Source of the DNA: an uncultured Faecalibacterium sp.
GTDB lineage: Bacteria > Bacillota > Clostridia > Oscillospirales > Ruminococcaceae
Assembly: GCA_944385995.1 (NCBI GenBank)
Contig: CALWZL010000006.1
Coordinates: 16,388-80,387, forward strand
DNA: 64,000 nt
Reading direction: 5' to 3'
Shown: positions 1 through 64,000 of the stretch, in pieces
Layout: every line of letters begins with the position of its first letter
Position numbering within the stretch: the stretch's first letter is position 1
Program-made: the position numbers and the translations under genes
Notes under the pieces: generated by a model
Seen by the model: only the letters and a program-made list of their open reading frames with translations
Databases searched by the model: none
Told to the model about the DNA's origin: nothing

Positions 1-191
1 TCTTTTTTCTGATATGCCAATTTACCTTTTCGCGCTGCTGCGCAGGAAAGCCCCCGAAGCCTTCAGGCCCCGGGGCACGCCGCATCTCTTTGATTCCCCC
101 CGGCGCAGGCCGGGGCTTGCCGTCCTGTGCCTGTTCAGCGCAGACGGCGGCCCCGTTCATGCGCAAAATCCGTTTCGGGGCGGCCAGTCCA
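1..191. other. Intergenic edge, no supported gene
   Basis: No reading frame here has a convincing ribosome site or recognisable product. On the minus strand, downstream of the Cys-rich gene, two GC-rich inverted repeats (about 48-84 and 97-116) could end its transcript. Their T-tracts are poor, so they are only weak terminator candidates. Confidence 0.4.
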
Positions 192-557
192 TCAGAGGGA
201 CGGGGTCTCGGGGGTCTCCACCGGCGGGACGCTCTCGCAGCCGGCGCAGATGTCCTGCCCGGAAGCGCCGTTGCAGCTGATGTAGCTGTCGCCCACGGTG
301 GCTACCGCGCCGAACTCCACCGGCACCGCCACACAGATGTTCTGGGTGATGGTGAAAAAGCAGGAGCCATTTTTCACCCCGTCGCAGACCTCGCGGCCGG
401 GGGTCACCACCGGATCGCCGCAGCACTTGGTGGTGGTGGACCCTGCCTCTGCAAAGGGGGTCACCGTCACCGGCACGCAGACGGATGCCGACTGATAGCC
501 CACCGCGGGGCAGGTCTGGGTTTCACTGGCGGTTCTGGGGACATTGTTGTTGCACAT
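192..557 (-). CDS. Small cysteine-rich protein of unknown function
   Basis: A 121-residue protein preceded by a good AAAGGAG site. It has no signal peptide or membrane segment. Cysteines are spread along the chain (the N-terminal MCNNN, a CC pair near residue 45, and CAGC near the end), and the sequence is rich in Val, Thr and Pro with short hydrophobic strands such as VCVPVTVTPFA. This suggests a disulfide- or metal-stabilised beta-rich protein. I do not recognise the family with confidence. A structural or spore-surface role is conceivable, but nothing nearby supports it. It is read toward the window edge, downstream of tRNA-Thr and its terminator. Confidence 0.6.
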   Translation of the reverse strand: MCNNNVPRTASETQTCPAVGYQSASVCVPVTVTPFAEAGSTTTKCCGDPVVTPGREVCDGVKNGSCFFTITQNICVAVPVEFGAVATVGDSYISCNGASGQDICAGCESVPPVETPETPSL

Positions 558-640
558 GGAAGAAAACTCCTTTCAAAAATGATGGCTGTTTTCATCCTAT
601 GCCCCAGCGGTCCAAAGCGTTCCCGCCGCCGGTCCCCCGC

Positions 641-684
641 CCCAAAACAAAACCGCCCTCCCCGAAGCGGAGAGAGCGGTTTTT
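641..684 (-). terminator. Rho-independent terminator after tRNA-Thr
   Basis: On the minus strand a GC-rich stem (arms near 651-660 and 671-681, TTCG-type loop) is followed by TTTTGTTTT. It lies directly downstream of the tRNA gene and ahead of the Cys-rich gene. Confidence 0.75.
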
Positions 685-688
685 GGCA

Positions 689-764
<76 letters not shown>

Positions 765-779
765 GCAACTGCGGGTTGT

Positions 780-808
780 ATTATAGCATACTACGCGCAG
801 CTTTGCAA
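780..808 (-). promoter_or_regulatory. Promoter of tRNA-Thr
   Basis: Minus-strand TTGCAA (803-808), a 17-bp spacer and a perfect TATAAT (780-785) lie about 15 bp before the tRNA 5' end. Confidence 0.85.
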
Positions 809-817
809 GGGGTAAAT

Positions 818-2116
818 TCAGGATTTTCTCAACTTTTCCTGTTTTTCTTTCCCATGGGCTCCCTGGGCCCGGGGCAGCGAGCCGTCTGGGGCCACTTCCA
901 GGGACATCTGGGCCCGCTTGTCCCGCCGGTAATGGGTGGGGGTGAGGCCGGTGGCGCTCTTGAACATCTTGGTAAAGTAATTCACATCCAGAATTCCCAC
1001 CTCCTCGGCCACCATGGCCACCCGGGCGTTGGTGGTCAGCAGCAGCTTGGCGGCCCGCTCCATCCGGCGGCTGCTGATGTAGTCGGTGAGGGTCTGGCCG
1101 GTCTCCTGTTTAAAGACGCTGGATAAATAGCTGGGGCTGATGTAGCACTGGGCCGCCAGACTTTTGAGGGAGAGGTCCGAATCCATGTGGAGGTTGATCT
1201 GGTTGATGACCTTTTGAATCAAGGGGCTGTACTGCCGCAGGGAGTACTTCTGGACATAGAGACAGTACTCTTTCACCATCCGAACCCGGAGCCGTTCCCC
1301 TTCTTCCAGACTGGTGAGGGCCTCGATCTCGATGGCGAACCGGGCCGAGATCTGGTCAATGTAATAGGGGTGGACGCTGGCCTGCTCGATGGATTTGCGG
1401 AGCAGGCTGTTGAGGATGATGGAAAAGTTTTTGAAATCCCGCAGCAGGCTGTGGAGCCGCGGCGTCACCTGGAACCGCCGGAAACTCTCATACGCTCCCA
1501 GGGCCGACGCCGAGTCCCCTTTCGCCACCGCCTGGAGCATCTTGTTTTCGGCGGCGTACCGCTCGGCCACCAGCTCGGCGGGCAGATCCTCGGTGAAGGA
1601 TGTGTCGCTGAAGCTCTCCAGCCCGGGGCGGAAATTCATCGGCATGAACTCCCGCCACTCCTCGGTTTTCAATTCTCCCTCGGGGTACAAAAGGGATATC
1701 ACCGCAAACAAGGTGCTCTTGATGGCAATGTCGTCGATCTGCCGCACCCGGTTGTGGTATTCCTCGATGACCTTCTGGGCCTTCTCGTCCAGATAGGTAT
1801 TGCACCAGGCGATGGATTCGGGCGACCGGGGCCCTTCCGCCCAGGGCCCGATGCAATAGAGGGTATCCTTTTCGTCGGGCAGGAGAAACAGCGCAAACCG
1901 CAGCTCAAACACCCCCCGGGCAAATACCAGGGTCCGGGCCGGCACCTGATGAAGCAGCATGTCGCCGAAGGCCTTCCAGTCAAAGGCGGGGTCCAGGGCC
2001 CGGCGCAATCCGTAGTCGAAGTTTTCGATCCCGTCAAAGGGGGGCGTCATCCGGGTCAGCCCCAGATTCTGCGCACTGGTCAGTTTTTCCAGCACCCGGC
2101 TGATCTCCACATTCAA
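818..2116 (-). CDS. AraC-family transcriptional regulator
   Basis: A DNA-binding regulator of 432 residues from the chosen start. The last 100 or so residues form a clear AraC/XylS double helix-turn-helix (INLHMDSDLSLKSLAAQCYISPSYLSSVFK, then VAMVAEEVGILDVNYFTKMFKSATGLTPTHYR; each quoted in part). The N-terminal 300 residues are a long sensor region without a recognised ligand domain, typical of Clostridia AraC proteins controlling sugar use. The TTG start at 2116 is chosen because GAGGTGAT lies just before it; in-frame starts at 2158 or 2287 lack a good site. It is divergent from the GH3-SDR-GH2 genes, which carry paired direct repeats upstream and are its likely targets (inference). Confidence 0.85.
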   Translation of the reverse strand: MNVEISRVLEKLTSAQNLGLTRMTPPFDGIENFDYGLRRALDPAFDWKAFGDMLLHQVPARTLVFARGVFELRFALFLLPDEKDTLYCIGPWAEGPRSPESIAWCNTYLDEKAQKVIEEYHNRVRQIDDIAIKSTLFAVISLLYPEGELKTEEWREFMPMNFRPGLESFSDTSFTEDLPAELVAERYAAENKMLQAVAKGDSASALGAYESFRRFQVTPRLHSLLRDFKNFSIILNSLLRKSIEQASVHPYYIDQISARFAIEIEALTSLEEGERLRVRMVKEYCLYVQKYSLRQYSPLIQKVINQINLHMDSDLSLKSLAAQCYISPSYLSSVFKQETGQTLTDYISSRRMERAAKLLLTTNARVAMVAEEVGILDVNYFTKMFKSATGLTPTHYRRDKRAQMSLEVAPDGSLPRAQGAHGKEKQEKLRKS

Positions 2117-2360
2117 TCCAATCACCTCTTGTTCCCCATATCTCCTTTTTGATCCCATCCGTCCCGGACGGGTCCATTCTTCTCCGCTTTTCCCGCCATT
2201 CCCTGGCGCATGATTATACAACTTTTCCATCATATTATAACACAAAACTTGATGGCAGAAAAGAGAGCGCCGGCCTGCCGGAGCCATTTGGGGGCTGTGA
2301 AATTTCCTCTGTTATTCACGATTTCTTTGCCAAAAATCTGTCAATTTCAGACACAATGAA

Positions 2361-2421
2361 AAAATTCTACGGATTCTGCCAAAAATAATCCTTCCCTTTT
2401 CCGGGCGGTTTATGCGATAAT
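2361..2421 (+). promoter_or_regulatory. GH3 promoter with paired AraC-type direct repeats
   Basis: Two similar half-sites, AAAATTCTACGGA at 2361 and AAAATAATCCTTCC at 2382, are exactly 21 bp apart. A -10 GATAAT (2416-2421) follows, with no recognisable -35, as expected for an activator-dependent promoter. The same layout recurs at 5771-5830. Confidence 0.6.
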
Positions 2422-2509
2422 AGAGGCACTATGGGGGTTTGTCACCCACCGTCCGCCCGCCGGCTTCGCACACCGGCCCACCCGCGTACCTATGAAGGAG
2501 GAAGGCTTC

Positions 2510-4759
2510 ATGGCAAAGAAAGCATCCGACAACCTCAAATATTACCACAACCCCAACGGCCCCACCATCGGCACCGTCTCCCGCCGGGTCATCGAGAAAG
2601 ACGGCCTGACCTTTAAGGACATCGACGGTACCGGCGAGGTGACCGCCGTCAACGACTGGCGCCTGTCCCCCGCCGAGCGGGCCGCCGCCTACGTCAAGAC
2701 CCTGACCGTCCAGGAGAAGATCGCCCAGCTGTTCATCTCGGACTGGCGGATGGGCGCCGAGTGCCCGGCCCCCAGCGCCGACCACAAGGTGATTCCCGAC
2801 GAGTCGGGCGTCCTGGATGACGCCGATTTCAACGGCAAGACCATCTTCGGCGAGCAGCACCTGCCCGGCACCACCACCCTGATTAAGGACTGGTTCAACC
2901 GCCACCTGATTCTCCGCGCCAACCCCACCCCCTCCTATATGGCCGACTGGCTCAACCAGCTCCACGCCGTGGCCGAGGAGTGCGACCACTTTGTCCCGGT
3001 GCAGGTGGTGTCCAACTCCCGCAACGAGAACGGCGAGGTGGTCTTTGGCATGAACGACGCCTCGGGCGTCTTTGCCACCTGGCCCGGCACCCTGGGCATT
3101 GCGGCCGCCGTCCGGGGTGAGGACGGCGAGTTGTCCATCATCGACAAGTTTGCCGACTGCATCCGCCGGGAGTGGTCGGCCTGCGGCCTGCGCAAGGGCT
3201 ATATGTACATGGCCGACTGCGTCAGCGATCCCCGCTGGCAGCGGACCTTCGGCACCTTCGGCGAGGACCCCGTCCTGATCGAGAAGATCTTTGAGCGTCT
3301 GATCCCCGGCATCCAGGGCAGCCCCGACGGCGTCACCAAGGACGGCGTCTCCATGACCGTCAAGCACTTCCCCGGCGGCGGCGCCCGCGAAAACGGCTTT
3401 GACCCCCACTATGCCGCCGGCCAGTGGAACGTCTATGCCACCGAGGGCTCCCTCCAGAAATACCACATTCCCACCTTCCGCCCCGCCGTCAAGTATCACG
3501 CCGCTTCCATCATGCCCTACTACTCCAAGCCGGCGGCCGCCAAGAGCGCACCCCAGACCGACTGTGCAGGCAATCCCCTGCGGATGGACCCCTACGGCTT
3601 CGCCTACAACAAGGTGTTCATCGACGGCATCCTGCGGGGCCAGATGGGCTTTGAGGGCTACATCAACTCGGATACCGGCATCACCCACAATATGAAGTGG
3701 GGCGTCGAGGCCCTGGACGTGCCCGAGCGGATCGGCTTTGCCGTGACCCAGTCGGGCGTGGACCTCATCAGCGGCCTGTTCGACAACGCCGACGGCCGCG
3801 AAGCCTACGACCGCGCCACCAACGGCTATTATGACACTCACCCGGTTCCCGAGGGATTCAAGAAGGAGGACCTGGTCCTGACCGATGCCAGCCTGGACCG
3901 CGCCGTCACCCGCACCCTCACCGAGCTGTTCCAGCAGGGCATGTTTGAGAACCCCTATGCCGATCCCCAGCACGCCGCCGACGTGGTGGCCAACGAGGAC
4001 GACTGGAACGAGGCCTCCCTGGTCCACCGCGAGAGCGTCGTCCTGCTCAAGAACCAGGATCACACCCTGCCCCTGACCAGCGACAAGCTGTCGGGCAGCA
4101 AGATCTATGCCGAAGCCTTCGCCAAGACCCCCGAGGGCGGCGCCGCTGCCACCAAGGCCCTGCGCGAGATGCTGGCCAACTACCACCTGACCGACGACCC
4201 CGCCCAGGCCAATTACGCCATCCTGATGGTGAGCCCCTCTTCCGGCGCCTACTTCAACGCCACCCCGGGCTATCTGGAACTGGACATCTGCGAGGACAAG
4301 GTGGTCCACAATGTCAGCGCCGACGGCAAGCCCCAGGCCGAAACCCACCTGGAGACCACCCTGTCGGGCGCCAAGCGGATTCCCGAGATTGCGGCGGCCG
4401 TCCACGCCAACGGCGGCAAGGTCATCACCAACATCAACTTCCCCCTGGCCTGGATGGTGGGCAACGTGGAGCCCTACGCCGACGCCCTGACCGCCGGCTT
4501 TGACACCTACCCCTCCGCCACCATGGACGTGATCTTTGGCCGGTTTGCCCCCATCGGCCGCCTGCCCATCACCCTGCCCCGCGGGGATGAGGTCCTGGCC
4601 GTGAACGCCGACGGCATCTGCGCCAGCCCCAACGATGTGCCCGGCTACGACAAGGACCAGTACATGGCCGATGCCCTGAAGGACGAAAACGGCAAGGCCT
4701 ACGCCTACCGCGACGCGGCCGGCAACTACTACGAGCTGAATTTCGGCCTGCGCTACTAA
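2510..4759 (+). CDS. Glycoside hydrolase family 3 (beta-glycosidase)
   Basis: A cytoplasmic exo-acting GH3 enzyme of 749 residues with no signal peptide. The TIM-barrel half contains a KHFPGGG motif (Lys285-His286) and the nucleophile region GYINSDTG (Asp388). The alpha/beta sandwich follows (ESVVLLKNQDHTLPLT), and the C-terminal Fn3 domain common in GH3 is absent. Ser-Asp-Thr replaces the usual Ser-Asp-Trp next to the nucleophile, so substrate preference may be unusual. The start at 2510 follows GAAGGAGG; an upstream ATG at 2492 lies inside that site. It is followed after 29 bp by the UxuB-like SDR. Substrate (beta-glucoside, xyloside or glucuronide) cannot be read from sequence. Confidence 0.88.
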   Translation: MAKKASDNLKYYHNPNGPTIGTVSRRVIEKDGLTFKDIDGTGEVTAVNDWRLSPAERAAAYVKTLTVQEKIAQLFISDWRMGAECPAPSADHKVIPDESGVLDDADFNGKTIFGEQHLPGTTTLIKDWFNRHLILRANPTPSYMADWLNQLHAVAEECDHFVPVQVVSNSRNENGEVVFGMNDASGVFATWPGTLGIAAAVRGEDGELSIIDKFADCIRREWSACGLRKGYMYMADCVSDPRWQRTFGTFGEDPVLIEKIFERLIPGIQGSPDGVTKDGVSMTVKHFPGGGARENGFDPHYAAGQWNVYATEGSLQKYHIPTFRPAVKYHAASIMPYYSKPAAAKSAPQTDCAGNPLRMDPYGFAYNKVFIDGILRGQMGFEGYINSDTGITHNMKWGVEALDVPERIGFAVTQSGVDLISGLFDNADGREAYDRATNGYYDTHPVPEGFKKEDLVLTDASLDRAVTRTLTELFQQGMFENPYADPQHAADVVANEDDWNEASLVHRESVVLLKNQDHTLPLTSDKLSGSKIYAEAFAKTPEGGAAATKALREMLANYHLTDDPAQANYAILMVSPSSGAYFNATPGYLELDICEDKVVHNVSADGKPQAETHLETTLSGAKRIPEIAAAVHANGGKVITNINFPLAWMVGNVEPYADALTAGFDTYPSATMDVIFGRFAPIGRLPITLPRGDEVLAVNADGICASPNDVPGYDKDQYMADALKDENGKAYAYRDAAGNYYELNFGLRY

Positions 4760-4788
4760 GGGCCATCGATTAGGGAGGAAACATCAGG

Positions 4789-5643
4789 ATGCAGAAAAAC
4801 GTATTGGATACCAATTTGACCGGCAAGGTTGCCGTTGTGACCGGTGCGGGCGGGGTGCTCTGCTCGGACATGGCCAAGGTGCTGGCCCGTGCGGGGGCCA
4901 AAGTGGCCCTTCTGAACCGGACCGTCTCCAAGGCCCAGGTCTACGCCGATGAGATCAACGCCGAGGGCGGTGTGGCCAAAGCCTACACCTGCAACGTGGT
5001 GGACGCGGCCAGCTGCCAGGCCGCCGCGGCCCAGGTTCTGACCGACTTCGGCCCCTGCGACATCCTCATCAACGGCGCCGGCGGCAACAATCCCAAGGCC
5101 ACCACCGACAAGGAATACTATGAGGACGGCGACATCACCGATGAGAGCGTCCGCAGCTTCTTTGACCTTGCCCCCGAGGCGGTGACCGGGGTCTTTGACC
5201 TGAACTTCCTGGGCACCATTCTGCCCACCCAGGCCTTTGTGCCCCAGATGCTGGGCCGCGCCGGCTGCTGCATCCTGAACATCTCCAGCATGAACGCCCA
5301 CATCCCCCTGACCAAGATTCCCGCCTATTCGGGCGCCAAGTCCGCCGTGTCCAACCTGACCGAGTGGCTGGCGGTGCATTTCAGCCACCAGGGCATCCGG
5401 GTCAACGCCATCGCCCCCGGTTTCTTTGCCGCCGGCCAGAACAAACAGCTCCTCTACAACGAGGACGGCACCCCCACCGCCCGCACCGGCAAGATTCTGG
5501 CCGCCACCCCCATGGGCCGCTTCGGGGACAGTGCCGAGCTGGAAGGCGCCCTGCTGTTCCTGGTGAATGAGAAGGCAGCCAGCTTCATCACCGGCGTCAC
5601 CCTGCCGGTGGACGGCGGCTTCTCGGCCTATTCCGGCGTATAA
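4789..5643 (+). CDS. SDR oxidoreductase, D-mannonate oxidoreductase type
   Basis: A classical short-chain dehydrogenase of 284 residues. The nucleotide-binding motif TGAGGVLC (residues 18-25) lacks the later glycines of TGxxxGxG, as in UxuB/YjmF-type D-mannonate oxidoreductases, which also carry the LNRT motif seen near residue 42. The catalytic Ser lies in NISSMNAH and the YxxxK pair is Tyr180/Lys184. Such enzymes interconvert fructuronate and mannonate in hexuronate breakdown. It sits between GH3 and GH2 genes, hinting that the cluster handles uronic-acid-containing glycosides (inference). RBS GGGAGGAAAC precedes the start, and a terminator follows the stop. Confidence 0.82.
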   Translation: MQKNVLDTNLTGKVAVVTGAGGVLCSDMAKVLARAGAKVALLNRTVSKAQVYADEINAEGGVAKAYTCNVVDAASCQAAAAQVLTDFGPCDILINGAGGNNPKATTDKEYYEDGDITDESVRSFFDLAPEAVTGVFDLNFLGTILPTQAFVPQMLGRAGCCILNISSMNAHIPLTKIPAYSGAKSAVSNLTEWLAVHFSHQGIRVNAIAPGFFAAGQNKQLLYNEDGTPTARTGKILAATPMGRFGDSAELEGALLFLVNEKAASFITGVTLPVDGGFSAYSGV

Positions 5644-5667
5644 CATCTGCGGGACCCTGTTTTTGTT

Positions 5668-5706
5668 CCCCCGCGCCTGGTTCGCCCCGGGCGCGGGGGA
5701 TTTTTG
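5668..5706 (+). terminator. Terminator after the SDR gene
   Basis: A strong GC stem (CCCCCGCGCC/GGCGCGGGGG) is followed by ATTTTT. It separates the GH3-SDR unit from the GH2 unit. Confidence 0.85.
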
Positions 5707-5770
5707 GTGCTCCGGCGCTCTGTTTTTAAACATTTTATGAACAATGCCGGAAACTCCCCCCTATGGACTA

Positions 5771-5830
5771 AAAATTCTACGGAACTTCCCCAAAATATTC
5801 CTACCTACTTTTCTTTGGGGATGATATACT
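5771..5830 (+). promoter_or_regulatory. GH2 promoter with paired AraC-type direct repeats
   Basis: AAAATTCTACGGA at 5771 and AAAATATTCCTAC at 5792 are 21 bp apart, and the -10 TATACT lies at 5825-5830. The first repeat-to--10 distance is 54 bp here and 55 bp at the GH3 promoter. Confidence 0.65.
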
Positions 5831-5909
5831 GAGGCTGTCACCTGTAGAGATACAGCGGGAGCCGCGTCTCTCGGACCGAATGTTTTTGCATCTGAAAGGA
5901 GCATGACCC

Positions 5910-8141
5910 ATGCGCACAACCACACTGCTCACCTCCGCCCGCTTTTCCAAGGGCGGTGAACCCTTTGCCACGGTAGCACTCCCCCACACCTGGAATGCGA
6001 AGGACGGCCAGGACGGCGGCAACGACTACTGGCGCGGCGTCGGCACCTACGAGATTGCCGTCCCCAATCCCACCGACGGCAAACGTCAGTTTATTGAGTT
6101 CAAGGGCGCCAACCATGTGGCCACCGTCTACTGCAACGGCCGCCTGATGGGCGAGCACAAGGGCGGTTTCTCCACCTTCCGCTTTGATCTGACTCCTGCC
6201 ATGAAGCCCACCGGCAACGTGGTCCGGGTGGACGTTTCCAACGCTCCCTCCGACATCTACCCCCAGACTGCCGACTTCACCTTCTTCGGCGGCCTGTACC
6301 GGGAAGTCGGCTTCATCGAGACTTCCCCCGCCCACTTCGACCTGATGAAGGGCGGCACCAGCGCCGTCTTTGTCACCCCCAGTGTGGCCGGCAACACCCG
6401 TCTGGACCTGTTCCCGGTGGAGGCTGAGGGCTGCACCGTCAATGTAGACCTGAAGGACGCCGACGGCGCCATTGTGGCCTCCGGCTCTGCTCCTGCCGAG
6501 CCCCATCTGGTCATGACCCTGTCGGTCAAGGCCCCCCACCTGTGGAACGGCATGGCCGATCCCTACTGCTACACCGCAGAGGCCTCCATTGTCCGGGGCG
6601 AGGAAGTGCTGGACACCGTGGCGGTGGACTACGGCTACCGCTCCTTCCATGTGGACCCCAACACCGGCTTCTGGCTCAACGGCAAGAATGTCCCCCTGCA
6701 CGGCGTCGCCCGCCATCAGGACCGTCTGGACAAGGGCTGGGCCATCAGCCGCGCCGACCACGAGGAGGACATCGCCCTGATTAAGGAAGTGGGCGCCAAC
6801 ACCATCCGTCTGGCCCACTATCAGCATGACCAGCACTTCTATGACCTGTGCGACCACACCGGCTTTGTGGTCTGGGCCGAAATTCCCTTCATCAGCCGCT
6901 TCATTCCCGGCAAAGAGGCCCACGACAACACCATCAGCCAGATGACCGAGCTCGTCAGCCAGAACTACAACCATCCCTCCATCTTCTTCTGGGGCATCTC
7001 CAACGAGATCCTCATCGGCAAAGACCGGGAGGACCTGCGCCGGAACCTGCGGGAGCTGAACGCCCTGGCCAAGCGGCTGGACCCCAGCCGTATGACCACC
7101 ATGGCCCAGGTCACCATGACCCCCATGGACAGCGAACACAACATGATTACCGATGTGGTGAGCTATAACCACTACTTCGGCTGGTACTTCGGCGAGGCCG
7201 CCGACAACGGCCCCTGGCTGGACAAGTTCCACGCCCTCTATCCCGACCGCTGCCTGGGCGTGTCGGAGTACGGCTCCGAGGCCATCACCAAGTGGCACTC
7301 CGCCTACCCCGAGAACCACGACTACACCGAGGAATACGCCTGCGAGTATCACCATGAGATGCTCAAGACCTTCGCAACCCGTCCCTACCTGTGGGCCACC
7401 CATCTGTGGAACATGTTCGACTTTGCCGCGGACGGCCGCGACGAGGGCGGCGTCCAGGGCCGGAACAACAAGGGCCTGGTGACCTACGACCGCAAGATCA
7501 AGAAGGATGCCTTCTACATCTACCAGGCCTACTGGACCACCGAGCCGATGATGCACGTCTGTGGCGTCCGGTTTGTGGACCGCGCCCCCGGCGAGCGGAA
7601 CGTCACCGTCTACACCAACTGCCCCACCGTCACCCTGGTGGTGAACGGCGCCGAGGTCGCCACCCTGCCCGCTGAGGATCACGCCGCCGTGTTCAAGGAT
7701 GTGCCCCTGAACGACGGCCCCAACACCGTCACCGCCAAGTGCGGCGATGTCACCGCCAACACCATCACCCTGAACGGCGTGGCCGAGCACAACTACGCTT
7801 ACGACCTGCCCGAGGGCAACGAAGCCGCCAACTGGTTTGACGATCCCGCCGCCCGCGCTGCCCGCAAGCCGCTGGACTATCCCGAGGGCTTCTACTCCAT
7901 CAAGGACAAGGTCACCGATCTGCTGGCCAACAGCGAGACGGCAGCCGTCATCCATGACGCCATGCAGGTCTTTGCCAAGAGCAGCATGATGAGCATGATG
8001 GGCAACGACAAGGACGACGATCAGGGCGGCATCATGGGCACCATGCGTCTGGCCGATATGATGAAGATGGCCAGCAAGTCCTTCACCGCCGATGTCAAGC
8101 GCCAGATCAACGAGGCCCTGACCAAGATCAAGAAGAACTGA
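5910..8141 (+). CDS. Glycoside hydrolase family 2 (beta-galactosidase/beta-glucuronidase type)
   Basis: A cytoplasmic GH2 enzyme of 743 residues. An N-terminal jelly-roll (LPHTWNA, FEFKGANHVATVYCNG-type region), an Ig-like domain and a TIM barrel are visible. The acid/base is Glu366 in WGISNE and the nucleophile is Glu453 in GVSEYG. The motif GRNNKGLVTYDRK fits the NxK signature of gut beta-glucuronidases, but beta-galactosidases carrying NDK look the same, so substrate is unresolved; the mannonate-oxidoreductase neighbour mildly favours glucuronides. The last 80 or so residues form a charged, Met-rich helical tail (MMSMMGNDKDDDQGG onward) not expected in GH2. The start follows AAAGGAG. Confidence 0.9.
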   Translation: MRTTTLLTSARFSKGGEPFATVALPHTWNAKDGQDGGNDYWRGVGTYEIAVPNPTDGKRQFIEFKGANHVATVYCNGRLMGEHKGGFSTFRFDLTPAMKPTGNVVRVDVSNAPSDIYPQTADFTFFGGLYREVGFIETSPAHFDLMKGGTSAVFVTPSVAGNTRLDLFPVEAEGCTVNVDLKDADGAIVASGSAPAEPHLVMTLSVKAPHLWNGMADPYCYTAEASIVRGEEVLDTVAVDYGYRSFHVDPNTGFWLNGKNVPLHGVARHQDRLDKGWAISRADHEEDIALIKEVGANTIRLAHYQHDQHFYDLCDHTGFVVWAEIPFISRFIPGKEAHDNTISQMTELVSQNYNHPSIFFWGISNEILIGKDREDLRRNLRELNALAKRLDPSRMTTMAQVTMTPMDSEHNMITDVVSYNHYFGWYFGEAADNGPWLDKFHALYPDRCLGVSEYGSEAITKWHSAYPENHDYTEEYACEYHHEMLKTFATRPYLWATHLWNMFDFAADGRDEGGVQGRNNKGLVTYDRKIKKDAFYIYQAYWTTEPMMHVCGVRFVDRAPGERNVTVYTNCPTVTLVVNGAEVATLPAEDHAAVFKDVPLNDGPNTVTAKCGDVTANTITLNGVAEHNYAYDLPEGNEAANWFDDPAARAARKPLDYPEGFYSIKDKVTDLLANSETAAVIHDAMQVFAKSSMMSMMGNDKDDDQGGIMGTMRLADMMKMASKSFTADVKRQINEALTKIKKN

Positions 8142-8201
8142 TTGCTTTCAACCAAACTTCCTCTCCATTTCATATTTCCTTTCTTTTCCAATCTTCATGA
8201 G

Positions 8202-8233
8202 AACAGGCGCACCTTTTCGGGTGCGCCTGTTTT
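8202..8233 (+). terminator. Terminator after GH2
   Basis: Stem CAGGCGCACC/GGTGCGCCTG with a short loop, followed by TTTT, 60 bp after the GH2 stop. Confidence 0.8.
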
Positions 8234-8252
8234 CATTGGCCGGTGCAGAACA

Positions 8253-8283
8253 AAAGGGCGCACCCCTGGGGGGTGCGCCCTTT
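8253..8283 (-). terminator. Terminator of the phage-like block
   Basis: A 14-bp perfect stem (AAAGGGCGCACCCC and its complement, loop TGG) is followed on the minus strand by TGTTCT. It lies just past the last phage-like gene and ends the long minus-strand transcript. Confidence 0.8.
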
Positions 8284-8291
8284 CGGTGCCG

Positions 8292-9557
8292 TCACTGGTC
8301 CCGCATGGCGTCGAACATGTCTTTGATTTCGTCGATGCTGTATCCCTGGGACCGCATCTTCCGGGCGAACTGGACGTAATCCATCCCGCCGGTCCCGCTG
8401 GAAGCCGCAGTGGTGCCGGTGCTGCCCGAGGAACTGTTCTTGCTGCCCGAGCTGGAGGAACTGCCCGAGGACTTGGAGGACTGGGCGGCGGCGCGGGCGC
8501 TGGCCGCCGCGGCTTCCTGCTGCGCCTGGGTCCGCTTGAGCTCCCATTCACCCTGGGCGATGGCCAGCTTCTGGCTGGTGACATCGTTGTCAAACTGCTG
8601 CTGGGTCAGGGTGTCCTGGTACTTCTGGGCGGCGACCTGATCCTCGTAGGACTGCTGGGCCAGACTGTCCTGGCGCAGCTGTTCCTGCATCTGCTGGCTC
8701 CAGGCGGCGTCGGCCCGGTCGGCCTCGTAGTCCCGGTTGTCGGCGTACATGCCGTAGCCGGCCTGGGCCAGACTGCTCAGCAGAGACCCCAGACCAGTGG
8801 TGCCGCTGATGGCCAGCTGAACCGCATTGCCCACCAGGCCCAGCACGCTCATGACGTTGTTGAAGGTCTGCTGGCGGCGGCTGGCTTCTGCCGCCTCTTC
8901 CTCGCTGTAGTAGCCGTAGAGGGTGTTCAGGTTGTTCAGGTAGTCGGTGTACTGGGCGTAGTCCTGGGCATAGGCGGCGCTGTAGGCGTCCTGCTTCTGC
9001 TCCAGCTGGGTATAATAGTCGTCCAGCTGCCGGTAATAGAGATCCTGTGCGTTCTGTTCCTGGGTGTTGAGGGCGTTGATCTGATTCATCAGCAGATCGC
9101 CCTCGCTGGTGTAGCTGTCCAGGGCCAGACTGTACAGGGTGGGAATCACGCTGTTCAGCCCGTTCATCTGCTGCTGATAGGCCTGCTGGGCCGCACTGGT
9201 GGCGTAGCTGGACCCGTAGCCGCCGGTCAGGGATGCAGCCTGGGCTGCGGCGTCGGTGCTGGCGTCGTGGGCGTTCTGACGATAGGTCTGGGCGTACTGA
9301 CGGTACAGCGGGTCGGAGGCATAGTCATAGGAAAAGCTCTCCTGCCCCATCGCCTTGTCCAACAGGCTGTTGATCTGATCCTGATACTGGCTCTGATAGG
9401 CCGCCGGCCGGCTGGCCTGCCACTGTTCCAGGGCGCTGGCCGCACTGCTCACCGACGCCCCCGGCTGGTACTGGGCCGAGGCCAGCGCCTGCTGCACCGA
9501 GGCCTTGTCGTTGAGGCCCTGGGTGCTGTAGGGGTCTTTTTTACGATTGGTCGCCAT
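8292..9557 (-). CDS. Low-complexity phage structural protein (internal or ejection protein candidate)
   Basis: A 421-residue last gene of the head operon. The N-terminal 220 residues are rich in Gln, Ala, Tyr and Asp and look helical/coiled. A hydrophobic stretch (VMSVLGLVGNAVQLAISGTT, then LGSLLSSLAQAGYGMYA) follows at about 230-280. Another Gln-rich helical region leads to a Ser/Gly linker around residues 360-390 and a short conserved-looking tail (FARKMRSQGYSIDEIKDMFD). This architecture fits internal virion or ejection proteins that sit behind the portal, but I cannot identify the family. RBS AAAGGGGG precedes the start. Confidence 0.6.
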   Translation of the reverse strand: MATNRKKDPYSTQGLNDKASVQQALASAQYQPGASVSSAASALEQWQASRPAAYQSQYQDQINSLLDKAMGQESFSYDYASDPLYRQYAQTYRQNAHDASTDAAAQAASLTGGYGSSYATSAAQQAYQQQMNGLNSVIPTLYSLALDSYTSEGDLLMNQINALNTQEQNAQDLYYRQLDDYYTQLEQKQDAYSAAYAQDYAQYTDYLNNLNTLYGYYSEEEAAEASRRQQTFNNVMSVLGLVGNAVQLAISGTTGLGSLLSSLAQAGYGMYADNRDYEADRADAAWSQQMQEQLRQDSLAQQSYEDQVAAQKYQDTLTQQQFDNDVTSQKLAIAQGEWELKRTQAQQEAAAASARAAAQSSKSSGSSSSSGSKNSSSGSTGTTAASSGTGGMDYVQFARKMRSQGYSIDEIKDMFDAMRDQ

Positions 9558-9572
9558 CTGGCTCCCCCTTTC

Positions 9573-9764
9573 TCACTGCCCGTTCCCCTGGAGCTGGCTT
9601 CGCAGCCCCTCCGAGAGGTTGTCGGTGTCGATATTGGTCAAAACATACTGTAACTGTTCCTGCATCTGATAGAGGTAATTGCGGATCACCCGCGCATCCT
9701 CCGGGTTCATGCTGTCGCTCAGCCGGGGCAGGCCCAGCTTGCTCAGCCCTGCAATGCTTGCCAT
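9573..9764 (-). CDS. Small phage-operon protein, unknown
   Basis: A 63-residue soluble protein (MASIAGLSKLGLPRLSDS...) with a predicted helical middle (RVIRNYLYQMQEQLQYVL). The start at 9764 is chosen for the upstream AAAGGAG. It lies between the stabilisation-like protein and the low-complexity protein, with tight spacing on both sides. Function is unknown; a virion accessory role is inferred from context only. Confidence 0.55.
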   Translation of the reverse strand: MASIAGLSKLGLPRLSDSMNPEDARVIRNYLYQMQEQLQYVLTNIDTDNLSEGLRSQLQGNGQ

Positions 9765-9783
9765 AGGCAAAATGCTCCTTTCT

Positions 9784-11655
9784 TTACAGGCCGCCCTTGG
9801 CCGCGGCAAAGGTGCGGCTGACGCTGCGCAGGGTCATCTGCCCGGTGCCGGTCAGCCGGAACCGGATGGTATCGTGGCGCCGGGGCACCAGCGAAATGCA
9901 CAGCTTTTCCTTTTCGTCCCGGGCCAGCGCCGCGGCCAGTTTTTCCCAGGGCCCGCCGTCACAGCTGGCCCAGACTTCCAGATAGGTCCCCTGTTTGGCG
10001 TCCAGCCGGAGGGTCAGCCGGGAGAGATACTTGTCCTCGCTCTCGTCCAGGCCGATGTCCCCGGTCTCCAGCCGGAAGGGAAGTTCTGCTTCGCCCTGCC
10101 CTTCCCCGCCGGCCATGACGATATCCTCGTCCCGGGCCGGTCCCGCCGCCCAGAGGGCGGCGCCGTCCCAGAGATAGAGCTGCCGGCCGCTGGACATCAG
10201 TTCCAGCTGCCCGCCATCGCCGGGGTCCTCCTGGTGCCACAGGCCCCGCTCGGTGTCGTAGACCAGAAGGCGGCCGCCGGCCTCCAGCCCCAGCCAGAGA
10301 TAATACCGCCCGTCCAGCCATCCGCCGGCGGCCTGCCGGACCTCAGCCAGCCGCTGGGAATCCAACACGCCGGACACCTTCACCGGCAGGCTGCCATCCC
10401 AGGCCATCACTCCTTCGGGGGAGAGATAATACAGGGTCTCGTTGATGACACAGAGGCTCTGGGCGGCATTCTGGGCCACGCCGCGGCACCGCAGGGAGCT
10501 CAGCTGAAAATCTGAGGGTTTGGTCCCACAGAGCTTGTGCAGGGTGTTCTCTTTGAAAAACAGCACATAGCCCATGCAGGTGGCCGCCCCGGTAAAATTG
10601 CCGTCGCTGCCCACCGTCACCGCGTAGCTGTCGGCGGCGGTGTTCCGGTAGGAGAACCAGTTGGTGGGATCTCCCAATTTGCAGGCGTAGATCACATTTT
10701 CCCCGCTGGAACAGCCCCAGACCCGGTTGTCGCACTCGGTCAGGTAGTCCAGGCGGGGCACCCGCCGTTCGCACCGGACGGCATTTTCGACGGTGTAAGA
10801 CAGGGTGGATGTCCCGTCCAGACTGGTCCAGACCACCTCCCGGCCGGTCTGCAGCATCTTTCCGTAGAAATGTTCCCCGCCCGGGGTCACCTGGACCATC
10901 AGCCAGTCATCGCCGGCATTGTAGAGGACTTTTTCTCCGTCCAGGTCCTCGCAGACCCCGGCGGCAGACGCGGCGGTGCCCTCCACCGTGACGGTATCCC
11001 ATACCGCGAACTCCTTTCCGATGCCCTCGGCGTAGATCCGGCAGTAATCCAGGGTCACCGCAGTCCACCGCTCCAAAGAACTGCTGTAAATTTCCAGCAC
11101 GCCGTCGGCGTTCCAGGGGCTGGACTGGCTCACCACTTTCAAAAAGACTTCCCCGTCCTGGGGGCTTTGGGGCTCGGACAGGCCCCAGCTGTTGACGGTG
11201 TAGGTGGTGCCGTCGGCGTCGCAGGGGATCATCTCGATGGAAGCGCCCCCGCCGGCCCAGGATGCCCCCAGATTTTTGAGGGTGCCGTCGGCGGTGTCAA
11301 AGGCCTTTTGGTCAGGAAAAATCAGGACCTGGGTGCCGATGCCCACCAGGGCCTTTTTCCCTTCCGTCAATACGCCGCTGAGCACCACCGGCTCCGCCCC
11401 GCTGTCGGGGGTATAGGTCAGACCGCCCCCGCCGATCAGAAGAAAACCGTTCAGATGGTACATCCCGTCCACCCCGGTCAAATCCCGCAGGCGGCGGCGG
11501 GGAATCCGGGTGGACAGGGCCGGAAAGTCCCGGCTGGAGAAATTTTCTCCCGCCGCATATTCGGCCTCGGTGCAGCCGAAGGTTTCATTCAGCCCGCCAA
11601 ACACCCGCATTTGTTTGCGGCTGTTTTTGAGGGCGGGCAGTTCAGGCAAATACAT
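9784..11655 (-). CDS. Phage head-to-tail stabilisation/hub-like protein
   Basis: A 623-residue, beta-rich protein with short repeated units such as YHLNGFLLIGGGGLTY, WLDGRYYLWLGL and LYLWDGAALWAAG, resembling a propeller-like fold. Length, position after the connector-like gene and the opening (YLPELPALKNSRKQMRVFGGLNE) resemble podovirus packaged-DNA stabilisation proteins, but the family assignment is tentative. RBS AAAGGGGGGA precedes the ATG. It would seal the portal or form a short tail. Confidence 0.55.
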   Translation of the reverse strand: MYLPELPALKNSRKQMRVFGGLNETFGCTEAEYAAGENFSSRDFPALSTRIPRRRLRDLTGVDGMYHLNGFLLIGGGGLTYTPDSGAEPVVLSGVLTEGKKALVGIGTQVLIFPDQKAFDTADGTLKNLGASWAGGGASIEMIPCDADGTTYTVNSWGLSEPQSPQDGEVFLKVVSQSSPWNADGVLEIYSSSLERWTAVTLDYCRIYAEGIGKEFAVWDTVTVEGTAASAAGVCEDLDGEKVLYNAGDDWLMVQVTPGGEHFYGKMLQTGREVVWTSLDGTSTLSYTVENAVRCERRVPRLDYLTECDNRVWGCSSGENVIYACKLGDPTNWFSYRNTAADSYAVTVGSDGNFTGAATCMGYVLFFKENTLHKLCGTKPSDFQLSSLRCRGVAQNAAQSLCVINETLYYLSPEGVMAWDGSLPVKVSGVLDSQRLAEVRQAAGGWLDGRYYLWLGLEAGGRLLVYDTERGLWHQEDPGDGGQLELMSSGRQLYLWDGAALWAAGPARDEDIVMAGGEGQGEAELPFRLETGDIGLDESEDKYLSRLTLRLDAKQGTYLEVWASCDGGPWEKLAAALARDEKEKLCISLVPRRHDTIRFRLTGTGQMTLRSVSRTFAAAKGGL

Positions 11656-11667
11656 GAAATCCCCCCT

Positions 11668-12048
11668 TTACCAGCGCACCTGCCGGGGCACAGGTTTGAA
11701 ATTGCGCCGCAGCCAGACCGCAAATTCCCCCAGCACCGCATTGCAGCGGGCCATTTCCCCGCTGTAGCGGTCGTTTTCCCCCAGGGCGGCGTCGGTCATC
11801 CCAGACAGATAGTGGGGATACACCCGGTCAAATGGGAAGGGGATGAGCAGTTCTGCACTGTCCGCCAATCCGTCCGCCCAGAGCAGGTCTGCCCCCACGC
11901 TGTCGAATCCCTCCGCGCCGACGGGCTGCATGAGCCGGGTACGGACTTCGCCGTCCTGTCCCCGCAGCCAGCCTTTCATGGTTTCTTCGTCGATCTCACA
12001 GCCCGGGCGCATGGCCCTGGCCTGACTGATTGCCTCGCCTGCCGTCAT
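11668..12048 (-). CDS. Phage head-tail connector-like protein
   Basis: A 126-residue protein, mostly helical (MTAGEAISQARAMRPGCEIDEETMKGWL at the N-terminus, quoted as a description of a helical segment only), with a central region carrying Pro-Phe-Asp and Tyr motifs and ending in RRNFKPVPRQVRW. Its size and place after the capsid genes fit head-completion or connector proteins. The start at 12048 follows AAAGGAGGCTTGCAG; a longer frame from 12084 lacks a site. Confidence 0.55.
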   Translation of the reverse strand: MTAGEAISQARAMRPGCEIDEETMKGWLRGQDGEVRTRLMQPVGAEGFDSVGADLLWADGLADSAELLIPFPFDRVYPHYLSGMTDAALGENDRYSGEMARCNAVLGEFAVWLRRNFKPVPRQVRW

Positions 12049-12116
12049 CTGCAAGCCTCCTTTCTCTGGAAAAAAGCCCGGCACACCGGACCATGCGCTG
12101 TGCCGGGCTGATTCAA

Positions 12117-12332
12117 TTACTTCCCTGCTGCGTCCTCGGCCGCCGCAATGCGGGCGGCGGTCAGATCATCCTGGCGCTGGCTGTGTTCCAGCACCTCGGC
12201 GACGGCCCGGGGCACTTCCACCTCGACGCCGCGGCGAATCTTGTAGTTGACGCCGTTGACGCTGACAAACAGGTCGCCCTTGTAGCGGCCGTTGTCCTTA
12301 AACAGACGGATGCGGACCTTGTCCTCTGCCAT
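12117..12332 (-). CDS. Small phage head protein, unknown
   Basis: A 71-residue protein with a beta-rich N-terminal half (VRIRLFKDNGRYKGDLFVSV, VNGVNYKIRRGVEVEVP) and an Ala-rich helical C-terminus. AAAGGAGAAATGATCC precedes the ATG. It immediately follows the major capsid gene, where small decoration or head-completion proteins are common. Function is assigned from position only. Confidence 0.6.
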   Translation of the reverse strand: MAEDKVRIRLFKDNGRYKGDLFVSVNGVNYKIRRGVEVEVPRAVAEVLEHSQRQDDLTAARIAAAEDAAGK

Positions 12333-12361
12333 GGATCATTTCTCCTTTCTGCCCTTTTGGC

Positions 12362-13402
12362 TCAGTTGGCGGCTGCCGAAGCCGAATAGCTGGACAGGCT
12401 CTCGATGCGGACCATGTACTGTTCCACCAGACGCTCGGCGGCCCGCATGCCCTTCCAGCCCACCGAAGCGCGCTGGTTCAGGGGGTCGTCGCCGTAGCCC
12501 AGCTGCTTGACGATGTGCTCCAGGCCGCCGCCCTCCAGCTCGGTGACGCCGTAGGCGTGGGCGCCCAGCACCAGGGTGCCGAACACCGCGTAGCGGCCGC
12601 TGCTACCGTCAGAGGGGCAGGTGTCATCCTTCCAGATCTTGGCCTCGCTGGTCTCGATGAAGCGGATGTTGCCCAGCTTGCCGATCTCGCCCCGGTACAT
12701 GGCCTCGGGGTCGGCGTACTTGTGGACCTCGATCCACTCCTTGCTGGTCTTGAGGTCGTAGGCGGCGTAGGGGTGGATGATGGCCACATAGCTGTCGCCC
12801 AGGGTGTCGGCGTTCATAGCGCCCAGCTGGGCCGCCGCCTGGAAGAACAGCTTGGGGGTCAGCTTGCATGCCAGGGTCAGATTGGCGCGGCTGGTGACGG
12901 CGGTCTCGGTGCCGTCCTCGGCCACCTTGGGGGCGTAGATGACATTGGTGCCGCCGGCCAGGACATCCCGGGTCAGGGTGTCCAGGGTGCGGCCGGCTTG
13001 GCTGGCCAGAATGCGGGTGGCCTGGACCACATTGTTGTCGATGGCAGTCATCTGGAGCACGTCGGTCAGGGGGGTCCAGCCGCCGTACTGGTGCAGGTCG
13101 CTCTTGATGGTGGAGACGGTCAGGCTCTGGCCGTCGGGGGTGACGCCTTCGGTCAGCGGAGTGGTTGCCTTGGGCAGGCTGTCATACTTGCGGAACTCGA
13201 TGGTCTTGCCGCCGCCCACCGGCATGGGGTAGTAGTCGGCAAACTGGTCGTGGACCAGCCGGGGCTCAGCCTGGTCAATCAGACGCTTCTCATAGAAGGT
13301 CTTCATCTCGGCGGTCATGCCCGAAGCTGCGGTGGTGTTCTGCAGCTGGCTGGACGCATCGGCAAAGAACTGCAGGTCAAAGGCGAATTCGTTGTGTTTC
13401 AT
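12362..13402 (-). CDS. Major capsid protein, N4-gp56 family
   Basis: A 346-residue HK97-fold-type major capsid protein resembling the N4-gp56 family (regions IEFRKYDSLPKATTPLTEG, LHQYGGWTPLTDVLQMTA, and a C-terminal VRIESLSSY). The N-terminus MKHNEFAFDLQFFADAS contains DLQFFA, the consensus cleaved by the Firmicutes protease Prp in ribosomal protein L27 and in some staphylococcal phage capsid proteins. The mature capsid protein is therefore expected to start after Ala14. The adjacent upstream gene supplies a Prp-like domain. RBS AAAGGATTGACAC lies before the ATG. Confidence 0.85.
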   Translation of the reverse strand: MKHNEFAFDLQFFADASSQLQNTTAASGMTAEMKTFYEKRLIDQAEPRLVHDQFADYYPMPVGGGKTIEFRKYDSLPKATTPLTEGVTPDGQSLTVSTIKSDLHQYGGWTPLTDVLQMTAIDNNVVQATRILASQAGRTLDTLTRDVLAGGTNVIYAPKVAEDGTETAVTSRANLTLACKLTPKLFFQAAAQLGAMNADTLGDSYVAIIHPYAAYDLKTSKEWIEVHKYADPEAMYRGEIGKLGNIRFIETSEAKIWKDDTCPSDGSSGRYAVFGTLVLGAHAYGVTELEGGGLEHIVKQLGYGDDPLNQRASVGWKGMRAAERLVEQYMVRIESLSSYSASAAAN

Positions 13403-13460
13403 GTGTCAATCCTTTCTTTGCTATTCCATGCCGGCCGAAGCCGGCGCGTATCCTGAAAAC

Positions 13461-14402
13461 TTACAGGCGGATTCTGGCCCCGTGGAGGGCCTCCCGCTCG
13501 ATGGCCTCCCGCTGGGCCCGGCTCATCCGGCTCACATCGGGGGCGGTGGTCATGGCGCCCTGGCTGTGGATGCCGTTTTCCGTGGGGCGGGCGCCCCGTT
13601 CCTGGACCCGGTTCATCACTCCCTGTTCCACAGTGCGGGCGGTGCCCTCCATCAGCTTGTCGTAGAAGGCTGCGTGGTAGGCCTCCTGCATCCGCATCCC
13701 GGGTATCCGCATCATCCGGCGCATGGCGGGGTTTTTCAGGGCCTCCTTCAGGGAGAACTTGGGGTCGCCCCGGCGCATTTCTGCCTCCTCCCGGGCCCAC
13801 TGCCGGTGGAGGGAACGGATGAACCGTCCCACCTCGCCGATGCCCATCATGGGCTCCCGGCGGGGCTGTTCCGTCTGCCGCAGGGGAGCTGCATCCTTGG
13901 GCGGAGGCGGCGCTTCCTGGTCCTGTTTCTTGCTGCGGCGGCCCATGGTGCCCTCTGCCATCGCCTGCCGCTCCTGTTCCCGGCTGAGGGAGGGGCCCTT
14001 CCGGTCCTTTTTGTCCTTCTGGGCAAAGAGCTGCAGATCGATCATCCCCTCCTCGCCCCGGCTGCTGGTGTCGGCAAACCGCAGGTTGTCGGGATACCGC
14101 TCGGCCAGCAGGGCCAGGCCGGTCTTGACCAGCTCAAACCCGCCGTCCAGCCGCTGCGCTTCCCCGGGGTCTGCACCGGGTTCCGCCGTAATCACCACCC
14201 GGGGTCCCTCGGGACCGTCCGACGCGGTGCAGGCGGCGTGTTCCGACTCGGCGGCCATCCAGATCAGGGCCTGGGCCAAAATGCTGGCCCCGGCGCAGAC
14301 AATGTCCTGTCCGGCCGGCGCATAGCCGGCGTGGCCTTTGACTTCCAGACGCCGGGTCACCCCGGCGGGACCGTCCAGCTCACTGTAAATTGCTTGGATC
14401 AT
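13461..14402 (-). CDS. Prp-like cysteine protease fused to phage scaffold protein
   Basis: A 313-residue fusion. Residues 1-115 match the ribosomal-processing cysteine protease Prp: KGHAGYA gives His24 and DIVCAGAS gives Cys36, with the 12-residue spacing seen in Prp. Residues 120-127 read MIDLQLFA, a Prp-type cleavage motif, exactly at the domain junction. Residues 128-313 are highly charged and helical (KDKKDRK, then Met/Arg-rich segments) as in scaffolds. There is no stop or frameshift between the parts. GAGGAGGGG just before Met120 could also allow internal initiation of the scaffold alone. The gene lies between portal and capsid genes, the usual scaffold/protease position. RBS AAGGAGGTAACTACCG precedes the start. 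Confidence 0.8.
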   Translation of the reverse strand: MIQAIYSELDGPAGVTRRLEVKGHAGYAPAGQDIVCAGASILAQALIWMAAESEHAACTASDGPEGPRVVITAEPGADPGEAQRLDGGFELVKTGLALLAERYPDNLRFADTSSRGEEGMIDLQLFAQKDKKDRKGPSLSREQERQAMAEGTMGRRSKKQDQEAPPPPKDAAPLRQTEQPRREPMMGIGEVGRFIRSLHRQWAREEAEMRRGDPKFSLKEALKNPAMRRMMRIPGMRMQEAYHAAFYDKLMEGTARTVEQGVMNRVQERGARPTENGIHSQGAMTTAPDVSRMSRAQREAIEREALHGARIRL

Positions 14403-14408
14403 CGGTAG

Positions 14409-16190
14409 TTACCTCCTTGTGTTGGTGTTCATGGCTCTGCGGGCCGCCGCGTTGGGGCTGGCCGGCTGGGCGGCAGTGGTTTTCTGCCCGCCGGCGGTGC
14501 GGACGGTCCGGGCCGCCTGGGTCAGCCGGGTCAGCTGCTGCTGGGCCATCTGAAGCTGTTTGGCCAGGGTGCCGTTTTGCCGCACCCGCTGGCGGACCTT
14601 CTCGATCCCCTCAAAGTCCATCATCTCCAGGGCAGCCAGTGCCGCGTCGGCGTTGGCCGGGTTGAAGAAGCCCAGCTGATAGCACTCCTTGGCGGTCTCG
14701 TTCTGGGTGAGGCGGCTGAAAGTGGACTTTTTGGCCGCCGAGATGGTGATGTCAAAGACCGGTTCCCGGCTGCCCAGCTCGACGCCGCCCACGCTGGCGG
14801 CCGGCACAGCCCGCAGCGCCGCGCCGCTGAACTGCACAAAGACGTTCTGTCCCTTTTCCCCGGTGATCCGAAAGACCCGCTCCTCGTCGTAAAACTGCCG
14901 CATCAGGTCGATGACCAGATAGCACTCCTTGGCGAAGGCCCGGTACGCGCTCTTGAGCATGTCCCGGGACAGCTTGCTTCCGGCCTCCTGCAGGGCTGCG
15001 ATGGCCGAAGCCGCCGTCACGCCCCCCGAGGTGCCGCCCTGGCTGATGTCCCGGTTGCCGCTGATCTCCTTCAGCTCGTCCACCCGGCTGTTGCGGTAGG
15101 TGATGGAACTGGACTGGAGTCCCGCGGTCTGGAGCTGATGGAAACTGTCGTCGTTGAGCCGGCCGGTGACATGGATGATGTCCCGGCCAAAGTCGGTCAG
15201 TTCTTCTTCGTTGACCCCGGCCGAATCGCTGAGAACATACCGCTGTTTGGAGGCCAGCAGGACATTTTCGTCCATGGCCTGGTTCATCTTGTCGATGGAG
15301 TTCTGGCAGTCCTTCATGATGTCGATGTACCCGAAGCCCGCCGGGCTGTCCTCTTCCTGGAACAGCACGTCAAAGACGAAGGGATACTTCCCGTGGTCAT
15401 AGAAACCTTTTTCGGCCAGACGGGGGTCGTTTTCGCTGGCATAGAGGACGATCCCGTTGCAGAACTTGCAGTAGTGCACCAGCTCTTTACCGCCGGGGCC
15501 CGGCTTTTTGTAGTACCAGTCCACCACCACGCTTTTGTCGGTGGTGTCGATGCTGTCGTCGTGGATGTACCGGGCCGCATCGATGGTGCCGCCGGTGCGG
15601 CCCCGCAGCTGGGGATACCGGGCGGCCAGCTGGTCCGAATCCTCCAGGCTCAGGCTGAAAAAGTGGGGGCTGTCCTGGATGTCCATGATCCCCGGCTCCC
15701 AATAGAGCATCAGGAGATTCATGGACCGGATGGCGATTTCCCCCAGACCGCCCCGGGCAGTGGGGTCCCAAAAGACCCCCTTGACACCGGTGCCCTGTTT
15801 CAGCTTCCGCCACCAGCTGTCGGAGTAGACCTGCTCGTAGTCGGCCTGCTCCAGCACCACCGGCAAAATGCTGGAGAGGGTCCGGGCGGTGGCCTCGTCG
15901 TCGGCTGCCCGGGGCAGGACGTTGGGTTCGGGGTAGTTGTCCATGGCGTCGGCGTGCTTGCTGGCGATGGAGTTGAACAGCCACCCGCTGGAGGGCTGGG
16001 GTTTGCCCTCCATCATCCGGTTTTTGTACTGCTTCCAGTGGGCCATCCGAAACCACAGCTCATTGTCGATGAGACGCCGGTCCAAAGCCGCCTTGCCGGC
16101 CTTATACTTGTGCAGGATGCGCTCTGCCTCGGCGGCCTGTTCGGGGCCGATGACCGGCGCGGCCTGCATCTGAATTTCCTTTTCTTGCAT
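14409..16190 (-). CDS. Phage portal protein (podovirus type)
   Basis: A 593-residue portal. Evidence: position after TerL; N-terminal clamp/wing region with WLFNSIASKHADAMDNYPEPNVLPR; a core with YIDIMKDCQNSIDKMNQAMDENVLL; and a long helical C-terminus (QRVRQNGTLAKQLQMAQQQLTRLTQ) that would line the head channel. It forms the dodecameric ring through which DNA is packaged. GAGGTGAAACG precedes the ATG, and its start is 9 bp past the end of TerL. Confidence 0.85.
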   Translation of the reverse strand: MQEKEIQMQAAPVIGPEQAAEAERILHKYKAGKAALDRRLIDNELWFRMAHWKQYKNRMMEGKPQPSSGWLFNSIASKHADAMDNYPEPNVLPRAADDEATARTLSSILPVVLEQADYEQVYSDSWWRKLKQGTGVKGVFWDPTARGGLGEIAIRSMNLLMLYWEPGIMDIQDSPHFFSLSLEDSDQLAARYPQLRGRTGGTIDAARYIHDDSIDTTDKSVVVDWYYKKPGPGGKELVHYCKFCNGIVLYASENDPRLAEKGFYDHGKYPFVFDVLFQEEDSPAGFGYIDIMKDCQNSIDKMNQAMDENVLLASKQRYVLSDSAGVNEEELTDFGRDIIHVTGRLNDDSFHQLQTAGLQSSSITYRNSRVDELKEISGNRDISQGGTSGGVTAASAIAALQEAGSKLSRDMLKSAYRAFAKECYLVIDLMRQFYDEERVFRITGEKGQNVFVQFSGAALRAVPAASVGGVELGSREPVFDITISAAKKSTFSRLTQNETAKECYQLGFFNPANADAALAALEMMDFEGIEKVRQRVRQNGTLAKQLQMAQQQLTRLTQAARTVRTAGGQKTTAAQPASPNAAARRAMNTNTRR

Positions 16191-16199
16191 CGTTTCACC

Positions 16200-17645
16200 T
16201 CATATTCTGTAAAATGCCGCCTGTCTGCGGGGCCGCAGGTCCAGGGGGTCGTCGGGCAGGGGCGCCGGCGCCGGCCGCGAGGGCGGACTGATGGGATTTT
16301 CCATCAGGACATACCGGCACTCGTCGTAGATGTGATCCTCCTGGCGGGAATCCACATCCTCCACGTTGCTCTCGTCGTACACCAGAGAGGGGATGGTGCG
16401 GATGAAATGTTTGCAGGTGCGGAACACCTGGAACATGGGCCGCCCCTCCCCGTCGAAGGCCAAACGGTAGTGCATCTGCATCTTGCCGGCCAGACGGGTG
16501 TTGTCGGCCGCCGCCCAGTGGATGCCGCCCGGAGGCCGCTCCATCATGGCGGCGATGCTCTCTCCCCGGCTCTCGTCGAAGATGGCCGGGTCGGCCACCC
16601 CGCGGATCACCCGGCCCCGGAGGACGGGGTCGTTCTGTTCCGCCTCCCGAATCCGCCGGGCCTGTTCCACCGGGTCCAGCCGGAGCCCCTCGTTGGGTCG
16701 GCCGGTGCAGCCGTACAGCTCCTTGATCCGGTAGATGCGGCCGTCCTCGTCCACCGCGTACCACCCCACCGAGAAGGGCCGGGAATACCCGAAGTCGTAC
16801 CCCCGCCAGATCCGCCAGTGTTTGGGAATCTCAAAGGGTTCCACCACATGGGTCCAGCGCTGGTCCCGGTAATGTTCGGGGTCGTTGCGCCACTCGGTGA
16901 ACACCTGGCCCGAAAAGCTGTCCCAGCTGCCATAGAGCAGGGCCTGCTTTTCCGCCTCGGGGAGGGCGGCCAGGCTGGCCAGATAGTCGGGGTCGTTGGC
17001 CAGCAGGGCGGGATTGTCAAAGACGCTGGAAGGGATGAACACCCGTGCCCGGGTATAGGTCCGGGTGGTGCCGTCGGGCATTCGCACCTGGTATTCCTCC
17101 CGGATGGGTGTGCCGGGGGGCGCGGGGGTGATGAACCGTTCTTTCACCCAGCCGTGGCCCACCCCGCCGGGGTTGGTGGTGGCCCGCATGTACACCCGGG
17201 TGCCGGGGCCGGTGGGGCGGTTGCGGCTCATCATGTAGCTGTACTCCTCCCACTCAAAATGGGTCAGCTCGTCAAACCCGATGAAGTCGAAGGCCTTGCC
17301 CTGGTAGTTGGTGCGGTCCTTGGTGTACTGCATCGACCCGAAGTAGATCTTGGCCCCGCTGGGGAAAATCCAGACGTGGGCGGTGGCATTGTACTGGGCC
17401 CCCGGGAAAGCCCGGCGGTAATAGTTCATGCTCTTGTCCACCAGGTCGCTCAGCTGGGGGAAGGTTTTCCGCAGAATCAGGGCCCGGTAGTGGGGAATGT
17501 CCACCTGCCGCAGCGCCTCGATCACCAGCGCGTCGCTCTTTCCCCCGCCGGCCGCCCCTCCGTAGAGAGCTTCCGGCTCGCTGCGCTCCATGAACGCCCG
17601 CTGCCGGGGCTGGGGCTGCCAGATGATGGGGGCCTGCCGGTTCAT
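16200..17645 (-). CDS. Phage terminase large subunit
   Basis: A 481-residue packaging motor. The ATPase half has Walker A GGAAGGGKSDAL (residues 29-40) and Walker B FIGFDELTHF with Asp125-Glu126, followed by the coupling motif MRATTNPGG. The nuclease half contains acidic motifs (RGYDFGYSRP, GVADPAIFDE and HIYDECRY) typical of RNase H-like terminases. No truncation is seen. Its start overlaps the upstream small gene by 4 bp (ATGA), implying translational coupling. Confidence 0.93.
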   Translation of the reverse strand: MNRQAPIIWQPQPRQRAFMERSEPEALYGGAAGGGKSDALVIEALRQVDIPHYRALILRKTFPQLSDLVDKSMNYYRRAFPGAQYNATAHVWIFPSGAKIYFGSMQYTKDRTNYQGKAFDFIGFDELTHFEWEEYSYMMSRNRPTGPGTRVYMRATTNPGGVGHGWVKERFITPAPPGTPIREEYQVRMPDGTTRTYTRARVFIPSSVFDNPALLANDPDYLASLAALPEAEKQALLYGSWDSFSGQVFTEWRNDPEHYRDQRWTHVVEPFEIPKHWRIWRGYDFGYSRPFSVGWYAVDEDGRIYRIKELYGCTGRPNEGLRLDPVEQARRIREAEQNDPVLRGRVIRGVADPAIFDESRGESIAAMMERPPGGIHWAAADNTRLAGKMQMHYRLAFDGEGRPMFQVFRTCKHFIRTIPSLVYDESNVEDVDSRQEDHIYDECRYVLMENPISPPSRPAPAPLPDDPLDLRPRRQAAFYRI

Positions 17646-17917
17646 CCTGTTGTCTCCTCCTTTCCTTCCACCTGCGGCAGCAGCACCACGCCGTATTCCG
17701 GCCCGTCGCTCTCGCCGCTCTGCTCGCCCAGGCTCTTGGCCACGGCCGCCAAATCCTTGAGCACCGCAGTGATCTCCTTGAGGGCTTTCATGTCTCCCTC
17801 TCCGTCGGACTGACGCCGCCGGGCCGCCAGGGCCCGCGCTTCCTGGACCAGCAGTCCGCTCAGCAGATCGGTGGTTTTCTGTAAATCTGTCAGGCTGCCG
17901 TTTTTCTTTCTCGCCAT
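17642..17917 (-). CDS. Small terminase subunit candidate
   Basis: A 91-residue, mostly helical protein (MARKKNGSLTDLQKTTDLLSG..., then ALKEITAVLKDLAAVAKSLG) immediately upstream of and overlapping the large terminase. Position and helical content suit a small terminase or DNA-recognition subunit, but no helix-turn-helix is obvious, so this is positional. The start at 17917 follows AAAGGAGCGAAACA; the longer frame to 18154 would run through two terminators. Confidence 0.6.
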   Translation of the reverse strand: MARKKNGSLTDLQKTTDLLSGLLVQEARALAARRRQSDGEGDMKALKEITAVLKDLAAVAKSLGEQSGESDGPEYGVVLLPQVEGKEETTG

Positions 17918-18053
17918 TGTTTCGCTCCTTTCTGCCGCTGTCCGGCCGCCTGACCCTATCCTATCACCCGCCCCGGTTTTCCCCCAGTGTGTCCTTTCAG
18001 TCCTGTTTTCCGGTTTGTAAAACGGGTGTTTTCTGCGTTTTTTCCGGCAAACA

Positions 18054-18137
18054 AAAACCGGACTCCGCCCGTGGCAAAGTCCGGTTTTCTGCATACAAAA
18101 AAACACCGCACCATCTGTGCGGTGTTTTTTTGTATGC
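18054..18137 (-). terminator. Double terminator between tlpA and the phage-like block
   Basis: Two hairpins lie in series. A perfect 21-bp inverted repeat (arms 18091-18111 and 18117-18137, loop CATCT) has CACCGCAC/GTGCGGTG at its core and runs of seven T on both strands, so it is bidirectional. A second stem (arms 18054-18064 and 18079-18089, AAAACCGGACT) follows. They insulate the redox operon from the phage-like genes. Between them and 17917 only a weak promoter-like GATAGGAT on the minus strand is visible. Confidence 0.8.
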
Positions 18138-18749
18138 TCAGGTTGTGGGTGCAATCAGGTCGATGCCCTGCTGTAAGGTGTCGGCATCGATGGCGCCGGT
18201 GGCCCGGGCCACTGCATATCCTTCGGCATCGATGAAATAGGTGGTGGGCAGGGAATAAGCCCCATAGGTGATGGCCGCATCTGAGTCGGTATCATACAGC
18301 ACCGGGAAGGTATACCCCTGCTCTTCTATGAAAGCAGACGCGCTGTCCACCGTCTCCCGGCCGCCGTCGGTCATGTTAATCATCAGGAACTGGATTTCCT
18401 CTCCCAGCTCCAGGTATTTGTCCTGGAAATCTGGCATCTCCATCTGGCAGGGGCCGCACCAGCTGGCCCAGAAATTCACCACCAGAGGCTTGCCGATGTA
18501 GTCGGACAGATGAACCTGGTTGCCCTCCCGATCATAAACCGTGAAATCCGGCGCCAGCGCCTTTTCAGGCTCGGAGGTCTCTCCGCTGTCCGCCGTCTGC
18601 CCGCTGCCGGCCGCCTGGCTCTGGGAGGATTCCACCGTCAGCTGGTTGTGGGTGAGCCCCTTTCCCAGCCATCCATAGAGGGTGTAAGCCCCTCCCAGCA
18701 GAAGGACAAACACCAGACCCAGTACAAATACGATTCGCTTTTTGTCCAT
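18138..18749 (-). CDS. Membrane-anchored thioredoxin-like protein, TlpA/ResA type
   Basis: A 203-residue extracytoplasmic thiol reductase. An N-terminal membrane anchor (residues 6-28) is followed by a Ser/Gly-rich linker and a redoxin domain with active site WCGPC, the FWASWC context and cis-proline SLPTTYF. It would reduce disulfides outside the membrane using electrons delivered by the upstream CcdA. It is the last gene of the operon, and its stop codon abuts the perfect hairpin. Confidence 0.9.
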   Translation of the reverse strand: MDKKRIVFVLGLVFVLLLGGAYTLYGWLGKGLTHNQLTVESSQSQAAGSGQTADSGETSEPEKALAPDFTVYDREGNQVHLSDYIGKPLVVNFWASWCGPCQMEMPDFQDKYLELGEEIQFLMINMTDGGRETVDSASAFIEEQGYTFPVLYDTDSDAAITYGAYSLPTTYFIDAEGYAVARATGAIDADTLQQGIDLIAPTT

Positions 18750-18759
18750 GCCTGCCTCC

Positions 18760-19413
18760 TTAGCTCAGCAGGGCCAGCAGCCGGCCCAGGGTTCCGGTGG
18801 CCATCAGAACGCCGATGAACACCAGCAGTCCGCCCGAAAGGGCATTGATGACCCCATAATGGCGTTTGATCCAGTCAAAGGCCGATTTCAGATAGTCGAT
18901 CAATACGGCGCTGAGGACAAAGGGAATCCCCAGGCCCAGGGAGTAGGCCAGCAGCATCAGCACCCCCTGGACCACATGGCCCTGCTGGGAAGCCAGCGCC
19001 AGAGCCGAGCCCAGGAACGCCCCCACGCAGGGGGTCCAGCCCACCGAGAAGATGACGCCGAACACCAGCGCCTGGAAAAAGCCCATGTCGCTGGTGTCCA
19101 CCTGATGGCGGCTGCCCTGAAACAGGTTCAGCCGGAACACCCCCAAAAAGTGGAGGCCGAAGAAAATCACCACCAGACCCGACACCAGGTTCACGGCGGT
19201 CTGGTACTCCCGCAGGAAACCGCCCACCGTCCCGGCCAGAGCGCCCATGGCCACAAACACCAGGGTAAAACCGGCGACAAAGCCGAGGGCCCCGGTGAGG
19301 GTCTTGCGGACGGTGCGCTCCCCGCCCCCTGCAAAATAGGAGATGTAGATGGGGAGCATGGGCAAAAGACAGGGGGAAATGAAGGTGATGATCCCTTCCA
19401 GAAACGAAATCAC
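18760..19413 (-). CDS. ccdA: CcdA/DsbD-type transmembrane electron carrier
   Basis: A 217-residue polytopic protein with about six membrane segments. Family cysteines are in ISPCLLPMLP near the N-terminus and in GWTPCVGAF in the middle. CcdA passes reducing power from cytoplasmic thioredoxin to periplasmic-side thioredoxin-like proteins. The GTG start at 19413 overlaps the stop of the preceding gene (ATGTGA), suggesting coupling; a second GTG at 19422 is possible. The partners TrxA and TlpA are in the same operon. Confidence 0.9.
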   Translation of the reverse strand: MISFLEGIITFISPCLLPMLPIYISYFAGGGERTVRKTLTGALGFVAGFTLVFVAMGALAGTVGGFLREYQTAVNLVSGLVVIFFGLHFLGVFRLNLFQGSRHQVDTSDMGFFQALVFGVIFSVGWTPCVGAFLGSALALASQQGHVVQGVLMLLAYSLGLGIPFVLSAVLIDYLKSAFDWIKRHYGVINALSGGLLVFIGVLMATGTLGRLLALLS

Positions 19414-19622
19414 ATATTGCACTGGCCGCCGCACCCCGTTCCGAATATACCGGACAGCAGCCAGCCCACCAGGCCCATATAGGCCATGGAGGTAAAGGGG
19501 CTGGAAGTGATGATGCAGCTGCCGGTGGGACAGCCTGCCACCAGATAGTAGCCCAGGCCCACCAGTGCCCCGCCCAGGGTAAAGAGAGCGGGTTTCATCC
19601 ATTTTCGGGCTTTTTCCTTCAT
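19410..19622 (-). CDS. DUF6132-like small membrane protein
   Basis: A 70-residue protein with two membrane segments. It carries CPTGSC after the first and ends with GTGCGGQCNM, so four cysteines are paired in short motifs. Family assignment (DUF6132-like) is from memory of similar small Cys-containing membrane proteins and is moderate. The ATG at 19622 follows GGAGGTGCCTGAT inside the end of trxB. Its position between trxB and ccdA suggests a part in membrane thiol or sulfur transfer (inference). Confidence 0.7.
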   Translation of the reverse strand: MKEKARKWMKPALFTLGGALVGLGYYLVAGCPTGSCIITSSPFTSMAYMGLVGWLLSGIFGTGCGGQCNM

Positions 19623-19623
19623 A

Positions 19624-20553
19624 TCAGGCACCTCCTGCCAGATACTCCTCCGCCATATGGACTGCCACAGCCCCGTCGGCCACAGCGGTCACCACCTGAC
19701 GGAGGGGTTTGGTCCGCACATCTCCCACGGCGAAGACGCCGGGGATGTTGGTTCGGGTTGTCTCGTCTGCCATGATATAGCCGCTCCGGTCCAGTTCCAG
19801 CTGGCCTTCCACCAGTTCGGTGGCGGGCTTGCGGCCGATGCTGACAAACACCGCATCGCAGGCCAGATCGGTCTCGGCGCCGGTGACGGTGTCCTTCAGC
19901 CGGACCCCGGTCAGCTCTTCCCCGTGGAGCAGGGCCGACACGGTGCTGTTCCAGCGGAACTCCAGATTTTGGGTTTTCATCAGGGGCTCGTGATAGACCT
20001 TGGTGGCCCGCAGGGCGTCCCTGCGGTGGACCAGGATCACTTTTTTGGCAATGCGGCTGAGGATCAAAGCGTCTGCGGCGGCGGAATTGCCGCCGCCCAC
20101 CACCACGACGGTTTTGTCCTTGTACCGCATCCCGTCACAGGCGGCACAGTAGGCCACCCCGCGGCCCACCAGGGCCGCTTCATCCGGCAGGCCCAGCTCC
20201 CGGGGATTGGCTCCGGTGGCAAAGGCAACCGTCCTGGCATAGAAGACTCCCTCACTGGTGTGGAGCACCTTGGGCGAAGCGGTCAGGTCCAGCCGTTCCA
20301 CCTCGGCGTATTCGGTGGCGGCGCCGAACGTTTCGGCCTGCCGCTGCATCTGTTCCGCCAGGGTAAAGCCGTCGATCCCCTCCTCAAAGCCGGGATAGTT
20401 GTCGATCTGCTCGGTCAGGGCCATCTGACCGCCGGCCGACAGCTTTTCCAGCACCAGCGTGGTCAGACCGGCCCGGGCGGCATAGAGGGCCGCCGTATAG
20501 CCTGCCGGCCCGCCGCCCACAACGATCATATCGTAGACAGGACGTTCGCCCAT
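19624..20553 (-). CDS. trxB: Thioredoxin reductase
   Basis: A 309-residue FAD/NADPH flavoenzyme. It has the FAD motif VGGGPAGYTAALYAARAG (residues 12-29), redox-active CAAC (Cys136, Cys139) in AYCAACDG, an NADPH motif VVGGGNSAAADA, and the C-terminal FAVGDVRTKPLRQ. It reduces thioredoxin. CAAC replaces the more usual CATC, a common variant. AAGGAGGTGTGAACC precedes the ATG, 18 bp after trxA. Confidence 0.95.
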   Translation of the reverse strand: MGERPVYDMIVVGGGPAGYTAALYAARAGLTTLVLEKLSAGGQMALTEQIDNYPGFEEGIDGFTLAEQMQRQAETFGAATEYAEVERLDLTASPKVLHTSEGVFYARTVAFATGANPRELGLPDEAALVGRGVAYCAACDGMRYKDKTVVVVGGGNSAAADALILSRIAKKVILVHRRDALRATKVYHEPLMKTQNLEFRWNSTVSALLHGEELTGVRLKDTVTGAETDLACDAVFVSIGRKPATELVEGQLELDRSGYIMADETTRTNIPGVFAVGDVRTKPLRQVVTAVADGAVAVHMAEEYLAGGA

Positions 20554-20571
20554 GGTTCACACCTCCTTGTG

Positions 20572-20895
20572 TTACTTTGCCAGAGCTCCCTGGATGAACT
20601 GCTCGATGGCTGCTTTGGAGCCGGGGCCCACCACAGAATCCACCATCTTGCCCTCCTTGTAGAGGACCAGGGTGGGGATGGAAGTCACCTTGGCGTCTTT
20701 TGCCAGCTGGGGCACCTCGTCCACATTGACTTTGGCCACCACCAGCTCCTCGCCGTATTTGTCTGCAATTTGCTCGTAGGCAGGGGCCAGCCGGCGGCAG
20801 TGGCCGCACCAGGGTGCCCAGAAGTCCACCAGCACCGGCTTGGTGCCGGCGGCCATTTCGTTGAACTGTTCCAGATTGAGATTGATGGCTGCCAT
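20572..20895 (-). CDS. trxA: Thioredoxin
   Basis: A 107-residue cytoplasmic thioredoxin with active site WCGHC (Cys30, Cys33) and the cis-Pro in TSIPTLVLYK. The CGHC motif is that of disulfide isomerases; thioredoxins more often have CGPC, so it may be somewhat more oxidising. The start at 20895 follows AAAGGAGCTGACCCAT. It is the first gene of trxA-trxB-DUF6132-ccdA-tlpA. Upstream is a -10 TATACT (20956-20961, minus strand) without a clear -35. Confidence 0.93.
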   Translation of the reverse strand: MAAINLNLEQFNEMAAGTKPVLVDFWAPWCGHCRRLAPAYEQIADKYGEELVVAKVNVDEVPQLAKDAKVTSIPTLVLYKEGKMVDSVVGPGSKAAIEQFIQGALAK

Positions 20896-21013
20896 ATGGG
20901 TCAGCTCCTTTCCTGATTCGATCCAAAGGGGTGAATTGATTTGGTTGATGAAACAAGTATACCCGAAAACGCCCCTTGGTTCTGTGACAGCATCACCAAA
21001 TACTGGAACCAAC

Positions 21014-21043
21014 AAAAAGCCGCACCCGGCCGGGTGCGGCTTT
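21014..21043 (-). terminator. Terminator of the GH3-GtrA-GH2 operon
   Basis: A perfect 14-bp palindrome (AAAGCCGCACCCGG and its complement) is followed on the minus strand by TTTTTGTT, 8 bp past the GH3 stop. Confidence 0.85.
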
Positions 21044-21050
21044 GGCGTAT

Positions 21051-23489
21051 TCAGCTGTTTTTCAGCCTTTTTTCCAGGCTGCGGTTCTGCACCAGATTCC
21101 AGAGAAAGGCCGCCAGGGTCCGCAGCAGGCCGATGATCCAGAATCCCCGGGCCTCCATCACCAGACCGTCCACCATTCCCATGCTGACGGCGCCGCTGGT
21201 CATCTTGGCCAGGCCCCGCAGAGGCATATTGTAGATGAACAAAAGGTTCAGGTCGGGATGTCCCCAGCGGATGCTCTTTTGCAGCATGGAGGTCAGGACG
21301 GCGCAGGCCAGCCAGCCCAGGGGGCTGCGGCCATGGTTCAGTTCCCCAAAGGTGATATTCCGGTCGATGGTCACCCGGGCGGAGGGGATGGGCCGGCCCA
21401 GCAGAGCCTCGAAGGCCTCGTCCGGCACCTGCCGCACCTGCGCGGTGCGGTAGCAGGCCAGACGGGGGTCCTGTTCCGGCACAACCGAGAGGTTCCCCTC
21501 CACCGTGATTTCCCCTTCCAGGCGGATCTCCTCGGCGCTGGCTCCCACCAGCACCTGATATCTCCCACCCTCGATTTCCCAGCGGCCGGCGGCGGTGTTC
21601 CAGAAGCGGAACGCCCTCTCATCCAGGGGCAAATCCACCCGTTTGGATGCTCCCGGTGCCAGCGTAACCCGGGCAAAGCCTTTCAGCTCCCGGGCGGGAC
21701 GGTAGACGCAGCTGTCCGGCTTTGCCAGATAGAGCTGGACGATTTCGGTGCCCGGCACTTTGCCGGTGTTGGTGACGGTCAGAGAGACCCGGTCCCTTTG
21801 CACCGAAAGTTCACGGTAGGCAAACCGGGTGTAGGACAGCCCGTACCCAAAGGGGAACAGCACCGGCTTTTGGGCCGTGACAAAATAGCGGTAGCCCACA
21901 TAGAGGCCCTCCCGGTATTCCACCGTCCGTCCCTCCTGGGCAAAATGGTCGGAAGCCGGGATGTCCTCATACCGCACCGGCCAGGTCTCGGCCAGCTTGC
22001 CGCTGGGGTTGACCTTGCCGGTCAGGGCATCGGCCAGGGCCCCTGCCCCCGCCTGTCCGCTGAGGGAGGCGTACAGCAGGGCCTGACACTGGTCCAGCCA
22101 CGGCATCTCCACCGGACTTCCGGCGTGAAAAATCACCGCAATCCTGGGATTGACTTGATGGACAGCCTTCAGCAGATCGATTTGATTCTGGGCCAGCTTC
22201 ATGGAAGCCCGGTCCAGTCCTTCGCTCTCCTGCACCTCGTCCAGACCCAGACAGAGAAGCACCGCGTCGGCCTTTTGCGCCAGGGCCGCGGCCCGGGCCT
22301 GTTTGGCCGCATCGGGGGCGCCGTGGCGGTCAAAGCCCGGCTCGTATCCCATCACCTGCAATCCGCTGTCCCGCAGGGCTTCCAGCAGGGTATCCACCTG
22401 GATGGCATTCACCATGCTGGAACCCGCCCCCTGGTAACGGGGCGTCTCGGCAAAATCTCCGATCACCGCCACAGTGGTCTCGGGCGTCCAGGGCAGCAGG
22501 TCCCCCTGATTTTTCAGCAGGACCATGCTCTCTTCCGCCGCCCGGCGGGCCAAAGTGTGGTGGGCCTCCTGGTCAAAGGATGCAGGTGCGGCGTCCAGGG
22601 CCTGCCGGGTGGAGAAGATCAGGTCCAGCAGTTCCTCCACCCGGGCATCCAGGTCGGCCACCGCTATTTTTCCATCCCGGACGGCCCGCAGCAGCTCCCG
22701 AACTGCGTCCCCGCCCAGCGCCGGCATTTCCAGGGTGGACCCCATCTTGACCCCCAGGGCGTGGTCGTTGGAACCGCCCCAGTCGGTGACCACGGCCCCG
22801 TCAAATCCCCATTCTCCCCGCAGGATATCCTGGAGCAGATGCGGGTTTTCGTTGGCATAGACGCCGTTCACCCGGTTGTAGCTGGTCATGATGGTTTTGG
22901 GCCTTCCCTCCCGGACCGCGATTTCAAAGCCGGTGAGATAGAGTTCCCGGAGGGTGCGCTCGTCCAGAACCGAATCCGACACCATCCGCCGGGTTTCCTG
23001 GCTGTTGACGGCGAAATGCTTGGGACAGGCCCCGATCCCCCGGGACTGAATGCCCCGGATATAGCCCGCCGCCATCTTGCCGGAAAGCCAGGGGTCCTCC
23101 GAAAAATACTCAAAATTCCGGCCGCAGAGGGGATTGCGCTGGATGTTCAGGCCGGGGCCCAGCAGGACCCCCACCCCCTGGGCGGCGGCCTCCTCCCCCA
23201 GGGCCTGGCCGATGGCCTCCCCCAGGGCGGGGTCCCAGCTGTTGGCCACGGCGGCGGCCGTCGGGAAACAGGTGGCCGGTTCGCTGGGGTTGAGGCCCAG
23301 GTGGTCGCTTTCCCCGGCCTGTTTGCGGACCCCATGGGGGCCGTCCGACAGCCACAGGGCGGGGATGCCGTGCCGGGGCATGGCCCGGGTCTTAAAGGTT
23401 TCGGCTCCCGAGAGAAGGGCGCATTTTTCCTCCAGGGTGAGGGCGGCGAGGATTTTGCTCCAGCGCTGTTTGGTTTTTGTCTGGCTCAT
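21051..23489 (-). CDS. Glycoside hydrolase family 3 beta-glucosidase
   Basis: An 812-residue cytoplasmic GH3. The TIM barrel has LSDGPHGVR, Lys157-His158 in CPKHFAVN and nucleophile Asp236 in VVTDWGG. The sandwich domain (ESMVLLKNQGDLLP) carries GLDEVQESEGLDR with the likely acid/base Glu. The Fn3 domain starts after FPFGYGLSYT. An extra C-terminal stretch of about 110 residues (from RNITFGELNHGRSPLGW) has two mildly hydrophobic segments, found in a Clostridia subset of GH3. It overlaps the GtrA-like gene by 4 bp and ends an operon that begins with GH2. Confidence 0.93.
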   Translation of the reverse strand: MSQTKTKQRWSKILAALTLEEKCALLSGAETFKTRAMPRHGIPALWLSDGPHGVRKQAGESDHLGLNPSEPATCFPTAAAVANSWDPALGEAIGQALGEEAAAQGVGVLLGPGLNIQRNPLCGRNFEYFSEDPWLSGKMAAGYIRGIQSRGIGACPKHFAVNSQETRRMVSDSVLDERTLRELYLTGFEIAVREGRPKTIMTSYNRVNGVYANENPHLLQDILRGEWGFDGAVVTDWGGSNDHALGVKMGSTLEMPALGGDAVRELLRAVRDGKIAVADLDARVEELLDLIFSTRQALDAAPASFDQEAHHTLARRAAEESMVLLKNQGDLLPWTPETTVAVIGDFAETPRYQGAGSSMVNAIQVDTLLEALRDSGLQVMGYEPGFDRHGAPDAAKQARAAALAQKADAVLLCLGLDEVQESEGLDRASMKLAQNQIDLLKAVHQVNPRIAVIFHAGSPVEMPWLDQCQALLYASLSGQAGAGALADALTGKVNPSGKLAETWPVRYEDIPASDHFAQEGRTVEYREGLYVGYRYFVTAQKPVLFPFGYGLSYTRFAYRELSVQRDRVSLTVTNTGKVPGTEIVQLYLAKPDSCVYRPARELKGFARVTLAPGASKRVDLPLDERAFRFWNTAAGRWEIEGGRYQVLVGASAEEIRLEGEITVEGNLSVVPEQDPRLACYRTAQVRQVPDEAFEALLGRPIPSARVTIDRNITFGELNHGRSPLGWLACAVLTSMLQKSIRWGHPDLNLLFIYNMPLRGLAKMTSGAVSMGMVDGLVMEARGFWIIGLLRTLAAFLWNLVQNRSLEKRLKNS

Positions 23490-24055
23490 TTTTGTTTAAC
23501 CTGCCCTTCGGGGAAAATGATTTTGTAGATGGGGAAATAAATCAGCATCTGAACGCCGCCGTTGATGATGGTGACCAGAATGTTGTAGACCGCCGCCGGG
23601 AAGAACCGCCGGCACAGGGGCAGATACAGACCCATCAGGAAGCTGCACACCACCGTAATCAGCGCAAAGGCGATGATGTACCAGAAAATCTGATACCCGA
23701 TGTTCCCCTTGGAGTGAAAGGTCACATTCCGCTGCATGGGGAAATTGATGCACTGGGCCAGGAACAGGGTGATGGCGAAGGCCGCAAAATACCCCATGCC
23801 GCCGGTCTCGTCGCCGGTGACGGGATAGTTAAAGACGTAGGTATCCACCGGGCCCAGCTGGAGATGGATGAGCTGGCAGGGGATGCTGCACCAGTCGGTC
23901 AGCCGGAAAAACACCCCCGGCAGAAAGGTCAGCAGCGCATACTGAAATACCGTCACCAGCATGGAAAAGGCGTAAAATTTGATGACCTGGGCCACTGTCT
24001 TGTGTTTTTGTGAAAAGCCGTCCCACCAGCGGGCGGCGGATGCTTGGATGTTCAT
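23486..24055 (-). CDS. GtrA-like four-helix membrane protein
   Basis: A 189-residue protein with four membrane segments (about residues 23-45, 85-105, 120-142 and 155-178), in the pattern of GtrA-like proteins linked to polysaccharide or lipid-linked sugar translocation. The mid-region NFPMQRNVTFHSKG fits the loop seen in such proteins. Both ends overlap the neighbouring GH2 and GH3 genes by 4 bp, so the three are co-translated. The link of a GtrA-like protein with intracellular glycosidases is unexplained; export or uptake of glycosides is possible. Confidence 0.7.
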   Translation of the reverse strand: MNIQASAARWWDGFSQKHKTVAQVIKFYAFSMLVTVFQYALLTFLPGVFFRLTDWCSIPCQLIHLQLGPVDTYVFNYPVTGDETGGMGYFAAFAITLFLAQCINFPMQRNVTFHSKGNIGYQIFWYIIAFALITVVCSFLMGLYLPLCRRFFPAAVYNILVTIINGGVQMLIYFPIYKIIFPEGQVKQK

Positions 24056-26454
24056 GCTGTTTCCTCCCGGATGGCAATGTGGGCGTCGGCGGCCAGACCG
24101 TCCGAGACGGCGTGCAGCCGGACGCTGCCGCTCTCCCCGGCCTGGACAATGGCCAGGGCCTCGCCGTAATAGGTGTCGGTGACCGAGCCGGTATAATCCA
24201 GCTCATAGAAGGGGCAGGCGCTGCCCAGGCCCAGCAGTTTGCCGCCCTCCACCTCCACCGAAATCAGGGCCCGCGCCAGGGGCTTGGTGGTGCCCTCGGG
24301 GCCGGTGAACCGCAGCCGGATGTAGGCCAGATGGCCGGGCGCCACCGTCCCGCGCTCCGGCTCTGCCCGCAGGCAGGTCTCGCTGCCGGCGGTCACCAGG
24401 CTGGTGCGGCCGGTTTCATGGCCCTCCGGGTCCCGGGCGATGGCCTCCAGGACGCCGTTTTGGTAGGTCACCGCAAACCGGGCGATGCAGTCGTTTTTCA
24501 TGGCTTTCCGGGCAATGGTCCTGCCGTTCAGCACCAGTTCCACCTGGGCGGCCCGGGCATAAACCTCCACATGGGCCTTTTTGCCCTCGCAGCCCTGCCA
24601 GCTCCAGCTGGGGATGGCGTTGGACATCTTCCAGGCCGAGGGGCTGTGCTTGTCGCCGGTGTGGTTGACCGGGCAGACGGCGATGAAGGGCCCCTGCTCC
24701 GCTTCCAGCGCCACCCGGGTATAGAGGGCCTCTCCCAGCGGTTTGCCGGTCAGGTCAATCCGGCCCGAACCGGCGCTGACCCAGCCCAGGCCGCCGTCAA
24801 ACCGCTTGGCGTAGTCGGCATATTCCCAGGAACCCACCATCACTTCCCCCAGGTAGTCCATGCCGGCCCAGACAAAGTCCCCGATGATCCGGGGCTCTTT
24901 TTTGGCCATCTCCCGGAACCGGTAGGCGTCGTTGCAGAAGGTTTCGCTGCCCAGAATCAGCCGGCCCGGATATTTTTTCAGGTCGTGGGCATAGCGGTAG
25001 ATGCCGTAGTTGTACCCCGCAATGTCCATATTGGCGAAGGCGCCCCGGGTCTTGACATCGCAGCCGTGGAGGGTGGCGCCCCGCTTCATGAATTCATCTC
25101 CCAGCAGGCCGGCCAGATTGTTGAAGAATTGGCTGCCCACCGCCTTTTGTTTGGTGTTCTTGCCCTTGGCCCGGGCGGCCTCGGCTTTGGCCGCTTCCTT
25201 TTCGGCTTTGTCGTCGCTGTAGACCCCAAAGCCCGCCGAGGACAGGAAATTGAAAAAGATATTCACCCCGCAGGTCACCGGGCGGGTGTCGTCCAGGCCG
25301 TGGAGGAATTCGGTCATCTGCCTGGTCAGATAGATGCCCCGGGGCTGGGCCGTCTCGCTGACCTCATTGCCGGTGGAATAGAGAATCACGCAGGGATGAT
25401 TGTAGTCCTTGTTGACCATGTCGGTCAGGTCCTGTTTCCACCAGGCGCCGAAAAACTCGGTGTAGTCGTAGCGGGTCTTGTGGATGTACCAGTGGTCGAT
25501 GTACTCGTCCATCACCAGCATGCCCTGCCGGTCACAGGCCTCCAGCAGCGCCTTGGAACAGGGATTGTGGGCCGAGCGGATGGCGTTGTAGCCGGTCTCC
25601 TTCAGGAGGCGGACCTTCCGCTCCACCGCGTCGGGATAGCAGGCCGCCCCCAACAGGCCGTTGTCGTGGTGGATGCAGGCCCCCTGCAGCAGGCAGCGTT
25701 CGCCGTTCAGCAGCAGGCCCTGCTGGCCCCAGGACAGAGTCCGCAGGCCGAAGGTGGTCTCGTGGACATCCCCGCCGAAATGCACCCGGCAGGTGTACAG
25801 CTGGGGGTCTTCCGGGCTCCAGGGCCGGGCCCCGGGCAGGGTCAGAATCACCTTGCCCTGGTCCGCCTCGCCGGAGGCCAGCATGGTGTCCCCGTCCAGC
25901 ACTTCGGCCCGCAGGGCGCCCTGTCCGCGGGTCCGGGCGGTGATTTCCACCCGGGCCGGGTCCAGGGAGAGGGTGCGGACCCGCACCCCGTCGGGCAGGA
26001 TGCAGCCCCCCTGTTCCGCCGTCCAGAGGATCACCGGCCGGTAGATGCCGGCCCCCGAGTACCAGCGGCTGTTGGGCTGGTCGGCGTTGCGGGCAATCAC
26101 TTCCAGGAGGTTGTCGGCGTCGGGCTTGAGCTTGCCGGTGAGGTCCAGATAAAAGTTGGTGTAGCCGTAGGGGCGGAAAGCCAGCTTTTCCCCGTTCAGC
26201 CAGACTTCCGCTTTGCGGTAGACTCCCTCAAATTCCAGGATCATCTGCCGGGCGGCCTGGTCGGCGGTGGGATGCAGGGTCTTTTCATAGATATAATCAA
26301 ATCCCTCGTACCAGCCGGTGTTGGTGCCGCCGGGGGCGGTCTCGCTCTTGGGCTCAGCCAGCATGGCGTCGTGGGGGATGGTCACCGGCTGGCCGGGGCC
26401 GGGCTGGTCCAGATGCCGGCAGGTCCAGCCGGTATGCAGTGTAATGGGTTTCAT
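24052..26454 (-). CDS. Glycoside hydrolase family 2 (beta-galactosidase type)
   Basis: An 800-residue cytoplasmic GH2. It has an N-terminal sugar-binding domain (GVYRKAEVWLNGEKLAFRPY), an Ig-like domain, a TIM barrel with acid/base in YSTGNEV and nucleophile in LGSETFC, and C-terminal beta domains, as in DUF4982-type GH2 enzymes. A Lys/Ala/Glu-rich insertion (KAEKEAAKAEAARAKGKNTK) interrupts the barrel between the catalytic residues. The start at 26454 follows AGGAAAGGACATGCC. It leads the GH2-GtrA-GH3 operon. Confidence 0.9.
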   Translation of the reverse strand: MKPITLHTGWTCRHLDQPGPGQPVTIPHDAMLAEPKSETAPGGTNTGWYEGFDYIYEKTLHPTADQAARQMILEFEGVYRKAEVWLNGEKLAFRPYGYTNFYLDLTGKLKPDADNLLEVIARNADQPNSRWYSGAGIYRPVILWTAEQGGCILPDGVRVRTLSLDPARVEITARTRGQGALRAEVLDGDTMLASGEADQGKVILTLPGARPWSPEDPQLYTCRVHFGGDVHETTFGLRTLSWGQQGLLLNGERCLLQGACIHHDNGLLGAACYPDAVERKVRLLKETGYNAIRSAHNPCSKALLEACDRQGMLVMDEYIDHWYIHKTRYDYTEFFGAWWKQDLTDMVNKDYNHPCVILYSTGNEVSETAQPRGIYLTRQMTEFLHGLDDTRPVTCGVNIFFNFLSSAGFGVYSDDKAEKEAAKAEAARAKGKNTKQKAVGSQFFNNLAGLLGDEFMKRGATLHGCDVKTRGAFANMDIAGYNYGIYRYAHDLKKYPGRLILGSETFCNDAYRFREMAKKEPRIIGDFVWAGMDYLGEVMVGSWEYADYAKRFDGGLGWVSAGSGRIDLTGKPLGEALYTRVALEAEQGPFIAVCPVNHTGDKHSPSAWKMSNAIPSWSWQGCEGKKAHVEVYARAAQVELVLNGRTIARKAMKNDCIARFAVTYQNGVLEAIARDPEGHETGRTSLVTAGSETCLRAEPERGTVAPGHLAYIRLRFTGPEGTTKPLARALISVEVEGGKLLGLGSACPFYELDYTGSVTDTYYGEALAIVQAGESGSVRLHAVSDGLAADAHIAIREETA

Positions 26455-26494
26455 GGCATGTCCTTTCCTTTTGGGTCTGTCCCCTGAAACAACA

Positions 26495-26552
26495 GGGCGC
26501 CGGTCCGGGAACCCCGGGTCTGTCTGCTGCACCCGAAGTCCCCGCCGGCGCC
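26495..26552 (-). repeat. Inverted repeat in the GH2 upstream region
   Basis: The arms GGGCGCCGG (26495-26503) and CCGGCGCCC (26544-26552) could fold the leader before GH2. A second stem at 26558-26588 has a T-run only in plus orientation. Next to it, GTTTCAGGGGAC occurs on the minus strand here and again before the permuted GH3 (30178-30189). Confidence 0.4.
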
Positions 26553-26608
26553 CCGCTTCCGGCCTTGGAAACAGGCCGGGCTTTTTCAGGGTGACAAGAT
26601 GGAGAAAA

Positions 26609-27022
26609 TCAATCCTTGTCAGCCGAGAACGCAGCTACCAGATCCGCAAGGATGGCCACCAGGTATCCGGCGATGCCCACCAGCGACAGCTGGAAGGCGG
26701 TCTCCTCCGAGGCCGGGTAGTTGACAGGGATGAAATAGATATCCGCTGCCAGAGAGGTGCGGCCCAGCGCAAAGAAGATCATGCCGGCGATCAGGCAAAA
26801 TCCCGCGGCGAGGATGACCAGGTCCCGGACGCCGCCGGTGGTTCTGCCCGAGGCCAGGACCGCCAGCAGGAGGACGGCGGCAACCGAACAGACCAGAACC
26901 AGGGGGCTGGGGGTGCTGCCGGTCAGATAGCCGGTCAGGGTGGTGACCAGGTAGAAAGCCAGGCCGACCAGGGCGGCGAGGACAGCCACCAGACCGGTGA
27001 CGGAAATTTTCTGCTGTTTCAT
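26609..27022 (-). CDS. Small four-helix membrane protein, partner of the permuted GH3
   Basis: A 137-residue integral membrane protein with four hydrophobic segments (about 10-32, 42-60, 66-88 and 112-133) and a short charged tail. I do not recognise the family. It begins 3 bp after the GH3 stop and is clearly co-transcribed, so it may stabilise or help position the membrane-anchored hydrolase (inference). Confidence 0.75.
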   Translation of the reverse strand: MKQQKISVTGLVAVLAALVGLAFYLVTTLTGYLTGSTPSPLVLVCSVAAVLLLAVLASGRTTGGVRDLVILAAGFCLIAGMIFFALGRTSLAADIYFIPVNYPASEETAFQLSLVGIAGYLVAILADLVAAFSADKD

Positions 27023-27025
27023 AGC

Positions 27026-30000
27026 TCAGACCCTCCTCTTGGCCTTTTTGCGGCTGACGGCGCAGCCCGCCAGGCAGCCAACCAGGCCCACGGCAAAGAC
27101 GACCGAGCAGCCGATGTAGGCGCCGCGCCACCAGGTCATGACATTTTCGGTGTGGGTGGTGGCGTTCACGCCGTTCATGGCCGCGCTGTTGGCCAGGGCG
27201 TACAGGGTGTAGTGCAGGTTCTGCCGGATGGCAGCCAGCATATCATGGTCGCCGCTGAGGCTCTCGGGATTCCAGTAGGTGATGCTCTCGTCGATGCCGA
27301 AGCCGCAGAAGGCGTTGGTGCCGGCCAGGATGCTCTCCTTGGGGGCAGCCTTCAGGGATACGCCGGTGAAGTCGGTGACGTTGTAGCCCTTGAAGCCCCA
27401 CTCGTTGCGCATGATGGCCACCTGTACGCCGTAGTTGGCGCTGGAGGCCACCGCACCGATCCGGTTGTAGGAGCTCATGACGCCCAGCGCGCCGGTGGTG
27501 TAGCTGTTCTCCATCTCGGGATCACTCTCGAAGGAGGCGGGCTTGCCGTTGGCCTCAAAGGCCTGCTGGAGGTTGCGCAGCTCCATCTCCCGGGCCTTGG
27601 CCTCGCTCATAAAGACGGCGATACCGGCGCGGTTGATTTCCTGATCGTTGAAGGCGGCGTGCTTGATGTTGACCAGGCAGCCCTTGGACTGGGCGCCCTG
27701 GACCACAGCGCTGCCGGTGTAGCCCGACAGGATGGGATCTTCGGAATAATACTCATGGCCGCGGCTGTTGTAGGCGTGGCGGTGGAGGTTCATGCCGGGG
27801 CCGATCATGATGGGCAGGTTGAGCACCAGGGTGCTCTCGCCCAGGATGATCTGGCCGTTCTCATAGGCCAGCTCCTTGTTCCAGCTGTAAGCCAGGTTGA
27901 CCGGCGAGGGCGCCACCCGGGTGCCGTAGTCGTACTCGGCGGCATCCTCATAGGGAACGCCCTGGTAAGAGCCCTCGGTCAGATAGTGGGAATCCGAGCC
28001 GCCGGGGCCGTCGTCGGCCGCATACTGCATCAGGCCCACCGAGGGGATGGCCGCAATGTTGTGGAAGGCGTTGGCGGCGAAGTCCAGGAATTCCTGCACC
28101 GTCACCTTGTTGAGCAGCTCTTCCCAGCGGGGATCGTCGAAGTCGGCGCCCTTGAGATCACTGATGGTCAAATCGCTGCTGGTGTCGCCGAAGATCAGAT
28201 CAGAGGTGTCCTCACCGGTTTTCAGCTCGATGAAATCGTTGTTCAGCAGCCGGGACAGGTTCTCATCGGCCACCAGGCCGGTGTAGGTCTTGGGGAAGGT
28301 GCCATTCCAGTCGCTGCGGGACAGATAGGTGACGGTACCCGGCTGGAAGGCGTTGAAGTCCATGGCGTAGTCGCCCTCGGACAGCTGGTTGGTGATTTCG
28401 GTGCCGTTCTTGCTGACCGAGAAGGTCTGGCTGTCCACCTCGCCCTCCCAGGTCCAGTGGTAGGTCTTGGAGGCGTCGCCCTCGTCGGTCATGCCGTCGG
28501 CGGTGGTGTAACCCTGGGCGGCCAGGATGTTGTTCAGGGCGTCATGGGAATCGGTGCCGATGGCGAAGTAGTAGTCGCCCGGGTCCACAATGTAGGTCTG
28601 TGCATTTTCCGAGTCATAGCTGGCGAGGTTGGCCATGTCCACTTCCATGGTGATGGTCTGGCTCTCGCCGGGGGCCAGGGTCTCGGTCTTTTCGTAGTCC
28701 ATCAGCTGGACGGCGGACTTTTCAATGCCGTACTGACGGTCATAGTCGGTGTAGGGCGCCTGGGCGTAGAGCTGAATCACGTCCTTGCCGGCGGTGTCGC
28801 CGGTGTTGGTCACGGTGACGGTGACGGTGGCCGTCTTTTTATTGCCCATGATCTCGACGCTGTCCAGCGTCTGCTCAAAGGTGGTGTAGGACAGGCCGTA
28901 GCCGAAGGGATACACCATCTCGTTTTCATAGTCCCAGACGCCGTCCACGGTGGCCACGGTGCCGTCGGGGTTGGCGTAGGTTCCGGCGGAAGCCTCGCTG
29001 CCGCCGTTGCCCATGACAATGTCAGCATACCGGGTCTCATAGTAGCGGTAGCCGGTGTAGATGCCCTCGGCCTCGATCAGGTAGGAGTTGACGCTGGCCG
29101 CGGCGTCAAAGTCGGCGGCGTTGGCCCAGGGAATGTCGCCGTAGTTCATCATGGCAGGGGCCACGGCGGTGTTCTTGGCGTAGACATCGCCCAGGTGAGC
29201 CGAGGGCGAGACGGTGCCGTTCAGCACGTCGGCCACGCCATAGAAGCCGTAGGCGCCGGGCAGGCCAATCCAGAGGATGGCGTCGATGTCGGGGTCATCC
29301 TGGAGGTTGGCGATTTCCATCTGGTTGGTGGCGTTGACCAGGACAATGACCTTGTCAAAGTTGGCCTTGGCCTCCTCGATCAGGGCCATTTCCTCGTCGC
29401 TGAGGCTCAGGATGTTGCCGGTGACGGTGGAAACGCCCTCGGCCAGGCCCTCTTCGCCGGGATAGTAGCCGTCGCCGTTTTCACCGTTGGGCCGGCCCAC
29501 CACCACGATGGCGGCGTCGCCGTAGGCGTCGTATTCGGAGTTATAGGCGGGGTTGAGGGCGGCCAGCTCATCCAGACTCAGTTCGCAGGGGTCGTTGTAG
29601 CTGGTGATTTCGGCGTACTCGGGGAGGACGCCGCCGCCGAACTGGGGCACCGTCCACTCTTTGTCGGCGAAATAGGCCTGGTAGGCTGCCAGCATGGAGG
29701 GATTCAGCTGGAAGCCGCGCTCGGTGAAGCAGTCGAAGATTTCGACGGTGGACTTGCCGTCGGTGACGCTGCCGCCGCTGCCGCCGTAGACCGGCGCATA
29801 GCTGCGGATGCCGAACAGGGTGATTTTGGCGTCCTTGGCCAGCGGCAGGGCGTCGTTTTCATTTTTCAGCAGGGCTACGGTCTCCTGGGATTCGCGGATC
29901 GCGAAATCCTTCAGACCCTCGTAGGCCTCCTGGGCAGTGGTGAAGTCGGACTTGTAGGTCCAGGCGTCCTCCTCGCTACCGGTGGTGTCGGTGACGGTTC

Positions 30001-30136
30001 TCTGGCTGCGGGTGCCGAAGAATGCGTCCACCGAAGTGCGGTACATTTCCAGCACCGACCCCGCTGCCAGCGAGATTGCCAGCAGCAAAGCCATCACCAG
30101 AGAGGTGCCGCGCCACAGATTGACTTTGCGGAACAT
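27026..30136 (-). CDS. Membrane-anchored GH3 with permuted domain order
   Basis: A 1036-residue enzyme with an N-terminal membrane segment (about 10-30) and a C-terminal one (WRGAYIGCSVVFAVGLVGCL) followed by a basic tail. The alpha/beta sandwich (ESQETVALLKNENDALPL) and Fn3 region (YPFGYGLSYTTFEQTL) come first. The TIM barrel with HRHAYNSRGHEYYSEDP, NIKHAAFND and nucleophile Asp922 in YNVTDFTG comes last. This reversed order is known from some rumen GH3 beta-glucosidases. The catalytic part should face outside. The start at 30136 follows GAAGGAGGTTCTATC. Upstream are a promoter, an inverted repeat and a tandem LytTR-type site. Confidence 0.9.
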   Translation of the reverse strand: MFRKVNLWRGTSLVMALLLAISLAAGSVLEMYRTSVDAFFGTRSQRTVTDTTGSEEDAWTYKSDFTTAQEAYEGLKDFAIRESQETVALLKNENDALPLAKDAKITLFGIRSYAPVYGGSGGSVTDGKSTVEIFDCFTERGFQLNPSMLAAYQAYFADKEWTVPQFGGGVLPEYAEITSYNDPCELSLDELAALNPAYNSEYDAYGDAAIVVVGRPNGENGDGYYPGEEGLAEGVSTVTGNILSLSDEEMALIEEAKANFDKVIVLVNATNQMEIANLQDDPDIDAILWIGLPGAYGFYGVADVLNGTVSPSAHLGDVYAKNTAVAPAMMNYGDIPWANAADFDAAASVNSYLIEAEGIYTGYRYYETRYADIVMGNGGSEASAGTYANPDGTVATVDGVWDYENEMVYPFGYGLSYTTFEQTLDSVEIMGNKKTATVTVTVTNTGDTAGKDVIQLYAQAPYTDYDRQYGIEKSAVQLMDYEKTETLAPGESQTITMEVDMANLASYDSENAQTYIVDPGDYYFAIGTDSHDALNNILAAQGYTTADGMTDEGDASKTYHWTWEGEVDSQTFSVSKNGTEITNQLSEGDYAMDFNAFQPGTVTYLSRSDWNGTFPKTYTGLVADENLSRLLNNDFIELKTGEDTSDLIFGDTSSDLTISDLKGADFDDPRWEELLNKVTVQEFLDFAANAFHNIAAIPSVGLMQYAADDGPGGSDSHYLTEGSYQGVPYEDAAEYDYGTRVAPSPVNLAYSWNKELAYENGQIILGESTLVLNLPIMIGPGMNLHRHAYNSRGHEYYSEDPILSGYTGSAVVQGAQSKGCLVNIKHAAFNDQEINRAGIAVFMSEAKAREMELRNLQQAFEANGKPASFESDPEMENSYTTGALGVMSSYNRIGAVASSANYGVQVAIMRNEWGFKGYNVTDFTGVSLKAAPKESILAGTNAFCGFGIDESITYWNPESLSGDHDMLAAIRQNLHYTLYALANSAAMNGVNATTHTENVMTWWRGAYIGCSVVFAVGLVGCLAGCAVSRKKAKRRV

Positions 30137-30209
30137 GATAGAACCTCCTTCTTCAATCGGCTCTGTGTTGTCAGACCGTCCCCTGAAACCGGGATGATTT
30201 GCACAAAAC

Positions 30210-30296
30210 ACAAAGTTCTTTGTACATATATTCCAGCAAAATCAGATACTTTTCAAGTGAAGCTGCCCAAACTGTCACTTTTCCGCCCTCAACTGC
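30210..30296 (-). promoter_or_regulatory. GH3 promoter with tandem LytTR-type sites and inverted repeat
   Basis: Minus-strand TTGAAA (30251-30256), a 17-bp spacer and GAATAT (30228-30233) form the promoter. Upstream are GCAGTTGAG (30288-30296) and ACAGTTTGG (30267-30275) as direct repeats with a 12-bp gap, matching the AgrA/LytTR consensus at 8 and 9 of 9 positions. Near the start point lies ACAAAG-TT-CTTTGT (30210-30223). Confidence 0.65.
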
Positions 30297-31605
30297 ATCC
30301 GTCCATCCGCGGAAAGAGCAGATTCATCACAAAGGTCTCTTTTCCGGTACTCACCCGGCAGGAACCGCCGTATTTTTCCACAATGGTGCGGATGGTTTCC
30401 AGGCCAAACCCATGGAGACCCCGCAGCCGCCCGGAATCAGGCACCGGCAGTCCGTCCCGGAGGGCGGGCAGGTCCTCCGGGATACAGCTGTTCTCACAGT
30501 GGACCAGCACCATCCCCCGCTTTCGGGCCACTTCCAGACGGATGTAGCGGCCGGCCGGGTCATCCACCTTTCCGGCGGCAGTGACGGCATTGTCCAGCAG
30601 GTTGCCCAACAGGGCATAGAGGTCGGAGGTGCGCAGAAAAGCCAGGGCTTTGCCGTCGGCCATGCAGTCAAATGCAATCTGTTTGCTCTGGCAGAGAAGC
30701 TGTTTTTCGGACAGAAGGACGTTGAGCGGCTCGCTGCCGGTGTCCACCGCGGTGTCATAGGCGGCGACCGCCTGGTTGAGAGCTTCCAGCTGTTCGGGGG
30801 GAATCAGTCCCCGCAGGGCCGCGGTCTGCTGTTTGAGTTCGTGGCAGCGGGCATTGATGACCCCGATGACCTCCCGGCGGACATCCAACTGTTGTTTCTG
30901 CTGGTAGATCAGCTGGTTGAGAAGGGCGTTGTCCTGCTGGACCGCCTGCCGGGAACCCATCTCACATTGCAGCCCCAGGATGAACAGACAGACCAAAATG
31001 CCGTAGAGCTGAAAGACATAGTACAGCACGCTCCCGGCCAGATCGGGGGACAAAAGCAGGAGGTTCTGCATCAGATTGGTGGTCAGCTGGACCGCCAGCA
31101 GCATACCCAGGGTGGAGCGGCTGCTGTGGGGATGTTCGATCCGGCCCAGCCTGCGGGCAAAGACCAGCCAGCACAGGCTCAACGCCGCGGCAAAGCCCGC
31201 CAGATAGACCCCCATATCGGTCAGAATGCCCCTGCCCCACACCATCCGGCCCAGCGAAGCGGCCGTCTGGCCCACCTTGAAACTGAGATGCTGGGCCGCA
31301 GCGGCAGCGGTAACAATGAAGAGCGCCCGCATCAGCTTCACATCAAAGCAGAAACAGACCGCCGGGATGGACAGCAGGACCAACAGGACGGTTTTGAGGC
31401 AGAGCATCCAGATGCTGGAAAAGTGCAGCGCGTTGTAGCCCAGCGAGAGCAGAATCATGGCGGCGGTCACGCCCAGCGCCCGCGCAACAAAAAAGCGACG
31501 GTGCCGCATCCTCCAGCTGAAGACGGCCACCACCGCCGCCAGCTCAAAGACATAGCCGTCGCCGTTGAAAAAAGCATACAGTTCCGCAAAAAATTGTCCT
31601 GTCAT
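30289..31605 (-). CDS. GHKL-type sensor histidine kinase (agr-like)
   Basis: A 438-residue membrane kinase. About six membrane segments fill residues 15-215. A linker coiled coil (QQDNALLNQLIYQQKQQ) leads to the phospho-acceptor region INARCHELKQQ. The GHKL ATPase has N box LLGNLLDNAV and G box HGFGLETIR. No peptide-processing AgrB or AgrD is visible nearby, so the signal is unknown. It overlaps the response-regulator gene by 4 bp. The permuted GH3 with LytTR sites lies immediately downstream. Confidence 0.92.
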   Translation of the reverse strand: MTGQFFAELYAFFNGDGYVFELAAVVAVFSWRMRHRRFFVARALGVTAAMILLSLGYNALHFSSIWMLCLKTVLLVLLSIPAVCFCFDVKLMRALFIVTAAAAAQHLSFKVGQTAASLGRMVWGRGILTDMGVYLAGFAAALSLCWLVFARRLGRIEHPHSSRSTLGMLLAVQLTTNLMQNLLLLSPDLAGSVLYYVFQLYGILVCLFILGLQCEMGSRQAVQQDNALLNQLIYQQKQQLDVRREVIGVINARCHELKQQTAALRGLIPPEQLEALNQAVAAYDTAVDTGSEPLNVLLSEKQLLCQSKQIAFDCMADGKALAFLRTSDLYALLGNLLDNAVTAAGKVDDPAGRYIRLEVARKRGMVLVHCENSCIPEDLPALRDGLPVPDSGRLRGLHGFGLETIRTIVEKYGGSCRVSTGKETFVMNLLFPRMDGCS

Positions 31606-32315
31606 AAGATCATTCCGTTCCCCATCGCCTCAGCCAGTTCACTCATAAAGGCCTTTTTGCGCGGGCGGCTGATCTGAAGGATTTCGCCGTTGGTCAGCAC
31701 CAGTTCATAGCCCTGGACCGCCTGGACGTACCGCGCATTGACCAAAAAACACTTGTTGCACCGCAGAAACCCCTTGCCCTGCAACTTTGCCTCGGCCTCG
31801 GTCAGTGTTCCGGTCCCCGACACAATCTGTCCGTCGGTGTGGAGCCACAGCCGGTGCCCCTGCACCTCGATGTAGAGGATGCTCCGCAGCAAAATCCGCT
31901 GGACGCCGCTTTGCTGGGGCACCATCAGGGCTTCGCTTTCCCGGCGGCACCGGTCGAGGGCCCGGCCCAGCTTCCGGGCAAAATCCTGATACCGGGCGGG
32001 CTTGACCAGGTAATCCTGTGCCCCCACCTCATAGCTGTCCACCGCATACTGGGCCATCCCGGTCACAAAGATCAGGACTGCTTTCTGGTCCGCCTGCCGC
32101 AGCCGGCGGGCCGCCTCCATCCCGTCGATGCCGGGCAGGCAGACATCCATAAAGACAATGTCGAACCGGCCGCAGCCCCTGGACAGAAAGGCCAGCGCAT
32201 CGGGGAACCGCTCCATCTGAAACTGTTCGCCCGTCTCCTGCCCGTAGCGGTCCAGATAATCCCCCAGCCGCCCGGCCTCGTCCAGCCGGTCCTCGATCAT
32301 GGCAATGTGGAACAT
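31602..32315 (-). CDS. LytTR-family response regulator
   Basis: A 237-residue regulator. The receiver domain has acidic pocket IED near residue 8, phospho-acceptor Asp57 in VFMDVCLPG, Thr in FVTGM and Lys in YLVKPA. The LytTR DNA-binding domain spans about 135-235 (ILYIEVQGHRLWLHT, LRCNKCFLVNARYVQ). Such proteins bind paired repeats 12 bp apart, and such a pair stands before the GH3 gene downstream of the kinase. RBS GGAGGAGATGAGG precedes the ATG. Confidence 0.93.
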   Translation of the reverse strand: MFHIAMIEDRLDEAGRLGDYLDRYGQETGEQFQMERFPDALAFLSRGCGRFDIVFMDVCLPGIDGMEAARRLRQADQKAVLIFVTGMAQYAVDSYEVGAQDYLVKPARYQDFARKLGRALDRCRRESEALMVPQQSGVQRILLRSILYIEVQGHRLWLHTDGQIVSGTGTLTEAEAKLQGKGFLRCNKCFLVNARYVQAVQGYELVLTNGEILQISRPRKKAFMSELAEAMGNGMIL

Positions 32316-32358
32316 GCCGCCTCATCTCCTCCTCTTTTGCCCCGTGCCTTCTTGTTTA

Positions 32359-32387
32359 ACTATAGCAAATCCCACCTGGGAATGCAA
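32359..32387 (-). promoter_or_regulatory. Promoter of the two-component operon
   Basis: Minus-strand TTGCAT (32382-32387), 17-bp spacer and TATAGT (32359-32364). Confidence 0.7.
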
Positions 32388-32445
32388 GTTTGGCTTTCCC
32401 GGGCCGGTCTGCGTTCCGTAGACTCTGCAATCTACCCTCCGTGTG

Positions 32446-32474
32446 TGTACATTGGCCCCGCTGTCTGGTACACT
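32446..32474 (+). promoter_or_regulatory. Promoter of the XRE/zinc-ribbon gene
   Basis: TGTACA (32446-32451), 17-bp spacer and TACACT (32469-32474), 24 bp before the start codon. Confidence 0.5.
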
Positions 32475-32497
32475 GGTGTCAGAAAGGAGGAGTCCCC

Positions 32498-33103
32498 ATG
32501 GATCAGAGCAAGATCGGGCGGTTCATCGCCGACACCCGCAAAGCCAAAAGCCTGACCCAGCGCCAGCTGGCCGACGCCCTGTCCATCAGTGACAAGACGG
32601 TGAGCAAATGGGAGACTGGCAAAGGCCTGCCGGATGTCTCCCTGATGCTGCCCCTGTGCGGTGCGCTGGACATCACCGTCAACGACCTTCTCACCGGCGA
32701 AAAGGTCTCTGCATCAAACTATCAAAAGAAAGCGGAGGAAAATATGATGGATCTCATCAAGGAAAACCAGGAAAACAAAAAGCGGATGATTCTGTCCATC
32801 ATCTGCGGCGTTATCACCATCATTGCGGTCTGTTCCCTGGTCATCATCGCGTCCTATCTGGAACTTCCCGCAGCGGTGCGGATTCTGCTGATTCTGCTGG
32901 CCCTCGCCACAGCGGCGGCAGGGGTAGGGGCAGCGGCGGTGCTGGAAGTCCAGGCCGGCTATTATGTCTGCCCCGCCTGCGGCGCCGCCTTTGTCCCCAC
33001 TTTGGAGGAATACGTCAAGGGCTATCACACCTTTACCAGGCGGCGTCTGACCTGCCCATCCTGCGGCAAAACCAGCATGTGCCGCCACCGGATTGTCCGA
33101 TGA
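32498..33103 (+). CDS. XRE-type regulator with membrane segments and zinc ribbon
   Basis: A 201-residue protein. The N-terminal helix-turn-helix (SLTQRQLADALSISDKTVSKW, described) covers residues 5-60. Two membrane segments occupy about 100-145 (MILSIICGVITIIAVCSLVII and a second), and a zinc ribbon with CPAC and CPSC ends the chain. This architecture suggests a membrane-tethered transcription regulator, common in Clostridia with unknown signals. The start at 32498 follows AAAGGAGGAGTCCCC. It is divergent from the two-component operon. Confidence 0.85.
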   Translation: MDQSKIGRFIADTRKAKSLTQRQLADALSISDKTVSKWETGKGLPDVSLMLPLCGALDITVNDLLTGEKVSASNYQKKAEENMMDLIKENQENKKRMILSIICGVITIIAVCSLVIIASYLELPAAVRILLILLALATAAAGVGAAAVLEVQAGYYVCPACGAAFVPTLEEYVKGYHTFTRRRLTCPSCGKTSMCRHRIVR

Positions 33104-33165
33104 CCCCATACAGCAAAACGGCATGGCCTCTCGGTCATGCCGTTTCGTATTTTCACGTTTGATTT

Positions 33166-35949
33166 TTACCCAAGGTTTTCAACCGTATCAAAGAGCCCGG
33201 CCGCCCGCTCGATGGCGTCCTTGCTGCCAAAGACGCAGCGGACCCCCTGGGCCATTTTGCCGGCCAGGCCGCCGGCCTCGGTTTGCAGCCAATCGGCCTT
33301 CACGCCGCAGATGGCCCCCCGGTCCTGGGCTGCCAGCTGGTCGGTCACCCCGCAGAAATACCGCCGGTCGGCCTCCAGGGCCTGCTGCCGGGGCTTCCGG
33401 GGCGGGTCCACCTGGGCCACCGTGCCCACAATGCACTCGCTCAGGGTGTCGGCGGTGTATTCCTTTTCGGCCAGAAGGGCCGGACCCTCGGCAAAGCGCC
33501 GGTAACTGCCGCCGGCGTGGGGATCGCGGTAGGTGTAAATCAGCTCCATATCCGCCCGGCTCAGCATCCCGGCGCCATAGGCGCCGCCCTTCTCCCGGAT
33601 GGTCTGCCACAGGTATTCGTAGCTCATGACCCGGGCCAGCACTTTCCGGGCCGCGCTGCCGTCGCCCGGCCAGGCCAGCACGTCATAGTTCACCCCGCCC
33701 TGGATGATGAAGGCCTCGTGTTTCGGCGCGGGAAGGGGTTCACTGTAGGGCTGAGCCGGTGCGCGTTCCCCGGCTGCAAAGGCACTGCCGGGCAGAAGTT
33801 CCCGCAGCCGGGCGCAGGCCGCAGCGCTGCCGTGACAGGCCACCGTCAGAGCGCAGCGGTGCAGGAGCTTGTCCCGCACAGCCTGAAGCCGGGCCGACAG
33901 ACCCGCCCAGTCTTTTTTCTCCAGCAGGCCGCAGAGATACCGGTACATGCTGACGCCGCCGGTCCGCTCGCCCACCGCGGCATCCACCGAGAAACTCCGG
34001 GCCGCCCGGAGAATGGCGTAATTGTGGCCGCTCTGGATGAAGTCCTGTTCAAAGTTCAGCTTCAGCTGTTCCAGAGCCCGGGCAAAGGCTTCCTCCGCCT
34101 GGCTTCCCTCCAGACGGGTGTCGTAGAGCAGTTCTCCCATCAGCGCCACGGCCTTGTCCAGATTCCGCTCCAACAGGCTGGCCCGGGCCTCAAACTTGGC
34201 GATGCAGGGCCGTCCTTCCTGCCGGCCCACCCAGTGGTCGATGGTCACCAGGCTCTCACCCAGCCAGGTATTCCGCTGGGTGGTCAGCTCCAGGGCGGTA
34301 TGACGGCTGGTGTCCAGCTCTTCCAACAGGTAGGGCAGCAAGGCCGCATCCTGCAATTCCTCGGGGGTCAGCGCACCCAGATCGTAATAGAAATTCAGGT
34401 ACAGGCTCCCGGCAGTGGGCCGGGTCACCAGGGTCAGACCGGCCAGCTCTTGGACCTGGGCCTGGGCAAAGTGGGGCGGCTCGCTCAAATCGGCCACCGT
34501 CAGAGGGTGATCCAGCTGGAGTTTGCCCTCCTGCCGGGCCGAAGGCGCCGACGTGTCCCGGGGCTTTTCGGGAACCAGCATCACCTCCACCGGATCGGGT
34601 GCAAAGAGTTCTCCCAGCAAGGCCGTATACCAGTCGGTCCCCACCTTGCTGCGGAGGAATGCAAACACTTCTTCGGTCCGCAGGTCGGCCATGGGATCGC
34701 CGGTGTGGAGCCAGCCGGTGGCCGCCTCAATGGCCGCCAGCACGCCGTCCGGCAGACTGCCCGGCCGCTCGGTCACCTGGAATTCCAGCGTGTTGATGGA
34801 GGCGGTCAGCATCTCATCCGGGATTCCTCCGGCGCAGATTTTGGCCACGCCCTCTTTGACCGCCGCCCCAAAGCGGGCCGCCCGCTCCCGGTCGGTCCCC
34901 TTCAGCACCAGTTCCAGCACCGGCTGCTGGACCGAACTGTCAAAACCGGCGTCGATATCGGTGCCCAGATTCTGTTCCAGGAGGTATTTTTTGAGGGGGG
35001 ATTGGTTGGTGCTGAGAAGGGCATCCAGCAGCAGGCTCACCGCCGTCTGTTTTTCGGCCTCCTCAAACCGACCGGTATACCAGCCTAGGGCGCACTGGAC
35101 CGGGATGGTCTCGGGGGTATCGGTGGTATAGGACACCACCCGTTTGGTCCCCGCCTGGGGATACTGGAGGGGCGTCCGGGGCCGCGGGGCACCCTTGGGC
35201 ATCCGGCTCAGATAATGCTCGTCCAGGAAAGCCAGCTTTTCGGCCATGTCCATCCGGCCGTACAGGGTGATGCAGCAGTTGTCGGGCCGGTAGTGCCGGC
35301 GATAGATTTTCACGTACTGCTCATAGCTCAGACCCGGAATCGAGGCCGGGTCGCCGCCCGACACAAACCCGTAGCCGTTGTCCGGGAACAAAGCCGCATT
35401 CATGGCAGCGTCCAGCTGGGCTTCCGGGGCGGCCAGGGCGCCCTGCATCTCGTTGTAAACCACACCGCTGAAATGGCCGTCCTCTTCCCGGTGCCAGGCT
35501 TCCTGGTCAAAGACGCTCCGCTCTTTCATGGCCAGCGGGCAGAACACCGCGTTCAGGTAGACATCCATCAGGTTGCGGAAATCGGCCTCGTTGGGGGTGG
35601 CAAAGGGATAGACTGTCTTGTCCGGGAAGGTCATGGCGTTGAGGAAGGAGGCCATGCTGCTCTTGACCAGCTGCATAAACGGCGATGTCACCGGGTACTT
35701 TTCCGAGCCCGCCAGCACCGAATGTTCCAGAATGTGGAACACGCCGGTATCGTCACAGGGAAAGGTTCCGAATCCAATGCCGAAGGCCTTATTCTCGTCC
35801 TGGTTTTCGATCAGAAGAACGGTGGCGCCGCTGACATCGTGGGTCAGGGTGGTGGCCGTGCCGTGGAAGATGGGGCTTTCCTCCTGTTTCACAAGGGTAT
35901 AGCCGGGGTAAAGCTGCCCCGGGGCGCAAGTTTTTTCTTGATCCTTCAT
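33166..35949 (-). CDS. M16C zinc metallopeptidase (presequence-protease type)
   Basis: A 927-residue single-chain insulinase-family peptidase. The inverted zinc motif HxxEH is His72-Glu75-His76 in FHILEHSVL, and the third ligand is likely the Glu in VVYNEMQGA. Four M16 modules are implied by length, as in PreP, which degrades unstructured peptides in an enclosed chamber. No signal peptide is present, so it is probably cytoplasmic. RBS AAGGAGAACCAAC precedes the start, and it is a single-gene unit with its own promoter. Confidence 0.93.
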   Translation of the reverse strand: MKDQEKTCAPGQLYPGYTLVKQEESPIFHGTATTLTHDVSGATVLLIENQDENKAFGIGFGTFPCDDTGVFHILEHSVLAGSEKYPVTSPFMQLVKSSMASFLNAMTFPDKTVYPFATPNEADFRNLMDVYLNAVFCPLAMKERSVFDQEAWHREEDGHFSGVVYNEMQGALAAPEAQLDAAMNAALFPDNGYGFVSGGDPASIPGLSYEQYVKIYRRHYRPDNCCITLYGRMDMAEKLAFLDEHYLSRMPKGAPRPRTPLQYPQAGTKRVVSYTTDTPETIPVQCALGWYTGRFEEAEKQTAVSLLLDALLSTNQSPLKKYLLEQNLGTDIDAGFDSSVQQPVLELVLKGTDRERAARFGAAVKEGVAKICAGGIPDEMLTASINTLEFQVTERPGSLPDGVLAAIEAATGWLHTGDPMADLRTEEVFAFLRSKVGTDWYTALLGELFAPDPVEVMLVPEKPRDTSAPSARQEGKLQLDHPLTVADLSEPPHFAQAQVQELAGLTLVTRPTAGSLYLNFYYDLGALTPEELQDAALLPYLLEELDTSRHTALELTTQRNTWLGESLVTIDHWVGRQEGRPCIAKFEARASLLERNLDKAVALMGELLYDTRLEGSQAEEAFARALEQLKLNFEQDFIQSGHNYAILRAARSFSVDAAVGERTGGVSMYRYLCGLLEKKDWAGLSARLQAVRDKLLHRCALTVACHGSAAACARLRELLPGSAFAAGERAPAQPYSEPLPAPKHEAFIIQGGVNYDVLAWPGDGSAARKVLARVMSYEYLWQTIREKGGAYGAGMLSRADMELIYTYRDPHAGGSYRRFAEGPALLAEKEYTADTLSECIVGTVAQVDPPRKPRQQALEADRRYFCGVTDQLAAQDRGAICGVKADWLQTEAGGLAGKMAQGVRCVFGSKDAIERAAGLFDTVENLG

Positions 35950-35984
35950 GTTGGTTCTCCTTATGGGGGTAAAAATTTGTCTCT

Positions 35985-36013
35985 ATTGTATCATTTCCCG
36001 CCGGGAAAGGCAA
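35985..36013 (-). promoter_or_regulatory. Promoter of the M16C peptidase
   Basis: Minus-strand TTGCCT (36008-36013), 17-bp spacer and TACAAT (35985-35990). The spacer holds the inverted repeat TTTCCCG-C-CGGGAAA (35994-36008), a possible operator. Confidence 0.7.
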
Positions 36014-36103
36014 TCAAACCGCGCCAATCCGTCCGCCCTTCGTCCTCTTTTTGGATGCGGCCCAGCCGGCGGCGGCGGAAAAAGATTTTTACCTCCGATC
36101 TTC

Positions 36104-36151
36104 TTGCAAAATTCTCTGCCCTGCGTTATACTTTTCTCGAAATCGTTTTCA
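36104..36151 (+). promoter_or_regulatory. scrR promoter and LacI-type operator
   Basis: TTGCAA (36104-36109), 17-bp spacer and TATACT (36127-36132). CGAAATCGTTTTCA (36138-36151) lies just after the -10 and resembles the operators before scrA, indicating autoregulation. Confidence 0.7.
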
Positions 36152-36179
36152 GTTCAGGGGTATAAACGGAGGAATTCCT

Positions 36180-37196
36180 ATGAATATTACCGAGTTCGCC
36201 GCCTACGCCGGCGTATCCAAGGCGGCCGTCAGCCGCTACTTCAACGGCGGGTATCTCAGCGAGGAAAAACGCGCCCGCATTGCCGCCGCGGTGGAAGCCA
36301 CCGGCTACCACCCCAGCTTGCAGGCCCAGATGCTCCGCACCCGGCGCACCCGTCAGGTTCTGGTGATCCTGCCCAAACTCTCCAGCGAGAGCTGCGCCCG
36401 GATGGTGGAGGGCATCTCCGATGTTCTGGACAAAAACAACTATCATCTTCTCCTGGTCAACACCGCCAACGACAGCGCCCGGGAGGTGGCCGCCCTCAAT
36501 CTGTTACAGCAAAACACCGTGGACGGCGTCATTTTGATCGCCACCATCTTCACCCCCGAACACCGGACGGTGCTGGGCAGTCTGCGCCTGCCGGTCATCA
36601 TCCTGGGCCAGGAATACCCGGGGTTCTGCTCGGTGTCCCACGACGACCGGGGAGCCGCCCACGCCGCCACCGCCCACATGCTGTCCAAGGGCCGCAAAGC
36701 GCCGGGATTCCTGGGCGTCACCATGCTGGACAAGGCCGCCGGCCTGGACCGGCGCCGGGGCTTTGAGGACGCCCTCCGGGAAGCCGGGGTCCCCCTGCGT
36801 CCCGGCCGCACCAGCATTGCCGCCTTCAATATGGAGTCGGGCTATGAACAGGCCAGCACCCTTTTGAAGCGGGAACCCTCCCTGGACTGTCTGTTCTGTG
36901 CAACCGATTCCATCGCCATCGGCGCCCTGCAATACTGCCGCAGCCATGGCATCCGGGTCCCCGAGGATCTGATGATTACCGCCGTGGGCGACAGCGAAGC
37001 CGGCCGGGTCGCCTATGTTCCCATCACCAGCGTCCAGCTCCACTACCGGACCGCCGGACGGCTGGCCGCCGAGATGCTGCTGGAACATCTGGCCGACCCG
37101 CACGCCAAGGTGGAGAGCCGGGTCCTGGATTATGTCCTGCGGCCCCGCGCCTCCACCGGCGACGCCTCTCCTGAAGAAGACATTTGGGCGGAATAA
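36180..37196 (+). CDS. scrR: LacI-family repressor of the sucrose operon
   Basis: A 338-residue LacI/GalR regulator. The N-terminal helix-turn-helix with hinge (MNITEFAAYAGVSKAAVSRY, residues 1-20) is followed by a periplasmic-binding-protein-like sensor domain (VDGVILIATIF, LDCLFCATDSIAIGALQYC). The start at 36180 follows ACGGAGGAATTCCT; the frame extends upstream without a site. It precedes the sucrose PTS and hydrolase genes and shares operator-like repeats with them, so ScrR is the likely role (inference from context). Confidence 0.88.
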   Translation: MNITEFAAYAGVSKAAVSRYFNGGYLSEEKRARIAAAVEATGYHPSLQAQMLRTRRTRQVLVILPKLSSESCARMVEGISDVLDKNNYHLLLVNTANDSAREVAALNLLQQNTVDGVILIATIFTPEHRTVLGSLRLPVIILGQEYPGFCSVSHDDRGAAHAATAHMLSKGRKAPGFLGVTMLDKAAGLDRRRGFEDALREAGVPLRPGRTSIAAFNMESGYEQASTLLKREPSLDCLFCATDSIAIGALQYCRSHGIRVPEDLMITAVGDSEAGRVAYVPITSVQLHYRTAGRLAAEMLLEHLADPHAKVESRVLDYVLRPRASTGDASPEEDIWAE

Positions 37197-37219
37197 CCGC
37201 CCTTTTTTCTGAAACAGCA

Positions 37220-37314
37220 TGAAATCGATAACGCAAAATCTCCATCTTTGTCTCATATGCGCATGGAAATTGATCGAAATTTCGTCTATACTATAGGCAC
37301 AAAGTGAAATCGTT
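37220..37314 (+). promoter_or_regulatory. scrAB promoter with repeated LacI-type operators
   Basis: TGGAAA (37264-37269), 17-bp spacer and TATACT (37287-37292). Operator-like boxes are TGAAATCGAT (37220-37229), CGAAATTTCG (37275-37284, inside the spacer) and TGAAATCGTT (37305-37314). The outer two are 85 bp apart, compatible with looping. Confidence 0.65.
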
Positions 37315-37381
37315 CCCTCTTTCTTCCCTCTGAAGGACGGAACGGTGTGATTGCGGTTTTCAAGAGAAAGGAGAAGCGTTT

Positions 37382-38770
37382 ATGGATTACAAAAAAGCAG
37401 CGCAGCAGGTGCTGGACGCCGTCGGCGGCTCCGGCAACATCGTGTCAGCGGCCCACTGTGCCACCCGGCTCCGGCTGGTCATTGCGGACAACAGCAAGGT
37501 GAACAAGCAGGCCCTGGAAGATGCCGAGGGTGCCAAGGGCGTCTTTGAGGCCCAGGGCCAGCTCCAGATCATCTTCGGCACCGGCACCGTCAACAAGGTG
37601 TACGACGAATTTATTGCCCTGTCGGGTGTGCAGGGCGGCACCAAGGAGGATGTCAAGCGGGCTGCAGCGGCCAAAGCCCCCCTGCCTCAGCGGCTGATTA
37701 AGACCCTGGGCGACATCTTTGTTCCCATCATTCCCGCCATCGTGGCCTCGGGCTTTTTGATGGGCATCATGGAAGCCCTCAAGTTCATGGTCAACAACGG
37801 CTTTTTGAACATTGACACTTCCGGCTCCATCTATGTGTTCGCAGACCTGTTTTCCAACACGGCCTACACCTTCCTGCCCATTCTGATCGCCTTTGCGGCG
37901 GCCAAGGTCTTTGGCGGCAACCAGTTCCTGGGCGCCGTCATCGGCATGATTATGATTCACCCCAACCTGCAGAACGCCTGGACCGTCTCGGAGGGCGTCG
38001 AGGTGATGCAGCCGGTGTTCGGCGGCCTGTACTCGGTGCCTCTGGTGGGCTATCAGGGCCACGTCATCCCGGTCATCATCGCAGTGTGGGTCATGTGCCA
38101 GATCGAAAAGCGGCTGCACAAGGTGGTCCCCGCCATGATCGACCTGTTTGTCACCCCGCTGGTCTCGGTCTTTGTCACCGGCTACCTGACCCTGTCCATC
38201 ATCGGACCCATCTTCACCACCATTGAGAACGGCATCATCGGCGGCGTCCAGACCCTGATTACTCTTCCCTTCGGCATCGGTTCCTTTGTGATGGGCGGCC
38301 TGTACGCTGTCACCGTTGTGGCCGGCATCCACCACATGTACACCATCATCGACCTGGGCCAGCTGGCACAGTACGGCTTCACCTACTGGCTGCCCCTGGC
38401 CAGCGCGGCCAACATGGGCCAGGGCGGCGCAGCACTGGCTGTCGCCCTCAAGAGCAAGAACGCCAAGGTCAAGTCGATGGCTCTGCCTTCCGCCCTGTCG
38501 GCCTGCATGGGCATCACCGAACCCGCCATCTTCGGCGTCAACCTCCGCTTCTTCAAGCCCTTCATCGGCGGTCTGGCCGGCGGCGCCTGCGGCGCTCTGT
38601 ATGCCAGCATTGTGGGCCTGGGCGCAACGGGTACCGGCGTCACCGGCATCTTCGGCGTTCTGCTCTGCCTGCATGAGCCTGTCCAGTATATCATTTCCAT
38701 CGCCATTGCCTTCATTGTTGCCTTTGTGGTTACCTGGCTGATCTGGAAACCGGAGGATGCTGCCGAATGA
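37382..38770 (+). CDS. scrA: Sucrose-type PTS permease, EIIBC
   Basis: A 462-residue phosphotransferase permease. The IIB domain (1-90) has phosphorylated Cys26 in AAHCATRLRL. The IIC domain (105-455) has ten or so membrane segments and the ITEPAIFGVNLRF motif. There is no IIA domain, so a glucose-type IIA encoded elsewhere must supply phosphate. It imports and phosphorylates sucrose (or a related disaccharide) to sucrose-6-phosphate for the next gene. AAAGGAGAAGCGTTT precedes the ATG, and its stop overlaps scrB by 4 bp. Confidence 0.9.
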   Translation: MDYKKAAQQVLDAVGGSGNIVSAAHCATRLRLVIADNSKVNKQALEDAEGAKGVFEAQGQLQIIFGTGTVNKVYDEFIALSGVQGGTKEDVKRAAAAKAPLPQRLIKTLGDIFVPIIPAIVASGFLMGIMEALKFMVNNGFLNIDTSGSIYVFADLFSNTAYTFLPILIAFAAAKVFGGNQFLGAVIGMIMIHPNLQNAWTVSEGVEVMQPVFGGLYSVPLVGYQGHVIPVIIAVWVMCQIEKRLHKVVPAMIDLFVTPLVSVFVTGYLTLSIIGPIFTTIENGIIGGVQTLITLPFGIGSFVMGGLYAVTVVAGIHHMYTIIDLGQLAQYGFTYWLPLASAANMGQGGAALAVALKSKNAKVKSMALPSALSACMGITEPAIFGVNLRFFKPFIGGLAGGACGALYASIVGLGATGTGVTGIFGVLLCLHEPVQYIISIAIAFIVAFVVTWLIWKPEDAAE

Positions 38771-40164
38771 ACGCATTACAGCGCGATTTAAAGCGTCTGG
38801 TTCCCCTCATCGAGGAACTGGAAACCCCGAAAGCCCGTTCTGACCCCCACCGCCAGCAATTTCACATTCAGCCTCCGGTGGGCTGGCTGAACGATCCCAA
38901 CGGCCTGTGCAAAGTGGGAGACACTTACCATGTTTTCTACCAGTACAGCCCCTTCAATCCCAACGGCGGCGTCAAGATGTGGGCCCATGTCACCAGCACC
39001 GATCTGCTCCACTGGGAACAGCAGCCGGTGATGCTCTACCCCGACGAGCCCTTTGACTGCCACGGCGCCTATTCCGGCTCGGCCCTGTATGAGGACGGCA
39101 AACTCTGGCTGTTCTACACCGGCAATATCAAGCTGCCGGGCGACTACGACCACATCAACAGCGGCCGGGAAAACAACCTCTGTCTGGCCACCAGCCGGGA
39201 CTGCATCGCCATCGACACCAAGGAATGCCTGCTCCACAACCGGGATTATCCCGAGGGCCTGTCCTGCCATGTGCGGGACCCCAAAGTCTGGGCCCAGGAT
39301 GGCCGGTACTACCTGGTGATGGGCGCCCGCACCGTGGACAGCAAGGGCGAAGTGCTGGTGTTTGAGAGTTCCGATAAGCGCAGCTGGCACCACTGCAGCA
39401 CCCTGACCACCCCGGAAACGGTGGGCTATATGTGGGAGTGCCCCGACCTGTTCGAGCTGGACGGCCAGTGGTACCTGATGGCTTCGCCCCAGGGCTATGA
39501 ATGCCAGAACCAGTATGGATGCGGCTACTTCCCCCTGTATGGAGATTTCCGGGGCGCCTACACCCTGGGGGACTTCCACCTGCTGGACTACGGCTTCGAC
39601 TACTATGCACCCCAGAGCTTTTCGGACGGAGGCCGGCGGCTTCAGTTCGGCTGGATGGGGATGCCCGACGCATCCTACACCAACCCGACGGCCGCCTATG
39701 GCTGGCAGCACTGCCTGACGGTTCCCCGGGAACTGACCCGGGCTGCCGACGGTTCCCTGCTCCAGACTCCGGCCCAGGAGCTGAAAGCCCTTCGGGGGGA
39801 AGCAGTCGCCCTCGCCGCCAACGAGACCCTGACTCTGGGTCCCTGCTTCGAACTGACCGCCGCCCCTCTGGGCAGTTTCTGCCTGACGGTGGCGGAAGGG
39901 CTGGTCCTCTCCTACGATGAGCCCCACCGCTCTGTCTCGCTGCGGTTCACCGATGCCGCCCTCAGCGGCGGCCGGGAGGAACGCCGCCTCACCCTGGATG
40001 TCCCCTGCCGTGCATTTCAGGTGCTGGCCGACACGTCCAGCCTGGAAATCTTCCTGAACGGCGGCGCCTATGTCCTCAGCACCCGCTATTATCCGGTTCC
40101 CGGTCCGGTGCCGGTCCGCCTGAACGGTGCAAACGCCACCCTCTGGCCGCTGGCCCTCTCCTGA
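38767..40164 (+). CDS. scrB: Sucrose-6-phosphate hydrolase (GH32)
   Basis: A 465-residue GH32 enzyme. The five-blade propeller carries the nucleophile motif WLNDPNG (near residue 40), the transition-state stabiliser RDPKVW and the acid/base ECPDLF. A C-terminal beta-sandwich follows from about residue 330. It cleaves sucrose-6-phosphate into glucose-6-phosphate and fructose. It is translationally coupled to scrA and followed by two terminators. Confidence 0.93.
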   Translation: MNALQRDLKRLVPLIEELETPKARSDPHRQQFHIQPPVGWLNDPNGLCKVGDTYHVFYQYSPFNPNGGVKMWAHVTSTDLLHWEQQPVMLYPDEPFDCHGAYSGSALYEDGKLWLFYTGNIKLPGDYDHINSGRENNLCLATSRDCIAIDTKECLLHNRDYPEGLSCHVRDPKVWAQDGRYYLVMGARTVDSKGEVLVFESSDKRSWHHCSTLTTPETVGYMWECPDLFELDGQWYLMASPQGYECQNQYGCGYFPLYGDFRGAYTLGDFHLLDYGFDYYAPQSFSDGGRRLQFGWMGMPDASYTNPTAAYGWQHCLTVPRELTRAADGSLLQTPAQELKALRGEAVALAANETLTLGPCFELTAAPLGSFCLTVAEGLVLSYDEPHRSVSLRFTDAALSGGREERRLTLDVPCRAFQVLADTSSLEIFLNGGAYVLSTRYYPVPGPVPVRLNGANATLWPLALS

Positions 40165-40229
40165 ACCGGTTCCCCTTCTCCCGGCGCGCAGGGCGCCGCG
40201 AGAAACGATAAGAAGGTAAAAATCCGCGC

Positions 40230-40279
40230 CACCCGGCGGCGGGCAGGTTTCCGACCCTGTCCGCCGCCGGGTGTTTTTA
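40230..40279 (+). terminator. scrB terminator
   Basis: A long GC stem (arms about 40230-40247 and 40255-40273) is followed by TTTTTA. Confidence 0.9.
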
Positions 40280-40321
40280 TATATAGGTGAAAGCCCTTTC
40301 CGGCACCCCCGATCCGGTCAT

Positions 40322-40353
40322 CCGCCGCCCTGTCCTTGCAAGGGCGGCTTTTT
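40322..40353 (+). terminator. Second terminator after scrB
   Basis: GCCGCCCT/AGGGCGGC stem with a 9-nt loop, followed by TTTTTCTT. Confidence 0.75.
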
Positions 40354-40474
40354 CTTGTCTTTCTGCCGGGACCTGAATTCGCCTTTTTCCGCCAGTATAG
40401 ACCAAACCAAGCCCTATTTTGTACCGTATTTGGTAATTTTACACAATGAATCCATCATTTTTTTGGCGCATTAC

Positions 40475-40664
40475 GGTGTCAACACCATTAAAATGTAGGG
40501 ATACAACACAAAATATTTCTAATTTTCGCTTCAGGGTTGTGATATACTACAAGCACGGTAACCAATATTCCGCAACTTTGTCCAGTTCAGACTGTGCAAA
40601 GTGATGTACGCAACCCACTCGGGCCAGTTCGGGGCATGCGGTACCCCGCGAACCGGCCCCCAGC
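40475..40664 (+). promoter_or_regulatory. Promoter, operator-like repeat and leader hairpin of the GPH symporter
   Basis: A perfect inverted repeat GGTGT-CA-ACACC (40475-40486) lies about 57 bp before a -10 TATACT (40543-40548). No good -35 is visible, suggesting activation. The transcript leader holds a long hairpin (about 40620-40664, arms GGGCC.GTTCG and CGAAC.GGCCC) before the ribosome site AAAGGAG. Confidence 0.5.
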
Positions 40665-40684
40665 CAAAAAAGGAGTAATCATTT

Positions 40685-42082
40685 ATGGCAAACACCGGAA
40701 CCACAGCCGTGCGTCCCTTTGGTATGCGGGACAAAATCGGCTACATGTTCGGTGACTTCGGCAACGATTTCACCTTCATGCTTTCTTCCAGCTTCATGAT
40801 GGTCTTTTACACCGACATCATGGGCGTGTCCTCCGTCATTGTCGGCCTGCTGATGATGGCCGCCCGCTTTATCGACGCCTTCACCGATGTCACCATGGGC
40901 CAGATCATCGACTATTCCAAGCCGACCAAGGACGGCCGTTTCCGTCCCTGGATCAAGCGGATGTGCGGCCCGGTGGCCATTGCTTCCTTCCTGATCTACC
41001 AGTCCGAGTTCGCCGGCATGCCGATGGCCTTCAAGGTCGTCTGGATGTTCGTGACCTACCTGCTGTGGGGTTCTGTGTTCTACACCTCCATCAACATCCC
41101 CTACGGCTCGATGGCTTCCGCCATTTCGGCCAATGCGGATGACCGCACCCAGCTGTCCACCTTCCGCAGCATCGGCGCCACCCTGGCCAGCCTGGTCATC
41201 GGCACCGCCACCCCGCTGCTGGCCTATGAGACCGTCAACGGCAACCCCGTCCTGAGCGGCAGCCGGATGCTGGTGATGTCCGGTGCCTTCAGCATCTGCG
41301 CCATCATCTGCTACATGCTCTGCTTCAACCTGACCACCGAGCGTGTCGTGATTCCTCCCAAGACCGAGAAGTTCAGCTTTGCCACCCTGTTCAAGACTGT
41401 CTTTACCAGCCGCTCCCTGATCGGCATCATCCTGGCTGCTATCTGCCTGCTGCTGACCATGCTGACCATGTCCGGCATGAACCCCTACATCTTCCCCTAC
41501 TACTTCCGCAACACCGCCGCACAGTCTGCCGTGGCCATGTGCTCTTCCTTCGGCACCCTGCTGATCGCCGCTCCTCTGGCTCCGAAACTCTCCGCCAAGT
41601 TCGGCAAGAAGGAGATTTCTGTGGTCGGTTCTCTGGTTGGCGCCGGCCTGTTCCTGATCTGCTACCTGGTGCATCCTGAGAACGCCTGGGTCTACCTGGC
41701 ATTCTACACTCTGGCCTACATCGGCATGGGCCTGTTCAACACCGTTGTCTGGGCCATGATTACCGACGTTATCGACGACTGCGAAGTCCGCAAGGGCATC
41801 CGCGAGGACGGCACCATCTACTCGGTCTACTCCTTCGCCCGCAAGCTGGGCCAGGCTGCTTCTGCTGGTCTGGTGGGCGCTCTGCTGGGCATCATCGGCT
41901 ACACCGCCGAGACTCAGTTTGAGCCTGCTGTCCAGAGCGGCATCTACACCATCGCCTGCATCGCTCCCGTCATCGGCTTTGTGGCCATTGCTCTGGTCCT
42001 GATGTTCATCTATCCCCTGGACAAGAAGACCGTCGACAACAATGTCAAGACCCTGGAAGCCCGCCGCGCTGCCAAGAAGTAA
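40685..42082 (+). CDS. GPH-family sugar:cation symporter
   Basis: A 465-residue, 12-helix MFS transporter of the glycoside-pentoside-hexuronide group. It starts with the typical KIGYMFGDFGNDFTF, has the cytoplasmic DAFTDVTMGQIIDYSKPTKDGRFRPW-type loop (quoted in part) after helix 2, and YGSMASAISANADDRTQLSTFR in the centre. It imports a glycoside or hexuronide with Na+ or H+. The substrate is unknown; it is not in an operon with a hydrolase. The gene uses a strongly biased codon set, hinting at high expression. Confidence 0.88.
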   Translation: MANTGTTAVRPFGMRDKIGYMFGDFGNDFTFMLSSSFMMVFYTDIMGVSSVIVGLLMMAARFIDAFTDVTMGQIIDYSKPTKDGRFRPWIKRMCGPVAIASFLIYQSEFAGMPMAFKVVWMFVTYLLWGSVFYTSINIPYGSMASAISANADDRTQLSTFRSIGATLASLVIGTATPLLAYETVNGNPVLSGSRMLVMSGAFSICAIICYMLCFNLTTERVVIPPKTEKFSFATLFKTVFTSRSLIGIILAAICLLLTMLTMSGMNPYIFPYYFRNTAAQSAVAMCSSFGTLLIAAPLAPKLSAKFGKKEISVVGSLVGAGLFLICYLVHPENAWVYLAFYTLAYIGMGLFNTVVWAMITDVIDDCEVRKGIREDGTIYSVYSFARKLGQAASAGLVGALLGIIGYTAETQFEPAVQSGIYTIACIAPVIGFVAIALVLMFIYPLDKKTVDNNVKTLEARRAAKK

Positions 42083-42146
42083 CTTTTGCCAGCTCATGCT
42101 CCATCTCCCATCGCAAGATGAGAGATGCCCAACCTCCTAGCCATAT

Positions 42147-42192
42147 ACAACAGAAAGGCCTTCCGGCTGGAACCGGAAGGCCTTTCTGTTGT
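42147..42192 (+). terminator. Terminator after the GPH symporter
   Basis: A perfect 20-bp inverted repeat (arms 42147-42166 and 42173-42192, loop CTGGAA). GGCCTT-CCGG core pairs lead into TTTCTGTTGT, so it functions on both strands. Confidence 0.8.
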
Positions 42193-42260
42193 CCCGGTGC
42201 GGAAAGAGGTTGTGATTTGTGAAAGTACGACTTTCCACCGAAAACTTTTTGTGAAAACGC

Positions 42261-42289
42261 TTGCCAACGGCACCGCAGACCGGTATACT
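42261..42289 (+). promoter_or_regulatory. GDPD promoter
   Basis: TTGCCA (42261-42266), 17-bp spacer and TATACT (42284-42289). An inverted repeat GAAAGT-acg-ACTTTC lies upstream near 42221-42235. Confidence 0.75.
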
Positions 42290-42318
42290 GGTACACCGAT
42301 ACGGAAAGGGGGCTGCCT

Positions 42319-43335
42319 ATGAGGCCCAAAGTCATCGCACACCGCGGCGCATCCTATCTGGCGCCCGAAAACACCCTGGCCGCCTTCCGCCTGGCTGCCA
42401 GCATGGGGGTGGATGGAATCGAGTTTGACACCCTGCTCACCGCGGACAATCAGTTGGTGGTTCACCATGAATATATTACCGACCTGCACTGTTCCGTTCA
42501 TAAGGTCATTCCCCAGACCACCCTGGAAGAACTGAAAACCCTGGATTTCGGCAGCTGGAAAGGGGAGCGCTGGGCCGGCGAACCCATTCCCACCTTTGCC
42601 GAGGCGCTGGAAGCCTGCAGCAGTGTGGATACCATTCAGGTGGAGTTCAAGTCTCCCCTGGGCGCCAATGCCACCACCGACCAGGACGCCTATGCCGAGC
42701 GGATTCTGGAAGAGGTGGAACGTTCCGGCCTGGCCGATAAAATCATTGTGACTTCCTTCAACCACGGGATTCTCAGCCGGGTCAAGCGGCTGTCTCCCCA
42801 GCAGCGGGTGGGGGTGCTGACCCTGAACTCGGTGGACTCCTACCTGGCACCGCCCCCCGCCCTGCTCCAGTCTCTGGGCCTGGAAAACAGCCTGCCCGAC
42901 GAGGAAGAGGCCACCCGCACCCTGCTGGAAATGGCCCAGAACGCCTCCCTGGACGAAGAAAACGTCAATCCGGCCCGCTGGACCATGGACCGGCTGTGGG
43001 CGATTACCTCGGACTATCCGGGCCAAAACCTCTTTGAACTGCTCCAGAGTCTGCTGTCCCAGCACAACCTGGCCTCCTACATTTCCAGCCTGGACTTCAG
43101 GCCCGAGGTCCTCAGCTGCCAGTACAACACCTGTTTCCGGGACCGGGACCTGGTCCAGCAGGTGCAGGCCATGGGGATTGAAGTGGCGCCCTGGCCGGTG
43201 GATGGGCTGTACGATCTCCAGAGCATTCTGGACATGGAGCCTGTCTCCATCGTCACCAACCGCCCCGAGCGGCTGCTCCAGATGCTGGATCCCGCCTTCA
43301 CCATGCCCGAGGCCGCCGCGGCCATGCTGGCCTGA
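42319..43335 (+). CDS. Glycerophosphodiester phosphodiesterase
   Basis: A 338-residue cytoplasmic GDPD. It has the signature HRGASYLAPENTLAAF (catalytic His near residue 8 and Glu18), metal-binding GIEFDTLLTADNQLVVHHE, and a C-terminal VAPWPVDG-type strand. It hydrolyses glycerophosphodiesters to glycerol-3-phosphate and an alcohol. It is about 80 residues longer than the minimal 250-residue family because of a mid-domain extension (LGLENSLPDEEEATRTLLEM region). It is a single-gene unit. Confidence 0.9.
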   Translation: MRPKVIAHRGASYLAPENTLAAFRLAASMGVDGIEFDTLLTADNQLVVHHEYITDLHCSVHKVIPQTTLEELKTLDFGSWKGERWAGEPIPTFAEALEACSSVDTIQVEFKSPLGANATTDQDAYAERILEEVERSGLADKIIVTSFNHGILSRVKRLSPQQRVGVLTLNSVDSYLAPPPALLQSLGLENSLPDEEEATRTLLEMAQNASLDEENVNPARWTMDRLWAITSDYPGQNLFELLQSLLSQHNLASYISSLDFRPEVLSCQYNTCFRDRDLVQQVQAMGIEVAPWPVDGLYDLQSILDMEPVSIVTNRPERLLQMLDPAFTMPEAAAAMLA

Positions 43336-43361
43336 CTGCGCCAAAATTCCTCTCATTTCTA

Positions 43362-43434
43362 CGGATTTGTCACCATTTCGATCTTGACAAATCCGCTTTC
43401 TTTTCCGATAATGGTTTTGTATCGAATTGTTTTT
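43362..43434 (+). promoter_or_regulatory. marR promoter and operators
   Basis: TTGACA (43384-43389), 17-bp spacer and GATAAT (43407-43412). A perfect inverted repeat CGGATTTGTCA/TGACAAATCCG (43362-43372 and 43385-43395) covers the -35. After the -10, the reverse strand reads AACAATTCGATACAAAAC, close to the box after the ABC promoter. Confidence 0.75.
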
Positions 43435-43496
43435 ATGCGGACAGTTCGAGGCAAAAACCATCTGCCGCATTTGATCCATTCAAAGGAGTAAACGGA

Positions 43497-43994
43497 ATGG
43501 CCATCCAACAACCACACCTTGCCCTTCCCGTGGAAGAGGCTCTGTTCAAAAAGGCCCCCAAGGACCTGCCCCAGGTCGTCCCGGCCCAGATCCGCCGGGT
43601 CAACAATCTGATCTCCCGCCGCGTCAACTATTACAGCCGTCTCAACGGCGTGGAAGATGTCACCGTCATGCACGGCTGGATTCTGGCTTTTCTCTATGAG
43701 TCCCGGGACCGGGAAGTATTTCAGCGGGACATCGAGCGGGCCTTCTCCATCACCCGCTCCACGGTCACCAACATCCTCCAGCTGATGGAGAAAAAGGGCT
43801 ATATCCGCCGGATGAGCGTCCCCCAGGATGCCCGGCTCAAGCGGCTGGTCCTGACCGAAGCGGGCGCCCAGGCCCATCAGCAGATCATGCTGAGCCTGCG
43901 CCAGACCGACCAGTTCATCTCCAGTCTTTTGACCGAGGAGGAAAACGCCGAGCTGCTCCGCCTCCTCAACAAACTGCGGGCCGGCCTGGAGTGA
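43497..43994 (+). CDS. MarR-family regulator of the ABC exporter
   Basis: A 165-residue winged-helix protein. The DNA-binding part (about 70-120) includes DIERAFSITRSTVTNILQLMEKKGYIRR and the wing PQDARLKRLVLT (segments quoted separately), with terminal helices for dimerisation. It has an N-terminal extension of about 30 residues. It is followed 208 bp later by the two ABC genes, and both promoters share operator-like sequences, so it probably represses itself and the exporter. The start follows AAAGGAGTAAACGGA. Confidence 0.9.
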   Translation: MAIQQPHLALPVEEALFKKAPKDLPQVVPAQIRRVNNLISRRVNYYSRLNGVEDVTVMHGWILAFLYESRDREVFQRDIERAFSITRSTVTNILQLMEKKGYIRRMSVPQDARLKRLVLTEAGAQAHQQIMLSLRQTDQFISSLLTEEENAELLRLLNKLRAGLE

Positions 43995-44041
43995 GTCTCC
44001 GGCTCTGTTGAACAATCTGTGAACAGACTTTGAAACCTTTC

Positions 44042-44112
44042 CCAAACCGGTTGACATCCGGTTTGGCTTTGGCTACAATGTTCGATGCAAAACAAATTTG
44101 TTCGAGAACAAA
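44042..44112 (+). promoter_or_regulatory. ABC exporter promoter and MarR operators
   Basis: TTGACA (44051-44056), 17-bp spacer and TACAAT (44074-44079). A perfect repeat CCAAACCGG/CCGGTTTGG (44042-44050 and 44058-44066) brackets the -35. TTTGTTC-GA-GAACAAA (44097-44112) overlaps the start region, preceded by GTTCGATGCAAAAC shared with the marR promoter. Confidence 0.75.
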
Positions 44113-44202
44113 CAATCTAGCATCCAGGGACCATGCCGGTTTTCCAAAGGGCCGTGCCGACGGCCTGCCTGCATGGCCCCAGAAATTTAGGAGGAATGAC
44201 CC

Positions 44203-45954
44203 ATGATTAAAAAGTTGGCCTCCCATCTCGGCGAGTACAAAAACGCCGCGCTCGTCACGCCGTTTTTGTCCGCGCTCGAGGCCATCATGGACGTTCTGCT
44301 CCCCCTTCTGATGTCCTATATCATCGACCAGGGCATTGAGAAAGGAGACATGAACGCCGTCCTCAAATATGGCCTGCTCACCTTCCTGGTGGCATTGTTT
44401 GCGTTGTTCCTGGGCCTGACAGCCGGCCGGATGGCGGCCAAGGCGTCAGCCGGCTACGCCGGGAACCTGCGCGACGCCATGTTTGAGCGAATCCAGCACT
44501 ATTCGTTCACCAACATCGACAAGTTCTCCACGGCCGGCCTGGTCACCCGTATGACCACCGATGTCACCAACGTGCAGAACGCCTTTCAGATGCTGATGCG
44601 GATGTGTGTGCGTGCCCCGGTTCACCTGGTTTTTGCCCTGATTATGGCGGTCATCATCAACCCCCATCTGACCGGCATCTTCCTGGTGGCCATCCTGTTC
44701 CTGGTGGTGGTGCTGGCCTGCATCATGTTCCCCACCATCAAGATTTTCGACCGGGTTTTCAAGAACTACGACAATCTGAACGCCTCGGTTCAGGAAAACG
44801 TGGCCGCCATCCGGGTGGTCAAGAGCTTCGTCCGGGAACAGCACGAGGACGACAAGTACACCAAGGCCTGCCAGGACCTGTACAACCAGTTCGTCAAGGC
44901 TGAGAGCCGCCTGAGCTTCAACAACCCCTCGATGCTGGTGGCCGTCTACGGCTGCAACCTGGCCCTGTCCTGGTTCGGCGCCCACTTCGTTCTGAACGGC
45001 ATCATCACCACCGGCCAGCTCAACGCCCTGTTCGGCTATGTCATGAACATCCTGGCCTCCCTGATGATGCTGAGCATGGTCTTTGTCATGCTGAGCATGT
45101 CGGTGGCCTCCTGCCACCGCATCATCGAGGTGCTGGACGAAACCACCGACCTGCCCCCCGCCAAGAAGCCCGTCAACCAGGTCAGGGACGGCAGCGTCGA
45201 ATTCGACCATGTCACCTTCAAGTACAAGCACGGCACCGGCAGCCCAGTTCTCAGCGACATCTCCTTCCGCATCAAGCCGGGCGAGACTCTGGGCATCATC
45301 GGCGGCACCGGCAGCGCCAAATCCTCCCTGGTCCAGCTGATTCCCCGCCTGTATGACGTGGCCGAAGGCACTGTCCGGGTGGGCGGCGTGGATGTCCGGG
45401 ACTACAATCTGGACGTTCTCCGCCACGATGTCTCGATGGTGCTGCAAAAGAACGTTCTGTTCTCGGGCACCATCCTGGATAACCTCCGCTGGGGCGACGA
45501 AAACGCCACCGAGGCCGAGTGCATCGAGGCCTGCAAGCTGGCCTGCGCCGATGAGTTCATCGAGCGCTTCCCCGACAAGTACAATACATGGATTGAACAG
45601 GGCGGCTCCAACGTCTCGGGCGGCCAGAAACAGCGTCTGACCATCGCCCGCGCCCTGCTGCGCAAACCCAAAGTCCTGATTCTGGACGACTCCACCAGCG
45701 CAGTGGATACCGCCACCGACGCCAAGATCCGCCAGGCCTTCCGTGAGAAGCTGCCCGGCACCACCAAGATCATCATCGCCCAGCGCATCTCCTCGGTGCA
45801 GGATGCCGACCGCATCCTGGTGCTGGACAACGGCCGGATTGACGGCCTGGGCACCCACGAGGAACTGCTGGCCACCAACAAGATCTATCAGGAAGTCTAC
45901 ACCAGCCAGACCCAGGGCGGCGGCGACTTCGACAAACAGGGAGGTGAGGAATAA
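44203..45954 (+). CDS. ABC exporter half-transporter, degenerate-site subunit
   Basis: A 583-residue subunit with six membrane helices (1-320) and a nucleotide-binding domain. Walker A is GGTGSAKSS, signature NVSGGQKQR and Walker B LILDDSTSAVD. The Asp in place of the catalytic Glu after Walker B marks the non-catalytic site of heterodimeric exporters (BmrC/TM287 type). It forms a pair with the next gene. AGGAGGAATGACCC precedes the ATG. The substrate is unknown; drug or lipid export is typical. Confidence 0.93.
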   Translation: MIKKLASHLGEYKNAALVTPFLSALEAIMDVLLPLLMSYIIDQGIEKGDMNAVLKYGLLTFLVALFALFLGLTAGRMAAKASAGYAGNLRDAMFERIQHYSFTNIDKFSTAGLVTRMTTDVTNVQNAFQMLMRMCVRAPVHLVFALIMAVIINPHLTGIFLVAILFLVVVLACIMFPTIKIFDRVFKNYDNLNASVQENVAAIRVVKSFVREQHEDDKYTKACQDLYNQFVKAESRLSFNNPSMLVAVYGCNLALSWFGAHFVLNGIITTGQLNALFGYVMNILASLMMLSMVFVMLSMSVASCHRIIEVLDETTDLPPAKKPVNQVRDGSVEFDHVTFKYKHGTGSPVLSDISFRIKPGETLGIIGGTGSAKSSLVQLIPRLYDVAEGTVRVGGVDVRDYNLDVLRHDVSMVLQKNVLFSGTILDNLRWGDENATEAECIEACKLACADEFIERFPDKYNTWIEQGGSNVSGGQKQRLTIARALLRKPKVLILDDSTSAVDTATDAKIRQAFREKLPGTTKIIIAQRISSVQDADRILVLDNGRIDGLGTHEELLATNKIYQEVYTSQTQGGGDFDKQGGEE

Positions 45955-47879
45955 TGGCTGAACAGAATGTCAGAACCGTCCAGGGCCCCCGCGGCGGCAT
46001 GGCCGGACGGCCCCGTCCCAAAGTTGCCAACCCCGGCAAACTGCTGAAACGGATTATGGGCGAGGTGTTCAAGCACTACGCCCCCCACTGCGTCATCGTT
46101 CTGATCTGCATTTTCCTCAGCGCGTTCGCCAACGTCCAGGCCAGTCTGTTCCTCCAGACCCTGATTGACGATTACATTTCCCCCATGCTCCAGCAGCAGA
46201 CCCCCGACTTCGGGCCCCTGATCGGCGCCCTGCTCAAGATCGGCTTCATCTATCTGGTGGGCGTTCTGGCCTCCTGGGCCAATGCCCGCATCATGGTCAA
46301 TGTGACCCAGGGCACCATGCGGAATATCCGCATTGAGCTGTTCACCCATATGGAGAGCCTGCCCATCCGCTACTTTGACACCCATCCCCACGGCGACATC
46401 ATGTCGGTGTACACCAACGACGTGGACACCCTCCGTCAGATGATTAGCCAGAGCATCCCCCAGCTGATTTCCAGCGTCATCACCATCCTGTCGGTGTTCA
46501 TCAGCATGTGCATCCTGGATATCCCCATGACGGTTCTGACCATGTGCATGGTGGCCCTGATGCTCTTCTGTTCCAAGAAGATCAGCGCCCAGAGCGGCAA
46601 GTACTTCATCTCCCAGCAGCGGGACCTGGGCGCCGTCAACGGCTACATCGAAGAGATGCTGGAAGGTCAGAAGGTGGTCAAGGTCTTTACCCACGAGGAC
46701 AAGACCCTGGCCGGCTTCCGGGAGCTGAACGGCAAACTGAAAGAGAGCTCCATCCGCGCCAACGGCTACGCCAACATCATGATGCCTGTCAATGCCCAGC
46801 TGGGCAACGTCAGCTATGCCCTCTGCGCCATTCTGGGCGCCGCCCTGGCGGTCAACGGCATTGGCGGCATAACCCTGGGCACCGTCATGGCCTTCCTGGC
46901 CCTGAACAAGAGTTTCAATATGCCCATCAGCCAGGTTTCGATGCAGGCCAACAGCGTCATCATGGCTCTGGCCGGCGCCGAGCGTATTTACGCCATGATG
47001 GATGCGCCCAGCGAGACCGACGACGGCTACGTCACCCTGGTCAACGCCAAGTATGACAAGGACAACAACCTGGTGGAGACCAGCGAGCGGACCGGCATCT
47101 GGGCCTGGAAACACCCCCATCACGACGGCACCCTCACCTATACCAAACTGGAGGGCGACATCCGGTTTGCAGCGGTGGACTTCGGTTACACCCCTGAAAA
47201 GACCGTCCTCCACGACATCAACCTCTATGGCCTGCCGGGCCAGAAGATCGCCTTTGTCGGCTCCACCGGTGCCGGCAAGACCACCATCACCAACCTCATC
47301 AACCGGTTCTACGACATCCAGGACGGCAAGATCCGCTACGACGGCATCAACATCCGCAAGATCAAGAAAGCCGATCTGCGCCGTTCTCTGGGCATCGTTC
47401 TGCAGGATACCCACCTGTTCACCGGCACCGTCATGGACAACATCCGGTATGGCCGTCTGGACGCCACCGACGAAGAGTGCGTCGTGGCCGCCCAGCTGGC
47501 CAACGCCGACGGCTTCATTCGCCGGCTGCCCGACGGCTACAACACCATGCTGACCGGCGACGGCGCCAACCTGTCCCAGGGCCAGCGGCAGCTGCTGGCC
47601 ATTGCCCGGGCCGCCGTGGCCGATCCCCCGGTGCTGATTCTGGACGAGGCTACCAGCTCGATTGATACCCGCACCGAGGCGCTGGTCCAGGCCGGCATGG
47701 ACGGCCTGATGTACGGCCGCACCACCTTCGTCATCGCCCACCGTCTGTCCACCGTCCGCAATGCCGACTGCATCATCGTTCTGGAACAGGGCCGCATCAT
47801 TGAGCGCGGCAGCCACGACGAACTGATCGCCAAAAAGGGCAAATATTACCAGCTCTACACCGGCAATCTGGCCGAGTAA
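45954..47879 (+). CDS. ABC exporter half-transporter, catalytic subunit
   Basis: A 641-residue partner. Following a 35-residue Arg/Pro-rich N-terminal extension, six membrane helices and a complete nucleotide-binding domain are seen: Walker A GSTGAGKTT, signature NLSQGQRQ and Walker B LILDEATSSID with a canonical Glu. The linker before the NBD (about residues 350-400, with KYDKDNNLVETSERTG) is an insertion usual for this subunit. Its ATG overlaps the stop of the first subunit by one base. Confidence 0.94.
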   Translation: MAEQNVRTVQGPRGGMAGRPRPKVANPGKLLKRIMGEVFKHYAPHCVIVLICIFLSAFANVQASLFLQTLIDDYISPMLQQQTPDFGPLIGALLKIGFIYLVGVLASWANARIMVNVTQGTMRNIRIELFTHMESLPIRYFDTHPHGDIMSVYTNDVDTLRQMISQSIPQLISSVITILSVFISMCILDIPMTVLTMCMVALMLFCSKKISAQSGKYFISQQRDLGAVNGYIEEMLEGQKVVKVFTHEDKTLAGFRELNGKLKESSIRANGYANIMMPVNAQLGNVSYALCAILGAALAVNGIGGITLGTVMAFLALNKSFNMPISQVSMQANSVIMALAGAERIYAMMDAPSETDDGYVTLVNAKYDKDNNLVETSERTGIWAWKHPHHDGTLTYTKLEGDIRFAAVDFGYTPEKTVLHDINLYGLPGQKIAFVGSTGAGKTTITNLINRFYDIQDGKIRYDGINIRKIKKADLRRSLGIVLQDTHLFTGTVMDNIRYGRLDATDEECVVAAQLANADGFIRRLPDGYNTMLTGDGANLSQGQRQLLAIARAAVADPPVLILDEATSSIDTRTEALVQAGMDGLMYGRTTFVIAHRLSTVRNADCIIVLEQGRIIERGSHDELIAKKGKYYQLYTGNLAE

Positions 47880-47934
47880 TCCAGACCTTTCCGGCCGGTC
47901 CTCTTTGGGACCAATGCAGGGAGTTTTTGTCTGG

Positions 47935-47963
47935 CCCCGTTCCCGCTGGGAACGGGGTTTTTT
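47935..47963 (+). terminator. ABC operon terminator
   Basis: CCCCGTTCCC-GCT-GGGAACGGGG followed by TTTTTT. Confidence 0.9.
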
Positions 47964-47994
47964 GGCGTTTTTCCGGAAAAACCGATTTTCTCTC

Positions 47995-48027
47995 TTTAAA
48001 CCTGCGGCGTTTTATTGTACAATAAAA
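47995..48027 (+). promoter_or_regulatory. HAD phosphatase promoter with palindrome
   Basis: TTTAAA (47995-48000), 17-bp spacer and TACAAT (48018-48023). The -10 sits in the perfect 18-bp palindrome TTTTATTGTACAATAAAA (48010-48027), a candidate operator. Confidence 0.6.
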
Positions 48028-48061
48028 GCCGAGACTGTTATGAGAAGGAGAAACGCTCTGT

Positions 48062-48889
48062 ATGGCGAAATCGGATATCCGGGTGCTGGCCCTCGATCTG
48101 GACGGCACCCTCACCAATGACGACAAACAAATCACCCCCCGCACCCGTGCGGCTCTGGATGCGGCTCTGGCCCAGGGGGTCACGGTGGTGCTGGCCTCCG
48201 GCCGGCCCACCGCCGGTGTGACCCCGGTGGCCCAGGATCTGGGACTGGGCCAGCCCGGCCGGGCCGGGGCCATTCTGGCCTACAATGGCGGCGCCATTGT
48301 GGACTGCGGCCCCGGTCACCGGGTTCTGTGGCATCAGGACCTGCCCGCCCCGATGGTCCCTGCCCTCTGCGCCTTTGCCCGGGAACAGAATGTAGCCATC
48401 GTCACCTACAACAGCGAAGGGATTGTCACCGAGCGGCCCGAGGACCCCTGGGCCCAGCGGGAGGGCTTCACCAACAAGCTGCCCATGATCGGGGTGGACA
48501 ATCTGGCCGCCTACGTCAATTACCCGGTGAACAAGATGCTCATCACCCTGGACCCGGTCCGTCTGCCCCACGTTCTGAAGGCCGGTCTGGAGCGCTTTGC
48601 AGGCCAGATTGACCTGTACCCTTCCAGCCCCTTCTTCATTGAAGCGGTGCCCCTGGGGGTGGCCAAGGACCACAGCCTGGCGGCCCTGCTGGACCGGATG
48701 GGCCTGACCCGGGACAACCTGATGGCCTGCGGCGACGGGATGAACGACCGCTCGATGATCCGCTATGCGGGGGTAGGCGTGGCCATGGCCAACGCCGAGG
48801 GCCCCGTCAAGGCCGAGGCCGACTATGTGACTGCCGCCGACAACAACCACGACGGCGTTGCGGAAGCGGTCGAGCGATTCATACTATAA
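48062..48889 (+). CDS. Cof-type HAD-IIB phosphatase
   Basis: A 275-residue haloacid-dehalogenase hydrolase. Motif I is ALDLDGTL (Asp12, Asp14), motif II ASGRP, motif III Lys in the GVAKDHSL region, and motif IV GDGMNDRSMI. A large C2 cap lies between. These enzymes dephosphorylate sugar phosphates or flavin nucleotides; the substrate is not predictable. GAGAAGGAGAAACGCTCTGT precedes the start. Confidence 0.92.
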   Translation: MAKSDIRVLALDLDGTLTNDDKQITPRTRAALDAALAQGVTVVLASGRPTAGVTPVAQDLGLGQPGRAGAILAYNGGAIVDCGPGHRVLWHQDLPAPMVPALCAFAREQNVAIVTYNSEGIVTERPEDPWAQREGFTNKLPMIGVDNLAAYVNYPVNKMLITLDPVRLPHVLKAGLERFAGQIDLYPSSPFFIEAVPLGVAKDHSLAALLDRMGLTRDNLMACGDGMNDRSMIRYAGVGVAMANAEGPVKAEADYVTAADNNHDGVAEAVERFIL

Positions 48890-48891
48890 GA

Positions 48892-49908
48892 ATGGGGAAC
48901 AATATCATCATGCCTCAGCGCAATTTGGTTATCTTTGATTTGGAATGGAACATCGGCTACCATCCCTACACCTTCAACTATCACGGCGTGGAACAGACCC
49001 TGCGGGGCGAGATCATCGAGATCGGCGCGGTCAAGATCGATGAGACCGGCAAGGTCCTGGACACCTTTTCGATTCACCTGCGGCCCCGGATCTTCCGCAA
49101 GCTGCAGCACCACATCGCCAAGGTCACCGGCCTGACCCAGGCCGACCTGGACCGGGGCGAACCGATTTTGCAGGGCCTGCGCCGGTTCATGAAATGGTGC
49201 GGCCCGGATGCCGAGTTTGCCGAATGGGGACTGGACGACGTGCCGGTCCTGAAGCAAAATCTTTTCCTCTGCAACCTGGACGAGAGTCATCCCACCGTCT
49301 GGTACAATTTGCAGCAGATTTTCCTCAGCCAGTACCCCCGCAAGGAGGGGGACGGCCTGACGCTGGAGAGCGTGGTCACCCGTCTGGGCCTGCCCACCGA
49401 CCGGCCCTTCCATGACGCTTTGTCCGACGCCCTCTACACCGCCGACATCTGCCGCTCCATCGACCTGCCCCGGGGCCTGGCCGAATATCCCTCCGAGGAG
49501 GAACAGCTCCGTCAAAGCCTCTGTCCGCCTCCGGGGGATTACCGGGATTTCCAGCTGTGGGAAGGCTATGTGGAGCAGTTCGCCTGGCGGAACGATCCCA
49601 ACCTCCTCGCCGCGGCCTGTCCAGCCTGCGGCGAGCCCCTGACCCCGGATGAAATCTGGCTCAAGAAGGGCAGCAACAGCTGGTACACCCTGGCCCAGTG
49701 CTCCCGCTGCGCCGGCACCGACAGCGAAGCGGGACAGGGGGTCTTTCTGCGGTACAAGCTGGCCCGGCGGGACGGCCTTCACTGGACCTACGCCCGCTGC
49801 CTCCAGATGCCCACCGAGGACCTGCTGACCAAATGGCACAAGCAGCGCCGCCAGCAGATGGAGCGGCTCCACGCCGCCGAGGCCCGGGCCGCCGCCAAGG
49901 AGGAATAA
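48892..49908 (+). CDS. DEDDh 3'-5' exonuclease with C-terminal zinc-ribbon-like region
   Basis: A 338-residue nuclease. The RNase T/DnaQ fold (10-190) shows Exo I IFDLEWN (Asp16, Glu18), Exo II WGLDDVPVL and Exo III HDALSDALYT. Residues 240-290 carry CPAC and CSRC pairs that could bind zinc, and the tail is Arg/Ala rich and helical. It follows the HAD gene by 2 bp, so it is likely co-transcribed. The ATG at 48892 has a poor ribosome site; an ATG at 48910 is an alternative. The role in RNA or DNA processing is unknown. Confidence 0.85.
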   Translation: MGNNIIMPQRNLVIFDLEWNIGYHPYTFNYHGVEQTLRGEIIEIGAVKIDETGKVLDTFSIHLRPRIFRKLQHHIAKVTGLTQADLDRGEPILQGLRRFMKWCGPDAEFAEWGLDDVPVLKQNLFLCNLDESHPTVWYNLQQIFLSQYPRKEGDGLTLESVVTRLGLPTDRPFHDALSDALYTADICRSIDLPRGLAEYPSEEEQLRQSLCPPPGDYRDFQLWEGYVEQFAWRNDPNLLAAACPACGEPLTPDEIWLKKGSNSWYTLAQCSRCAGTDSEAGQGVFLRYKLARRDGLHWTYARCLQMPTEDLLTKWHKQRRQQMERLHAAEARAAAKEE

Positions 49909-49939
49909 CCATCGTCTTTTTGTCTCTTGGTGCAGGAAC

Positions 49940-49968
49940 TTGACAATTCGTTCACTGGTTTGTCATAT
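49940..49968 (+). promoter_or_regulatory. Promoter of the VTT membrane protein
   Basis: TTGACA (49940-49945), 17-bp spacer and TCATAT (49963-49968). A second -10-like TATACT lies at 49977. Confidence 0.6.
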
Positions 49969-50014
49969 TCACCGGGTATACTAGAGACAGTCGCAAACGA
50001 TGGGAGGACGGTAC

Positions 50015-50617
50015 ATGGAAGAAACGCTTCTGTATTGGAGCAATCAGATTACATCGCTGGAATTTTGGGAGTCCCTGCTGGACAGTTTTGTGGGGCTGGG
50101 CCCCTTTGTTCCCATCCTGCTGGCGATGGTGGAATCTTTCGTACCTCCCCTGCCCCTGATCGCCATTGTGGCCCTGAATGTGGCCGCCCACGGCCCCGTC
50201 ATGGGCTTTCTGTACAGCTGGTGCGGCGTGGCTCTGGGCGGCATTGTGATGTTCACCTTTTGGCGCCGGGTGGTCAAGCGCTTTTTCTGGCGCCATGCCA
50301 GCAAGTACAAGTGGTTCCGCAAGGCCCAGGGCTGGGTCAGCAACTGTGACACCTCCACCCTGTTTACCCTGGCCATGCTGCCCTTTACCCCCACCTCCTT
50401 TCTGCACCTGGCCTTTGGCATCTCGGATTTCGATGGGCGGCGGTATGCCGTGGCCCTGCTGGCCGGCAAGTTTGTGATGGTGGCCATGATGGCCATTTTC
50501 GGCGAGTCTCTGACCAACGCCCTGGAAAATCCCCTCTATCTGATTCTGGCGGTGGCCCTCTGGGTCGGGATGTACTTTGCCTCCAAAATCTTCTGCCGCC
50601 GTCACAACCTGGATTGA
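50015..50617 (+). CDS. VTT/DedA-family membrane protein
   Basis: A 200-residue protein of the SNARE-associated/TVP38 (VTT) family. It shows the re-entrant motif region FVPPLPLIAIVALNVA and a second LPFTPTSFLHLAFGIS, with four to five membrane helices. Related DedA proteins are undecaprenyl-phosphate or phospholipid flippases. The start at 50015 follows GGGAGGACGGTAC. It converges with the MoxR gene over a shared terminator. Confidence 0.85.
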   Translation: MEETLLYWSNQITSLEFWESLLDSFVGLGPFVPILLAMVESFVPPLPLIAIVALNVAAHGPVMGFLYSWCGVALGGIVMFTFWRRVVKRFFWRHASKYKWFRKAQGWVSNCDTSTLFTLAMLPFTPTSFLHLAFGISDFDGRRYAVALLAGKFVMVAMMAIFGESLTNALENPLYLILAVALWVGMYFASKIFCRRHNLD

Positions 50618-50626
50618 CCCAAATAC

Positions 50627-50669
50627 AAAAGCCCGCACAGCCTCTCAGGAGGCTCGGTGCGGGCTTTTT
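50627..50669. terminator. Bidirectional terminator between VTT and MoxR genes
   Basis: AAAAGCCCGCAC.GCCTC-tcag-GAGGC..GTGCGGGCTTTT. A- and T-runs flank both sides, serving the two convergent genes. Confidence 0.85.
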
Positions 50670-50688
50670 GTTTGCAGATGGTTTTTTT

Positions 50689-52230
50689 TTACTTGCGGAG
50701 GCCGCTGCGCAGCTCCTCGGCGGCCAGCTCGTGGTCCAGCGCGGCCTTCCGGCTGTCCAGCAGCAAATCCTTGTTGTAGCGGAAATACCGGTCGCAGCCG
50801 TTCTCGGTGATGAAGGTATGGGCCGCCGGAGACACGGTCAGTTCGGTGACAAAAATCACCATCTCCTGGCTCTCGCCAAAGGCCTGCTCCATAAAGTCAA
50901 AGGCGGCCTCCAGGGCGGCGGACGCCTCCTCCTGGATCTTCTCCCGCTGCCCGGCCAGTTCCTCAAAATAGCTCCGCAGCAAATCCAGCGCCTCCTGGGT
51001 TTCGGCGGCATGGGCCCGGCGGAGTTTTCCGGCCCACTCCCGCAGGGCGGCGGCCACGCCCAGACGGTGGGCCAGACCCGCCTTGTCCAGGGCGTTGGCG
51101 GTGCGCAGACGGTTGGTCTCGGCCTCGTAGTCCCCAATCTGCTGCTGGAGCAGCTGTTCAGGGTCGGAGGGTTCCGCGTCGGGCAGAACGGCCAAATCCT
51201 GTTTGAGCTGCCGCAGCATGGCGTAGCAGTCGTCGGCAATCTCATTCCGGCGGCAGGACTCGGCAAAGCGGGCTTTCAGCCCCGCCAGCATCAGGCTGAC
51301 CAGGGACAGACGCTCATCAAAGGGCGCCTGCAATAGCCGGGCAAAGGCCTCGGAACGGGGCTTGCCGGCCAGAATTTCCTCGACGCCGTAGTCGTCCCGG
51401 TACTTGTAATAGAGATCCAGATAGGACGCAAAGTCCTCGGCGATCTGCTTGTGCTGCAAATACTGCCGGATGACTTCCTCATCGGCCTGGAGGTCCAGGG
51501 ATTCATAGGTATCCAGCAGGTTGGACAGATCCTCCCAGCCCCGGGCGGTGACAAACTGGGTCCCCTCCACGTCGGCGTTGATCTGGTAGAAGTTCTGGGG
51601 ATGGAGTTCCAGATAGCTCAGGATGGCCCCGTGGATGCCCACCGTCCGGGCATATTCCCGCCAGGCGGGCAGGTCGGGCTCGATGTCCATCCGGCGGACC
51701 CGGTCCAGGGTGACAATGTCAAAATCCCGGACCGATTTGTTGTACTCGGGCGGGTTGCCCGCCGCCACAATCACCCAGCCCGCCGGGACGGCCTGGTTGC
51801 CGAAGGTCTTGCACTGCAAAAATTGCAGCATGGTGGGGGCCAGGGTCTCGGACACACAGTTGATCTCGTCGATGAAGAGGATGCCCTCTTTCAGGCCGGT
51901 GACCTCCATCTTTTCATAGATGGAGGCGATGATTTCGCTCATGGTGTACTCGGTGACCGACACATCCCGGTCGCCGTAATGCTTCTGACGGATGAAGGGC
52001 AGGCCCACGGCGCTCTGACGGGTGTGGTGGGTGATGGTGTAGGACACCAGGGCCACCCCGCATTCCCGGGCGGCCTGCTCCAGAATCTGGGTCTTGCCGA
52101 TGCCCGGAGGGCCCATCAGCAGGATGGGACGCTGACGGATGGCGGGGATGGCATACTCTCCCAGGGCGTCCTTGGCCAGATAGGCCCGGACAGACCGCTT
52201 GATCTCCTCTTTTGCACGCTTGATATTCAT
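50689..52230 (-). CDS. MoxR-type AAA+ ATPase
   Basis: A 513-residue ATPase. Walker A is GPPGIGKT (residues 40-47), Walker B ILFIDEIN, sensor region VIVAAGNPPEYN and arginine-finger-like LDRVRRMDIEP. The C-terminal 250 residues are helical and uncharacterised. MoxR ATPases work with VWA-domain partners as chaperone or metal-insertion machines, and the partner is the gene directly upstream (start codons and stop overlap closely). The start at 52230 follows GTGAGGAATC; an upstream GTG at 52245 is possible. Confidence 0.88.
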   Translation of the reverse strand: MNIKRAKEEIKRSVRAYLAKDALGEYAIPAIRQRPILLMGPPGIGKTQILEQAARECGVALVSYTITHHTRQSAVGLPFIRQKHYGDRDVSVTEYTMSEIIASIYEKMEVTGLKEGILFIDEINCVSETLAPTMLQFLQCKTFGNQAVPAGWVIVAAGNPPEYNKSVRDFDIVTLDRVRRMDIEPDLPAWREYARTVGIHGAILSYLELHPQNFYQINADVEGTQFVTARGWEDLSNLLDTYESLDLQADEEVIRQYLQHKQIAEDFASYLDLYYKYRDDYGVEEILAGKPRSEAFARLLQAPFDERLSLVSLMLAGLKARFAESCRRNEIADDCYAMLRQLKQDLAVLPDAEPSDPEQLLQQQIGDYEAETNRLRTANALDKAGLAHRLGVAAALREWAGKLRRAHAAETQEALDLLRSYFEELAGQREKIQEEASAALEAAFDFMEQAFGESQEMVIFVTELTVSPAAHTFITENGCDRYFRYNKDLLLDSRKAALDHELAAEELRSGLRK

Positions 52231-52241
52231 AGACAGATTCC

Positions 52242-53669
52242 TCACGAATTGTTCAGATCACGATAGAGGTCCTGGTCCTCGTCGAAGGCCGCCGCCAGTC
52301 CGCCGGCCGGGGCCGGGTCGGGCCGGCTGAATTCGTCCTCGTCCAGCACCACCTTGATGGCCCAGGGCGGCACGTTGGCGTCGTCGAATTTGTCTCCCAG
52401 GAACAGGAAGGCCGTCTCATAGGGCGGGCGGCGGGCGGGATAGGTTCCCATGCCGTCGGTGAAGTAGAGCAGGCCCCGCAGGTTCTGAAACTTCTTTTCC
52501 TCGCACAGCCGGGTCACATAGGCAAAGGCGGGACGGAAATCGGTGCCGCCGCCCCCTGCCAGCTCGAAATGGTCCATCAGGTCGATGAGCTCGTCCTCGG
52601 TGGTGACCAGATGATCCCGCTGGACCTTGTTGTCAGCCTGGATGATGTGGAGGTTCATCCGGCGGAAAAAGCTCTCCCGCTGCTTCAAAAGGGCGTAGGT
52701 CTCGGAGAGGAAACTCCGCACCAGCGCCCCCGAAGTGGAATAGCTGGTGTCGATGACCAGGGCGATTTCCTCGATCTTTTTGCTCTCCCGGGTCTCCACC
52801 GGCTCGATGAGGGGCATATTTCCATAGACCGACAGCCCGTAGGTATAGAAGTTCAGATCAAAGGTGTCGGGGTCCAGATGGGGCTCCTCCCGCAGCACGC
52901 AGAACCGCCGCAGAAAATCCCGGTAGCTGCTGCGGCTCCGGTTGGCGGCCTTCACCGCCTCGGCCAGATTGCCGGCATTGGCGCCGGCCTCCTTGTCGTG
53001 CAGCTCCAGTTCCGTCTCCATCCGCCGCCCGATCTTCTGCCAGGTTTTTTGCAGCTGCGGCGAAGGGACCGGCTGATTGGGCTGGCCGGGTTTGGGCCAC
53101 AGCCGGTGGTCGTCGGCGTAGAATTCCCGGGCCAGCTGTTTCTGAACGCCGGGGGTCTGGGTCAAAAGCCAGCGGTAGGCGGGAGCCGCCGCCGCCACAT
53201 GGCCCCCCTCGGTGAGGGCCTCATAGGCCCGGCGCCGCACATAGGTGAGAGGCCGCAGGATACTCTTGCGCCCCAGGCCGTCGATGACGTTTTCCACCGC
53301 CAAATCACAGGCCAGATGCCAGAGCACCGGGTCCCGGCTGCCCTGGAGCCAGAGATGCCGGAATACACAGTGGAATATGGTGTGAAGATATAACCGTTTG
53401 AGGTATTTGGGATTTTCCCGGTAGAGCCGCAGCAATGCGCTGGGCTGGTAGAACAGGCTCCGGCCGTCGGTGGCCAGAACGCCGCACCGCTCGTCGGGAA
53501 CGGGGGTCAGGGCCCCCAGGGCCTGATCCAGAAAGCGGAAGTCCAGATACAGCTCGCTGCGCAGAACCGCCAGCACTTCGCCGCCCATCCGGGCCTGCCA
53601 TTCCTCATGGGTTTCGGGCCGGGCCGACTGAAAGGGCGCGTTGAAATCAACGGGCGCCTTGCGGGCCAT
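52242..53669 (-). CDS. DUF2201-type metallopeptidase-like VWA protein
   Basis: A 475-residue protein. The N-terminal putative metallopeptidase domain has HTIFHCVFRH, where an HExxH-type motif is altered (no Glu), and LACDLAVENVID downstream. The C-terminal VWA-like domain has the metal site LVIDTSYSTSG (DxSxS) and GGGGTDFRPAF. Together with the MoxR ATPase next to it, it forms a two-part MoxR-VWA system. The start at 53669 follows GGGAGGTGATCTGT. The altered HExxH suggests a non-catalytic or unusual metal site. Confidence 0.85.
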   Translation of the reverse strand: MARKAPVDFNAPFQSARPETHEEWQARMGGEVLAVLRSELYLDFRFLDQALGALTPVPDERCGVLATDGRSLFYQPSALLRLYRENPKYLKRLYLHTIFHCVFRHLWLQGSRDPVLWHLACDLAVENVIDGLGRKSILRPLTYVRRRAYEALTEGGHVAAAAPAYRWLLTQTPGVQKQLAREFYADDHRLWPKPGQPNQPVPSPQLQKTWQKIGRRMETELELHDKEAGANAGNLAEAVKAANRSRSSYRDFLRRFCVLREEPHLDPDTFDLNFYTYGLSVYGNMPLIEPVETRESKKIEEIALVIDTSYSTSGALVRSFLSETYALLKQRESFFRRMNLHIIQADNKVQRDHLVTTEDELIDLMDHFELAGGGGTDFRPAFAYVTRLCEEKKFQNLRGLLYFTDGMGTYPARRPPYETAFLFLGDKFDDANVPPWAIKVVLDEDEFSRPDPAPAGGLAAAFDEDQDLYRDLNNS

Positions 53670-53695
53670 ACAGATCACCTCCCGGAATATTGATC

Positions 53696-54721
53696 TTAAA
53701 AATCATCAAATGTATAACGCCGTTTGGGCTTGGGGGGCCGGGCGCGGTATTCGGCGTCGGCCAGCAGGGCGGCAGACTGGGCATCTCCGGCCCTCTGTGC
53801 CGCGCCGGAAGCCGCCACCAACGCCGTCCCGTCCAGGACATTCAGGTCCAGCAGAGCCCGCAGGCTCTCCCGGTCCTGGGCCCGGATCAAAGCCTCAGCC
53901 ACCGCCGCTCCCTGCTGGGCTAGAAAGGCCCGGTAGCAGCCAGCGGCCTCCTCCCCCAGCTGCCAGGGATACCGGAGCCGGTCCAAACAGAGAAGGGCCA
54001 TATAGGTGGGGTCGTCTCCGCCGTGGCCCTGGGCAAAGATGGCGTCGTACTCATCGCAGAGGAGCCGCCCATCCCGGAAACACTGCCGGTAGTGGTATCC
54101 CTGTCCCGAGAAGGTGTGGAGCAGGATATGGGCGGGGGTCTCCTCGATGTCCTCCCAGTATTCGGGGTAGCGGAACACAGCCGCCGGCTCTCCTTCGGGC
54201 CCGTCAGGCAGAAAGGAGACCCGCAAATTGCTGGAAATATTGTTGACGATGGCGGACAGCCCGGTGGCCGCATCGGGCTGGGCGCAGACCACAAGATCGG
54301 TCAGGACAAAACAGTTGAGAAAGACATCGCTGCCCACCGACAGGGGCCCGCTGCCCATGGTGATTTTGCGGAGGGCCCGGCAGTTGTAAAAGGCGCAGCT
54401 GCCGATTTCCCGCAGCGCCTGGGGCAGGGTCATCTCTTCCAGAAAGCTGCCCGCAATGGGGTGAAGTTCCTCCCCTGCGGCGGCCGGGTCAGCGGGGACC
54501 ATGGGCCCCGCCCCGTCCCATCCGCATCGGAACAGCTGCCCCGGCATCCGGTCCCGGACGGTGCCGGAAAAGCAATAGCTGCCCAGCCTGGCCAGGGGCA
54601 GGGGCTGCCCGTCAGGGCCGGGCAGAGTCTCGGGCAGAACCAGAACAGGTTCCTCCCCATAGACCCGGGCCAGAGCCGCTGTGCCGTCGGGCTGCACCGT
54701 GTAATCAAAGGTATACCGCAT
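53696..54721 (-). CDS. BspA-like leucine-rich repeat protein
   Basis: A 341-residue cytoplasmic protein (no signal peptide). Units such as LGSYCFSGTVRD, IGSCAFYNCRALRKITM and VGSDVFLNCFVLTDLVV match the LRR_5/BspA repeat. The C-terminal third (AEALIRAQDRESLRALLDLN, ALVAASGAAQRAGDAQSAAL) resembles ankyrin-like helix pairs. It opens the operon with the VWA and MoxR genes (26 bp spacing) and may be the adaptor or client selector of that system (inference). GGGAGGCATCC precedes the ATG. Confidence 0.8.
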   Translation of the reverse strand: MRYTFDYTVQPDGTAALARVYGEEPVLVLPETLPGPDGQPLPLARLGSYCFSGTVRDRMPGQLFRCGWDGAGPMVPADPAAAGEELHPIAGSFLEEMTLPQALREIGSCAFYNCRALRKITMGSGPLSVGSDVFLNCFVLTDLVVCAQPDAATGLSAIVNNISSNLRVSFLPDGPEGEPAAVFRYPEYWEDIEETPAHILLHTFSGQGYHYRQCFRDGRLLCDEYDAIFAQGHGGDDPTYMALLCLDRLRYPWQLGEEAAGCYRAFLAQQGAAVAEALIRAQDRESLRALLDLNVLDGTALVAASGAAQRAGDAQSAALLADAEYRARPPKPKRRYTFDDF

Positions 54722-54735
54722 GGATGCCTCCCATC

Positions 54736-54778
54736 CAAAACAAAGCGCCCCCGCGGCGTGTTGCCGCCGGGAAGCGCT
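54736..54778 (-). terminator. Terminator after the FMN-binding gene
   Basis: An AGCGC..GGCGGC/GCCGC..GCGCT stem with loop AACAC is followed on the minus strand by TTTGTTTT. No separate promoter is visible between it and the LRR gene, so readthrough may feed that operon. Confidence 0.7.
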
Positions 54779-54790
54779 CGTCTTTTGTCA

Positions 54791-55189
54791 TCAGCCTGCG
54801 GCCTGGGCCAGGCAATCTTCCATCCCGGCCAGGACGGCCTGACTGGTATAGGTGCTGCCGGCCACAATGTCCACCTTGTCGGTGGAGCCCGCCTCGGTCA
54901 GGTCTGCGGCCAGCTGGGCCGCAGCAGCGCCGCCCAGGGCAGGGGTTTCGCCCGATGCGTCAGCCTGGACTTCCGACACCATCCCGCTGGAGATGGTGAC
55001 GGTGACCGTCACCTCGCTGAGGTAGCCCTGCTGCACCGAGGTATACACCCCATCCAGCAGCAAAACGTTGTTGGGATTTTCCCCGCCGGGCAGGGGCTCG
55101 GTGTTGTGGATATAGAAGAGCAAACCGATCGCCATCAAAAAGGTGATGACCGCCATCAGCAGAGCATTGCGCAGGATGCGTCTGGGCAT
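54791..55189 (-). CDS. FMN-binding domain lipoprotein-like membrane protein
   Basis: A 132-residue protein with an N-terminal membrane anchor (about 8-28) and an extracytoplasmic FMN_bind domain. The region VDIVAGSTYTSQAVLAGMEDCL has the Thr context (S/T-x-T-S) at which FMN is covalently attached in RnfG/NqrC-like domains. It would carry a flavin for electron transfer outside the membrane. It follows glnS by 35 bp and AAAGGAGGGCC precedes the ATG. Confidence 0.85.
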   Translation of the reverse strand: MPRRILRNALLMAVITFLMAIGLLFYIHNTEPLPGGENPNNVLLLDGVYTSVQQGYLSEVTVTVTISSGMVSEVQADASGETPALGGAAAAQLAADLTEAGSTDKVDIVAGSTYTSQAVLAGMEDCLAQAAG

Positions 55190-55224
55190 AATCGCAAGGC
55201 CCTCCTTTCCTATGGTTTATTGGA

Positions 55225-56901
55225 TCACTGGGGGCATTCCACCGGCTTGGCGGGCTTGAAGCTGTCCCGCAGGGTGACCACCCGGTTAAAGACGCCGGGA
55301 TTCTTGGAATCCGGGGTAAAGAAGCCGTTGCGGACAAACTGGAACTTGTCGCCGGGCTTGGCGTCGGCCAGTGCCATCTCCAGCTTGCAGCCGGTGCAGA
55401 TGGTGACGCTGTCGGGGTTCAGGAAATCCTTGTAGCTGGTGCCCTCGGGGAGATTGTTCATGTTCTCCCGGGTGAACAGCTTGTCATACAGACGGACCTC
55501 GGCCTCGATGCAGTGGGAAGCGCTGACCCAGTGGATGGTGCCCTTGACCTTGTGGCCGTCGGCGGGATTGCAGCAGCCGGCCTCCAGGTCTGCATCACAG
55601 TGGATGGCGGTGATCTTCCCCTCGGCATCCTTGTCCACGCCGGTGCACTTGACAATATAAGCGCCCATCAGACGGACTTCGCCGCCGATGGTCAGCCGCT
55701 TGAACTTGGGAGGCGGCACCTCTGCGAAGTCCTCCGCCTCAATCCAGACCTCCCGGCTGAACACCACCTGACGGGTGGAGTCATCGTTGGCGTCCCGGTT
55801 GGGGTTGTTGGGCAGGGCGAAGGTCTCGGTTTTGTCGGTGGGGTAGTTGTCCACAACCAGCTTGACCGGGTGGAGCACCGCCACACGGCGCTGGGCAGCC
55901 AGATCTAGCTCGCTGCGGACGCAGGCCTCCAGCTGGCGCATATCAATCAGGTTGTCACACTTGGCAATGCCGGCCTCCCGCACAAAGGTGAAGATGGAGG
56001 AGGGGGTATAGCCGCGGCGGCGCAGGCCGCAGAGGGTGGGCATCCGGGGATCGTCCCAGCCGTCCACAATCCCCAGCTCCACCAGTTCCCGCAGGTAGCG
56101 CTTGCTCATGACGGTGTTGGTCATGTTCAGGCGGGCAAACTCCCGCTGTTTGGGGAACTCGGTGCCGAAAATGTTGGTGATGACCCACTCATACAGGGGG
56201 CGGTGGTTCTCAAACTCCAGGCTGCACATGCTGTGGGTGATCCCCTCGATGGCGTCCTGGATGGGGTGGGCGAAATCGTACATGGGGTAGATGCACCACT
56301 TGTCGCCCTGGCGGTGGTGGGTCTCATACTTGATCCGGTAGATGGCCGGGTCCCGCATGTTCATGTTGGGGCTGGCCAGGTCGATCTTGGCCCGCAGGGT
56401 CTTTTCGCCCTCCTTGAATTCACCGGCCCGCATCCGGCGGAACAGGTCCAGGTTCTCCTCGGGGGTGCGGTCCCGCCAGGGCGAGGGACGGCTGGGCTTG
56501 CCGGCGTCGTTGCCGCGGTATTCCCGCATCTCGTCCCGGGTCAGGTCGTCCACATAGGCCTTGCCCTCCAGAATCAGCTTCTCGGCGTACTGATAGCACT
56601 GCTCGAAGTAGTCGCTGCCGTAAAAGACGCCGCCGTTGGGGTCAGCGCCCAGCCAGTGCAGGTCCTCCAGGATGCTGTTGACGTACTCGGTGCCCTCACG
56701 GGCGGGGTTGGTGTCGTCCAGACGGAGGTTGAATTTGCCGCCGTAGGCCTTGGCGATGGACCAGTTGATGTAGATCGCCTTGGCGCTGCCGATGTGCAGG
56801 TAGCCGTTGGGCTCCGGCGGGAATCGGGTATGGATCTCGCTGACTTTGCCCTCGGCCAGGTCGGCGTCGATGATATCGGTCAAAAAGTTTTTGTCTGCCA
56901 T
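55225..56901 (-). CDS. glnS: Glutaminyl-tRNA synthetase
   Basis: A 558-residue class I enzyme. The HIGH-like HIGS (36-39) lies in PPEPNGYLHIGS, the KMSKS-like VMSKRYL in the middle, and two anticodon-binding beta barrels follow. Most Firmicutes make Gln-tRNA by amidation, and GlnRS in Clostridia is thought to be acquired, so its presence is informative. The start at 56901 follows GAGGGAGAACTGTATT; the frame continues upstream through the leader but without a site or conservation. Confidence 0.95.
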   Translation of the reverse strand: MADKNFLTDIIDADLAEGKVSEIHTRFPPEPNGYLHIGSAKAIYINWSIAKAYGGKFNLRLDDTNPAREGTEYVNSILEDLHWLGADPNGGVFYGSDYFEQCYQYAEKLILEGKAYVDDLTRDEMREYRGNDAGKPSRPSPWRDRTPEENLDLFRRMRAGEFKEGEKTLRAKIDLASPNMNMRDPAIYRIKYETHHRQGDKWCIYPMYDFAHPIQDAIEGITHSMCSLEFENHRPLYEWVITNIFGTEFPKQREFARLNMTNTVMSKRYLRELVELGIVDGWDDPRMPTLCGLRRRGYTPSSIFTFVREAGIAKCDNLIDMRQLEACVRSELDLAAQRRVAVLHPVKLVVDNYPTDKTETFALPNNPNRDANDDSTRQVVFSREVWIEAEDFAEVPPPKFKRLTIGGEVRLMGAYIVKCTGVDKDAEGKITAIHCDADLEAGCCNPADGHKVKGTIHWVSASHCIEAEVRLYDKLFTRENMNNLPEGTSYKDFLNPDSVTICTGCKLEMALADAKPGDKFQFVRNGFFTPDSKNPGVFNRVVTLRDSFKPAKPVECPQ

Positions 56902-57199
56902 AATACAGTTCTCCCTCATACTGCTCGCTGCTTGGATCCCGTCCGTCCGGCGCTGGGCGCACCGGACAGACCCACGCGGGGAAACTTGCCGGCGCGCCGG
57001 ACCCCGGGTCCGGTCTGCCGGGCATCTTTCGCTGGGCTGGTCAGACGGTATCTGCCCGCCGGTTTTCCACCCGTCCGCCGGGGACGGTGGAATACAGGCC
57101 CTTCCAGCCCGGAAAACCACAGGAAAAGCTGCCCGCGCATGCTTCGGTGCACACCAGGCCGCTTTCCTGCCGGGCATATCTGCGATACACCCCTTATAA
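56902..57199 (-). ncRNA. Long structured leader upstream of glnS (candidate)
   Basis: The transcript from the promoter at 57206-57234 has about 300 nt before the ATG. It includes several GC-rich stems, e.g. GTCCGG.GCGC-cca-GCGC.CGGAC near the 3' end, GGACCCGGGGTCC, and long-range GGTTTTCC/GGAAAACC. The sequence TGCCCGGCAG occurs twice. No stem is followed by a T-run and no T-box or known riboswitch signature is recognised. Confidence 0.4.
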
Positions 57200-57205
57200 T
57201 GGTAT

Positions 57206-57234
57206 ATCATACAACATTTTCGGCTTTCCTGCAA
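57206..57234 (-). promoter_or_regulatory. glnS promoter
   Basis: Minus-strand TTGCAG (57229-57234), 17-bp spacer and TATGAT (57206-57211). Confidence 0.7.
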
Positions 57235-57305
57235 GAAGGGCGGGGACAGTTTTCTCTTTTGAATTACCCTCAGGATTTTTTCTGCCGGTAATTCGTGCAG
57301 AATGC

Positions 57306-57334
57306 TTGACATCCGGCGCGAAGTATCGTATAGT
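57306..57334 (+). promoter_or_regulatory. YitT gene promoter
   Basis: TTGACA (57306-57311), 17-bp spacer and TATAGT (57329-57334). Confidence 0.85.
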
Positions 57335-57394
57335 TCTGCATGGTGTAATTTTTTTGTGCCGGCGGCGGCACAATACAGCGAGGAAAAGGAAATT

Positions 57395-58282
57395 ATGATG
57401 GACCTAGTCAAAGACGCTTTCAAAAAGGAAAAATTGATCGCCAACCTCCGGTTTTTTGTCCTGCTGAATCTGGGCTTAATCCTGACGGCTCTGGGCATTG
57501 TCTGGTTCAAGACCCCCAACCATTTCGCTTTCGGCGGCACGTCGGGCCTGTCGGTGTTGCTGTCGGCTTTGTTCCCCCAGTTCAACGTGGGCTTTTTCAT
57601 GTGGGTGCTCAACATCATCCTGGTGGTGCTGGGCTTTATCTTCCTGGGCATCAGCTGCATGGGATGGACGGTGTTCTCCTCCTTCGCCCTCTCTTTCTAT
57701 GTCTCCCTGTGCGAGACCATCTGGCCTATGTCCCGGCCCTTCACCGATGACACCCTGCTGGAGCTGATCTTTGCGGTGCTGCTGCCCGCCGTCGGCGCCG
57801 CCATCGTCTTTAACATTGGCGCCTCCACCGGCGGTACAGATATTGTTGCCCTGATTCTGACCAAGCATACATCCCTCAACATCGGCACCGCCCTGATGGT
57901 CAGCGATGTGCTGATTATCATCGGTGCGGCCGCCATCTTCGGCGTCTCCACCGGCCTGTACTGCGTGCTGGGCCTGATCGGCAAATCCTTTGTGGTGGAC
58001 GGCGTCATTGAAAGCATCAACCAGCGCAAGGTCTGCACGGTGGTCACCTCCAACCCTGAGGATGTCATCGACTTCATCCTGGACGAGCTCCACCGCTCCG
58101 CCACCGTGGAGGAGGCCCAGGGCGCCTACACCGGCAAGGAATTGACGGTGGTGATGACCGTTCTGACCCGCCGGGAGGCCGCCCGCCTGCGCAACTTCCT
58201 GCGGACAAACGACAACCACGCTTTCATCACCATTGTGAATTCCAGCGAGATCATCGGCAAGGGATTCCGTGCGCTGAACTGA
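57395..58282 (+). CDS. YitT-family membrane protein with DUF2179 domain
   Basis: A 295-residue protein with five to six membrane helices (about 20-200). It carries the family motifs FAFGGTSGLSVLL and NIGASTGGTDIVALIL. A cytoplasmic C-terminal DUF2179 domain (210-295) follows, with GKELTVVMTVLTRREAARL. YitT proteins are widespread Firmicutes membrane proteins of unclear transport function. The start at 57395 follows AGGAAAAGGAAATT; the frame upstream overlaps the promoter. Confidence 0.9.
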   Translation: MMDLVKDAFKKEKLIANLRFFVLLNLGLILTALGIVWFKTPNHFAFGGTSGLSVLLSALFPQFNVGFFMWVLNIILVVLGFIFLGISCMGWTVFSSFALSFYVSLCETIWPMSRPFTDDTLLELIFAVLLPAVGAAIVFNIGASTGGTDIVALILTKHTSLNIGTALMVSDVLIIIGAAAIFGVSTGLYCVLGLIGKSFVVDGVIESINQRKVCTVVTSNPEDVIDFILDELHRSATVEEAQGAYTGKELTVVMTVLTRREAARLRNFLRTNDNHAFITIVNSSEIIGKGFRALN

Positions 58283-58328
58283 CCTCCAGCGGGCCGGTTC
58301 AGGGCCGCAAAGTAGTCATACTTATCAT

Positions 58329-58360
58329 CAAAAAGGCCGTCCGAAAGGGCGGCTTTTTTG
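58329..58360 (+). terminator. Terminator after the YitT gene
   Basis: AAAGGCCGTCC-GAAA-GGGCGGC followed by TTTTTT. Confidence 0.85.
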
Positions 58361-58414
58361 CAGTTTTCACCAGAATTCGCACCGAGGCGGGCGGCATCTC
58401 CCCCGTTCTGGCGG

Positions 58415-58443
58415 TAGTCAAAATCCAACAGATATGGTACAAT
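58415..58443 (+). promoter_or_regulatory. purC promoter
   Basis: TAGTCA (58415-58420), 17-bp spacer and TACAAT (58438-58443), about 60 bp before the ATG. No purine riboswitch is seen. Confidence 0.7.
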
Positions 58444-58502
58444 AAGGCGGTAAACATACCGCGGCCCCGGCGGCCGCTTGACAGAAGAAGGAGTGTTTTT
58501 CG

Positions 58503-59372
58503 ATGACTGAATACAAGCCTTTCAAAGAGGGCAAGGTCCGCGAGATCTACGACGTGGGCGACGCCCTGGTGATGGTAGCGACCGACCGCATTTCCGCCTT
58601 TGACGTGATTCTGAAGAACAAGATCACCAAGAAGGGCACCGTCCTGACCCAGATGAGCAAGTTCTGGTTTGACTACACCAAGGATGTCCTGCCCAACCAC
58701 ATGATTTCGGTGAACACCGCCGACATGCCGGAATTCTTCCGTCAGCCCCAGTTTGAGGGCAACAGCATGCTCTGCCGCAAGCTGACCATGCTGCCCATCG
58801 AGTGCATTGTCCGCGGCTACATCACCGGCAGCGGCTGGGCCAGCTACCAGAAGACCGGCAAGGTCTGCGGCATCACCCTGCCCGAGGGCCTGCGCGAGTC
58901 GGACAAGCTGCCCGAGCCCATCTACACCCCCAGCACCAAGGCCGACCTGGGCGACCACGACGAGAACATCTCCTACGAGCAGAGCATCACGGTGCTGGAG
59001 AAGCACTTCCCCGGCAAGGGCGAGGAGTACGCCGCCAAGCTGCGGGATTACACCATTGCCCTGTACAAGAAGTGCGCTGACTACGCTCTGAGCCGCGGCA
59101 TCATCATTGCCGACACCAAGTTCGAGTTCGGCCTGGACGAGGCCGGCAACGTAGTTCTGGGCGATGAGATGCTGACCCCCGATTCCTCCCGCTTCTGGCC
59201 CCTGGAGGGCTATGAGCCGGGCCACGGCCAGCCCTCTTTCGACAAGCAGTTTGTCCGCGACTGGCTGAAGGCCAACCCCGACAGCGATTACCTGCTGCCC
59301 CAGGATGTCATCGACAAGACCATTGCCAAGTACCTGGAAGCCTATGAGCTCCTGACCGGCACCAAGCTGTAA
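58503..59372 (+). CDS. purC: SAICAR synthetase (phosphoribosylaminoimidazole-succinocarboxamide synthase)
   Basis: A 289-residue purine-biosynthesis enzyme that joins aspartate to CAIR. It has the ATP-binding N-terminus KEGKVREIYDVGD, the family signature ECIVRGYITGSGWASY, and C-terminal IIIADTKFEFGLDE and DEMLTPDSSRFW. The length is that of the longer eukaryote-like PurC type. GAAGGAG precedes the ATG. It stands alone rather than in a pur operon. Confidence 0.96.
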   Translation: MTEYKPFKEGKVREIYDVGDALVMVATDRISAFDVILKNKITKKGTVLTQMSKFWFDYTKDVLPNHMISVNTADMPEFFRQPQFEGNSMLCRKLTMLPIECIVRGYITGSGWASYQKTGKVCGITLPEGLRESDKLPEPIYTPSTKADLGDHDENISYEQSITVLEKHFPGKGEEYAAKLRDYTIALYKKCADYALSRGIIIADTKFEFGLDEAGNVVLGDEMLTPDSSRFWPLEGYEPGHGQPSFDKQFVRDWLKANPDSDYLLPQDVIDKTIAKYLEAYELLTGTKL

Positions 59373-59388
59373 TATTTCCCCTGCATCT

Positions 59389-59426
59389 TCCCGCCTGCGG
59401 CCCTCCGGCCCGGGCGGGTTTTTCTT
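59389..59426 (+). terminator. purC terminator
   Basis: A CCCGCC..GGCGGG stem with an internal GGCC pairing is followed by TTTTTCTTTT. Confidence 0.85.
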
Positions 59427-59441
59427 TTGCCCGGACACAAC

Positions 59442-59476
59442 AAAGCCCCCGGGAGGCTTTTGCACCTCCCGGGGGC
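59442..59476 (-). terminator. Terminator of Hsp20 gene 1
   Basis: A perfect 12-bp stem (GCCCCCGGGAGG and complement, 8-nt loop) is followed on the minus strand by TTTGTTGTG. Confidence 0.8.
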
Positions 59477-59508
59477 GAACGTTGTACTTTGGTGGGACCC
59501 TGACGGCC

Positions 59509-59973
59509 TTACTCAATGTCGATCAGGTTCTGGTTGGGCTTGGGCAGCTCCTTCTTGGCCTCGGCACGGGGCAGGGTGATCTTCAGGACGCCATCCTCGA
59601 ATTTGGCGTGGATGTCCTCCTTCTTGATCTCCTCGCCGATGTAGAAGCTGCGGGCGCAGGTGCCCGAGAAGGTCTCGCGGCGGACGTAACGGCCATTCTG
59701 GCCGGCCTCATTGTTGGTGTGGTTGCGGACGGCCTGGATGGTCAGATAACCGTCCTCCAGCTGCATCTTGACATCCTCTTTCTTGCAGCCGGGCAGATCC
59801 ACATCCATCTCGTAGCCGTTCTCAACTTCCTTGACATCGGTCTTCATCATGTTGGCGGCCCGCTTGCCGAAGGTATTGCGGGTCTCACGGTTCAGTTCGC
59901 GATCCATATCGCCAAAGAACGGATCAAACCAATCATCGAACAGATTCTCATGGAAAACAGCAGGCAGTAACAT
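59509..59973 (-). CDS. Hsp20 small heat shock protein (copy 1)
   Basis: A 154-residue alpha-crystallin chaperone. The N-terminal arm (MLLPAVFHENLFDDWFDPFF) precedes the crystallin domain (about 45-140; DLPGCKKEDVKMQLEDGYL, FEDGVLKITLP) and a C-terminal IDIE tail resembling the IxI motif. It prevents aggregation of unfolded proteins. Most positions are identical to copy 2. GGAGGTTTTGACTT precedes the ATG, and a CIRCE-like element overlaps its promoter. Confidence 0.94.
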   Translation of the reverse strand: MLLPAVFHENLFDDWFDPFFGDMDRELNRETRNTFGKRAANMMKTDVKEVENGYEMDVDLPGCKKEDVKMQLEDGYLTIQAVRNHTNNEAGQNGRYVRRETFSGTCARSFYIGEEIKKEDIHAKFEDGVLKITLPRAEAKKELPKPNQNLIDIE

Positions 59974-60097
59974 AAGTCAAAACCTCCAATCACGGCCCCT
60001 TCCGGGAACCGGTACATCACATTCACTGTCAGGGGCGGAAGGCATCCGCCCGGAGCTTGTTGTTTCCTCCGGGGCCCTTCCTCCTGACCACGCCTAT
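59974..60097 (-). promoter_or_regulatory. 5' leader of Hsp20 copy 1
   Basis: An approximately 115-nt leader shares GGAGGAAGGGC.CCGGAGGAA near its 5' end and GATTGGAGGTTTTGACTT at the ribosome site with the copy 2 leader, although the middles differ. It may fold around the ribosome site. Confidence 0.4.
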
Positions 60098-60140
60098 AGT
60101 ATAGCACGCATCTTTAGCACTGTCAAGCATAGAGTGCTAA
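60098..60140 (-). promoter_or_regulatory. Hsp20-1 promoter with CIRCE element
   Basis: Minus-strand TTGACA (60121-60126), 17-bp spacer and TATACT (60098-60103). CIRCE-like TTAGCACTG-N9-GAGTGCTAA (60114-60140) matches the HrcA operator at 17 of 18 arm positions and covers the -35. Confidence 0.9.
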
Positions 60141-60312
60141 AGTTAATGATTTCTTCACAAATTCATCTTATCAGACTATGTTTTCCTTCTATATCATCGC
60201 ACAGACGTGTTTTTATGGAGAGTCATCCTTCTGTTTGAGCGCTCATCCTTCAAATCTGCTTGCCTGTATTCGATTCTCGGATGGCGGCCGGGCGGTTTGA
60301 TCCCCGGGACAC

Positions 60313-60353
60313 AAAATGCCCCCGGAGGGCCTTGGGGTCCCCCGGGGGCATTT
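60313..60353 (-). terminator. Terminator of Hsp20 gene 2
   Basis: AAATGCCCCCGG pairs with CCGGGGGCATTT around an internal loop and is followed on the minus strand by TGTG; the T-run in the arm serves as the tail. Confidence 0.75.
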
Positions 60354-60384
60354 CAGCACGTCTTGGGCGGCGCGCCGCTGCGCT

Positions 60385-60849
60385 TTACTCAATCTCAATC
60401 AGATTCTGGTTGGCAGCGGGCAGCTCCTGCTGGGTCTGGGGATGGGGCAGGCTGAACTTCAGCACGCCATCCTCAAACTTTGCGTGGATATCCTCTTTCT
60501 TGACATCCTCGCCCACATAGAAGCTGCGGGCACAGGTACCGGAGAAGCTCTCCCGGCGCACATAGCGGCCTTCCTTGTCGGTCTGGTCGTTGCTGTGGCT
60601 GCGGACAGCCTGGATGGTCAGATAGCCGTTTTCCAGCTCCATCTTGACATCCTCTTTCTTGCAGCCGGGCAGATCCACAGCCACCTCATAGGCGCTGCCG
60701 GTATCCTTGACATCGGTCTTCATCATGTTCGCGCCGCGCTTGCCAAAAACCTGGTGGGATTCGCGGTTCATCTCGCGATCCATATCATCGAAGAACGGAT
60801 CAAACCAATCATCGAAAAGATTCTCATGAAAAACAGCAGGCAGAAGCAT
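60385..60849 (-). CDS. Hsp20 small heat shock protein (copy 2)
   Basis: A 154-residue paralogue of copy 1 with the same N-terminal 20 residues apart from FFDDMD, the crystallin domain (DLPGCKKEDVKMELENGYL, FEDGVLKFSLP) and tail LIEIE (IxI-like). The tandem duplication includes promoter, CIRCE element and leader, showing it copied the whole unit. Divergence is concentrated in loops and the region ahead of the tail. GGAGGTTTGACTT precedes the ATG. Confidence 0.94.
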   Translation of the reverse strand: MLLPAVFHENLFDDWFDPFFDDMDREMNRESHQVFGKRGANMMKTDVKDTGSAYEVAVDLPGCKKEDVKMELENGYLTIQAVRSHSNDQTDKEGRYVRRESFSGTCARSFYVGEDVKKEDIHAKFEDGVLKFSLPHPQTQQELPAANQNLIEIE

Positions 60850-60956
60850 AAGTCAAACCTCCAATCAACAGCCCCCTTACGGGCTGAACCTGGCTCCGGT
60901 GGTGGAGGTACCGGAGGTGTTGTTCCTCCGGTGCCCTTCCTCCTGAGCACAGCTAT
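60850..60956 (-). promoter_or_regulatory. 5' leader of Hsp20 copy 2
   Basis: An approximately 100-nt leader shares both end segments with copy 1. It contains two CCTCC stretches that could pair with the GGAGG ribosome site. Confidence 0.4.
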
Positions 60957-60999
60957 ACTATAACACGGATTTTTAGCAGTGTCAATACTTGAGTGCTAA
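60957..60999 (-). promoter_or_regulatory. Hsp20-2 promoter with CIRCE element
   Basis: Minus-strand TTGACA (60980-60985), 17-bp spacer and TATAGT (60957-60962). CIRCE-like TTAGCAGTG-N9-GAGTGCTAA (60973-60999) has two arm mismatches. Confidence 0.88.
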
Positions 61000-61071
61000 A
61001 ATTAATTTTTCTATCACAATCCGTCCATATTTCATGCAATCTTTTCCAAAATCAATCGCTTCATCGCTGTT

Positions 61072-61491
61072 TTAAAAGAAAGCGTCATAGCTGTCATACT
61101 CCTCGGCCTGGGCTTTCATCTCCTCTATCACCGCCTCCGCCTGTTCCAGCTGGCTGGGCCCCGCGCCCGATTCGCTGACCAGGGCCCGCACCGCCGCAGC
61201 CAGATCCCCGCCGAACAGGGTATCCAGCCTCTCCCGCATACAATAGACCCCGTAAGCCCGCCGGGTGATCTTGGGTGTATAGAGGTTGCGGTTGGCCTCC
61301 CGGGTGACCTTCACCCATCCCTTCGCCTCCAGCCGGCTTAGAAACGTCAACAGGGTCCCATCCGCCCATCCTTTCCCCTTCAGCCGCTGGCCGATCTCCC
61401 GCCGGGTGGCCGGTGCGGCGTCCCAGAGGGCCAGCAGAACCTGTTCTTCCGCCGCCGACAACGGCTTGCAGTGCTCCGGTATGCCGTACAT
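61072..61491 (-). CDS. BlaI/MecI-family repressor
   Basis: A 139-residue winged-helix repressor (PLSAAEEQVLLALWDAAPAT, TLLTFLSRLEAKGWV, VTREANRNLYTP) with a C-terminal helical dimerisation part (FGGDLAAAVRALVSESG). The start at 61491 follows GGGAGG; the longer frame to 61752 crosses its own promoter. A BlaI box lies at its start point and another before serC, but no BlaR or beta-lactamase gene is nearby, so its inducer is unknown. Confidence 0.9.
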   Translation of the reverse strand: MYGIPEHCKPLSAAEEQVLLALWDAAPATRREIGQRLKGKGWADGTLLTFLSRLEAKGWVKVTREANRNLYTPKITRRAYGVYCMRERLDTLFGGDLAAAVRALVSESGAGPSQLEQAEAVIEEMKAQAEEYDSYDAFF

Positions 61492-61517
61492 CTGAAAACC
61501 TCCCTTTTTCTTTCTAC

Positions 61518-61568
61518 TACATTTGTATTGGTTTCCTCTAGTATAGCAGGAGAACGCCCCGCTGGCAA
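61518..61568 (-). promoter_or_regulatory. blaI promoter and operator
   Basis: Minus-strand TTGCCA (61563-61568), 17-bp spacer and TATACT (61540-61545). The operator TACATTTGTA (61518-61527), matching the BlaI/MecI core TACA-N2-TGTA, sits just past the start point. Confidence 0.8.
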
Positions 61569-61611
61569 GGGGCATTTTTCGGCTTGAAATGTACTTTTTC
61601 AGCCTATCTTT

Positions 61612-61621
61612 TACATTTGTA
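61612..61621. promoter_or_regulatory. Second BlaI box upstream of serC
   Basis: An identical TACATTTGTA lies 94 bp from the first box; the flanks also match (TACATTTGTATT). It is about 90 bp before the serC promoter, so it may control serC or help repress blaI by looping. Confidence 0.6.
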
Positions 61622-61707
61622 TTTGATTTTGTTCTTGTATGGCGCACATTTGTGTGTTCTGTGCTTTCACGGCTTGTCTGAACCGGGGTTTTTGTGCAAA
61701 AGGACTC

Positions 61708-61737
61708 TTGTTTTTGCCCCTGCAAAACCTTTATACT
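61708..61737 (+). promoter_or_regulatory. serC promoter
   Basis: TTGTTT (61708-61713), 18-bp spacer and TATACT (61732-61737). Confidence 0.6.
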
Positions 61738-61793
61738 GTGATACATCAACACGCGATTGCAAGCATAGGAAAGAGAAGACGGAGGGAACGATC

Positions 61794-62876
61794 ATGGCAA
61801 GAGTTTACAATTTCAGCGCCGGGCCCAGCATGCTGCCCGAGGCCGTTTTGAAAAAGGCACAGGCCGAGATGCTCGACTACCACGGCAGCGGCCAGAGCGT
61901 CATGGAGATGAGCCACCGCAGCAAGTGGTTTGACGACATCATCCGCAACACCGAGGCGTCCCTGCGGCGTCTGATGCAGATTCCCGACAACTATAAAGTG
62001 GGCTTTTTCCAGGGCGGCGCCACCCAGCAGTTCGCCATGGTCCCCCTGAACTTCATGACCACCGGCAAGGCCGACTACATTGTCACCGGCAACTTCTCCA
62101 ACCTGGCCGCCAAAGAGGCCGCCAAGTTCGGCGAGGCCCGGATCGTGGCATCCAGCAAGGACAAAAACTTCACTTATATCCCCGATGTAAAGGCCATCCC
62201 CTACAGCCCCGACGCCAGCTACATCCACATCTGCCAGAACAACACCATCTTCGGCACCCAGTATGTGGAGATTCCCCAGGTGGAGGGCATTCCCCTGGTG
62301 GCCGACATGAGCTCGATGATCCTGTCCCGCCCGGTGGATGTGAGCCAGTACGGCTGCATCTACTTCGGCGTTCAGAAGAACGTGGCCCCGGCCGGCATGG
62401 CCATCGCCATCATCCGGGAGGACCTGCTGGGTCACGCCGCCGACAATGTCCCCACCATGATGAACTACACCACCCTGATTAATAAGGACAGCATGTACAA
62501 CACCCCGCCCTGCTGGTGCATCTATATGACCGGCCTGGTGCTGGATTATCTGGAGAACGAGGTGGGCGGCCTGGCCGAGATGCAGAAGATCAACGAGGCC
62601 AAGGCCAAGGTTCTGTATGACTATCTGGACAGCCAGGACTTCTACACCAACCCTGTGGAGCACCGCTACCGCAGCACCATGAACGTCACCTTTACCAGCC
62701 CCAACCCCGACATGGACAAGAAGTTCTGCGCAGAGGCCACCGAGGCAGGCTTTGTCAACCTGAAAGGTCACCGCCTGGTGGGCGGCATGCGGGCTTCCAT
62801 CTACAATGCGATGCCGCCGGAAGGCATCGACAAGCTGGTCGCCTTCATGGAGACCTTCCGCAAGAACAACGCCTGA
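61794..62876 (+). CDS. serC: Phosphoserine aminotransferase
   Basis: A 360-residue PLP enzyme converting 3-phosphohydroxypyruvate and glutamate to phosphoserine. It has the N-terminal NFSAGPSMLPEAVLKKAQ, phosphate-binding GGATQQFAMVPLN, and PLP Lys195 in GVQKNVAPAG. Length is usual for the family. The start at 61794 follows GGAGGGAACGATC; the frame extends to 61584 but without a site. It is followed after 24 bp by serA, forming a serine-biosynthesis operon. Confidence 0.96.
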   Translation: MARVYNFSAGPSMLPEAVLKKAQAEMLDYHGSGQSVMEMSHRSKWFDDIIRNTEASLRRLMQIPDNYKVGFFQGGATQQFAMVPLNFMTTGKADYIVTGNFSNLAAKEAAKFGEARIVASSKDKNFTYIPDVKAIPYSPDASYIHICQNNTIFGTQYVEIPQVEGIPLVADMSSMILSRPVDVSQYGCIYFGVQKNVAPAGMAIAIIREDLLGHAADNVPTMMNYTTLINKDSMYNTPPCWCIYMTGLVLDYLENEVGGLAEMQKINEAKAKVLYDYLDSQDFYTNPVEHRYRSTMNVTFTSPNPDMDKKFCAEATEAGFVNLKGHRLVGGMRASIYNAMPPEGIDKLVAFMETFRKNNA

Positions 62877-62900
62877 GCTTTGCCGGGGAGGAAAACGCCA

Positions 62901-64000
62901 ATGTTTACGATTCAGACTTTAAATGCCATCAGCCCGGTGGGGCTGGCCAAACTGCCCAAAAATCTGTTTGAGGTGGTGGTGAACGCCGACGCCCCCGACG
63001 GCATCCTGGTGCGGAGTGCCGACCTGCTGAACACCGAGTTCAAGCCCAACCTGCTGGCCATTGCCCGGGCGGGTGCCGGCGTCAACAACATCCCCCTGGA
63101 CCGGTGCAGCGAACAGGGCATCGTGGTCTTCAACACCCCCGGCGCCAACGCCAACGCGGTGGCCGAGCTGGTGGTGGGCATGCTGATTGCCGGCAGCCGG
63201 AATGTTCCGGCGGCCTCGGCCTGGGCCCAGGATCTGGCCGGCGATCCCAACCTGAAGAAGGACGTGGAAAAGGGCAAAAAGCAGTTTGTGGGCAATGAAA
63301 TTGCCGGCAAGGTGCTGGGCGTCATCGGTCTGGGCGCCATCGGTTCCCGGGTGGCCAACTGCGCCATTGAGCTGGGGATGGAGGTCTACGGCTACGACCC
63401 CTACATTTCGATTGATGCCGCCTGGAATCTGAGCAGCCGGGTTCAGCACTGCGTCAACCTGAACGACATGCTGCCCCTGTGCGACTATCTGACCATCCAT
63501 GTCCCCTACCTGCCCACCACCAAGGACACCATCAACGCCCAGACCCTGGCCCTGTGCAAGGACGGCGTCAAGGTTCTGAACTATGCCCGGGGCGAGCTGG
63601 TGAACAATGCCGCCCTGCTGGAAGCGCTGGAGAGCGGCAAGGTGGCCGAGTACATGACCGACTTCCCCGCCGAGGAACTGCTCCACAAGCCGGGCATCAT
63701 CTGCACGCCTCACCTGGGCGCTTCCACCCCGGAAGCCGAGGACAACTGCGCCATCATGGCCGCCCAGGAGCTGAGCGATTATCTGCGCAACGGCAATATC
63801 ACCCATTCGGTGAATATGCCCGACGTGCAGCAGCCCCGTGCCGGCGGCAAGCGGGTCTGCATCATCCATAAGAACGAGCCGGGCGTCATCAGCCAGATTA
63901 CGGCTCTGACCACCGCATCGGCCCTGAACATCGAGAACATGGTGAACAAGAGCAAAAAGAACATGGCCTACACCATGCTGGATGTCACCGGCGCCATGGA
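62901..64000 (+). CDS. serA: D-3-phosphoglycerate dehydrogenase (runs off the window)
   Basis: The first 366 residues are present, and the frame is open to the window edge. NAD-binding motif VIGLGAIGS and catalytic-region ARAGAGVNNIPLD, NYARGELVNNAAL and TPHLGASTPEAEDN are all seen. A C-terminal ACT domain begins (CIIHKNEPGVISQITAL), the serine-feedback module, and is cut by the edge. GGGGAGGAAAACGCCA precedes the ATG. It oxidises 3-phosphoglycerate in the first step of serine synthesis and pairs with serC upstream. Confidence 0.95.
   Translation, partial: MFTIQTLNAISPVGLAKLPKNLFEVVVNADAPDGILVRSADLLNTEFKPNLLAIARAGAGVNNIPLDRCSEQGIVVFNTPGANANAVAELVVGMLIAGSRNVPAASAWAQDLAGDPNLKKDVEKGKKQFVGNEIAGKVLGVIGLGAIGSRVANCAIELGMEVYGYDPYISIDAAWNLSSRVQHCVNLNDMLPLCDYLTIHVPYLPTTKDTINAQTLALCKDGVKVLNYARGELVNNAALLEALESGKVAEYMTDFPAEELLHKPGIICTPHLGASTPEAEDNCAIMAAQELSDYLRNGNITHSVNMPDVQQPRAGGKRVCIIHKNEPGVISQITALTTASALNIENMVNKSKKNMAYTMLDVTGAM

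What the first reader, a model, noticed from the sequence alone, without database searches (positions are those of the whole stretch)
13461..14402. Prp-type protease fused to a scaffold, with a Prp-like cleavage motif at the junction
Seen: a single open frame with His24 and Cys36 at Prp spacing, then MIDLQLFA (120-127), then a charged helical scaffold-like part. Known: Prp cleaves after a motif like LQFFA in L27 and in some staphylococcal phage capsid and scaffold proteins. Inference: this element carries its own maturation protease, which may free itself from the scaffold by self-cleavage, and processes capsid in cis or trans. Ordinary phages of this kind rely on the host Prp or a separate gene. 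Internal initiation at Met120 is an alternative.
Basis: partly seen in the sequence, partly recalled or inferred. Interest (0 to 1): 0.82.

Follow-up and report, generated by a model that had tools for sequence, protein, structure and literature searches.

The report
Capsid scaffold fused to Prp protease
A domesticated virus-like particle operon of the gut bacterium Faecalibacterium makes its capsid scaffold as one protein with a Prp-type protease, a protease the bacterium itself appears to have lost, so capsid processing could be studied apart from the ribosome job this enzyme normally has.

Summary
On the MINUS strand (14402 to 13461) one 313-aa ORF joins a Prp cysteine-protease domain (Pfam PF04327, E=1.6e-13; His24, Asp33, Cys36) to a scaffold-like part, with DLQLFA at the junction. 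The capsid gene next door also begins with a Prp-type site; an exact pattern for the site matches the own assembly only at these two places. The element agrees with FpGTA I, a published Faecalibacterium gene-transfer-agent-like operon whose paper never uses the word protease in its main text. Prp was found in 30 of 31 genus genomes, and all 32 copies lie in this operon. No L27-linked Prp was found, and all 24 readable L27s (of 27) lack the extension Prp cuts. 26 of 32 copies are fused. Of 80 viral loci kept (duplicates included), 23 are fused, all with LQ(L/M)F(A/G) at the junction; 57 were scored as separate prp. Fused genes do not form one clade on a capsid tree. Best explanation: a protease-scaffold that cuts itself at F126|A127 and the capsid protein at F13|A14, designed like P2 gpO or lambda C/Nu3 but with Prp. 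Cleavage is inferred, not shown. Internal initiation at Met120 remains open.

The parts
14073..14402 (-). Prp-type cysteine protease domain, residues 1-110 (His24, Asp33, Cys36)
   Evidence: Pfam PF04327 E=1.6e-13, residues 13-107; phrog_4478 peptidase; profile of 27 fused proteins matches solved Prps 2g0i, 4peo/7kld, 7jvs; dN/dS 0.03-0.25
14022..14045 (-). Junction MIDLQLFA, residues 120-127; predicted Prp cut F126|A127; Met120 = possible internal start
   Evidence: L123, Q124, F126 are the only invariant columns between P104 and W202 in 22 fused proteins; ATG in 26 of 26 intact fused genus copies; start-site strength
13461..14024 (-). Scaffold-like part, residues 127-313, and stop codon
   Evidence: phrog_13908 (unknown function), residues 199-312, E=4.3e-16, matched by 22 of 22 fused proteins; lies between portal and capsid genes; FpGTA I is annotated with a head scaffolding gene (PMC12946183)
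12362..13402 (-). Major capsid protein, N4-gp56 family, N-terminus MKHNEFAFDLQFFADASS; predicted cut F13|A14
   Evidence: TIGR04387 E=1.2e-93; motif at 13362-13378
14409..16190 (-). Portal protein
   Evidence: PF16510 P22_portal E=7.2e-31; phrog_156
16200..17645 (-). Terminase large subunit
   Evidence: PF03237 E=2.6e-16; phrog_979
17642..17890 (-). Small ORF at the place of TerS (start inferred)
   Evidence: Conserved upstream of TerL in most genus copies; TerS label follows PMC12946183; the longer ORF 17642-18154 gave no family match
12117..12332 (-). Conserved 71-aa protein
   Evidence: phrog_15239, unknown function; conserved order
11668..12084 (-). Conserved 138-aa protein
   Evidence: phrog_12105, unknown function; conserved order
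9784..11655 (-). 623-aa protein
   Evidence: phrog_511, internal virion protein, E=1.9e-37
9573..9809 (-). Conserved 78-aa protein
   Evidence: Conserved order; no family match
8292..9557 (-). 421-aa protein, last gene of the cassette
   Evidence: Conserved order; weak phrog_20876, nuclease, E=0.00065

Best explanation
This is the maturation protease and the scaffold of the Faecalibacterium gene-transfer-agent-like element FpGTA I, made as one protein. The Prp domain (residues 1 to about 110) cuts at its own junction between F126 and A127, in cis or between neighbouring copies in the procapsid, which frees the scaffold. It also cuts the major capsid protein between F13 and A14. Shown by sequence: domain identity, catalytic residues, motifs, conservation, absence of an L27-linked Prp in the genus genomes searched, and fused genes in more than one clade. 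Inferred: the scaffold role, activity, the two cuts, and their part in head assembly.
For: Prp domain by Pfam, PHROG and profile match to solved Prps. His, Asp, Cys and LQxF invariant in 27 fused proteins. In 22 more diverse fused proteins the only invariant columns between P104 and W202 are L123, Q124, F126. Low dN/dS of the Prp domain and junction against a fast-changing linker. A relaxed form of the motif stands at the capsid N-terminus in 42 of 42 loci with a fused gene, 22 of 31 with a separate element prp, and 1 of 12 scored as lacking it (that one has a prp behind a portal-like ORF about 19 kb away). The exact motif pattern matches the own genome only at these two sites. Fused relatives L216, L217, L218, L221 and L239/L240 keep LQ(L/M)F(A/G) though no ATG, GTG or TTG lies in the 14 codons before it, so a start beside the motif does not explain why it is kept there. 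All 32 Prp matches in the genus lie in this operon.
Against: No experiment and no structure. The window sequence alone matches solved Prps only weakly (best E=0.0048, SaPrp 0.071). In phage 80alpha, cleavage of capsid and scaffold by Prp is dispensable although the scaffold's N-terminal sequence is needed (PMC5744158, abstract and passages), so the motif need not mean that cleavage matters. Met120 is conserved in the genus, which also fits internal initiation. The link between element prp and capsid motif rests on only 3 phylogenetically independent pairs, too few to test. Over the 31 genus genomes the exact pattern has 42 matches in the operon but also 22 elsewhere, against 7 for the backward control (my count), so it is not unique to the operon in every genome. 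No scaffold-named family matches the C-terminal part.
Confidence: 0.68

Rival explanations
1. Dual-start gene: ribosomes start at ATG 14402 for a minor protease-scaffold and at Met120 (14045) for a major free scaffold, as recalled for lambda C/Nu3. The junction is then mainly the old scaffold N-terminus.
For: Met120 is ATG in 26 of 26 intact fused genus copies. Split copies in five genomes have the scaffold as its own ORF with a similar motif near the likely N-terminus. The ribosome-site score at Met120 is stronger than at control in-frame codons on average (-5.9 against -3.45 kcal/mol; true starts -10.2; 27 genes).
Against: In the window the score (-6.5) is reached by 11.5% of control codons, and five genomes (G009, G014, G018, G022, G029) are at background. 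Synonymous change at residues 111-130 is not low (dS 0.19-1.37 over 20 codons). Fused relatives without a usual start codon near the motif keep it.
Confidence: 0.2
2. Docking rather than cutting: the tethered Prp domain binds LQxFA on capsid protein and scaffold and so recruits capsid subunits; cleavage is incidental.
For: In 80alpha the scaffold N-terminal sequence is required for assembly but need not be cut, and capsid cleavage is dispensable (PMC5744158, abstract and passages).
Against: Catalytic His and Cys are invariant; the scissile F is invariant and the next residue is A or G.
Confidence: 0.1
3. A decayed prophage in which the fusion is an accident without function.
For: One genus copy (G028) is interrupted by an insertion and a change of frame.
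Against: Same gene order in 30 of 31 genomes, apart from genes beyond contig ends; low dN/dS; F. prausnitzii ATCC 27766 makes FpGTA particles whose capsid and portal were found by mass spectrometry (PMC12946183, section read).
Confidence: 0.03

Closest known systems
FpGTA I of Faecalibacterium (PMC12946183; abstract, sections 9 and 10 and passages seen)
   Same: Operon of 10.5 kb (about 9.6 kb in strain APC918/95b), TerS-TerL-portal-scaffold-capsid, in all 12 Faecalibacterium genomes they examined; the same cassette is seen here in 30 of 31 genus genomes
   Different: The word protease does not occur in its main text, so the Prp domain is not described there; in the sections I read there is nothing on the junction and capsid motifs, split and fused forms or host Prp loss. 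Its supplements were not readable here
Host Prp of Firmicutes (MEROPS C108, gene ysxB between L21 and L27; PMC9405229, sections 6, 11, 12, 14, 19 and passages seen)
   Same: Same Pfam family, His/Asp/Cys at the same spacing, same LQxF|A site
   Different: Here the domain lies in a capsid operon, is fused to the scaffold, and readable genus L27s have no extension to cut
Phage 80alpha of Staphylococcus aureus (PMC5744158, abstract and passages seen)
   Same: Scaffold and capsid protein both carry N-terminal LQxF|A sites; 13 residues are removed from its capsid protein, and 13 are predicted here
   Different: 80alpha uses the host's essential Prp; here the element brings its own
Protease-scaffold single genes of P2 and lambda (stated in PMC8508860, passage seen; P2 also in PMC6893505, passage seen)
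   Same: One gene codes protease and scaffold
   Different: Their proteases are of other classes (serine-type; recalled), not Prp
Phage head modules with a separate prp gene (57 of 80 viral loci scored so; e.g. MT835606)
   Same: Prp gene followed, in most of them, by ORFs with an N-terminal LQxFA
   Different: prp is its own gene

Membership tests
Prp cysteine protease (Pfam PF04327, C108) | Match over the curated family cut-off | tested here: met
   51.1 bits against 27; 22 of 22 fused proteins of A4 match at E <= 0.001
Prp cysteine protease (Pfam PF04327, C108) | Catalytic His and Cys 12 residues apart, and the loop Asp | tested here: met
   H24, D33, C36 invariant in 27 fused proteins; SaPrp H22, D31, C34
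Prp cysteine protease (Pfam PF04327, C108) | Prp fold | tested here: inconclusive
   Only by sequence profile to solved Prps, best E=2.3e-9; single sequence best E=0.0048; structure prediction switched off
Prp cysteine protease (Pfam PF04327, C108) | Cuts LQxF|A | not testable with these tools
   Needs expression and mass spectrometry
Ribosomal (L27-processing) Prp | Lies between L21 and L27; host L27 has an extension | tested here: not met
   L27 begins MAHKKG in 24 of 27 genus loci (3 not readable), L21 stop 14-17 nt upstream; the element prp lies between portal and capsid; own genome gave no L27 match
Ribosomal (L27-processing) Prp | NCBIfam ribosomal-processing Prp cut-off | tested here: not met
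   Best 29 bits against 171
FpGTA I | Gene order, size and presence across Faecalibacterium | tested here: met
   against PMC12946183; the paper's strains were not aligned by name
FpGTA I | Particles with host DNA from this genome | not testable with these tools
   Reported for ATCC 27766
Protease-scaffold single gene (P2 gpO, lambda C/Nu3) | Protease and scaffold in one ORF between portal and capsid | tested here: met
   the scaffold role itself is inferred from position
Protease-scaffold single gene (P2 gpO, lambda C/Nu3) | Homologous protease domain | tested here: not met
   Pfam, PHROGs and NCBIfam give only Prp or peptidase families for this domain

The most novel reading that the evidence does not exclude
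A gene transfer agent has become the only keeper of Prp in a whole bacterial genus after the host gave up the ribosomal use of the enzyme. Fusion of Prp to the scaffold arose more than once in related phages, giving a self-releasing protease-scaffold with a protease class that my searches did not show in this design, in which the tethered Prp both recruits capsid protein by its LQxFA tail and times its cutting.
Probability: 0.3. Interest if true: 0.78.

Novelty: new variant of a known kind. Interest (0 to 1): 0.62.

Why it matters
It names a likely maturation protease for a gene transfer agent of an abundant human gut genus; the main text of the paper that described the agent never uses the word protease. 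It separates Prp from its essential ribosome job: where L27 needs no cutting, the catalytic Cys could be changed without stopping translation. What Prp cleavage does for capsid assembly is called unclear for phage 80alpha (PMC5744158, passage) and could be tested here. The comparative set (fused, split, separate, none) gives ready natural controls.

Tried and rejected
Chance motif: rejected for the window and own genome. Assembly artefact: rejected, since 26 genus copies and 23 viral loci are fused. Host Prp missed for lack of sensitivity: unlikely, as the same search finds Prps in relatives at E of about 1e-18 to 1e-27. Junction as a mere relic of the scaffold start: not enough, because fused relatives without a usual start codon nearby keep the motif; a start lost after fusion is not excluded. 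Motif and element prp as a tested pair: raw Fisher p=8e-8, but only 3 independent pairs, so not claimed. Pattern matches outside the operon: 22 in the 31 genomes; 7 of them were read. Three are inside or near the end of frames of 262 or 428 codons (L288, L301, L310), two are inside frames of 92 and 70 codons (L294, L305), one is at codon 4 of a 34-codon frame (L304), and one is the first codons of a 322-codon open frame (L311); I took them as chance, 15 were not read. Promoter-like sites: 2 against 1.8 expected; terminator-like sites: 19 against 9.2, not followed. One clade for all fused genes on the capsid tree: rejected (AU p=3.75e-6), on a quick tree that warns of long branches; capsid and scaffold genes may recombine, and gain and re-splitting cannot be told apart.

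Weak points: one search translated the wrong strand. Alignment A2 held one wrong-strand row (L124); A3 leaves it out. A3 holds three host Prps, so its match to solved Prps is partly by construction; A1 is the fairer test, and A1 includes one virome record (L200) that is a near copy of G003. The 80 viral loci are the best of 141, were picked by two peptide patterns of the Prp domain, and include near-duplicates and genus copies. Separate means at most 25 codons follow the Prp domain in frame; in L228 the prp lies at the end of a 787-codon open frame. The 12 pairs were chosen as close relatives. In one search the script's EXT/short label asked for LQ only and mislabelled extensions written MQ or IQ; I counted from the printed sequences (17 of 17 Prp-bearing hosts extended, 13 of 13 without Prp beginning MAHKKG). 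Only 30 of 186 family L27 loci were read. The capsid motif is a relaxed one, and in L243 the N-terminus was not reached. The tree leaves out 12 near-duplicate viral loci, L007, the contig-end loci L077 and L085, the virome records L200 and L201, and one short row; 85 of 86 capsid proteins found were used. G190 was scored as without element prp there and.

Full report
What is there. The finding's ORF lies on the minus strand, 14402 to 13461, 313 codons from ATG plus stop. It starts 6 nt after the portal stop with a strong ribosome site. Residues 13-107 match Pfam Peptidase_Prp (51.1 bits, cut-off 27) and residues 17-109 phrog_4478, peptidase. Residues 199-312 match phrog_13908, unknown function. 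No scaffold-named family matched; the scaffold label rests on position between portal and capsid, on its charged make-up, and on the published annotation of the same operon. The junction reads MIDLQLFA (120-127). The next gene, an N4-gp56-family major capsid protein (TIGR04387, E=1.2e-93), begins MKHNEFAFDLQFFADASS. The pattern for (D/N)(L/F)QxF(A/G) occurs twice in 64 kb, at these two places, against 0.12 expected. The exact pattern for (D/N)(L/F)Q(L/F)FA matches the own assembly only there (control pattern: 1 match). Over 31 genus genomes it has 64 matches, 42 of them in the operon and 22 elsewhere by my count, against 7 for the backward control.

What the element is. Terminase, portal, Prp-scaffold, capsid and five further genes span about 9.6 kb. 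[quoted passage not shown] abstract, sections 9 and 10 and passages seen). Their main text lists head scaffolding but holds the word protease 0 times; supplements could not be read. Here the cassette is found in 30 of 31 genus genomes, some at contig ends. Thirteen copies share downstream neighbours with each other, and six, the window among them, share the GH2 gene downstream, which fits vertical inheritance within clades.

The host seems to have lost its own Prp. All 32 Prp matches in the genus (30 of 31 genomes) lie in this cassette. L27 was found in 27 of 31 genomes; 24 could be read and all begin MAHKKG, with L21 ending 14-17 nt upstream. The own genome gave no L27 match, probably because the assembly is incomplete. 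In the wider family, 130 of 197 genomes have a Prp. Of 30 L27 loci read, 17 of 17 from Prp-bearing hosts carry the extension and 13 of 13 from hosts without Prp begin MAHKKG. Five related genomes (G104, G141, G161, G190, G215) have two Prp matches, one of them near capsid-element genes as a separate gene (in G141 it is below the curated cut-off, in G190 it is about 19 kb from the capsid gene). The other lies next to L27 in three of them (G141, G161, G215); for two the L27 place was not listed.

Fused, split and separate forms. Of 32 genus copies, 26 are fused, 5 are split into overlapping prp and scaffold frames (G019, G020, G021, G024, G026), and 1 (G028) is interrupted. The split scaffolds keep a motif near the likely N-terminus, degenerate in G024 (LHRFG). 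A scan of viral contigs gave 141 relatives; of the 80 kept, duplicates included, 23 are fused, all with LQ(L/M)F(A/G) at the junction, and 57 were scored separate. Of 9 records with a fused gene that were searched, 3 (those of L216, L219, L220) hold an integrase, so the fusion probably also occurs in temperate phages; of 2 with a separate prp, 1 does. On a capsid-protein tree of 85 rows the fused state needs at least four changes on well-supported branches and a single clade is rejected (AU p=3.75e-6), so it arose more than once or was split again; recombination and long branches are cautions.

Does the junction work as a cut site? In 22 diverse fused proteins the only invariant columns between P104 and W202 are L123, Q124 and F126. 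Across 12 chosen genus pairs dN/dS is 0.03-0.25 in the Prp domain, 0 to 0.27 at the junction (20 codons), 0.20-0.69 in the linker after it and 0.03-0.17 in the scaffold part. In the genus Met120 is ATG in 26 of 26 intact fused copies, which fits a retained scaffold start. The ribosome-site energy there averages -5.9 kcal/mol, between true starts (-10.2) and control codons (-3.45), and is at background in five genomes (27 genes). In L216, L217, L218, L221 and L239/L240 the nearest in-frame ATG, GTG or TTG lies 15 to 45 codons before the motif, yet the motif is kept; a start beside it does not explain that, though one may have been lost. Prp cuts between F and A (PMC5744158, passage), which predicts F126|A127 here and F13|A14 in the capsid protein.

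Capsid motif and element prp. The capsid N-terminus carries a relaxed motif in 42 of 42 loci with a fused gene, 22 of 31 with a separate element prp, and 1 of 12 scored as without one (the interrupted G028, which has it, is set aside). The one of 12, G190, has a prp directly behind a portal-like ORF (judged by eye) about 19 kb from its capsid gene. Of the 9 misses, several have near forms such as NLRMFA or DYQLFA, and in one (L243) the N-terminus was not reached. Only 3 phylogenetically independent pairs exist, so this is a pattern, not a test.

How it most likely works. The protein is made as protease-scaffold, assembles with capsid protein around the portal, and the Prp domain cuts the junction and the capsid N-termini. 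Shown are the parts, their conservation and the lack of another Prp in the genus genomes searched; activity and timing are inferred. A caution comes from 80alpha: there the scaffold's N-terminal sequence is needed but its cutting is not, and capsid cutting is dispensable (PMC5744158, abstract and passages). A docking role, or a mixed role, is therefore open.

Compared with what is known. Prp as host enzyme, and 80alpha as its client, are known (PMC9405229, sections 6, 11, 12, 14, 19 and passages; PMC5744158). One-gene protease-scaffolds are known from P2 and lambda (PMC8508860, passage; P2 in PMC6893505, passage). Of my ten searches of the open-access library, five named Prp or its family (29, 73, 81, 82, 97); their listings showed no paper whose title or abstract start tells of a Prp-scaffold fusion, and the Prp review has neither fusion nor fused in its main text. 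Subscription papers and preprints were not searchable. I therefore call it a new variant of a known kind, inside an already described element.

Noticed in passing
12362-13402 (-): The capsid protein begins MKHNEFAFDLQFFADASS, a Prp-type site that would remove 13 residues, as in phage 80alpha.
   Followed up: yes
L093 (G028) 9192-10276; L201 4595-5680; L212 3604-4695: In G028 and the records MT836324 (L201) and L212 an insert of about 47 codons follows the junction and ends in a second LQ(L/M)FA; in G028 the frame also changes after it.
   Followed up: partly
L066 (G012) and L079 (G016): Two genus genomes hold a second, longer relative of the cassette (fused protein 450 and 472 aa); the G012 one has a capsid row identical in the tree to that of a 39-kb viral record with an integrase (L220).
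   Followed up: partly
L200, L201 (MT836159, MT836324) and L006-L009, L207-L212: Records filed as phage or viral contigs look like copies of the Faecalibacterium GTA-like cassette.
   Followed up: no
family scans: 67 of 197 family genomes gave no Prp match; in the 13 such genomes whose L27 was read it is short, so loss of the Prp/L27-extension pair may have happened repeatedly (some of the 67 are incomplete).
   Followed up: partly
L205 (MT835606) 11968-16216: A phage record has a separate prp followed by three ORFs with an LQLFA motif within 15 codons of the frame start; the third may be a tail protein.
   Followed up: no
8000-19000: Terminator-like sites are more frequent than in shuffles (19 against 9.2), on both strands.
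   Followed up: no
689-764 (-): tRNA-Thr gene, far from the cassette.
   Followed up: no
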